Shown here in pieces: positions 1 to 30,621 of a DNA stretch of 30,621 bases. Made by a program: the position numbers and the translations under genes. Location: positions 1 through 30,621 of the IMG/VR virus record IMGVR_UViG_3300021960_011401. The stretch is one strand, 5' to 3'. Position 1 is the first letter of the stretch, and each line of letters starts with the position of its first letter. The notes under the pieces were generated by a model. That model made no database searches. It had not been told where the DNA came from and saw only the letters and a list, made by a program, of their open reading frames with translations. The DNA comes from a virus.

Positions 1-463
1 CACACTCTTTAGCTACCCCCTCCTTGAGTAATTCATCATATAACATAAAGCTATTATCAAGATGTAAACTAATTGAATTCTCTAACTGTTTATCTAGCTC
101 AACAGGCTTGTCGCCAACTTGTCTATTGGTTTTACCTTGTAGACGCCATTCAATATCTTCTAATTTATTAACCTTACTATACCGTTGACTAAACTCTTGA
201 AACGAAAATGATCTATGTCTTAGTATTTGTGCTGCTATTGCTCTCGAAGTCTTGATCTCTACACCCATATGAGTCATCTCAAAGGGAGACCAATGTTTAT
301 GTTTAGTGAGATACTTAATAAGTCTTGGGGCTGTGAGAGTGTTGAGCTGGTTACTCGGATTAGAAACACGAGCAATATATGATACGAGATCATCTGCGGT
401 TTTGATACCCTCTTTCACTATCTTACCAACAGGCTGTGTAATTGATACAAGTTCTACGTTCAT
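1..463 (-). CDS. thyX: Flavin-dependent thymidylate synthase, partial (N-terminal part)
   Basis: Makes dTMP from dUMP using methylenetetrahydrofolate, NADPH and FAD, supplying thymidine for phage DNA synthesis. About 154 N-terminal residues are present; the C-terminus runs off the window start. The ThyX signature is visible at residues 82-95 (RHRSFSFQEFSQRY, fitting RHRxxSxNExSxRY, with Q in place of the usual N). The segment HKHWSPFEMTHM at about 55-66 is also typical of the family. The start at 463 is the only reasonable Met; a TATAAT box ends 6 nt before it and there is no Shine-Dalgarno site, so the mRNA may be leaderless. It is divergent from phoH. Family assignment is very secure. Confidence 0.95.
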   Translation of the reverse strand, partial: MNVELVSITQPVGKIVKEGIKTADDLVSYIARVSNPSNQLNTLTAPRLIKYLTKHKHWSPFEMTHMGVEIKTSRAIAAQILRHRSFSFQEFSQRYSKVNKLEDIEWRLQGKTNRQVGDKPVELDKQLENSISLHLDNSFMLYDELLKEGVAKEC

Positions 464-469
464 CTTTGT

Positions 470-475
470 ATTATA
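470..475 (-). promoter_or_regulatory. TATAAT -10 box, leaderless thyX start
   Basis: On the minus strand TATAAT is followed by exactly six bases and then the thyX ATG, so a normal initiation distance places +1 on the A of the start codon. The decamer TATATAATAC is shared with the queE promoter. No convincing -35 was identified. Confidence 0.5.
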
Positions 476-572
476 TAAATAAACGAAAATATATCAACTG
501 ATTATAATGTATTTAGTCTGTATAGCTCTTAAAAATGTAATAATATTATTAAGCGATAATAATGAATAAAAT

Positions 573-580
573 ACTAAATA
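573..580 (+). promoter_or_regulatory. Late-type promoter motif upstream of phoH
   Basis: ACTAAATA lies 10 nt before the phoH ATG and resembles the T4 late -10 element TATAAATA. It matches the set found before most genes here that start a transcription unit. Confidence 0.45.
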
Positions 581-590
581 ATTACACGTT

Positions 591-1343
591 ATGGCAAGAA
601 CAAAACGTGAACCCAAGAAGCAGAAAGCTTCAAGGGACACAAATATAGAGGACAGAATTCAGAAAAATTATTTTACGAATTTTGAAATTAATCAAGAGTT
701 TGAACTTAACAATACACATAAATCTTTTATAAAGCTAGCTTTAGATAAAGATACAAAAGTATCTATAATTGACGGTCCTGCAGGGTCCGGAAAAACATAT
801 CTATCGGTACTAGCAGCACTAAATTGTTTAAAACATCACTACGTAGAAGAAATTGTTTATATACGTAGTATAGTTGAATCTGCTTCAAAAAGCCTGGGAT
901 CACTACCCGGTGAAGCAGATGAAAAATTTCTACCGTGGATGTATCCTTTATTTGATAAACTTCAAGAATTACTTACAGAACCAGACGCTAAAAACTTAAT
1001 ATCTCAAGATATTATAAGAGGTATACCGGTAAATTTTGTACGAGGAGCTACATTTAGAAACAGCTGCGTTATTGTAGATGAAGCTCAAAATCTAACCCTA
1101 CCTGAACTGATAACAATATTAACTAGAATAGGTAAAAATTGTAAGTATTTTATTGTAGGGGATACTAGACAATCTGATATAGGTAAAAAATCTGGATTTG
1201 AAAGTATATTTGGTTTATTTAATGATTATATATCAGAAAGAAAGGGTATATATACACACGAATTCACATCCATGGATGTGGTACGTAGTGAAATACTTAA
1301 ATTTATTGTAGAAAAGTTAGAGGAATTACATGTGAAATCGTAA
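591..1343 (+). CDS. phoH: PhoH-like P-loop ATPase
   Basis: A 250-residue PhoH-family ATPase. Walker A is GPAGSGKT at residues 62-69 and Walker B is VIVDEAQN at about 159-166; the block following Walker A (VYIRSIVE...LGSLPG) is typical of PhoH and related SF1-like NTPases. The first 25 residues are basic and probably disordered. PhoH is a common auxiliary gene in marine phages, linked to phosphate stress or RNA metabolism, but its role in infection is not settled. It stands alone on the plus strand between minus-strand genes, and its end overlaps the end of the convergent small gene by 18 bp. A late-type box precedes the start. Confidence 0.93.
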   Translation: MARTKREPKKQKASRDTNIEDRIQKNYFTNFEINQEFELNNTHKSFIKLALDKDTKVSIIDGPAGSGKTYLSVLAALNCLKHHYVEEIVYIRSIVESASKSLGSLPGEADEKFLPWMYPLFDKLQELLTEPDAKNLISQDIIRGIPVNFVRGATFRNSCVIVDEAQNLTLPELITILTRIGKNCKYFIVGDTRQSDIGKKSGFESIFGLFNDYISERKGIYTHEFTSMDVVRSEILKFIVEKLEELHVKS

Positions 1344-1514
1344 AGCTTTTGATAATCTAGGGTGTAAGCTCTTCTTATTTTCCCCGTTTTCCACTAAACG
1401 AGAATATTCTCGTTTAAAGGCCTCTACGAACTCTGGAGAGAGTTCAAGATTCCGCGGGTAAAACATTCGTGTCTTTAGAGTTAAATAACCTTCACATAGC
1501 TCGTCATATTTCAT
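1326..1514 (-). CDS. Small conserved-type hypothetical protein (62 aa)
   Basis: A 62-residue, charged, Tyr-rich protein with no recognised domain. I treat it as real because its start is preceded at 5 nt by ACTAAATA, it follows the P-loop kinase gene by only 8 nt on the same strand, and it fills the space to phoH. It overlaps the phoH 3' end by 18 bp. A perfect 22-bp palindrome lies inside the coding region and encodes part of KREYSRL. The C-terminal half is basic (KKSLHPRLSKALRFHM). No function can be proposed. Confidence 0.6.
   Translation of the reverse strand: MKYDELCEGYLTLKTRMFYPRNLELSPEFVEAFKREYSRLVENGENKKSLHPRLSKALRFHM
1395..1416. repeat. Perfect 22-bp palindrome downstream of phoH
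   Basis: The arms TAAACGAGAAT/ATTCTCGTTTA are an uninterrupted self-complementary 22-mer. It lies about 50 nt beyond the phoH stop and inside the convergent small gene. It could act as a transcript-end hairpin for phoH or as a site for a dimeric protein, but there is no following T tract. Confidence 0.6.
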
Positions 1515-1519
1515 TAAAT

Positions 1520-1527
1520 TATTTAGT
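1520..1527 (-). promoter_or_regulatory. Late-type promoter motif, 62-aa gene
   Basis: ACTAAATA on the minus strand lies 5 nt before the ATG at 1514 and overlaps the stop codon of the upstream kinase gene. The expected +1 falls on the start codon. Confidence 0.5.
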
Positions 1528-2203
1528 CGATTCCAAAAGCTTTTTTCATCTTTTCCATTTCTTTAAGCTCTTCCGGGGTGATTATACCCTGAGGTTCAAT
1601 AAAATCACCGTCATTGTCCATATACAACTTCATAATTTCAATTCGCTCTCTTCTATTACCGAATACTTCTATAATACCAGGCCTGTCATCTTCGATAAAG
1701 AATTTCGATTTAGGATTATTTTGAAAATCCCTATGAACTGCTTTGAATATATTATCTATTTCTTCAATATAGTTTTTGTCAGTATCTCTTAAGTCATCTT
1801 CAACAACTTCCACCGGAGCAACTTTCGAAATAGGAGTAAAAAATATAATATCCAAAGATCTTAAAGATTCTCTCACTAAAGGCATACACTTTTTGATAAA
1901 CTCCTCATCAATATCTGTATCTTTCTTAGCCTCTGACCATATACTATATACAATATTATCCAGTGGGCACCTATCAAAGATAATATTATCACCTTTACTA
2001 GTTTTTTGTAATTCATCAATCATAAAGTTCAGTATAGACCACTGAGTATCTTTATTCGTTGCTGATGAATGCTCTAAACCCTGTTCAATAATTACATCTC
2101 TATAAGTTTTATCTATAGTTTTATAATTAGTCCATTCTTTAAGAAAGTCCTTGATTAGAGTGCTCTTACCTTGGCATGATGTTCCGCTGATTGCAATCCT
2201 CAT
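1523..2203 (-). CDS. P-loop nucleotide/nucleoside kinase-like protein (AAA_28/NadR-like)
   Basis: A 226-residue single-domain P-loop protein. Walker A is at residues 7-15 (GTSCQGKST), directly at the N-terminus as in small nucleotide kinases. A central DRCPLDN motif (about residues 101-107) resembles the DR motif of deoxynucleoside kinases and NadR-like kinases, and NRRERIE near residues 182-188 may be the LID. Deoxynucleotide salvage would fit the nearby thyX, but the substrate cannot be read from the sequence; general AAA_28 ATPases remain possible. It has its own late-type box (TCTAAATA) 6 nt upstream of the ATG, and its stop overlaps the next gene's promoter motif. Confidence 0.7.
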   Translation of the reverse strand: MRIAISGTSCQGKSTLIKDFLKEWTNYKTIDKTYRDVIIEQGLEHSSATNKDTQWSILNFMIDELQKTSKGDNIIFDRCPLDNIVYSIWSEAKKDTDIDEEFIKKCMPLVRESLRSLDIIFFTPISKVAPVEVVEDDLRDTDKNYIEEIDNIFKAVHRDFQNNPKSKFFIEDDRPGIIEVFGNRRERIEIMKLYMDNDGDFIEPQGIITPEELKEMEKMKKAFGID

Positions 2204-2209
2204 TAGTAT

Positions 2210-2217
2210 TATTTAGA
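2210..2217 (-). promoter_or_regulatory. Late-type promoter motif, P-loop kinase gene
   Basis: TCTAAATA followed by a 6-nt spacer and the ATG at 2203. It gives a predicted leader of about 1 nt. Confidence 0.5.
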
Positions 2218-2225
2218 TGATGTAT

Positions 2226-2993
2226 TTAGACCTTCAAGGCTTTGTCCCAGATAACTAATTGTAATCTAGGGCTGAAATTAAAATGATGCTCCTTAGCTAA
2301 TTCAGCTACCATACCACTAACCTCAGAGTGCTCTTGTCTACTACCACAACAAGGCATTAACCAAACTCTCCCAGTAGGTATATCAAACTTTTCTACATAC
2401 TTAGATAGAACCTCTTCCATATCTGATTGATTTTGTATAACAAACTTAAAGCCAGAACCCATGTCAGCATGCCAAGATAATACGTCTGGAATATATCTCT
2501 TACCGAGTGGATCTCCATTCGATGATAACTTAGGAGAGGTTGTGAATGTAGCAGAAACGTTTTTATTAACAAGTCTAGCGCTGGGTTGAATAGTTGCGTT
2601 AGTTTCAAAGTCAATCCTAGGAAGCCAGCCCCAAGTTAACATTAAATAATCAAAGAACCTAACAAGCTTAGCCTGCTGAATAAGAGGCTCACCACCAGTA
2701 ACTTTTAGTATAGCACCATTATATAAATGATCCTTATAACCAGAGTCCTCCATTAACTTAACAATCTCTTCAAATGACATTTTATTCTTAACACTCCAAG
2801 AAATAAAACTATCACACCCATGAGGGGAATCTGCTGATGCAAATCCTTTACACGTGAGATTACACATGGAGAGTCTCATAAATACAGAAGGCTGGCCTAT
2901 GAACTCTCCTTCGCCTTCAATAGTATAAAATACCTTATCATCAGATAAGAATAAATCATGTGAACCTGTTATATCTTTACTTTCTTCACTCAT
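2226..2993 (-). CDS. queE: 7-carboxy-7-deazaguanine synthase (radical SAM)
   Basis: QueE rearranges 6-carboxytetrahydropterin to 7-carboxy-7-deazaguanine using a [4Fe-4S] cluster and SAM; it is the second dedicated step to preQ0. The 255-residue protein has the QueE N-terminal VFYTIEGEGEFIGQPSVFMRL block (residues 21-41, split by no gaps), a cysteine cluster C44-X3-C48-X11-C60, and the SAM-binding TGGEP at 99-103. The cysteine spacing differs from canonical radical SAM CX3CX2C by an insertion of about 9 residues before the third Cys. It lies downstream of queD and a microprotein gene on the same strand. A TATAAT box 6 nt before the ATG suggests it can also be transcribed alone, leaderless. 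Confidence 0.93.
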   Translation of the reverse strand: MSEESKDITGSHDLFLSDDKVFYTIEGEGEFIGQPSVFMRLSMCNLTCKGFASADSPHGCDSFISWSVKNKMSFEEIVKLMEDSGYKDHLYNGAILKVTGGEPLIQQAKLVRFFDYLMLTWGWLPRIDFETNATIQPSARLVNKNVSATFTTSPKLSSNGDPLGKRYIPDVLSWHADMGSGFKFVIQNQSDMEEVLSKYVEKFDIPTGRVWLMPCCGSRQEHSEVSGMVAELAKEHHFNFSPRLQLVIWDKALKV

Positions 2994-2999
2994 ACTCGT

Positions 3000-3005
3000 A
3001 TTATA
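3000..3005 (-). promoter_or_regulatory. TATAAT -10 box, leaderless queE start
   Basis: TATAAT plus six bases plus ATG, the same geometry as thyX, within the shared string TATATAATAC. No Shine-Dalgarno site lies between box and start. Confidence 0.5.
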
Positions 3006-3013
3006 TAATTGTT

Positions 3014-3124
3014 TTATTTTTTATCAATTTTTTTCTTTACTTTTTTCCAGTCGATATCATCCCAGTTATCATTTATCTTTTTAGGGTCTTCTTTTCGACG
3101 TTTACTACCTTTACCATTAGACAT
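3014..3124 (-). CDS. 36-residue basic microprotein (GKGSKRR motif) between queD and queE
   Basis: Translation from the ATG at 3124 gives a 36-residue protein beginning MSNGKGSKRRKEDPKK, followed by NDNWDDIDW and a lysine-rich tail. It resembles short phage proteins that begin GKGSxxR and contain an NWDxI element; I recognise that pattern from memory but its function is unknown. It starts 3 nt after the queD stop and ends 20 nt before the queE ATG, so it fills the gap exactly on the same strand and is probably co-transcribed with queD. No own promoter box or Shine-Dalgarno site is visible. Confidence 0.72.
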   Translation of the reverse strand: MSNGKGSKRRKEDPKKINDNWDDIDWKKVKKKIDKK

Positions 3125-3127
3125 AAT

Positions 3128-3571
3128 TTAACCTCTAGATATAACCACACTATTCTTTTCGTGCTCCCAGATTTCAACTTGCTCAACCCAGCAACGCGAT
3201 TCAGTCATTTGTTCTATATAATGACTACCTACCTCATAGCACCACTCAGCGATACGCTCAATACCAGTACCATAAGGCATAACTCTAAGATCACAAATAC
3301 CTTTATCATGCATCATTCTAAATAGATCCAGCTCAGGATCATCTGCTGCAATACAAGTAGTATGATCAAATTGTTGTTCAAGTTTATTCTTAAGACCCTT
3401 TAAACCACCAAAATCGACTACCCAATGATTCTCATCAAGTTTATTACACCCAAAAGTAAATTTACCGTAAAGTTTATAACCATGTATGAGCTTACAGTGA
3501 CTCGTAGCTCTCGGTTGTCTGAAGGCACAGCTGCCTAAATCTAACATTTTTGTACTTTCAAATTTAGCCAT
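3128..3571 (-). CDS. queD: 6-carboxy-5,6,7,8-tetrahydropterin synthase
   Basis: QueD converts dihydroneopterin triphosphate, the FolE product, to 6-carboxytetrahydropterin. The 147-residue T-fold protein has the expected blocks: H25-C26 then H30-G31-Y32 for zinc and the catalytic Cys, FDH at 68-70, and a C-terminal GTGIERIAEW block where E105 should bind the pterin. The usual HGH zinc motif reads HGY; SHCxxxHGY appears to mark a phage/alphaproteobacterial-type subgroup, so another residue (H25 is a candidate) probably completes the site. It is first in a queD-microprotein-queE unit and divergent from folE. A CATAAT box precedes the ATG by 6 nt. Confidence 0.9.
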   Translation of the reverse strand: MAKFESTKMLDLGSCAFRQPRATSHCKLIHGYKLYGKFTFGCNKLDENHWVVDFGGLKGLKNKLEQQFDHTTCIAADDPELDLFRMMHDKGICDLRVMPYGTGIERIAEWCYEVGSHYIEQMTESRCWVEQVEIWEHEKNSVVISRG

Positions 3572-3577
3572 ATATTT

Positions 3578-3583
3578 ATTATG
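3578..3583 (-). promoter_or_regulatory. CATAAT -10 box, leaderless queD start
   Basis: CATAAT, six bases, then the queD ATG. The overlapping AATAAATA can also be read as a late-type box, but it would lie only 1 nt from the ATG, which is too close. Confidence 0.4.
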
Positions 3584-3639
3584 GTAGATATCCTAAAATA
3601 ATCAATAAACTTTCTTAAACAATTTTATTAATAATATAC

Positions 3640-3667
3640 TTGAATAAAATAAAAGATATATTATAAT
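3640..3667 (+). promoter_or_regulatory. Sigma70-type promoter for folE
   Basis: TTGAAT at 3640-3645 and a perfect TATAAT at 3662-3667 are separated by 16 nt. The predicted +1 is near 3674, about 5 nt before the folE ATG. This is the clearest -35/-10 pair in the window and suggests early expression. Confidence 0.55.
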
Positions 3668-3678
3668 ATTGTAATTAT

Positions 3679-4311
3679 ATGAGAAATAAAGAGTTTATTT
3701 TACCTACAGCAAATAGCTCCGCTCCGCGAACGGACGAGGAAAAACAACAAATTATAGATAAAGCAACTATAGCTTATGAAAAATATCTCGATGCTCTTGG
3801 TTTTGATTGGCGTAATGACCCCAATAGCTCAGAAACACCGCGAAGAGTAGCAAAAGCTTTTGTAAATGATCTTGCTGCAGGTTGTTACGATTCACCTCCA
3901 AAAGTAACTACATTTCCGTCAGATGGTTATGATGGTATAGTATCTCAATGTAATATACCTGTAAAGAGTATGTGTAGTCATCATCACCTGGCATTTACCG
4001 GTAAAGCTCATGTAGCCTATATACCTTCTCTAGAAGGTAGAGTTATTGGTTTGAGTAAATTGAATCGTATTGTTGAGTATTATGCTCGCCGTCCACAAAT
4101 CCAGGAAGCAATGACTGTACAGATACATAACGCAATTAGCGAAATATGTGAAAAGAATCAAGGTGTTGCCGTAGTAATCGAGGCATCTCATACATGCGCT
4201 TGTTTGAGAGGTATTAAACACGACGGTTGTATTATGAAGACGAGTAAACTTTCTGGTGACTTCATGGTAGATAGAGGTACTCGACAAGAATTTTACGAGT
4301 TCATTAGATAA
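3679..4311 (+). CDS. folE: GTP cyclohydrolase I
   Basis: FolE opens GTP to dihydroneopterin triphosphate, the entry compound for preQ0 (and folate). The 210-residue protein has the type I zinc site: C99 and H102 in SMCSHHH (residues 97-103; family form SLCEHH) and C173 in HTCACLRG (171-178; family form HxCxxxRG). The segments TPRRVAKAF (53-61) and [20 protein letters not shown] (124-143) are family hallmarks. Length is normal. It is transcribed divergently from queD, separated by 107 bp holding promoters for both, so the two halves of the pathway could be controlled together. Confidence 0.96.
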
Positions 4312-4321
4312 TAAAACTAAT

Positions 4322-4762
4322 TTAAGCACCCAACCCAAAGTCGTTGATAATCTTTCTTAAGACTTCAGCGACTTGCTTTGCATTATTAGGTGTAACATCA
4401 TTAGTTATTACATCCTTTTCCGTAGCATTAAGCTCTATATTGTCTAAATCGACAAATAGGGCTTTTTTCATTAAATCTACGTAAAATACTTCTCCTTCAG
4501 GAGATAGGGTAGCAGTTGGTTGTTCAGGGGTAGGTTCTTGAGCTACTTCTTCGTCCTCAGCTTCCTGAAGCTTAGTTTTATTAGCTTGAGTATTAAGTAC
4601 AGCAGCTACTTTATTCAGCTTATTATTAAAAGCAGACTTAACATTTTTCTCAGCTGGAGATAAAGCACTATCTGGTTTTTTAATAATAGCAGATACAACA
4701 GCTGTAGTTGTATCTTTGTCACCAGGTACTGAGGCCTCTATAATGGATAAGAACTTACTCAT
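4322..4762 (-). CDS. Putative late, possibly head-packaged protein (146 aa)
   Basis: No known domain is recognised. The N-terminus MSKFLSIIEASV resembles T4 capsid-targeting peptides such as the MKTYQEFIAEA start of the T4 internal proteins, and contains an I-x-E site fitting the gp21 prohead protease rule (L/I-x-E). The middle (about residues 62-85) is Glu/Gln/Pro/Thr-rich and probably disordered; the C-terminal 60 residues are helical with hydrophobic spacing. A perfect T4 late box TATAAATA lies 6 nt before the ATG. Structural or co-injected protein is therefore an inference. It is last of a minus-strand series, 10 nt from the convergent folE end. Confidence 0.6.
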   Translation of the reverse strand: MSKFLSIIEASVPGDKDTTTAVVSAIIKKPDSALSPAEKNVKSAFNNKLNKVAAVLNTQANKTKLQEAEDEEVAQEPTPEQPTATLSPEGEVFYVDLMKKALFVDLDNIELNATEKDVITNDVTPNNAKQVAEVLRKIINDFGLGA

Positions 4763-4768
4763 TATAAT

Positions 4769-4776
4769 TATTTATA
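4769..4776 (-). promoter_or_regulatory. Perfect TATAAATA late box, 146-aa gene
   Basis: TATAAATA with a 6-nt spacer to the ATG at 4762. It overlaps the stop of the upstream gene at 4772-4774. Confidence 0.6.
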
Positions 4777-5290
4777 GCATTAGCATCTTATTTTTTATAT
4801 CTCCAAAGAATTTTTTATCTAAAAAGGTTAACTCATATCTCTTACAAAACTTCTCTATATGTGAAAAGTAAAATTTTCTGCGCGATATTTTGCTCTCGTT
4901 ACTAAAAATAACATTACTAATTTCTTCTCTCACGCCTGGGTCCTTAAGAGATTTAACGAAAAAATCAAAAGTAGTATTGATAACAATATTTTGTACAGGA
5001 AACATTTTTAAGAATTTTGTAAAGAGTTTATCCTCTTCTACAGTAATATTATCATTATCAGGTTGATATATAAGTACTGGTATATTCTTTTTATTGTTAT
5101 CTATAATACTATTACATATATTTTTAATGTATATATGATAAAAATATTTTTTTGTAATAGATTTATTGGTAATACAATTTTTGAATATTTCCTTTACATA
5201 CTCTATATGGGAATGGGTGAAAACCTGATTTAAGTCTACAAACTTGTATTTAGTTTTAGGTAATACGTAGGTGTTATACTTGATTTTCAT
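4772..5290 (-). CDS. Hypothetical protein (172 aa), coupled to a nuclease gene
   Basis: A 172-residue, strongly basic, aromatic-rich protein with no domain I recognise. It has neither a signal peptide nor a clear transmembrane segment. Its start overlaps the end of the PD-(D/E)XK-like gene by 17 bp, so the two are translationally coupled and may work together. The central section (VLIYQPDNDNITVEEDKLFTK, about residues 72-92) and a C-terminal basic stretch (KISRRKFYFSHIEKFCKRYEL) suggest a globular alpha/beta protein, perhaps nucleic-acid binding; that is only inference. No promoter box is seen at its own start. Confidence 0.65.
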   Translation of the reverse strand: MKIKYNTYVLPKTKYKFVDLNQVFTHSHIEYVKEIFKNCITNKSITKKYFYHIYIKNICNSIIDNNKKNIPVLIYQPDNDNITVEEDKLFTKFLKMFPVQNIVINTTFDFFVKSLKDPGVREEISNVIFSNESKISRRKFYFSHIEKFCKRYELTFLDKKFFGDIKNKMLML

Positions 5291-5765
5291 TTAACTCGCG
5301 CATTTTTTGGAAGTTCTTCTCAAAAAAGCTATCATACTCTACAAGAATATAATCTTTATATCGAGTATAGTTAGAAAATGTAAAATTACTACTTATTTTT
5401 TCGTTAAAACATATAAATTTACATCTACGAGTGATTTTAACTATTAAAAACCAAAGAGTATTACTTTCTGCTTGTTTAATCCATTTATCTAGTTGTTTGG
5501 ACTCTGTAAAAAAACTATGGAAGTCAAGCTCTTTGTAGTTTTTACATTCAAACTTCCAGTTAGATATAGATTCAGGGACTATAATATCCCCATCCATCAT
5601 CCGCCTTTGAGATTCAGTAAGATCACTAACACGGAAAATATTTGCTCCACCGGTATAAGCCCCTGAATTAGGGACACGCATAAAGTTTTCATTAAAAATC
5701 TCACTTAAGTGTTTTGCTACTTCTCTCTCCCAGGCATTACCCTTGGCTTTAGCTCTACTAGGCAT
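5274..5765 (-). CDS. PD-(D/E)XK nuclease-fold protein (Hjc/resolvase-like)
   Basis: The 163-residue protein begins RAKAKGNAWEREVAKHLSE (about residues 4-22), the typical opening helix of small PD-(D/E)XK enzymes such as Hjc-like resolvases. It continues with NSGAYTGG, then D60 in MMDGDIIVP and E73-C-K75 in FECKNYKEL. E13 or E15, D60, E73 and K75 form a full catalytic set. The C-terminal half is rich in Phe/Tyr and less conserved in type. It could be a junction- or flap-cutting nuclease; T4 uses the unrelated endonuclease VII (gp49) for that, and no gp49 was seen here. It heads a two-gene unit with the 172-aa protein. Confidence 0.7.
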   Translation of the reverse strand: MPSRAKAKGNAWEREVAKHLSEIFNENFMRVPNSGAYTGGANIFRVSDLTESQRRMMDGDIIVPESISNWKFECKNYKELDFHSFFTESKQLDKWIKQAESNTLWFLIVKITRRCKFICFNEKISSNFTFSNYTRYKDYILVEYDSFFEKNFQKMRELNENQV

Positions 5766-5800
5766 AAAAATATATACCCAAAATACACAAATTTACAAGG

Positions 5801-6463
5801 CTAGCTTAAATCAATATAAACATTACCTTCATGTCCTTTTTCTTTAAAATAATTAGCATCACTCACGGCAAACGGACATTTTACCCACATATAACCTTCA
5901 GCTCTTAATAGTTCTCTTAGCTCTTTACCCGCTGACTGTATATATTCTAATTGTTCTTGACCTTCGGAGTTACTTATTTTACCTTTAATACCCGGAGACA
6001 ATTGTTGTCCATATTTCGAATATAAATGCATAACATCACTATAATGCTGTAATTCTAAAACACTACCATTGACAGTCTTTTTGAATAATTTTCCACCTGG
6101 GCCAGCACCTCTCTTGAATATCATCCCTATCTCTTTATTATCTGTATAATTAGGACCAAGAGTAGCGACAAGTTTATCTTGTATACTCGTACTCTGTCTA
6201 CCTAAATTTATATTCCCATGACTGGTAGTACCGCGATAAACTTCTATAGAATTATTTTCGTTTAGTTTTTTTTTCCGCTTTTTCTTTTTTACTTTACCTC
6301 TACGCGTAATAGTACTACCTAAAACTTTAGGAACACGAGCATCGTCTGGATCACCATATGCAGCGGGATTACTTTTATATGCAAAATCTGTAGTACCTGC
6401 TATACCCGCATCAGCCACAGTAAATTCCGTTAAATACTCATCACAAAGATTATCAAAATCCAT
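5801..6463 (-). CDS. Putative late packaged protein, possible ADP-ribosyltransferase-like domain
   Basis: I choose the start at 6463 (MDFDN) rather than 6496 because a late box AATAAATA ends 5 nt before it, giving 220 residues. The N-terminus MDFDNLCDEYLTEF has an L-x-E site like T4 capsid-targeting peptides. A basic run lies at about residues 55-67. From residue 74 the text EVYRGTTSHGN...GRQSTSIQDKLVA resembles the R and S-T-S motifs of R-S-E ADP-ribosyltransferases, and a late Glu (HEGNVYIDL at the C-terminus) could be the third element. T4 packages the ADP-ribosyltransferase Alt in its head, so the parallel is attractive but weak; this is unproven. Confidence 0.5.
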   Translation of the reverse strand: MDFDNLCDEYLTEFTVADAGIAGTTDFAYKSNPAAYGDPDDARVPKVLGSTITRRGKVKKKKRKKKLNENNSIEVYRGTTSHGNINLGRQSTSIQDKLVATLGPNYTDNKEIGMIFKRGAGPGGKLFKKTVNGSVLELQHYSDVMHLYSKYGQQLSPGIKGKISNSEGQEQLEYIQSAGKELRELLRAEGYMWVKCPFAVSDANYFKEKGHEGNVYIDLS

Positions 6464-6468
6464 ATAAT

Positions 6469-6476
6469 TATTTATT
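6469..6476 (-). promoter_or_regulatory. Late-type box deciding the start of the 220-aa gene
   Basis: AATAAATA, 5-nt spacer ATTAT, then ATG at 6463. The sequence around it (TAAATAATTAT) nearly repeats the box of the 146-aa gene. Confidence 0.55.
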
Positions 6477-6552
6477 AAAAAAGTTGCAAATTCCAAATAT
6501 AAAATAAATAAAATAAAGAGAGAAGGATAAAACTCATCTCAATATTACATAG

Positions 6553-6579
6553 TTGATTTCTATAGTTTATATCTATAAT
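6553..6579 (+). promoter_or_regulatory. Candidate sigma70-type promoter of the replication operon
   Basis: TTGATT at 6553-6558 and TATAAT at 6574-6579 with a 15-nt spacer. The expected +1 is near 6586, which lies after the first ATG (6582) and just before the second in-frame ATG (6588). Confidence 0.4.
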
Positions 6580-6581
6580 AA

Positions 6582-6992
6582 ATGTATATGGATGTTGAGG
6601 AGATTATAGAGCGTTATAGTAATGAACTAAAACCAGAGATTAATATTAATAAGTTAGATCTCGATAATCATCAATCAAAACTACCTTCATTGAAGCATAA
6701 GTGGGCAGCTCGTTATATTAATCACAAACGTAAGCTTATAAAACTCAAGGCCCAGAAACGAACTCTAAGTAATCGATTAGTTTCAAATTACATAGAAAAC
6801 TCCCCAGTTAAAATTAATGTTAATATAGCAGAAAAATCTATACAACAAGATACATCTATATTAGATATTAATAGTAAGATTGAACAAGAAGAATTATTAT
6901 TAGAGTATTTAGAGAAAATACAAAATATAGTTAATAACATTCAATGGGATATTAAAAATTTAATCGAGTTAGAAAAGCTCGAACTACAATGA
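6582..6992 (+). CDS. uvsY: UvsY-like recombination mediator
   Basis: UvsY loads the UvsX recombinase onto gp32-covered single-stranded DNA. The 136-residue length matches T4 UvsY (137). The middle KHKWAARYINHKRKLIKLKAQK aligns by eye with T4 YSKWLNKHSSIKKEMLRIEAQK, sharing the W, K and AQK positions; the C-terminal half is a Leu/Ile helix suited to oligomerisation. It overlaps uvsW by 4 bp. Two in-frame ATGs exist (6582 and 6588); the promoter geometry favours 6588, which would make the protein 134 residues. This is the first gene of the 22-kb replication operon. Sequence identity is low, so the call rests on the pattern plus neighbours. Confidence 0.8.
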   Translation: MYMDVEEIIERYSNELKPEININKLDLDNHQSKLPSLKHKWAARYINHKRKLIKLKAQKRTLSNRLVSNYIENSPVKINVNIAEKSIQQDTSILDINSKIEQEELLLEYLEKIQNIVNNIQWDIKNLIELEKLELQ

Positions 6993-8422
6993 TAGAATTC
7001 GAATATTTAAATAGTAATCAATGTGCGGTAGTTGGCCTTGAGTTTGACGTTATACGAGAGTATTTTAGTATCGAAAACAAAGCTGCAAAATTTCAACGTC
7101 ATGGTAGATCTAGATTTATAAAGGATAGAATATATGCTATAACACCTAAAGGAAAGATGGATATAGGCCTTATAGGAGAAGTTATACGTTATTGCAAACA
7201 ACACTCTATAGATTGGGAAATAAAATCTAAAGTCTTAGAATTATTCAGTCCTAATTTACCTACACCTAAAAATGATTATAAACTTAATTTTGAACTAAGA
7301 GATTATCAACAAGAGATAGTTGATAGATGTATAAACGCAGGAAGAGGTACTGTAGTATTAGCAACTGCTGGTGGTAAGACCCTTACAATGGCGAGCTTGA
7401 TAGAATACTACTATCAAAACGTTAATAAATTTTTTAAAGGATTGATTATAGTACCAGATTTAGGTCTAGTAAATCAAACTCATGGAGATTTTAATGAGTA
7501 TGAAGTAGGCTTCTCCCATTCAATATGGTCAGGTAACAATGAACTCAACAACAATACTAATATTATTATCGCTAACATGGGTATACTACAAAGTGAAAAA
7601 AGCGATATAAAGTGGCTAAAAAATATAGATATACTAATTGTCGATGAGACCCATAAACTTCGCAAAGATAATAAGATTAATAAAATCATTAAAGGTATTC
7701 CAACAACACATAAGTTTGGATTTACTGGAACCCTTCCAGATGAACCTTTAGACAAATGGAACATATTCGGTAAGATCGGACCTAAACTATATGAGAGAAA
7801 AGCATATGAATTAAGAGAAGATAATTATGTAACACCTGCTAAAGTACATATCTTTCAACTTAATTATAATACTATACTTTCAAAGATTTATGACAAGGAA
7901 TCACCTGTTAGTTTCTACCTACAAGAAGGTGAGTATATAAAGACCAATGTTTATAGAAATAATTTTATAAGTAAAATTACATCTCGCTTGGATAATAATA
8001 CTCTTATACTCATTGATTATATAGAACACGGAGAAATATTATTTGAATACCTAACTAAGGCTTGTGAAAATAAAAGAGTATTTTTTATTCAAGGAGATGT
8101 CGAAATTGAAGAGCGTAAAAAAATACAAAACCTTATGGAGACAAATCAGGATATTGTAGTTATAGCTATATCTAAAATATTCTCTACTGGTATTAATATT
8201 AAAAATCTACATTATATTATCTTTGCTAACGGCGGTAAGGCAAAAATAAGAATTATTCAAAGTATAGGTAGGGGTCTACGCTTGCATAAAGATAAGAAGC
8301 AGCTTATAATATTCGATATAGCTGATAATCTTGTATATGGACAACGTCATGTAGAGCAGCGGAAAAAACTTTATAAATCTGAAAATATAAAATATGAGCA
8401 AACCAAGCACTTCGAAAAGTAA
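6989..8422 (+). CDS. uvsW: UvsW-type SF2 recombination helicase
   Basis: A 477-residue superfamily 2 helicase (T4 UvsW is about 500). After an N-terminal domain of about 110 residues come the helicase motifs: Q-like RDYQQEI, Walker A TAGGKT (about 125-130), DETH (about 218-221), GFTGTLPD (motif III), and QSIGRGLR (motif VI) near the C-terminus. UvsW unwinds R-loops and branched DNA, driving the switch from origin- to recombination-dependent replication. Its ATGA start overlaps uvsY and its end overlaps the gp55 gene by 29 bp, so the three are co-translated. Confidence is high. Confidence 0.93.
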   Translation: MIEFEYLNSNQCAVVGLEFDVIREYFSIENKAAKFQRHGRSRFIKDRIYAITPKGKMDIGLIGEVIRYCKQHSIDWEIKSKVLELFSPNLPTPKNDYKLNFELRDYQQEIVDRCINAGRGTVVLATAGGKTLTMASLIEYYYQNVNKFFKGLIIVPDLGLVNQTHGDFNEYEVGFSHSIWSGNNELNNNTNIIIANMGILQSEKSDIKWLKNIDILIVDETHKLRKDNKINKIIKGIPTTHKFGFTGTLPDEPLDKWNIFGKIGPKLYERKAYELREDNYVTPAKVHIFQLNYNTILSKIYDKESPVSFYLQEGEYIKTNVYRNNFISKITSRLDNNTLILIDYIEHGEILFEYLTKACENKRVFFIQGDVEIEERKKIQNLMETNQDIVVIAISKIFSTGINIKNLHYIIFANGGKAKIRIIQSIGRGLRLHKDKKQLIIFDIADNLVYGQRHVEQRKKLYKSENIKYEQTKHFEK

Positions 8423-8840
8423 GAAGAAAGAGTTCTATGTAAATCCTAAAGAGTTTTACAATGAAATCAAAACATTCTATGAGACTGATGATTTAGTTGA
8501 CTCATTAGCTGAATCTGTAAACAAGATTGCTATAGGGTTAAGCTATGCGACTAATTTTATCAATTATACATATAAGGATGAAATGGTCGGGGATGCTGTA
8601 GTTAAGATGTTCACTGCCCTCAAACATAAAAAGTTTAACATTGAATCTCATTCGAATCCCTTTTCATATTTCACCACTATCGCTTATCATGCTTTTATTA
8701 ATAGAATCAAAAAAGAAAAGAGATATAAGCAAACAATCAATGAATATCAAGAAGTAGTTTATGAAGAAACTATGTGTGAAGAAGGTAGTGGTAGAGTGTA
8801 TGTAAAATTACCTGATGAAGAGAGTAATTTTGTTGATTAA
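8394..8840 (+). CDS. 55: Late-transcription sigma factor gp55
   Basis: This is the T4-type late sigma factor, which directs host RNA polymerase to TATAAATA promoters with help from the sliding clamp. The 148-residue protein is shorter than T4 gp55 (185). The sigma region 2-like part is clear: DEMVGDAVVKMF (about 62-73) and NPFSYFTTIAYHAFINRIKKEKR (about 88-110), the signature block of the gp55 family. The C-terminus ends DEESNFVD, acidic-hydrophobic, in the place where T4 gp55 has its clamp-binding tail. The start overlaps uvsW by 29 bp and the stop shares a base with the gene 47 ATG. The late-type boxes in this window are its expected targets. Confidence 0.9.
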   Translation: MSKPSTSKSKKKEFYVNPKEFYNEIKTFYETDDLVDSLAESVNKIAIGLSYATNFINYTYKDEMVGDAVVKMFTALKHKKFNIESHSNPFSYFTTIAYHAFINRIKKEKRYKQTINEYQEVVYEETMCEEGSGRVYVKLPDEESNFVD

Positions 8841-9862
8841 TGAACAATCGTATAGCATTTTTTACGGATCTTCATCTTGGTGTTCACCAAAATAGTGAAA
8901 AGTGGCTCACTATCGCTCATAAGTGGGCTAAGTGGTACAAAGAAGAACTCGAGAGTCACAACATAGATGAAATAGTATTTGGAGGGGATTTCTTTCATTA
9001 CAGAGATGAGGTTAATGTAAAGTGTTTACATACCGCTAATTTAATTTTAGATCTATTTAAAGATTTTAAAATTACGATGATTACCGGTAATCACGATTCT
9101 TATTATAAAGATAATAGTACAGTTAATTCCTTATCTATTCTTAATTCTAAAAATAATATTAAAATTATTGATGAACCGGAATTAATAAAAATAAAAGGTA
9201 AGAATCTAATGATGTGCCCCTGGGGTACAGAGATTGAAGATATCCAACCAGCTGATATTATTTTTGGTCACTTCGAGATTCAAAACTTCAAATATAATAA
9301 CTACAAAGTATGTGAATCTGGTTTTAATTCAAAAGATCTGTTAAATAAAACCGATCTAATATTCTCCGGTCATTTTCACAAAAGAGAAGAGAGGAAATAT
9401 GATAATGGTACTATAATATATGCAGGTAATACGTTTGAGATGGATTTCGGTGATATAAATGATAGAAAGGGATTCTATATTATTGATTTAGATAAATTAG
9501 ATTTTGAGTTTATACCTAATAATATTTCTCCAGAGCATGTTAAAATAAAAACAAGTCAAATTACTGATCTTCCAAAGTATAAAGATAAACTAGATAATAT
9601 TATACTTAAACTTTATGTCGATAATGATATTAGAATTAAAGATCTAGATACTATTATTGCAAAGGTTAATACATATAATCCAGTAGATTTAACAGTAGAC
9701 TATCTTTATAAGTTTAATCCTGAAGACAACCTATTTACTAATGAGTTATCTGATTTGAATACTAGAGAATGTATTATAGAATATATTGAAAATACAATAG
9801 ATGATGAATACAAAGTAGATGTAATTAAAAAGACAATTGAAATATATAAGCAATTTGTATGA
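8840..9862 (+). CDS. 47: Recombination nuclease subunit gp47 (Mre11/SbcD-like)
   Basis: The 340-residue length matches T4 gp47 (339). The metallophosphoesterase motifs are complete and ordered: FTDLHLG (8-14), GGDFFHYRDEV (about 48-58), TGNHDSY (about 81-87), GHFEI and GHFHKRE (about 176-182). With gp46 it forms the Mre11-Rad50-type complex that resects DNA ends and host DNA. The next gene begins within its stop (ATGA), so subunits are coupled. The distal third is the AT-rich C-terminal cap, with no catalytic motifs. Confidence 0.95.
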   Translation: MNNRIAFFTDLHLGVHQNSEKWLTIAHKWAKWYKEELESHNIDEIVFGGDFFHYRDEVNVKCLHTANLILDLFKDFKITMITGNHDSYYKDNSTVNSLSILNSKNNIKIIDEPELIKIKGKNLMMCPWGTEIEDIQPADIIFGHFEIQNFKYNNYKVCESGFNSKDLLNKTDLIFSGHFHKREERKYDNGTIIYAGNTFEMDFGDINDRKGFYIIDLDKLDFEFIPNNISPEHVKIKTSQITDLPKYKDKLDNIILKLYVDNDIRIKDLDTIIAKVNTYNPVDLTVDYLYKFNPEDNLFTNELSDLNTRECIIEYIENTIDDEYKVDVIKKTIEIYKQFV

Positions 9863-11670
9863 AGCACGTTAATTTTAATTCTATAAAACTCAAAAACTTT
9901 CTATCTGTCGGTAATGATTTAGTTGAAGTTAATTTTAAAACAGGTATTAGTATAATCACTGGTACTAACAAGGATAAACTTGATCGACGAAATGGGGTAG
10001 GTAAAAGTACTATAGCTGATAGTATCCACTTTGCTATCTTCGGGGAGACAATAAGGGAAATACCTAAGGGTAACATTGTTAATAATATTACACAAAAGGG
10101 GACATACGTAGAGCTCTCATTCTCTATAACAGAGGGTCAAGATGTAAATCATTATAAAATTATAAGAACACTTAAACCTACTAAATGCTTTTTATATATA
10201 AATGATGAAGATAAAACTGAGAGTACTATAATTAATACAACAAGTAGAATTAAAGAGTTGTTATCAGCTTCTGCAGAACTATTTCAGAATTGTGTTATTA
10301 TGTCTCTTAATACAACTTTACCTTTTATGGCTCAAAAAAAGGTAGAAAAAAGAAAATTTATTGAAGGTATACTTAAGTTAGAAGTATTCTCTCAAATGCT
10401 TCAAGTAGCAAGAACTGAGCATAATGATGTATTAAGGGATTATGAATCAGTGAATAAGGAATTGGTACATCAGAATAATTATAAAGATATAACTGTTAAA
10501 CAATTAGAGGATAAAAAAGAAGAGAATAACAATAAAATTGATAGATGTAATTTAGATATTAATCGTAAAAATAAAAAGATTATAACACTACAAGATCAAA
10601 TAACCGAACCAGATCTAAAATTAGTTGAATCTATACGAGAAAAGAAAATTGATTTTGATGATAAAGTATCAGAAATACAAAAAACTATAGACAATTTTCA
10701 TCTCAAAAGAATGGGTTATGAAGCTGAAATAAAAATGTATAAAAAAACATACAGTAGTATAGGTACTGATTTATCTAAGTGTCCTGTATGTTTACATGAG
10801 ATATCGTCAGACGATAGAACGCATATAGAAAAAGAAAAAAATAAGATAACTAATGACATTAAAGCAAGAGAAGAAGATATAAAAGACATATATATACAGA
10901 TAGATAATTTAAAGGATAGAAAGTCTACATTTATATCTGAGTCTGATAAATGTAAATCATTTCTTAAAGAATGTCTAGCTGCTGTTGAATCTAATAAGAG
11001 AGTAAAATCTACTATAGACGATTTAAAAGAAGAGATTGCAGAGATTAATAAAGAGATAGCTAGTATAAATGATACATCAGCTAATTATAGTGATTTAAAC
11101 GTTCAGTTAGAAAAATATTCTAAAGAAGTATCTATATTAGGCGAGCAAGTTGAAATACTATCTAAAAATAATAAGATTCTAGAGTTTGTTAAATTTATAC
11201 TATCTGAAGAAGGAGTCAAATCTTACATAGTAAAGAAAATACTAAACATACTTAATAATAGACTTCTATATTACTTAGATAAAATGGATGCAAATTGTGT
11301 TTGTAAGTTTAATGAATTTTTTGAAGAAGAGATTAAAAATGATAAAGGTCAAGAATGTTCTTATTTTAATTTTTCAGGCGCAGAACGTAAAAATATAGAT
11401 CTTGCATGTCTGTTTACTTTTATGGATATAAGGCGAATGCAGGGAGATGTATCTTATAATTTAGTTATGTTTGATGAATTACTGGATTCATCTTTGGATG
11501 AAAAAGGAGTAGAACTTGTCATTAAGATCCTTAAAGAACGAGTAGATCAATATAAAGAAGGTATTTATATAATTTCTCATAGGAAAGAATCCACTAAAGA
11601 GAGTTCTGGGGAAGTAATTTATCTTGAAAAAAGCAATGGAATTACCCGACGGGTAGAATATAATAATTAA
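9859..11670 (+). CDS. 46: Recombination nuclease subunit gp46 (Rad50/SbcC-like)
   Basis: A 603-residue SMC-type ATPase (T4 gp46 is 560). Walker A is RNGVGKST at about residues 48-55. A long coiled coil surrounds a zinc hook C308-P-V-C311. At the C-terminus come the signature NFSGAERKNIDLA, Walker B LVMFDELLDSSLD, and the switch His in YIISHRKES. It partners gp47 for double-strand end resection. The slightly greater length lies in the coiled coil. It is followed after 1 nt by a glycosyltransferase gene rather than the clamp genes found here in T4. Confidence 0.95.
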   Translation: MKHVNFNSIKLKNFLSVGNDLVEVNFKTGISIITGTNKDKLDRRNGVGKSTIADSIHFAIFGETIREIPKGNIVNNITQKGTYVELSFSITEGQDVNHYKIIRTLKPTKCFLYINDEDKTESTIINTTSRIKELLSASAELFQNCVIMSLNTTLPFMAQKKVEKRKFIEGILKLEVFSQMLQVARTEHNDVLRDYESVNKELVHQNNYKDITVKQLEDKKEENNNKIDRCNLDINRKNKKIITLQDQITEPDLKLVESIREKKIDFDDKVSEIQKTIDNFHLKRMGYEAEIKMYKKTYSSIGTDLSKCPVCLHEISSDDRTHIEKEKNKITNDIKAREEDIKDIYIQIDNLKDRKSTFISESDKCKSFLKECLAAVESNKRVKSTIDDLKEEIAEINKEIASINDTSANYSDLNVQLEKYSKEVSILGEQVEILSKNNKILEFVKFILSEEGVKSYIVKKILNILNNRLLYYLDKMDANCVCKFNEFFEEEIKNDKGQECSYFNFSGAERKNIDLACLFTFMDIRRMQGDVSYNLVMFDELLDSSLDEKGVELVIKILKERVDQYKEGIYIISHRKESTKESSGEVIYLEKSNGITRRVEYNN

Positions 11671-11671
11671 T

Positions 11672-12901
11672 ATGCTTTCTCCTTTTAATGTCGTAAGCCG
11701 CAAACCTTTTAGTGGGATAGAGCCCGCTAGTGTGTTAGGTAATATTAACACAAAGCTATACAAGCCAGCTGCGCAACCGAAGCAAAACGATCTCAGTCGG
11801 GTTTTAAATTTCTATGCAGATTACTCTGGCTGTGGTCATTGGCGTATGATCTGGCCTGAGAGTCTGTTAAGAGTTAATCAGTCCTTTAATATATCTGGTG
11901 GTACAGTTATGATCGCTGACCCTAATTTCTACGCAGATGTAAAAGCTATCAGAATTCAAAGACAAGCTACTGAATCTCAAAAGCAGTTCATGTCTTTTGT
12001 GAAAAAAATAAAGGAACAACAAACTGATAAAATGAATATTATTTATGAAATTGATGATATTATTTTTATTGAAGATATTCCTGAGTATAATAAATTTAGA
12101 ACCGCTTTTGATAATCCTAAGGTAAGACAAACCTCTATGGAGATAATGCTCATGGCTGATGAGATGACTGTTACTAATCAGTACATGAAAGATTACTTCA
12201 AAGATAAAACAGGTCACGAGCAAGTGACTGTTATTCCTAATTTTGTTCCTAAGTTTTGGATGGATAGATTCTATGAAAAAACTATAGTATCGAAAAACTA
12301 CGAAGATAATATCAAAAAACCAAGAATATTATATTGTGGTTCTGGAGCTCATTTTGATGTAGATTCGAGAGTAAAACATAGAGATGATTTCGAGCATGTT
12401 AATGATGTAATTAGAAAGACTGTTAATGATTTCCAATGGGTTTTCTTTGGAGGCTATCCTGCTCCGTTGAGGGATCTAATACAATCCGGTAAGATAGAGT
12501 TTCACTCATGGGAAACCCTTATGAGCTATCCGTATAAAATTCAAGCCCTGAAACCTCAATTAATATATGCACCGCTTGCGGATAATAATTTCAATAAAGC
12601 GAAAAGTGATTTGAAATTTATTGAAGGTTGCTGCATGGGCATACCAACAATTTGTCAAGATATTGTTACATACTCTAATGCGTTTTATAAGTTTAAAACA
12701 GGACCTGAGCTTATAGATCAGATTAAGTATCTAACTAAAGATCGTAAGAAGTATATAGCTGAAAGTAAGAAAGCGCGTAGATACGGAGAAACTAGGTGGC
12801 TAGAAGATAATATTTCATTTTACGAAGAACTCTACAAATACCCTTACGGTCACCCAAGCCGAACAAATATTAATAAATTGAACAATATAGTTGTAAAATA
12901 A
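11672..12901 (+). CDS. GT-B (GT4-like) glycosyltransferase
   Basis: A 409-residue predicted cytosolic glycosyltransferase. It starts with a substrate-side region (NFYADYSGCGHWRMIWPE), then YEIDDIIF (about 126-133), VTVIPNFVP at the domain junction, LYCGSG opening the second Rossmann domain, and DLKFIEGCCMGIPTI (about 314-328) where GT4 enzymes bind the nucleotide sugar (ExxxxGxP-like). No membrane segment is present. Similar genes occur among T4-like phage replication genes, but the acceptor is unknown: modified DNA, host glycan or virion protein are all possible. It sits between gp46 and DNA polymerase, which makes a DNA-related acceptor worth considering. Confidence 0.8.
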   Translation: MLSPFNVVSRKPFSGIEPASVLGNINTKLYKPAAQPKQNDLSRVLNFYADYSGCGHWRMIWPESLLRVNQSFNISGGTVMIADPNFYADVKAIRIQRQATESQKQFMSFVKKIKEQQTDKMNIIYEIDDIIFIEDIPEYNKFRTAFDNPKVRQTSMEIMLMADEMTVTNQYMKDYFKDKTGHEQVTVIPNFVPKFWMDRFYEKTIVSKNYEDNIKKPRILYCGSGAHFDVDSRVKHRDDFEHVNDVIRKTVNDFQWVFFGGYPAPLRDLIQSGKIEFHSWETLMSYPYKIQALKPQLIYAPLADNNFNKAKSDLKFIEGCCMGIPTICQDIVTYSNAFYKFKTGPELIDQIKYLTKDRKKYIAESKKARRYGETRWLEDNISFYEELYKYPYGHPSRTNINKLNNIVVK

Positions 12902-12925
12902 CGGAAACCTTCTATACTATCTTAT

Positions 12926-15604
12926 ATGTATAGAGGATTAAGCTACATGCCGCATGAACGTAAAATGCGGCTCTTTACGTGGTCGGAGGATGGTGAGCGC
13001 ATTACAACAGATGTAGGTTACCATCCTTATTTTTATTACGAAACTAATAATAAAAGACTACAATCTGCTACTTCTTTGTATGGTACTAAACTTAGACAGA
13101 TAGTTTGTCGCTCAGAAAAAGAAAGACGGGATAAAATCAAAGATATGGGTATTGATCGTATCTTTGAAAATATAACCCCATACCAACAATTCCTGATAGA
13201 TCAATATTGGGAAAAAAATGAAGATGAAGAATTTAATAAATATCCTCTCAAAAATTGGTTTTTTGATATCGAGGTTTATTCTCCTGATGAGTTTCCTAGA
13301 CCAGAAGACGCTAAGTTTCCTATTAATATTATTACTATTTATGATACTATAGAGAAACACTATTATTCATGGGGTCTAGGCCCTTATGTACCAGAAACAG
13401 ATGACGTAACATATGTTAATTGCGATAACGAGAAAGACCTATTGTGGAACTTTCTTAATTTTTATCGTAAAGATCCGCCAGATATTTTATCGGGATGGAA
13501 TAGTGAGACTTTTGATATTCCTTATGTTATAAATAGATTAGATAATATATTTGGAGAAGATGTTCGTAATATGATTTCTCCTATGAACGAAGAATTACGA
13601 CGACCAGTATATGCTCGTCAGTTTATGGGTTCCTTTGGTAGGGAACAAACCAAGTATATTGTTGAAGGTATAAGTATGCTTGATTATCTTGATATTTATA
13701 AAACTTTCTCTGTAGGTCAAAGAGATAGTTACAAACTTGATTCAATTGGAGAATACGAGGGAGTAGGTAGAAAGATTAATACTAATAATACTAACCTAGC
13801 AACTCTTGCAGAGAAAGATTGGAAGACATTTGTTGATTATAATATTCAGGACGTTACTCTTCTTGCTAAATTAGATGAGAAGCTTCAATTCCTAGGCCTA
13901 GTAAGGATGTTATCTTATGTTGGATTAACTCCCTTCAACGCTGCGCTTGGTACTATCAGTACAGTAAACGGTCGCGCGATTATACAAGCACGTAAAGGAG
14001 ATGACCCGCGGGTTATACCTACATTTATTAAGGATACTTCTCGTTCTGAAAAATATGAGGGGGCATATGTAGGGGAACCACAAAGAGGATTTAAGGAGAA
14101 TATAATCTCTTTCGATGCTAACTCACTATATCCTTCTACAATGATTACTTTGAATCTAAGTCCTGAGACTAAGTTTGGAGCTATTACATTTACTGATGAT
14201 ACTCATGTGCATGTTAAATCTGTAAATAATGAGGATTTTAAATTTACGAAACCCAATTTTATTAAATGGGCTCAAAAGAATAAAATAGCTATAACAAAAG
14301 CTCGCAAACTCTTCTTTCAAGAACCTATTGGTATCTTTCCTGCAATATCTAAACATTTCTACAATATCAGAAAAGAGAAAAAACAGCTCATGTACAAGTT
14401 AAAGAAAGAGCTGACCAATCTCAAAAATACAGTAGATAATATTACTGATAAAAAAGAGAAAGAGATAGCTGAAAAGAGGCTACAAGAACTTCCAGTTAAG
14501 ATTAATCAAGCTCATATTTATCAATTAACTTTAAAGATTCTTATTAATCGTATATATGGTTATTTTGGTAATAAACATTCGCAAATGGGGGATGGTGATA
14601 TTGCACGATCAATTACTCTTACTGGTCAAGAAGTTATTAAACAAAGTAATGTAATCTTACGGAACTATATTACAGAAAATACTGACCTAACAGAAGAAGA
14701 TCTTAACAAAGATAATCCTGTTTTATATAATGATACTGATTCCAGTTATGTAACTATAACCCCGTTGCTCAAACATTTAAATATTCCGTTGTACATAGAA
14801 GCTCATTCCCCTGCTACTAATAATATTGTAGTTAAGCCTGAGGTTTATGATTTAGTACAAGATATAGAAGATTATCTAAATGTACATATAGAGCAATGGG
14901 CAAGAAAATCTCTTAATACTATAAGACCTGAGTTTGTATTTAAGAGAGAGTCTATTTGCGATAAAGGGATGTTTTTGCAAAAGAAAAGGTATGTACTTCA
15001 TAAACTAGATGACGAAGGAGACCCATGCAATACATTCAAATATACTGGGGTAGAAGTTGTTCGTACGACAATGCCAGATCCTGTTAAGCCGCATGTGAAG
15101 GGTATAATCGAGAATATGATTATGACTGGGGATGAGTCTAAGACGAATGAAATGTTTGAAAAGGTATATAATTTATATTCTAGCTTACCTATTGAAGATA
15201 TTGCTTTTGTTATGGGTATTAAAGATTACGATAAATATGCAATCAAAGCTAATTCATTTTCTATAGGTAAAGGTACCCCTATACACGTTAAGTCTTCTAT
15301 CTTTTATAATGAATTACTAGAAGAGTTTAATCTTACTGGTATACATGAGAAAATAGGTTCCGGGGATAAAGTACGTTACTTTTATGTACAACAACCAAAT
15401 AAGTATGGTTGTAATAGCTTAGCGTTTAAATATAATTTACCTGAAGAGTTTAAGCACTTGTTCCTAATTGATCATGAAAAGATGTTTGAAAAGACTATTT
15501 TTAAAGTTATAGAACGTTTCTATGAATCAGTAAAGTGGAAGCCATACAAACCAGGAGAAGCATATCAAACAGATTTATTTGACTTTTTTAGTATTAGCCG
15601 TTGA
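12926..15604 (+). CDS. 43: Family B DNA polymerase gp43
   Basis: An 892-residue replicative polymerase (T4 gp43 is 898). Exonuclease motifs: D114-I-E116 in WFFDIEVYS, GWNSETFDIPYV, and DYNIQDVTLLAKLDE. Polymerase motifs: A, SFDANSLYPSTM; B, KILINRIYGYFGN; C, YNDTDSSY. All catalytic residues are intact, so it should be proofreading-proficient. The C-terminus TDLFDFFSISR is a clamp-binding peptide like that of T4 gp43 (LFDMF). The start at 12926 is preceded by TATACT plus 7 nt and no Shine-Dalgarno site; upstream lie 24 non-coding bases. It is uninterrupted, with no intron or intein. Confidence 0.98.
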   Translation: MYRGLSYMPHERKMRLFTWSEDGERITTDVGYHPYFYYETNNKRLQSATSLYGTKLRQIVCRSEKERRDKIKDMGIDRIFENITPYQQFLIDQYWEKNEDEEFNKYPLKNWFFDIEVYSPDEFPRPEDAKFPINIITIYDTIEKHYYSWGLGPYVPETDDVTYVNCDNEKDLLWNFLNFYRKDPPDILSGWNSETFDIPYVINRLDNIFGEDVRNMISPMNEELRRPVYARQFMGSFGREQTKYIVEGISMLDYLDIYKTFSVGQRDSYKLDSIGEYEGVGRKINTNNTNLATLAEKDWKTFVDYNIQDVTLLAKLDEKLQFLGLVRMLSYVGLTPFNAALGTISTVNGRAIIQARKGDDPRVIPTFIKDTSRSEKYEGAYVGEPQRGFKENIISFDANSLYPSTMITLNLSPETKFGAITFTDDTHVHVKSVNNEDFKFTKPNFIKWAQKNKIAITKARKLFFQEPIGIFPAISKHFYNIRKEKKQLMYKLKKELTNLKNTVDNITDKKEKEIAEKRLQELPVKINQAHIYQLTLKILINRIYGYFGNKHSQMGDGDIARSITLTGQEVIKQSNVILRNYITENTDLTEEDLNKDNPVLYNDTDSSYVTITPLLKHLNIPLYIEAHSPATNNIVVKPEVYDLVQDIEDYLNVHIEQWARKSLNTIRPEFVFKRESICDKGMFLQKKRYVLHKLDDEGDPCNTFKYTGVEVVRTTMPDPVKPHVKGIIENMIMTGDESKTNEMFEKVYNLYSSLPIEDIAFVMGIKDYDKYAIKANSFSIGKGTPIHVKSSIFYNELLEEFNLTGIHEKIGSGDKVRYFYVQQPNKYGCNSLAFKYNLPEEFKHLFLIDHEKMFEKTIFKVIERFYESVKWKPYKPGEAYQTDLFDFFSISR

Positions 15605-15634
15605 TAACTAAAATAAGTATACTATTATATTTTT

Positions 15635-15991
15635 ATGTACGACGAATATAAAATTGTTGTTTATAATGACGGTATTGGAAGGACTTGTTTTGGAGAAGTA
15701 TTAGAAGAAACTGATACTACTTTAAAACTCAAAGACCCTGCAATGATTATGGTTACGCCTAATGAATCAGGACAGATGAAAGTCGATGTTATTCCTCTTT
15801 TCTTCGGTGAGTTTATTGTTCCAGGGGAAGATGGTTCCAAACAATGTGTGTTTAATATTAATAAAAATAATGTATCAGTAATTGAAGTAAATCTTACTGA
15901 AAGTATTACTAAACACTACTTCACTAAGATTAATATTAAAGAGACCAAAGAAACAGATACTACTCCAGATATTAAATTATTTGAAGATTAA
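15635..15991 (+). CDS. Small beta-rich protein, possibly Sm-like
   Basis: A 118-residue protein with alternating strand pattern: YKIVVYNDGIGRTCFGEVLEETDTT...KLKDPAMIMV is reminiscent of an Sm/LSm barrel (short strand, G, then a strand after the turn). The C-terminal 25 residues are charged and probably disordered (TKETDTTPDIKLFED). It occupies the slot where T4 has the polymerase-neighbour regulator regA, but shows no RegA similarity. RNA binding would fit an Sm-like fold, but this is inference from pattern only. TATTAT lies 6 nt before its ATG; it is followed 2 nt later by uvsX. Confidence 0.6.
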   Translation: MYDEYKIVVYNDGIGRTCFGEVLEETDTTLKLKDPAMIMVTPNESGQMKVDVIPLFFGEFIVPGEDGSKQCVFNINKNNVSVIEVNLTESITKHYFTKINIKETKETDTTPDIKLFED

Positions 15992-15993
15992 TT

Positions 15994-17100
15994 ATGGATA
16001 TAAATAAACTTGCCAATAAAGCTTTTGCGAGCTTACAGAAGATAAATAGTAATGCGACTACACTCGAAGACAATACATTAAGTAATGTCACGGAGTGGAT
16101 TGATACGGGGTGTCTAGCTTTAAATAGCATTATCTCTGGGTCCCTCTACGGTGGTGTACCTAAAGGTCGTCTTATTATCTTTAGTGGGGAATCTGGCTGT
16201 GGTAAGACTTTTATTCTTAATAAGATTCTTGGCAATGCTCAAAAGATGGGAATGATTCCTATTATCTTTGATACTGAGGTTGCAGTTGATACATCAAGTG
16301 CTGAGGGTGTCGGACTCGATAGTTCGCAAGCTAAGTATGTACCAGTAGATACTGTAGAAGCATGTCGTAATCAGATTATGACATTCCTTGATCAAGTAGA
16401 AGCAGAACCAGAACTACATGGTAAGTTTATTATATCTATCGATTCTTTAGGTAATCTTGCATCAGAAAAAGAACTCAGAGACGCAGAACAAGGGAAGGGT
16501 GCTATGGATATGGGTCTTAGAGCTAAACAGCTTAAATCCATGATGAGAATGATTACATATAAAGCTGCTATAACAGGCACCACTGTTATAGCAAGTAATC
16601 ATACATATGCAGATCCAGGTGCACTACATCCTACCTTAGTTAAAACTCAAGCTGGTGGGTCTGGTCCTATCTATATGGCATCTGTTCTTGTCCAGATGGC
16701 CTCGAAGAAAGAAAAGACTGATTCAAATAATGAAAAAGATGTAGCATTAACTGAGTCGAGAAACTACAGTGGGGTTACTCTTCGTATGTTGACTGTTAAG
16801 AACCGATTTGTTCCTGCTTTTTTGCAGGCTGAAGTTTATCTTAACTTCAAAACAGGTCTTGATAAATATTCTGGTTTGAGAGATGTTGCAGTGTCGCATG
16901 GGGTTATTGAGCAAACTGGAGCTACATTTGTTATGGATGGTAACAAACTAGGTTATTACAAGAACTGGCGTAAGGATGAAGAGTTGTGGAAAACTATTCT
17001 CGAACGGCTTGAAACATCTATTAAAGATAAGTATCGCTATGGTAAAGAGTTGAACGAAACTGCTATTGGTGATATAATCAAAGAAGATGAAGAAGGGTAA
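15994..17100 (+). CDS. uvsX: UvsX RecA-like recombinase
   Basis: A 368-residue RecA-family strand-exchange protein (T4 UvsX about 390). Walker A is GESGCGKT at 65-72, a Glu stands in IIFDTEVAVD (about 88-97), and Walker B is IISIDSLGNLAS (about 147-158). The L2-like segment around ASNHTYADPG and TQAGGSG follows. It works with UvsY, gp32 and gp41 in recombination-dependent replication. The acidic C-terminus (IKEDEEG) is normal for the family. Its last 14 bp overlap queC, which makes queC translation depend on uvsX. Confidence 0.96.
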   Translation: MDINKLANKAFASLQKINSNATTLEDNTLSNVTEWIDTGCLALNSIISGSLYGGVPKGRLIIFSGESGCGKTFILNKILGNAQKMGMIPIIFDTEVAVDTSSAEGVGLDSSQAKYVPVDTVEACRNQIMTFLDQVEAEPELHGKFIISIDSLGNLASEKELRDAEQGKGAMDMGLRAKQLKSMMRMITYKAAITGTTVIASNHTYADPGALHPTLVKTQAGGSGPIYMASVLVQMASKKEKTDSNNEKDVALTESRNYSGVTLRMLTVKNRFVPAFLQAEVYLNFKTGLDKYSGLRDVAVSHGVIEQTGATFVMDGNKLGYYKNWRKDEELWKTILERLETSIKDKYRYGKELNETAIGDIIKEDEEG

Positions 17101-17764
17101 AGCAATTGTTCCAGTAAGTGGAGGTATAGACAGTAGTGTAATACTTGCGTATGCGCGTTCTAAGCATACGCAAGTATTTCCTATAACCTTTGATTATAGT
17201 CAAAGACATATTAAGGAATTGATATGTGCAAAACGTCAATCTGGAGATGATTTTAAGAGGGTAAATCTTTCTTTCTTTAGAGATATTGCTGGTAGTTCAT
17301 CTTTAACTAATGATAATATCGATGTTGCTAAAACTAAGGATGTTCTCGGGGATGCTCAAACAGTGAATTACGTACCCTTTAGAAATCAAATGATGCTGTC
17401 TATTGCGTGCGCTTATGCTGAGAGTATGGAAGCTAGTACCGTATATCACGGTGCTGCGCTAATTGATAGCCAAGCGGGTTACTGGGATGGTAGTATTGAA
17501 TTCTTAGATAGTATTAATAATCTTGTTGCTCTCAATAGGAAGAATAAAATCAATATAGAAGCACCTTTAATAGATAAAACTAAGAGAGAGATAATTCTCA
17601 TGGGTGCTGAGTTAGATGTCGATTATAGTAAGACATGGACTTGTTATGAAGGTAAGCGTAAGGCATGTGGTTACTGTACTGCTTGTAGTTCTCGTATAAA
17701 AGGATTTTTAGATGCAGGAATCAAGGACCCCTTGCTATATGAGCGTAATGATATACCATGGTAA
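17087..17764 (+). CDS. queC: 7-cyano-7-deazaguanine (preQ0) synthase
   Basis: QueC uses ATP and ammonia to convert 7-carboxy-7-deazaguanine to preQ0. The 225-residue protein has the PP-loop SGGIDSS (11-17) and a four-Cys zinc site C186-X7-C194-X2-C197-X2-C200, all as in the family. It is separated from queD/queE by 14 kb and placed inside the replication operon, overlapping uvsX by 14 bp. A class II amidotransferase gene starts 6 nt after its stop; in archaea those two domains are fused (Gat-QueC) and make archaeosine. A 15-bp perfect hairpin lies early in the coding region. Confidence 0.95.
   Translation: MKKGKAIVPVSGGIDSSVILAYARSKHTQVFPITFDYSQRHIKELICAKRQSGDDFKRVNLSFFRDIAGSSSLTNDNIDVAKTKDVLGDAQTVNYVPFRNQMMLSIACAYAESMEASTVYHGAALIDSQAGYWDGSIEFLDSINNLVALNRKNKINIEAPLIDKTKREIILMGAELDVDYSKTWTCYEGKRKACGYCTACSSRIKGFLDAGIKDPLLYERNDIPW
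17140..17178 (+). repeat. 15-bp perfect inverted repeat (hairpin) inside queC
   Basis: The arms at 17140-17154 and 17164-17178 (AATACTTGCGTATGC and its complement) are separated by a 9-nt loop. It begins about 53 nt after the queC ATG. In RNA it would be a strong stem, unusual in this AT-rich genome. There is no following U tract, so a simple terminator is unlikely; attenuation of translation or mRNA processing is possible. Confidence 0.7.
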
Positions 17765-17770
17765 TATATT

Positions 17771-18403
17771 ATGTGTGGAATAATTGGATCACCGTATAAA
17801 GAGGCTTTCAAACACTTATTTAAGCAAAACCAAGAGCGTGGTAATTTTGCTTATGGTGTGATTAAGTTTTGCATAAACAATAAAGTTAAGGTAGTTAAGG
17901 ATACTGACTTTGAAAGGGATTTAAAATTTGAAGATGACACAGTCTTTTATTTAGGTCATCTTCAGTCCCCAACTTCTACAAAGAGAGAATTCTCTAAAGA
18001 AACAACTCACCCTTTTGAGTATAAAGGTATGTACCTAGCTCACAATGGTGTATTGAGTAATTTTGAGAAACTAAAAACAAAATATAATAAACACCTACCA
18101 GAGGATACTGTTAATGAAGTTGATAGTAGTATTATTCTACCTATGGTTGATAAGATAGGACTCAAAGCTGCGTTACAGGAGTTAGAGGGAACTTTTGGAT
18201 GTTGGTTATATGATTCTAATACCTCTGAATTATTTGTTTTTAGATCTGGTAGTACTATTTATACTGATGATAGGAATCTAAGTTCTAAGCCTATAAAAAA
18301 CTGGCAACTTCTTGAAGAGGGAGTAATATATAGATTTAACTTTACTAAATTAAAATATGAGCCAATTGAGACGTTTAGAACAAACAACGGATTTTTCATA
18401 TGA
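17771..18403 (+). CDS. Stand-alone class II glutamine amidotransferase (Gat) domain
   Basis: A 210-residue Ntn-hydrolase glutaminase. After Met removal the nucleophile Cys2 of MCGIIG would be N-terminal; NQERGNFAYGV (about 20-30), GHLQSPTS, THPF and the oxyanion LAHNGVLSN (about 92-100) are the class II motifs, followed by EVDSSII and LEGTFGCWLYD. No synthase or ligase domain follows, so it needs a partner. queC lies 6 nt upstream, and Gat-QueC is the archaeosine synthase of Crenarchaeota; the pair could be a split version. Other roles (amino-sugar or asparagine-type chemistry) cannot be excluded. Its last 47 bp overlap the next gene. Confidence 0.85.
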   Translation: MCGIIGSPYKEAFKHLFKQNQERGNFAYGVIKFCINNKVKVVKDTDFERDLKFEDDTVFYLGHLQSPTSTKREFSKETTHPFEYKGMYLAHNGVLSNFEKLKTKYNKHLPEDTVNEVDSSIILPMVDKIGLKAALQELEGTFGCWLYDSNTSELFVFRSGSTIYTDDRNLSSKPIKNWQLLEEGVIYRFNFTKLKYEPIETFRTNNGFFI

Positions 18404-19073
18404 TCCTGATAAAGTTTTAGTTGTAAGTACCACCACTAAAACGAAGTATGATCAAACTTTACTATATGAAAGTTTAAAAGACCAGTCTTACACAGGTAAG
18501 TTTATTATTCATGAGAATAATAAAAAAGGATTGTGTGAGGTATACAATCAGTATATAACTAATGAATGGGATTGTGTAATTTTTGCTCATGATGATATAT
18601 ACATAGATAGTTGTAATTTCGTAGAAAAAATATATGATGGCTTCCGGTATGATAAGTTTGACATATGCGGTCTTGCTGGTGGGTCGAACTTAAAAATACA
18701 AAAACCTCTTCTATGGCATTTAATGACAGCCCGAGAAACTCAATCTGGAGTTGTAAGTCACGGCACAAAAAATAAATACATACCTTCAGTATTTGGTCAT
18801 ATAGGTAAAGAAACTGTCCTTCTTGATGGGCTTTTTCTAGCTTTCCAACCTAAAACTCTTATTGAAAAAAATATTAAATTCGATGAGAAGATAAAGGGGT
18901 TTCATCATTATGACTTAAAGTTCTCTGTTGATTGTTTTCAGGCAGGTCTTATACTAGGTACAGTACCGATACATGTAATACATAACTCTCCGGGTTTGAG
19001 AGATTTTACAAAAGAGTATCGAGATTCAGAAGAATATTTCTACAACGAACTAAAAAGATATGCCAGAGAATAA
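18357..19073 (+). CDS. GT-A (GT2-like) glycosyltransferase
   Basis: A 238-residue glycosyltransferase, GT2-like. The core starts at about residue 20 (VLVVSTTTKTKYD); AHDDIYI (about 77-83) is the DxD-like metal/sugar-nucleotide motif, LLDGLFLAF (about 156-164) and FDEKIKGFHHYDLKFS (about 175-190) are typical of the Glyco_tranf_2_5-like group. The 47-bp overlap with the amidotransferase gene is large; no later Met precedes the domain, so 18357 (or the TTG at 18366) must be the start. Acceptor unknown. It lies between the preQ0/amidotransferase pair and the gp41 helicase. Confidence 0.75.
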   Translation: MSQLRRLEQTTDFSYDPDKVLVVSTTTKTKYDQTLLYESLKDQSYTGKFIIHENNKKGLCEVYNQYITNEWDCVIFAHDDIYIDSCNFVEKIYDGFRYDKFDICGLAGGSNLKIQKPLLWHLMTARETQSGVVSHGTKNKYIPSVFGHIGKETVLLDGLFLAFQPKTLIEKNIKFDEKIKGFHHYDLKFSVDCFQAGLILGTVPIHVIHNSPGLRDFTKEYRDSEEYFYNELKRYARE

Positions 19074-20445
19074 CTTACTTAAAGAAGATTTTGAGTTTAT
19101 AGAAAAATTAGTAATGAAGAACTGCTTGGAAAATGAGCAGTTCCTCTCTATTACAATACCTTACTTAAAAACTGATTTATTCTCTAATAAGCATAATAAA
19201 CGTATAGTAGAGCTTCTTCAGAAATATTTTTCTAAGTTTAATAGGAAACCAACTTCTACTGAATTACTTGTATTTCTCAATAGTGATAAGCTCAAAGAAG
19301 CCTATTCAATAGTAAAGAATAATTCTGATAATATAACTGAAGAGATAGATTATAATACTCTTTTAGATCATACAGAGAGGTTCTTAAAGCTTCAAGGCTT
19401 TCAAAATACTTTACTTCAAATAGCAGAGAAATGGGATTCAGTAACTGATAAAGAAGATTTAGTTTCCTTTTATAATAATGTAGAGAAAATTATTGGCTAT
19501 AGTTTAAGAAGCAGCGAGGGTCATAATTACTTCGACGAGCTTGAAACTCATATTGATAATCTCCTTACTGAAACTAATCACCTTAGTACTGGTATTGAAT
19601 GGTTAGATGAATTATTAGGTGGTGGTTTTCAACAAGAAGGTAGGTCAATGTATATCTTCGCTGGTGAAACTAATGTAGGTAAGTCTATATTCTTACATAA
19701 TATGGCAGTTAATATTATGAAGCAAAATAAGAAAGTTATTTTGTTTAGTTTAGAGATGTCTGAGCAAATGTATAATATTAGAATTACATCTACTATTTCT
19801 CAACTTGATAATAATACATTGAAAGATAATGTTGAGGGAATTAGAGACGGTGCTATGAGATTTAAAATGATGAGACCTGATGCTGGTCTCATCGTGAAGG
19901 AATACCCACCTAATAGTATAACTCCTGCAATTCTCAAGACGTATACTAAACAAATTATATCTACTAAGAAATTTAAACCTGATGCGATTGTTGTAGATTA
20001 CTTGAATCTATTAACATCTGATGGCAATAACTCTTACGAGAAAATAAAAAATATCAGCGAGCAGTTGAGAGCATTATCATATGAATTTCAATGTCCTGTT
20101 ATTACTGCTACTCAGCTTAATCGTACTGGTTATAGTGGAGCTGGTTCTTCTTCTCAAGCTCAAGTATATGATCAACGAGGACCTGGGATGTCATCAGTGA
20201 GTGAGAGTTACGGTACAGGTGCTACAGCAGACGCAGTTGTTGGTTTATTTCGTACGGATCAAGATAAAGAAGATAATGCAATACATGTAAATATAATGAA
20301 GAATCGTTTTGGTAGTAATCACGGAGTTACTAGACTTGGAATGAATTACAGAACAATGACTGTCTTTGAAGATGATGCATTAAATGAGAATGACGAGGTA
20401 GGTGACATAGAGCTATCTGCTGGAGAATACGGGGAAAAGGGATAA
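19060..20445 (+). CDS. 41: Replicative DNA helicase gp41 (DnaB-like)
   Basis: A 461-residue DnaB-family hexameric helicase (T4 gp41 is 475). The N-terminal helical domain spans about 1-170. The RecA-like core has STGIEWLDELLGGGF, Walker A GETNVGKS (about 201-208), LFSLEMSEQMYNIR (about 228-241) and Walker B IVVDYLNL (about 308-315), followed by TATQLNRTGY. Motifs are intact. It unwinds the fork and activates the gp61 primase. It overlaps the glycosyltransferase gene by 14 bp. The acidic C-terminus ends with GEYGEKG. Confidence 0.95.
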   Translation: MPENNLLKEDFEFIEKLVMKNCLENEQFLSITIPYLKTDLFSNKHNKRIVELLQKYFSKFNRKPTSTELLVFLNSDKLKEAYSIVKNNSDNITEEIDYNTLLDHTERFLKLQGFQNTLLQIAEKWDSVTDKEDLVSFYNNVEKIIGYSLRSSEGHNYFDELETHIDNLLTETNHLSTGIEWLDELLGGGFQQEGRSMYIFAGETNVGKSIFLHNMAVNIMKQNKKVILFSLEMSEQMYNIRITSTISQLDNNTLKDNVEGIRDGAMRFKMMRPDAGLIVKEYPPNSITPAILKTYTKQIISTKKFKPDAIVVDYLNLLTSDGNNSYEKIKNISEQLRALSYEFQCPVITATQLNRTGYSGAGSSSQAQVYDQRGPGMSSVSESYGTGATADAVVGLFRTDQDKEDNAIHVNIMKNRFGSNHGVTRLGMNYRTMTVFEDDALNENDEVGDIELSAGEYGEKG

Positions 20446-20448
20446 ATA
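20441..20448 (+). promoter_or_regulatory. Late-like box before the DHH gene
   Basis: GATAAATA lies 7 nt before the ATG at 20456 and overlaps the gp41 stop codon. It may allow separate late expression of the downstream genes; it fits the window-wide motif but could be chance. Confidence 0.3.
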
Positions 20449-20455
20449 TAAGTAC

Positions 20456-21337
20456 ATGGATCGTTATATCGTTTTCACAGATTTTGATCTTGATGGGGCT
20501 GGATGTTACCTAACATACAAGTGGTTTTTTCCTGATCAAGATACTGAGGTTATACCTCTTAAAGTTAGTAACTTGAGAGAAAAACTTCTCAGCTGGCTTA
20601 ATAATAATAGTTTTGAAAGTTATAAGCGCATATACTTCTTCGATCTCGATACAACAGATATTGCTGATTTAATTGATAGACCAAATGTAGTTATTGTTGA
20701 CCATCACGAGACTCATAAACAAGAATACAAACAAGCTCAAACAAATATAGTTGTAACTACTTCTTGTAGTAAATTACTTTATAATCAGTTTAAGCAAAGT
20801 GAAACTAAATTAAGTGTACCTCAAATTAAATTATTATCCTTAATTGACGATTACGATAGTTATACCTTAAAATTTCCAGATAGTTATAATCTTAATATTT
20901 TATTTTGGTATTTCAATTCCAATAGACTTCAATTTTTTGCGGAGAGATTCAAAGAGGGGTTTGATGGTTTTACATCTCAAGAAAAAAATCTACTCAGAGC
21001 GTATAGGAGAAAATTTAAAAAATATTATAATGATCTAAGATTGTATACTGCAGATATAGAGTTGAAGGGTAGTAGTTATACATTTATTAGTGGTTTTGTT
21101 GATAAGTATGTAAATGACGTAGCGCATAATATACTGAACGATAATAAACAATGCCATATAGTTATGCTTATAAACTCTGGAAATAAAAGAGTGTACTTTA
21201 GGAAACAGAATGAAGTAGATATCGACCTAGGTAAGTTAGCCGCAAACTTATGTGATGGAGGTGGTCACAAGAATGCTGCAGGAGGAGTACTTAACGACAC
21301 TATAAAAATATTAAGTAAAGATTTTCAACCTCTATGA
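20456..21337 (+). CDS. DHH/DHHA1 phosphoesterase (RecJ/nanoRNase-like)
   Basis: A 293-residue DHH-superfamily hydrolase. Motif I is TDFDLDGAG (8-16), motif II FDLDTTD (61-67), motif III VDHHET (80-85), and motif IV-region LIDDYDSY (about 125-132). The C-terminal DHHA1 motif GGGHKNAAGG is at 268-277, so the two-domain enzyme is complete. Such enzymes degrade short oligonucleotides (nanoRNase/NrnA) or ssDNA from the 5' end (RecJ). The length fits the short NrnA-like forms better than RecJ. It is not part of the T4 replisome but sits between gp41 and the gp32 region; primer or ssDNA processing is inferred. Confidence 0.85.
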   Translation: MDRYIVFTDFDLDGAGCYLTYKWFFPDQDTEVIPLKVSNLREKLLSWLNNNSFESYKRIYFFDLDTTDIADLIDRPNVVIVDHHETHKQEYKQAQTNIVVTTSCSKLLYNQFKQSETKLSVPQIKLLSLIDDYDSYTLKFPDSYNLNILFWYFNSNRLQFFAERFKEGFDGFTSQEKNLLRAYRRKFKKYYNDLRLYTADIELKGSSYTFISGFVDKYVNDVAHNILNDNKQCHIVMLINSGNKRVYFRKQNEVDIDLGKLAANLCDGGGHKNAAGGVLNDTIKILSKDFQPL

Positions 21338-21612
21338 CAGATCCGTATACAATACTTGAGAAGAAAGATAGTGATCATAAGTTTTTGTGTTTATGCTCTT
21401 ATGTGTCTATTTGTGAAAACAAAAAGATGAATCTCGCTAATGTGTTATTACTAACTTTAAAAGAGAAACAATATAAATGGATTTTTCTAAATATTCTAGA
21501 AGTAGAAAATGAATTTGAGCTGGTAAAAATATTCTTGCAATATGACCCGTTTTTGTATAAAAGTAAATATATAACAAAGTTTTTCAAAACATACGATAAG
21601 TACAGAAAATGA
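21334..21612 (+). CDS. Hypothetical protein (92 aa) in the gp33 position
   Basis: No recognised motif. Basic and aromatic-rich, with a helical middle (MNLANVLLLTLKEKQYKWIFLNILEVENEFELVKIFL). It overlaps the DHH gene by 4 bp and the next gene by 4 bp. In T4 the order is 33-59-32, and this gene occupies the slot equivalent to 33 (late-transcription co-activator, 112 aa in T4). I see no clear gp33 similarity and no obvious C-terminal clamp-binding motif (the end reads FFKTYDKYRK), so position is the only argument for that identity. Confidence 0.65.
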   Translation: MTDPYTILEKKDSDHKFLCLCSYVSICENKKMNLANVLLLTLKEKQYKWIFLNILEVENEFELVKIFLQYDPFLYKSKYITKFFKTYDKYRK

Positions 21613-22247
21613 GTCTGAGCTACCCACAGCAAGTAATCTACAATACACATCTTAAATCTTCAAGAGCAAATAAAGGTAAACCCTGGAGACCGAGAAAAGA
21701 CTTCTCGGACTTTGATGAAGTAGATAAAAAGAAAATCTGTAAGATTGAAAATATACTAACTACTAAAAATATAGATATAGAAGATTATTTCAATGCGCCG
21801 TATAAATTATGGGATGATAATAGTTTTTATGAACTTAAATTCTTTTCATCCTTTAAAGGTATAAAAGCATATTACTTATGGTATACAAAGTTAATGTTTA
21901 CCGACCCTGATAATACAGTAATCGTTAATGCAGTGAAGGTTGGTTGGAAAAATATTTTCGATAAATGTAAGAAACATAAATTTACTTCTATAGATGACTA
22001 TTTTAATCTAAAATCTTACTACCCTGAATTTTTAGTTGATTTAAGTGAGAGAAAAATTACTTATTTCAATATACTTGCTGCTAGGGATTACAGCAAGATA
22101 ATAAAAAGAATCCCTAAAGAAGAAGTTGATTTTATTGAGAATGACTTCTATAATACTATTGAAACGTTGAGAGCAAGGTATTATCAATCGAAGCTCAAGA
22201 CATTAAATATAAACATAAAAAATAAACTAAATAAAATACTAAGATAA
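21609..22247 (+). CDS. Possible helicase loader gp59-like protein
   Basis: A 212-residue basic protein, close to T4 gp59 (217), directly upstream of gp32 as in T4. The C-terminal part (SYYPEFLVDLSERKITYFNIL... then TIETLRARYY) can be laid against the T4 gp59 C-terminal domain (YNPKVQSSYIF... NIISFETFILLD... KLKAYRKIL) with similar spacing of aromatic and aliphatic positions, but identity is very low. T4 gp59 loads gp41 onto gp32-coated forks. The assignment rests mainly on size, charge and position; an unrelated ssDNA-associated protein is possible. Confidence 0.45.
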   Translation: MSLSYPQQVIYNTHLKSSRANKGKPWRPRKDFSDFDEVDKKKICKIENILTTKNIDIEDYFNAPYKLWDDNSFYELKFFSSFKGIKAYYLWYTKLMFTDPDNTVIVNAVKVGWKNIFDKCKKHKFTSIDDYFNLKSYYPEFLVDLSERKITYFNILAARDYSKIIKRIPKEEVDFIENDFYNTIETLRARYYQSKLKTLNINIKNKLNKILR

Positions 22248-22250
22248 ATT

Positions 22251-23117
22251 ATGTCAGCATATAATCAAGAAATGTTCGCTAAAATTAGCGAGGCGATGAA
22301 AACAACTACCGGTCAAACCTCAAACTTTGGTAATATCCTTCGTTTGAAACCAGGTAATACATATACCCTGAGGCTTCTACCTAATGTAGAAAATCCCTCG
22401 AAGACCTTGTTCCATTACTATTTCCACGGTTGGAATAGTCTTGCTACTGGTCAATATATTAGCGCGATTAGCCCTAGTACATGGGATGAGAGAGACCCTA
22501 TCAGTGAAGCTAAGTTTAAACTTAGCAAGCATGGTAATGAGCAAGAAAAAGAGGATGCACGACTTCTTACAAGAAGAGAGAATTGGCTCATGAATGTATA
22601 TGTAGTAAATGACCCTACTGATGGTGAGAATAATGGTAAGAATAAACTCTTACGCTTTGGAAAGCAATTGCATAAGATTATTATGGCAGCTATTGAGGGT
22701 GAAGATTCTGATGAATTCGGTTCTAGGGTTTTTGATCTATCTGCTGATGGGTGTAGTCTGAAAGTGAAAGTCGAGGAACAGGGTGGTTATTCTACTTATG
22801 TTAGTTCTCGATTCGCGTCTCCTCAGAAGATCCCAGGACTAGTAGACGAAGAGTCTATTAATGCTATATACAAGAACATCTATGATCTTGAGAATGTATT
22901 TCCAGTCAAGAGCTATGATGATCTCAAAGATATGCTTAATGAGCATTTCTTCTGTAGCGACCCTGAAGACGTTGAGGAAGGTACTTCAGAGCCGGATCCA
23001 GTTGTCAAATCTGTTTCTACTAAAGTAACTAAAGTAGAAGAGGATGATGACGATGATGTAAAATACGAAGATGATGATGATAAAGTCAAAGACATTCTTG
23101 CGTCTATGGATCTCTAA
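22251..23117 (+). CDS. 32: Single-stranded DNA-binding protein gp32
   Basis: The 288-residue length fits T4 gp32 (301). The N-terminal basic segment is followed by the OB core (LRLLPNVENPSKTLFHYYFHGW, about 36-58; KLLRFGKQLHKII, about 127-139) and a very acidic, disordered tail (EEDDDDDVKYEDDDDK, about 263-278) ending DILASMDL, the protein-interaction tail of the family. In T4 a zinc site is formed by one His and three Cys in the core; here the equivalent region reads ISPSTWDERDPISEAK with no Cys, so the zinc appears lost. A terminator hairpin follows. It binds ssDNA and organises UvsX, gp59 and gp43. Confidence 0.93.
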   Translation: MSAYNQEMFAKISEAMKTTTGQTSNFGNILRLKPGNTYTLRLLPNVENPSKTLFHYYFHGWNSLATGQYISAISPSTWDERDPISEAKFKLSKHGNEQEKEDARLLTRRENWLMNVYVVNDPTDGENNGKNKLLRFGKQLHKIIMAAIEGEDSDEFGSRVFDLSADGCSLKVKVEEQGGYSTYVSSRFASPQKIPGLVDEESINAIYKNIYDLENVFPVKSYDDLKDMLNEHFFCSDPEDVEEGTSEPDPVVKSVSTKVTKVEEDDDDDVKYEDDDDKVKDILASMDL

Positions 23118-23126
23118 ACTCAAAAA

Positions 23127-23134
23127 TATAAATA
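23127..23134 (+). promoter_or_regulatory. TATAAATA box between gp32 and its terminator
   Basis: A perfect late octamer 10 nt after the gp32 stop. A start near 23140 would place the hairpin at the very 5' end of a transcript for the next genes (gp45 region). The octamer is expected several times by chance in this AT-rich sequence, so this is tentative. Confidence 0.3.
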
Positions 23135-23138
23135 AAGT

Positions 23139-23168
23139 ATGGCCTAGTGTAATAGCTAGGCCATTTTT
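23139..23168 (+). terminator. Rho-independent terminator after gp32
   Basis: A 9-bp perfect stem (ATGGCCTAG at 23139-23147 with CTAGGCCAT at 23156-23164), 8-nt loop, and a run of five T at 23164-23168. It lies 21 nt after the gp32 stop. This would limit read-through into the gp45 region and raise gp32 relative to downstream products. Confidence 0.75.
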
Positions 23169-23175
23169 AAAAATT

Positions 23176-23550
23176 ATGGATCCAGTAAAACAACTTATTC
23201 ATCAGTTAAATGCTGATGCAAACAGGGTTAATAAAGCGATTGTGCAACCTTCTAGTACGATGAATCCAGTACCAATGGATAAAACAATTTATCAACCAAC
23301 ACAACAGCCAGTACAGCAACCAGTACAGCAACAACCAGTACCGGTTAATCATGTAGCTCCAGTACAACAACCAGTTGCGCAGCCTTTAGTAGACGAGAAG
23401 GTTACAAAGGAGTTTATTGACCGATTGACAAGTGTAGAAAAGAAAATTGATAGATTTTTTAATCTTATTGAAAAGAGAGTTGTAAAAAATGCGAAAGAAG
23501 TTATTATTAGAATAAAGCTAAATGAAAATTCTAATTCCGAACAAGAGTAA
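23176..23550 (+). CDS. Gln/Pro-rich linker protein with C-terminal helix (124 aa)
   Basis: I start this gene at 23176 (MDPVKQLIHQL) because the upstream part of the open frame runs back through the terminator into gp32. The N-terminal 25 residues are helical, followed by a low-complexity linker (about 35-72) of repeated PVQQ units, encoded by a duplicated CCAGTACAGCAA element, then a C-terminal helix (VTKEFIDRLTSVEKKIDRFFNLIEKR) that looks like a coiled coil. The ending is charged. It overlaps the gp45 start by 29 bp. Function unknown; a flexible tether or oligomeric adaptor is suggested by architecture. Confidence 0.65.
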   Translation: MDPVKQLIHQLNADANRVNKAIVQPSSTMNPVPMDKTIYQPTQQPVQQPVQQQPVPVNHVAPVQQPVAQPLVDEKVTKEFIDRLTSVEKKIDRFFNLIEKRVVKNAKEVIIRIKLNENSNSEQE

Positions 23551-24262
23551 TTTTATTCGCGCGTTCTTATCTCCTATAAGTAAGATAGACAATACTCCCG
23601 ATATTAAGGTTGGGGATAATGAACTTACTTGCTTTGTTGACAGAGGCTCAGATGTATTTCTATTCACTAAATATATCTGCAGCGTTACTGAGTCTGATTT
23701 AGATAATTTTGTATTACCTGATGCCAATAAACTAATAAAAGCCCTACAATGTTCTGATGGTGATGAGATTGGTCTTAATATTGAAAATAATTATATTAAG
23801 TACAAGAATAAAAACTTTAAGTTTAAGTATTTTCTTTTTGATAGAAGTATTAAGAAAAGTAATGATCATGCATTTAATCAGCTTCAGCAATTACAGGAGT
23901 CCTATAATACTAAATTTACTATATGTAAAGACGATCTTAAGAGGATTCTCAAGACATTACCTCTCTTAACGGAGTCTAGTAAGCTGTATCTATATACTGA
24001 AGATAGTGTAGTGTTCGGGGATCTATGCGATAAGAAACTACAGAACACGGATATTTTTACTACTATTATAAGTAATAAGTTTAGCGGGGAACAGGTAGCT
24101 AAAGATTCTATTATAGTTAATTTGGAGCTATTCCGAATGTTAAACGCGTTGAATTTCGAGATTGCAGATGTATATATTAATAGCAAATATAAAGTGGTTA
24201 ATATTAGATGTGATGTTGATAAAGCTACTTTAAATTATGTAGTATCGAGTCATAAGAGTTAA
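23522..24262 (+). CDS. 45: Sliding clamp gp45-like
   Basis: A 246-residue protein (T4 gp45 is 228) with the clamp-type two-repeat pattern: N-terminal strands, FVDRGSDVFLFTKYI, then FVLPDANKLIKALQC (about 63-77, the helix following the connecting strand), and a second half with LPLLTESSKLYLYTEDS and VNLELFRMLNALNF. The DNA-facing Lys-rich stretches (YKNKNFKFKYF) also fit. It is the processivity clamp for gp43 and a partner of gp55 in late transcription. The clamp-loader genes 44 and 62, normally next door in T4, are not in this window. Identity to T4 is low; placement and pattern support the call. Confidence 0.7.
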   Translation: MKILIPNKSNFIRAFLSPISKIDNTPDIKVGDNELTCFVDRGSDVFLFTKYICSVTESDLDNFVLPDANKLIKALQCSDGDEIGLNIENNYIKYKNKNFKFKYFLFDRSIKKSNDHAFNQLQQLQESYNTKFTICKDDLKRILKTLPLLTESSKLYLYTEDSVVFGDLCDKKLQNTDIFTTIISNKFSGEQVAKDSIIVNLELFRMLNALNFEIADVYINSKYKVVNIRCDVDKATLNYVVSSHKS

Positions 24263-24579
24263 TGAAGAATAAAGTTACAACCTGCGGGTATTTTCTTAAA
24301 AGAATACGAGACAGTGGTTATTACTCTTTTAGAATATTCAATGATTACGGTCCATCAGATCCAAGAAGGTGGACTATAATAATTAACCCCGGTTCTGAAT
24401 CTGTCTTTGTTACTTGCTTCTTTAATAAAGATTTTAATAATGATTTAATGTTTGAATTTAATGATGGTGGAAATTACTTTCCGAAGAATTTTCAACTGAA
24501 AACAGATAGTATGGAAGTTATAGTCACTCACCTTATTGAACGAAAAATAAACCCAACTGAAAATGGCCAACAAATCTGA
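24262..24579 (+). CDS. Hypothetical protein (105 aa)
   Basis: No known domain recognised. Start shares a base with the gp45 stop (TAATG) and the end overlaps the next gene by 17 bp, so it belongs to the operon. It appears alpha/beta: KRIRDSGYYSFRIFNDYGPSDPRRWTIIINPG (split by a Pro-rich turn), ESVFVTCFFN, and a C-terminal helix MEVIVTHLIERK. The second half has several aromatic residues. It stands in the slot between the clamp and sugar genes; no function can be assigned. Confidence 0.65.
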   Translation: MKNKVTTCGYFLKRIRDSGYYSFRIFNDYGPSDPRRWTIIINPGSESVFVTCFFNKDFNNDLMFEFNDGGNYFPKNFQLKTDSMEVIVTHLIERKINPTENGQQI

Positions 24580-24829
24580 TTTTAATGATATACTCAACGC
24601 AGTAGAAAAAAATAATACTGCTGGGTTAGATATCTTACAAAACTATATAGGAGAATATCTCAAAGCATATTTCGTTATAGGATACGATAATAACGGGGAT
24701 AGCGTTCTTATTGTTAACGGGAAAACTGAGCAAGATTTTGATTCTATAGAATGTCTTGTTAATAGGTTCGGACATATGAAATTTCAGCCTAGTGATAAAG
24801 AACAAAAAAACGACGGGGATGAACAGTAA
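24563..24829 (+). CDS. Hypothetical protein (88 aa)
   Basis: Small acidic protein with an N-terminal helical part (FNDILNAVEKNNTAGLDILQNYIGEYLKAYF) and a beta-like part (VIGYDNNGDSVLIVNGK), ending in a disordered charged tail. It overlaps the preceding gene by 17 bp and the following one by 11 bp. No similarity recognised. T4 gp33-like and gp62-like identities were considered and not supported. Confidence 0.6.
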   Translation: MANKSDFNDILNAVEKNNTAGLDILQNYIGEYLKAYFVIGYDNNGDSVLIVNGKTEQDFDSIECLVNRFGHMKFQPSDKEQKNDGDEQ

Positions 24830-25706
24830 AATATTAATTATCGGTAATGGGTTTATAGGCTCTAAGCTTATATCTCATTTAAAAACAAATAAAAATTTTA
24901 CATGTCTGCAAATTAGCGGGTTAAAATATTTTCATCCTGCTTCTTTTAACAATTCATTGCAGTCAGCATTTGGTGATTTTTTACCTAACTATGTAATTAA
25001 TTGCGTAGGTTATACAGGTACACCAAATGTTGATGGATGTGAAGCAAATAAAGCTGACACTTTTCACCTTAATGTAACAGTACCTACTATAATTGCTAAC
25101 CTTTGTGCAGATTATAGCGCGCGTTTTATCAATATTAGTTCTGGTTGCGTGTTTGATGGGTATGAGAAAGAATACAAAGAAGAAGATGAACCTAATTACG
25201 GTCTTACTAATCCAGATGCAAGTTGGTATAGCAAGACAAAACATGCATGTGAGTTGGCACTTAGAAATTATACTAATGCCTTTAATTTTCGTATTAGAAT
25301 GCCAGTTACCGGTAATATTTCTGAATCTAAGAATTACTTAACAAAAATTCTCAAATATAATAACTTAATTAATTTCACTAATTCTAAGACTGTTGTTAAT
25401 GATTTACTTAATTTCATTGTAAACTTTCTTGATAGAGATAGTTATACCGGTGGATTTCCACCTGGTAATTATAATATTGTCAACCCAGAACCACTTAATA
25501 CAAAACAGATTGTAGATATACTCGATGATTTCAATCTATGGAACCCTAATTGGAATTGGATTGATTTAGATGAACTATATAAGAGTACATCATGCAAAAG
25601 ATCAAACTGCGTGTTAGACCCGTCATACGCAATGAAAACAACAGGGTTTATAATACCCACAGAAGAGACATCAATTATTAAAGCTCTGCAGACACCAAAT
25701 GATTGA
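24819..25706 (+). CDS. NAD(P)-dependent sugar-nucleotide reductase (RmlD-like extended SDR)
   Basis: I start at 24819 (MNSKILIIGNG) because the Rossmann fold then begins at once; the alternative 24792 adds nine residues of overlap. GNGFIGS (about 8-14) is the GxGxxG nucleotide motif, ISSGCVFDG (about 105-113) the active-site Ser/Thr strand, and YSKTKHACE (about 137-145) the YxxxK catalytic pair. FRIRMPVTGN and NPEPLNTKQIVDIL are typical of dTDP-4-dehydrorhamnose reductase-like SDRs. It overlaps the dehydratase-like gene by 8 bp, implying sequential reactions on one sugar nucleotide. The 295-residue length is normal. Exact substrate is not certain. Confidence 0.8.
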   Translation: MNSKILIIGNGFIGSKLISHLKTNKNFTCLQISGLKYFHPASFNNSLQSAFGDFLPNYVINCVGYTGTPNVDGCEANKADTFHLNVTVPTIIANLCADYSARFINISSGCVFDGYEKEYKEEDEPNYGLTNPDASWYSKTKHACELALRNYTNAFNFRIRMPVTGNISESKNYLTKILKYNNLINFTNSKTVVNDLLNFIVNFLDRDSYTGGFPPGNYNIVNPEPLNTKQIVDILDDFNLWNPNWNWIDLDELYKSTSCKRSNCVLDPSYAMKTTGFIIPTEETSIIKALQTPND

Positions 25707-26721
25707 AAATAAAAAAATTCTTGTAACAGGAGGCCTTGGATTCATTGGCTCTCATTTCACTGAGTTACTACTCGATAAATGCAATGACTGTATAATTGAC
25801 ATTATAGATATCAAAGACTATTGTGTTAGTAATAAGACAGAGGATCTATTAATTGACAAGGCCGAGGACTCAACTAACCATCTTGACATTATTCAGGACA
25901 GTATTGTAGATTGTGTGCTTGTGGAAGAATATGATTATATAATCAACTTCGCAGCGCAATCTCATGTTGATAGGAGCATTGAAGAGGGTAATGATTTTGT
26001 AATGTCTAATGTTGTCGGTACTCATAATCTACTCAATCAATTCAATGGTACGAGGTTTATACAGATTGGTACAGACGAGGTATACGGTTCATTAAATTAC
26101 AACGAAAGACCATCTCTAGAGTCAGATTTATTAAAGCCTAGCTCTGTATATTCATCAAGTAAAGCAGCGGCAGATTTAATAGCTTTATCTTTCTATACAA
26201 CCCATAAAAAAGATGTTGTAGTAACAAGATGTTGTAATAACTTCGGCCCTAGACAGTACCCAGAGAAACTAATTCCGGTTGCAATTAATAAACTTCTTTC
26301 AGAAAAGAAAGTACCTATCTATGGTGATGGCACAAATACTAGACAATGGATATTCGTTAAAGATCATTGTCAGCAAGTTTATGACACCATGTTATATGGT
26401 AACGCAGGAGAGATATATAATATAGAGCCTAGTTATAATAAAAATAGCGAAATTAATAATAATAATATTATACGCAAGATTATAGCGTCTGTAAAACTAA
26501 ACAAAAAATATGACGACAATATCGAGTATGTTGAAGACCGGAAAGGTCATGATTTGAGATATTCTCTCAACGGAAAAAAACTAAAATACTTAATTGAGCG
26601 TTCCAGACAACACCAGTATGAATTACCTTATTTAGAGAAAACTATTGAAAGGGATTTAGATTATACTATAATGTGGTATAAGAAAAATAAAAACTGGTGG
26701 AATGAGAACATTACTGATTGA
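25699..26721 (+). CDS. dTDP-glucose 4,6-dehydratase-like SDR (RmlB-like)
   Basis: A 340-residue extended SDR. Motifs: VTGGLGFIGSHF (9-20) for NAD, INFAAQSHVDRSIE (about 83-96) as in RmlB, TDEVYGSL (about 124-131, matching the RmlB TDEVYG active-site segment), YSSSKAAAD (about 150-158) with the catalytic Tyr and Lys, and TRCCNNFGPRQYPEKLIP. These fit dTDP-glucose 4,6-dehydratase, which makes dTDP-4-keto-6-deoxyglucose, feeding the RmlD-like enzyme just upstream. No RmlA or RmlC is in the window, so the phage may tap host dTDP-glucose. The end overlaps the exonuclease gene by 20 bp. Confidence 0.85.
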   Translation: MIENKKILVTGGLGFIGSHFTELLLDKCNDCIIDIIDIKDYCVSNKTEDLLIDKAEDSTNHLDIIQDSIVDCVLVEEYDYIINFAAQSHVDRSIEEGNDFVMSNVVGTHNLLNQFNGTRFIQIGTDEVYGSLNYNERPSLESDLLKPSSVYSSSKAAADLIALSFYTTHKKDVVVTRCCNNFGPRQYPEKLIPVAINKLLSEKKVPIYGDGTNTRQWIFVKDHCQQVYDTMLYGNAGEIYNIEPSYNKNSEINNNNIIRKIIASVKLNKKYDDNIEYVEDRKGHDLRYSLNGKKLKYLIERSRQHQYELPYLEKTIERDLDYTIMWYKKNKNWWNENITD

Positions 26722-27640
26722 CGGAAATAATTTGCTATATAGGACCTTTTGGGCTGCTAATTATAAAGCAAAAAACCAAGACCCTGGAAATATAGCTGCA
26801 ACATATATATTTCTCAGAACCCTTAAATCTTACGCGGATAAGTTTTCCCCGTGGGATAAAATTTATTGTGTCTGGGATAAGAGACTAGCTTATCCAGAGA
26901 GTAATTTTCGAGTTGATATTTGCGATTCAGAATACAAAGGTGGACGAGGAGACGAAAAATTTAAAAATGTTTTTGATAGTCTAGAAAAGATTCTACCTCT
27001 AATTGAAGACTTAGGTATATATAATTTTTATCCGCATCGTATGGAAGCAGATGATGCGATATCTTGGCTTTCAGAAAATATAGAAGGGGAAAAAATTATT
27101 ATTACGACCGATAAAGATATGCTTCAGTTAATCAGTGAAGATATTACTGTATTCAATACCAATACCAAGAGTATTATAAATCTACAGAATTTTGAAGAAG
27201 TAACTAATATTGATAACCCTAAAAACTATCTAATGTTCAGGTGTTTCACTGGAGATAAATCAGATAATATACCTGGTATACCTAAAGTTGGTATAAAAAC
27301 ATATCTAAAGCTCACAAAAGATTGGGATTATAATCTTGATAATGTGAATATTAATCCAGAGCAGAGAGCAATTGTAGAGAGAAACAAACGTTTAATGGAT
27401 TTGAAATACGGGTTTAATTATTATGAAGAAGAGACTATAACTTATAGGGCTCAATATTATAATAATCAAAACAAGACTAAACCAGACTACGAAAGCTTTA
27501 CTACTAAGTGTGAAGAAGAAGGGCTTAAATCTATATGCGAAAATATACATCAGTGGAAGCATACATTCTCACCAAAGAAGAATAATATTTTGAATGTCAT
27601 AAATAACATTAAAGAAAGATATTGCAAAGATGAACATTAA
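26702..27640 (+). CDS. rnh: 5'-3' exonuclease / RNase H of the FEN family
   Basis: A 312-residue PIN-type nuclease (T4 RNase H is 305). Metal-binding acids are in LLIDGNNLLYR (4-14), RMEADDAISW (about 117-126) and TTDKDMLQL (about 137-145), and the H3TH segment is GDKSDNIPGIPKVGIKT (about 183-199). The sequence is closer to the Pol I 5'-nuclease style than to T4 rnh, so the gene symbol is used for role and position. It should remove RNA primers and flaps from Okazaki fragments. It overlaps the SDR gene at the start and the next small gene at the end by 11 bp. Confidence 0.85.
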   Translation: MRTLLIDGNNLLYRTFWAANYKAKNQDPGNIAATYIFLRTLKSYADKFSPWDKIYCVWDKRLAYPESNFRVDICDSEYKGGRGDEKFKNVFDSLEKILPLIEDLGIYNFYPHRMEADDAISWLSENIEGEKIIITTDKDMLQLISEDITVFNTNTKSIINLQNFEEVTNIDNPKNYLMFRCFTGDKSDNIPGIPKVGIKTYLKLTKDWDYNLDNVNINPEQRAIVERNKRLMDLKYGFNYYEEETITYRAQYYNNQNKTKPDYESFTTKCEEEGLKSICENIHQWKHTFSPKKNNILNVINNIKERYCKDEH

Positions 27641-27824
27641 TCAACCTAAAACGATACAATCACCATGGTCAGGCGCTACAGTTAGACCTCAAATTAGAGA
27701 AACTAGAGTGGGTAACGAAATACGAGTTGAGGCTCACTACACTTGCCCGTCTACCGGCAGATTCATTACTAAGATAGTAGTAGAAACAAGAAAAGTAGAT
27801 GCTAGACCAGGTAATACCCGATAG
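27630..27824 (+). CDS. Small hypothetical protein (64 aa)
   Basis: A 64-residue basic protein with an extended N-terminus (NINQPKTIQSPWSGATVRPQ) followed by a beta-hairpin-like part (EIRVEAHYTCPSTGRFITKIVVETRK). A single Cys in YTCPSTG means no zinc site. It overlaps the exonuclease gene by 11 bp and the primase gene by 26 bp, so translation is coupled. Similar small proteins occur in T4-like phage operons, but I cannot name one. Confidence 0.6.
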   Translation: MNINQPKTIQSPWSGATVRPQIRETRVGNEIRVEAHYTCPSTGRFITKIVVETRKVDARPGNTR

Positions 27825-28815
27825 CTATATCATAGAAAAATTCTATGAGAACGCTGGATACCCACGTTATAAGAAAACCACCAACATTTATGAAGGTGGT
27901 TGTCCTTTGTGTAGAGAAGGTAAGTCATGGGGTAGGAAAAGACGCCTTTACTATATTGTAAAGGACAATTCTATCTTCTGTCATAATTGTGGGTGGTCTG
28001 GTAGTCCGTTGAAATGGATAGCAGAAGTTGAGGGTATAAATCAATTCCAGGTAATTAAAGAAGCAAAAAACGCTGACCATACGTTTATACCTAAAGATGT
28101 AGAGATTGAGAAAGATAATAATACAGATACTCTCCCTGGTGACTGTATAAACCTATCAGATAAAGCTCAGACAGCGTTTTACTCAAGAGATGATAAAGTC
28201 ACTAGTGCTTTAAATTACATTAAAGAGAGACGTTTAGATACAGCGATAAACAGACCTAAGACTATATGGTATTGCAAGGATGACTATATTCATAAAGATA
28301 GAGTTATTATACCGTTTTATAGTGGTAGAAATATAATTTTTTATCAAAGCAGAAAGCTATTCGAAAAGGATAGTAAACCGAAATATTTGTCTAAGTTGAA
28401 TGCTGAGAAGTCTGTATTTAACTTTGATAATATTACATCAGATCTAGATACAATATTTATTTTTGAAGGACCTATAGATTCATTCTTCGTAAAAAATGGT
28501 GTTGCCGTAGGGGGTATTCAGAGTACATCTAAAAATACCTTTACTGAATTACAGCAATCACAAATTAACGAATGCGCGTTTTATAGAAAAGTATGGGTAT
28601 TAGATAATCAACATATAGATGAATCAGCTAAGAAGAAAACCGAGATACTATTAAAAGAAGGGCATACATGTTTCATTTGGCCTAAAAAATTAAAGATATT
28701 TAAAGACTTTAATGATATATGTATTAAAGGAGGGCGAGATGAAATCACCGCGCCCTTTATTATGAGTAATAGTTACAAGGGAGTTGAAGGCATTGTAAAG
28801 TTAAACTTACTTTAA
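27799..28815 (+). CDS. 61: DNA primase gp61 (DnaG-type)
   Basis: A 338-residue DnaG-type primase (T4 gp61 is 342). The N-terminal zinc ribbon is C35-X2-C38 and C61-X2-C64 (GGCPLCREG and IFCHNCGWSG). The TOPRIM domain has IFIFEGPIDSFF (about 220-231) with the catalytic Glu and a later WVLDNQHID (about 270-278) for the DxD-like acids. It makes primers for gp43 and docks on gp41. It closes the plus-strand operon; its stop overlaps the stop of the convergent Cys-rich gene by 3 bp. Confidence 0.93.
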   Translation: MLDQVIPDSYIIEKFYENAGYPRYKKTTNIYEGGCPLCREGKSWGRKRRLYYIVKDNSIFCHNCGWSGSPLKWIAEVEGINQFQVIKEAKNADHTFIPKDVEIEKDNNTDTLPGDCINLSDKAQTAFYSRDDKVTSALNYIKERRLDTAINRPKTIWYCKDDYIHKDRVIIPFYSGRNIIFYQSRKLFEKDSKPKYLSKLNAEKSVFNFDNITSDLDTIFIFEGPIDSFFVKNGVAVGGIQSTSKNTFTELQQSQINECAFYRKVWVLDNQHIDESAKKKTEILLKEGHTCFIWPKKLKIFKDFNDICIKGGRDEITAPFIMSNSYKGVEGIVKLNLL

Positions 28816-29090
28816 CGCCTTCTTCGACTGCGCCTATTAGCTAGTCTTTGAGCTCTTCGTGATTCGCCAGTATTGCATGAATCAGTACTACATGAATCTA
28901 TATTACATGAATCTGTTACACATATAATAGGTTCAGGTTCAGTTGTACCTGGCCCGACATTACCTGTAGTTTCAATTGTTATACATGTTGTTTCTGTACA
29001 ACAATCAGTATATGATTTGCTACTCTTTCTGGAGCTGCTCGGTGAACTCTGGCAACTGCATTGGTTGCACGATTGATTTGAATTTCCCAT
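28812..29090 (-). CDS. Cys/Ser-rich late protein with pentapeptide repeats and Arg tail (92 aa)
   Basis: Composition is extreme: ten Cys in 92 residues (8, 11, 13, 30, 31, 36, 57, 62, 67, 72). Residues 58-77 are four five-residue units (VTDSC, NIDSC, STDSC, then degenerate NTGES), and the C-terminus RRAQRLANRRSRRRR is strongly basic. No signal peptide is seen, so it is expected to be cytosolic or packaged; the basic tail could bind DNA and the Cys ladder could bind metal or cross-link. A late-type box CATAAATA lies 9 nt before the ATG. The plus-strand reading of the same repeats (HES units) is judged a shadow. Function unknown. Confidence 0.65.
   Translation of the reverse strand: MGNSNQSCNQCSCQSSPSSSRKSSKSYTDCCTETTCITIETTGNVGPGTTEPEPIICVTDSCNIDSCSTDSCNTGESRRAQRLANRRSRRRR
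28876..28920. repeat. Three 15-bp tandem repeats encoding xxDSC
   Basis: Three units beginning CATGAATC (28876, 28891, 28906), with a partial fourth at 28921, encode on the minus strand the repeating Asp-Ser-Cys pentapeptide. The constant part is the GATTCATG(T/C) codon trio, and the variable part is the first two codons of each unit. Confidence 0.7.
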
Positions 29091-29098
29091 AGTATTAA

Positions 29099-29494
29099 TT
29101 ATTTATGTTTTTCTGTATATAAATTCTTTAATTGCTCATTTAACGATGCTAACCTCTCTGCGATATCTAAAATATTTGCTTTGGTAGCATCACTCACATC
29201 ATCAAATAGAGTACCTACTTTAGCTTCAGCTTTAAGTCTTCCCATTACACTTCCATTCTCACCATTTAGATATGTTTTGAATTGTTCTATTGTAGTTACC
29301 CAACCTTTTAAAGTTTCTAAATCAGCTTGGTAGTCTACATTAGGCTCATTTACTTCTTCGAAATCACCAGAAGCTTCTGGGTTATCTAATGAATTATCAA
29401 AAGAAGATGCATCATCTTCCGGTCCTGCATTAAGGGCGTCTACGTCTTCTCGCTCTTTTAATAAAGAAAAAAACTTTTTTTCAAACTTACTCAT
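29099..29494 (-). CDS. Putative late, possibly head-packaged acidic protein (131 aa)
   Basis: I place the start at 29494 (MSKFEKKFFSLLKE) instead of the longer open frame, because AATAAATA ends 5 nt before it. The N-terminal helix MSKFEKKFFSLLKE contains L-x-E and resembles T4 capsid-targeting peptides; the 146-aa late gene also begins MSKF. The following region (about 17-55) is acidic and disordered, then two helices (LETLKGWVTTIEQFKTYL and ILDIAERLASLNEQLKNLY) suggest a small helical bundle. No domain recognised. It is divergent from the 120-aa gene with promoters in the shared gap. Confidence 0.6.
   Translation of the reverse strand: MSKFEKKFFSLLKEREDVDALNAGPEDDASSFDNSLDNPEASGDFEEVNEPNVDYQADLETLKGWVTTIEQFKTYLNGENGSVMGRLKAEAKVGTLFDDVSDATKANILDIAERLASLNEQLKNLYTEKHK
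29100..29107 (-). promoter_or_regulatory. Late-type box, Cys-rich gene
   Basis: CATAAATA with a 9-nt spacer to the ATG at 29090, overlapping the stop of the upstream gene. Confidence 0.5.
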
Positions 29495-29507
29495 ATAAAT
29501 ATTTATT
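29494..29507. promoter_or_regulatory. Bidirectional late promoter with palindromic core
   Basis: Only 13 bp separate two divergent start codons. On the plus strand TATAAATA (29494-29501) plus 6 nt leads to the ATG at 29508; on the minus strand AATAAATA (29500-29507) plus 5 nt leads to the ATG at 29494. The core ATAAATATTTAT is a perfect palindrome, so the two -10 elements overlap. Confidence 0.6.
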
Positions 29508-29870
29508 ATGAATGACATACTTTTCGAGGATTTATATACATATACTAACAAGTATTATAAAGATGTTGCAGCTCGTAGTGCTAGACCCATCACTAAAACA
29601 TTAGCAGATATAGCTAAAAATAGTCCAGAAGAGTATAATAAACAAACTTCCAACATGATTCCTTACCCAGGTGAGGCTATAGTTAATACTTTAGGCACAG
29701 CATATGCTAAACTTAGTGATGCTCACCAATTAACTCTAGATTTATATGATAATCCATCTACAAACTACAGCGATGAAACTAAAAAGAAAATAAATTTAAA
29801 GTTGCAAAAAGCTATGAAGATCATAAAATCTATATCGAAAGATCTAGATAATAATGATACAAATTCTTAA
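29508..29870 (+). CDS. Hypothetical late protein (120 aa)
   Basis: A 120-residue mostly helical protein without recognised domain. The N-terminus MNDILFEDLYTYTNKYYKDV has an L-x-E site that could fit prohead-protease cleavage, more weakly than its neighbours. RPITKTLADIAKNSPEEYNKQ and a C-terminal KKKINLKLQKAMKIIKSISKDL are amphipathic. Its late box ends 6 nt before the ATG. The end overlaps the membrane-protein gene by 17 bp. Role unknown, probably expressed late. Confidence 0.6.
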   Translation: MNDILFEDLYTYTNKYYKDVAARSARPITKTLADIAKNSPEEYNKQTSNMIPYPGEAIVNTLGTAYAKLSDAHQLTLDLYDNPSTNYSDETKKKINLKLQKAMKIIKSISKDLDNNDTNS

Positions 29871-30246
29871 AAGTATAATAATAGTAGCTTTAGTTAGTAG
29901 CACGATTGCTTATATAGGCTCTAAAACTACAACAGAAACATTCGCGACCTTTTTTATAGTTTCTACAACTTTACAGTTTATATTCTTTTATTTTTATAAT
30001 AGTATTATAACGTATATTACTAGAATGAAACTTGAGAAAGAAAACATCGAGGCTATAAAATTAATTAATACCAATAATGTACTAATTGATTGCGAAGCGT
30101 GTAGGAAGTTGAATACAGTAAAGGTAAATCTCACTACCTCAAATGAATTCGAATGCGTGCATTGTAAAGCAGAAAACATTCTTAATATAGAATATAAGAC
30201 TATTGTAAAAACTAAAATACCAAATAATGAGCTACCTAACAAATGA
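29854..30246 (+). CDS. Two-helix membrane protein with a cytosolic zinc ribbon (130 aa)
   Basis: Two hydrophobic segments (about 7-22 and 30-55) form a membrane hairpin, followed by a charged helix (RMKLEKENIEAIKL) and a four-Cys ribbon C80-X2-C83 and C101-X2-C104 in the C-terminal soluble part. There is no catalytic motif. It could anchor a nucleic-acid- or protein-binding ribbon at the inner membrane; with no lysis signature, holin identity is not favoured. It overlaps the preceding gene by 17 bp and the next by 20 bp, so the three plus-strand genes form one unit under the late promoter at 29494. Confidence 0.65.
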   Translation: MIQILKSIIIVALVSSTIAYIGSKTTTETFATFFIVSTTLQFIFFYFYNSIITYITRMKLEKENIEAIKLINTNNVLIDCEACRKLNTVKVNLTTSNEFECVHCKAENILNIEYKTIVKTKIPNNELPNK

Positions 30247-30424
30247 AGAAGAAGCACGATGGATGTGCTTATTTGATGCTGTGAATTTCATATCTGCGAA
30301 AGCTGAGATGATCGGACAAAGAAGTGAAAACTATCTTAAACCATTACCTATAGAAAAGTATATTAAAGAGAGATACCCAGCTATGTTTAAAGATGTGGAG
30401 TATGAAAAGCTACATCAAGAATAA
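30227..30424 (+). CDS. Small hypothetical protein (65 aa)
   Basis: A 65-residue, largely helical protein (NEEEARWMCLFDAVNFISAKAEMIG at about 6-30). No domain recognised. The first 20 bp overlap the membrane-protein gene and the last 10 bp overlap the convergent partial gene at the window end. Probably real from tight packing in the late unit, but short. Confidence 0.55.
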   Translation: MSYLTNEEEARWMCLFDAVNFISAKAEMIGQRSENYLKPLPIEKYIKERYPAMFKDVEYEKLHQE

Positions 30425-30621
30425 TCACCATATACATCATCATTAGTACCATAATCAAAGTAAGAAGCTTGCTCAGTATCTAAATCATTAATATAATCCT
30501 GTATACTATCTGTAGTTCTGCCACTCAAAGAGTCATCAGTAATTTGTTCTGACCCTGCCTCTTCTACATCCGTATCAGTATAAGAAAAGTCGTATCTTCT
30601 TGCTTTGATCTTAAATATATA
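30415..30621 (-). CDS. C-terminal end of an unknown acidic protein (partial)
   Basis: Reading the minus strand from the window end gives 68 codons open to a TGA at 30415-30417. The peptide (starting YIFKIKARRYDFSYTDTD) becomes very acidic and Asp/Tyr/Ser-rich (DYINDLDTEQASYFDYGTNDD), ending DYS. The start lies outside the window. It converges on and overlaps the 65-aa gene by 10 bp. The acidic low-complexity tail could belong to a virion or scaffold protein, but the body is not visible, so no function is proposed. Confidence 0.55.
   Translation of the reverse strand, partial: YIFKIKARRYDFSYTDTDVEEAGSEQITDDSLSGRTTDSIQDYINDLDTEQASYFDYGTNDDVYGDYS

Follow-up and report, generated by a model that had tools for sequence, protein, structure and literature searches.

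A stand-alone glutaminase beside QueC in a marine T4-like virus and its relatives: probable partners in glutamine-dependent preQ0 synthesis

The queC-Gat locus

We analysed a 30,621-nt viral fragment from IMG/VR, hereafter the window, which belongs to a marine T4-like virus whose DNA polymerase is ~29% identical to those of T4-like phages, a deep divergence. In amongst its UvsX/RecA, T4-type DNA polymerase, helicase and clamp genes lie queC and, directly behind it, the gene for a stand-alone class II glutaminase (Gat). FolE, QueD, QueE and QueC are all encoded in the window (4/4), and the relevant features are as follows:

2226-2993, minus strand: queE, radical-SAM 7-carboxy-7-deazaguanine synthase (PHROG phrog_2076, E=3e-42)
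3128-3571, minus strand: queD, 6-carboxytetrahydropterin synthase (PHROG phrog_2389, E=2e-34)
3679-4311, plus strand: folE, GTP cyclohydrolase I (PF01227, E=4e-49)
17087-17764, plus strand: queC, preQ0 (7-cyano-7-deazaguanine) synthase subunit, 225 aa (PF06508, E=1e-54, above the curated cut-off)
17771-18403, plus strand: Gat, stand-alone class II glutaminase, 210 aa (GATase_6, PF13522, E=6e-14)
18357-19073, plus strand: GT2-type glycosyltransferase, sharing 47 nt with the 3' end of Gat (PF13712, E=2e-11)

queC comes first on the shared plus strand, and exactly 6 nt (17765-17770) separate it from Gat. This arrangement, with a single-domain Gat carrying Cys2 and HNG, had been predicted earlier and is confirmed by the PF06508 and PF13522 matches and by residues H91-N92-G93, as are the nearby folE, queD and queE by the PF01227 and PHROG matches; the viral 7-deazaguanine DNA-modification pathway that the original prediction proposed is supported for the queC-Gat pair. 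Membership of the GT2 gene in this system is uncertain, since only the window's clade keeps it behind Gat. Positions 11672-12901, between a gp46-like gene and the DNA polymerase, hold another glycosyltransferase (phrog_7162), and two sugar-nucleotide genes, judged by eye to be of the reductase/epimerase and the 4,6-dehydratase type, occupy 24792-26721 in the replication region. The sister record G007 (127 kb; mostly 55-90% amino-acid identity to the window over syntenic genes) encodes a nucleotidyltransferase as well as additional sugar genes, and has an unrelated folE2 (PF02649; 63350-64384) at the place of the window's folE.

Judged against the canonical signature (PMC13329287), the window QueC carries the full set, SGGIDS, YSQRHIKE, VPFRN and TCYEGKRKACGYCTAC, for SGGxDS, YxQxHxxE, VPxRN, the Zn-region tyrosine and the four Zn-binding cysteines. 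At the mouth of the pocket it has YWDG where canonical QueC has YPDC, the essential tyrosine being retained and the proline and cysteine changed. Gat-paired QueCs have YWD or YHD at this motif, including those recovered by the Gat scan described below, whilst YPD is found in canonical QueC and in almost all fused ones.

The AlphaFold2 model of the window Gat (pLDDT 92.8, pTM 0.89) finds its best Foldseek match in the glutaminase domain of GlmS (1xff, E=2e-10), followed by GFAT, PurF, ASNS and EgtC, and Gat is confidently predicted to be a glutaminase-fold protein. It carries Cys2, GHLQSPT, HNG and Asp118. The class II (Ntn) marks, an N-terminal cysteine and HNG, are invariant across an alignment of 28 relatives; Cys2 is present in 56/57 stand-alone Gats, the remaining row being incomplete at that point, and the positions that are invariant or nearly so comprise Cys2, N20, R23, H63, P67, T68, H80, P81, H91-N92-G93, D118, G140 and R158. 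The motif HxQ[AS]PT is found in 56 of the 57 stand-alone Gats. In GlmS, Arg73 holds the carboxylate of glutamine, and an arginine stands at this position in GlmS, PurF, AsnB and fused Gat-QueC; in the window Gat, as in 56/57 family members, Gln65 replaces this carboxylate-anchoring residue. Judging by this change, glutamine may be a weaker substrate for Gat, or none at all.

Distribution and ancestry of the split pair

A search with the Gat of Vibrio 2.275.O recovered stand-alone family members in 51 phage records, 49 of them Vibrio and pf16 twice, which include the KVP40 group, nt-1, pf16 and 2.275.O. queC touches Gat in most of these rows and adjoins it in every context examined; Gat itself is mostly labelled 'hypothetical protein' in phage records, as in nt-1 (NC_021529), where it occupies 240098-240706 and adjoins queC. 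Two scans of viral contigs returned ~100 distinct Gat loci. In nearly all those with enough upstream sequence, queC lies upstream on the same strand, at a distance that ranges from a small overlap to ~2 kb. Gaps of -8 to +15 nt are frequent, and the linkage holds in Schizotequatrovirus, in pf16, in 2.275.O and in environmental viruses alike. Some of the QueCs were recovered with a pattern built on split QueCs, which biases that half of the survey towards the split kind, whilst the Gat scan is free of that bias. Near copies abound among these phages, and independent lineages are few: ~5 with QueF and 2 without. In close relatives of the window, Gat stands behind queC at 75-100% identity, and this conservation, together with that across the ~100 contigs, tells us that the pairing is not chance. 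The split form, which the original prediction had thought unusual, is in fact the normal one in this virus group, and its expectation that relatives would keep Gat beside queC is borne out in both phage records and environmental contigs. One genome-contig scan with degenerate patterns, a weak test, returned no cellular stand-alone member of the family.

The pairs of Schizotequatrovirus and Mylasvirus (KVP40, Va3, nt-1), of pf16 and of 2.275.O share with the window the two families, their order and a gap of ~-1 to +32 nt, and have FolE and QueF or ArcS around them; their Gats are ~30% identical to that of the window and, unlike it, have no glycosyltransferase behind them. The gene order is FolE-DpdA2-QueF-QueC-Gat in Va3, FolE-[~458 aa]-QueF-QueC-Gat in phi-Grn1 and F86, FolE-[440 aa]-QueF-QueC-Gat in pf16 (the homology of the 440-aa gene to DpdA2 being putative), QueF-YhhQ-QueC-Gat-FolE in 2.275.O, and QueD-DUF5591-FolE-DpdA2-QueC-Gat in nt-1, with CZ01 alike. 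KVP40-like phages and nt-1 have DpdA2 (pf16 has its 440-aa gene in this place), in contrast to the immuto-type DpdA of the window's group. Amongst environmental contigs, L125 holds DpdA, formyltransferase, kinase, QueF, QueC, Gat and QueD in one run, and the G021 lineage (L131-L149) has FolE-DpdA-QueC-Gat in a row.

Fused Gat-QueC proteins, known from Crenarchaeota and from phages 9g, Vid5 and PaMx25, likewise combine class II glutaminase and QueC modules in 7-deazaguanine synthesis, and share Cys2, HNG, SGG.DS and the Zn-Cys4 with the split pair. They differ from it in being a single polypeptide with Gat first, in their RAEPTTE motif, in a QueC motif that is mostly AYPDN, and in forming clades of their own. 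In our comparison set of archaeal, bacterial and phage proteins, RAEPTTE was present in 22/22 fused Gats examined (6 phage, 15 archaeal, 1 bacterial); it is absent from the window Gat. In the QueC tree, which includes few canonical rows, and these on long branches, 17/17 fused domains lay across one branch (SH-aLRT 100, length 2.5) from the canonical and split QueCs; the split QueCs formed one group (support 85), and the window QueC fell outside the fused clade. The Gat tree recovered separate stand-alone (100/98) and fused (98/92) clades, and a common root of the two to the exclusion of GlmS, PurF and AsnB was neither rejected (p-AU 0.31) nor shown. Given the separate clades and different Gat motifs, the split pair is thus no Gat-QueC that came apart. 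Fission of a fused protein, considered as its origin, is ruled out by the QueC tree. The fused archaeosine synthase is recognised as one polypeptide with an N-terminal Gat, and the window has two ORFs with QueC first.

QueF, DpdA and the predicted base

No QueF was found in the window, and PF01702 gave no match to DpdA in its 30.6 kb; this profile also misses the known DpdA2 of nt-1, and its result is thus uninformative. G007 carries, ~46 kb from queC, a cassette of QueF, an AAA_28 kinase, a formyltransferase and a TGT-like protein. The last of these is 40-44% identical to the 'DNA guanine transglycosylase' of phage immuto and to a Campylobacter CP220-group protein, and its model has a TGT fold (AF2 pLDDT 92.4; Foldseek TGT E=9e-9). 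The same four-gene order, QueF-kinase-formyltransferase-DpdA, is also found in immuto and in 24/26 environmental contigs of one scan. G003 (44 kb) matches the window along its length at 91% nucleotide identity, and G039 (26 kb), which shares an overlap of 3.87 kb (95.3%) with the end of G003, runs on into the cassette; these are different contigs from different samples, and the link is one between near relatives, not one genome. A DpdA-type transglycosylase, which the original prediction had suggested seeking elsewhere in the genome, is present in the window's group, in both G007 and G039. With the DpdA2 of nt-1 as query, matches came from nt-1 and Va3 only, among the records searched, and a search of environmental records for ArcS/DUF5591 rose above the cut-off only in the nt-1 control.

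ESKSxKL[YF] is the NADPH motif of QueF nitrile reductases, and it was present, along with the catalytic Cys/Asp and HFHEE, in 8/8 QueFs compared, including those of G007 and L049. An amidating QueF-L, as a candidate identity for the relatives' QueF, is ruled out by this motif. QueF accompanies the stand-alone Gat in 48/51 phage records (46 Vibrio and pf16 twice, the 46 being the 49 Vibrio Gat records minus nt-1, with two records, and CZ01), as matched among the records listed, mostly by name and for the remainder by count or region. Unlike most split-pair phages, no fused Gat-QueC phage appears in the QueF list among the matches listed.

The DNA of 6E35.1A, which carries the split Gat and queC as well as QueF, contains dPreQ1 at 15% of dG (PMC12028318), and that of nt-1 contains, per million nt, 232 dPreQ0, 72 dADG and 44 dG+ (PMC6884629). 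In these two split-pair phages with published chemistry, then, dG+ is not reported (6E35.1A) or trace (nt-1), and the split pair goes with dPreQ1 or dPreQ0. The levels of modified bases in nt-1 are very low, and its Gat may be inactive. The fused Gat-QueC of 9g, with its DpdA, yields dG+ at ~9-18% of G in E. coli plasmids (PMC6884629). The amidotransferases listed by Hutinet 2019 are only ArcS, QueF-L/QueF and the fused Gat, and ArcS is the only one named for nt-1 (PMC6884629); another candidate for the origin of the trace dG+ there is the nt-1 Gat. The original reading, that the DNA carries dG+, is not supported, 6E35.1A having dPreQ1 and nt-1 mainly dPreQ0.

As the window's group is tied by overlapping relatives to the QueF-kinase-formyltransferase-DpdA cassette, dPreQ1 or its formylated form is likelier than dG+, and preQ1-type rather than archaeosine-type DNA is the probable outcome. 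From the formyltransferase gene, formylated dPreQ1 is predicted for this group. Cui et al., who in 2023 are said to have named DpdA3 and the formyltransferase DpdN, reportedly found that a formyltransferase of this type acts on dPreQ1.

Gat as a partner of QueC

We posit that Gat and QueC are the two subunits of a glutamine-dependent preQ0 synthase, a reading to which we give a probability of about 0.6. FolE, QueD and QueE would make CDG (7-carboxy-7-deazaguanine); Gat, as a class II (Ntn) glutaminase, would free ammonia from glutamine, and QueC, with ATP and this ammonia, would take CDG via the amide to the nitrile preQ0. In this virus group QueF would reduce preQ0 to preQ1, which the TGT-fold DpdA would put into DNA, with formylation probably following, to give dPreQ1 or formyl-dPreQ1. 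The computed basis of this scheme lies in the gene identities, the glutaminase fold, the linkage to queC, an ancestry apart from the fused proteins, and the QueF/DpdA cassette in overlap-linked relatives; from these we infer that Gat binds QueC, that ammonia passes between them, and what the final base of the window's virus would be.

Related N-type ATP pyrophosphatases obtain ammonia from glutaminase domains or subunits. The two-step reaction of QueC takes ammonia (PMC13329287), and QueC can operate with free ammonia. The archaeal two-subunit GMP synthetase likewise joins an N-type ATP pyrophosphatase to an adjoining, separately encoded glutaminase (PMC13329287), although its glutaminase is class I (PF00117) and its substrate XMP, as opposed to class II Ntn and CDG here. 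The step downstream of preQ0 varies: most lineages have QueF, nt-1 and CZ01 have ArcS/DUF5591, and in the G021 lineage neither QueF nor ArcS was found. QueC is the partner that Gat keeps throughout, and the pairing is independent of that step. Flavobacterium phage immuto_2-6A has DpdA - formyltransferase - kinase - QueF in an order identical to that of G007, but its 160 kb genome, unlike the window, lacks a Gat of this family, and its QueC has the canonical YPDC. That this cassette runs without Gat alongside YPDC, whilst Gat-paired QueCs have YWD or YHD, suggests that Gat serves QueC itself.

Could the pair instead be a split archaeosine synthase, Gat and QueC converting preQ0 to the archaeosine base such that the DNA carries dG+? 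The fused Gat-QueC of 9g does so (PMC6884629), and nt-1, a split-pair phage, contains trace dG+; the profile of the stand-alone Gat is nearest the fused Gat domain (116, versus 98 for GlmS, from templates that differ in depth), and the absence of any QueF or ArcS match in the G021 lineage leaves room for dG+. We nevertheless consider this unlikely, given that both proteins fall in clades separate from the fused ones, that the active-site motif is HxQ[AS]PT and not RAEPTTE, that QueF occurs in 48/51 split-Gat records and in no fused-Gat phage among the matches listed, and that measured DNA is mainly dPreQ1 (6E35.1A) or dPreQ0 (nt-1), dG+ being the least abundant base found in nt-1, with ArcS an alternative source. 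On these grounds we do not uphold the archaeosine-forming role first proposed for Gat. A related thought, which seems decidedly unlikely, is that the two proteins, Gat altered at its donor site (Arg to Gln) and QueC at its pocket mouth (YPD to YWD/YHD), would together form a virus-specific enzyme for a different nitrogen-bearing 7-deazaguanine, new to phage DNA and going beyond ammonia supply.

The neighbouring glycosyltransferase raises another question. Nearly all contigs of the window's clade (L163, L225 and others) have Gat overlapping or abutting the GT2 gene, the two staying adjacent even with queC 1-2 kb away, and sugar-nucleotide genes are present in the window and G007; Gat might partner this glycosyltransferase, as in the synthesis or transfer of an amino sugar, with the closeness of queC incidental. 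However, in KVP40-like phages, pf16, 2.275.O and L121-L149 no glycosyltransferase follows Gat, which still stands directly behind queC, and Gat lacks a sugar-isomerase domain, such that we regard this as very unlikely. We give similarly long odds to Gat acting in the 7-deazaguanine pathway, in the manner of EgtC, as an Ntn amidohydrolase by which an amide or gamma-glutamyl group is removed, rather than as an ammonia donor. EgtC, a stand-alone Ntn hydrolase, is indeed among the structural matches, and the Arg-to-Gln change at the glutamine anchor would suggest a changed substrate; yet we know of no gamma-glutamyl or amide intermediate in this pathway that needs hydrolysis, dADG is only minor in nt-1, and the linkage is to QueC, the amide-forming step. 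Our confidence in the glutamine-dependent preQ0 synthase is itself held at its present level by two features that it does not account for, the glutamine in place of arginine at the anchor and, in the window's clade, the conservation of Gat jointly with a glycosyltransferase; counting against it, too, QueC lies 1-2 kb off in some clade members while Gat stays with the glycosyltransferase gene.

In the literature searched, we found no description of the split QueC-Gat pair, for which priority is not claimable, nor of a dedicated ammonia donor for QueC. If the glutamine-dependent preQ0 synthase is real, the conserved Gat beside QueC, also in the well-studied KVP40 and nt-1 with their 'hypothetical' label for it, would be the ammonia donor of QueC, and the origin of the trace dG+ in nt-1 would become testable. 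A Gat next to QueC would then no longer be read as pointing to archaeosine DNA. From the dPreQ1-type cassette, a specific modified base is to be expected in the marine group of the window. The G021-type lineage (L131-L149) offers the best natural test of dG+ formation by the pair, and a dG+ role could still hold there.

In a sister clade, a GMP reductase/IMP dehydrogenase-like gene separates queC from Gat, at 4665-5621 in L163 and in ~12 other contigs, and perhaps adjusts the supply of guanine nucleotides.
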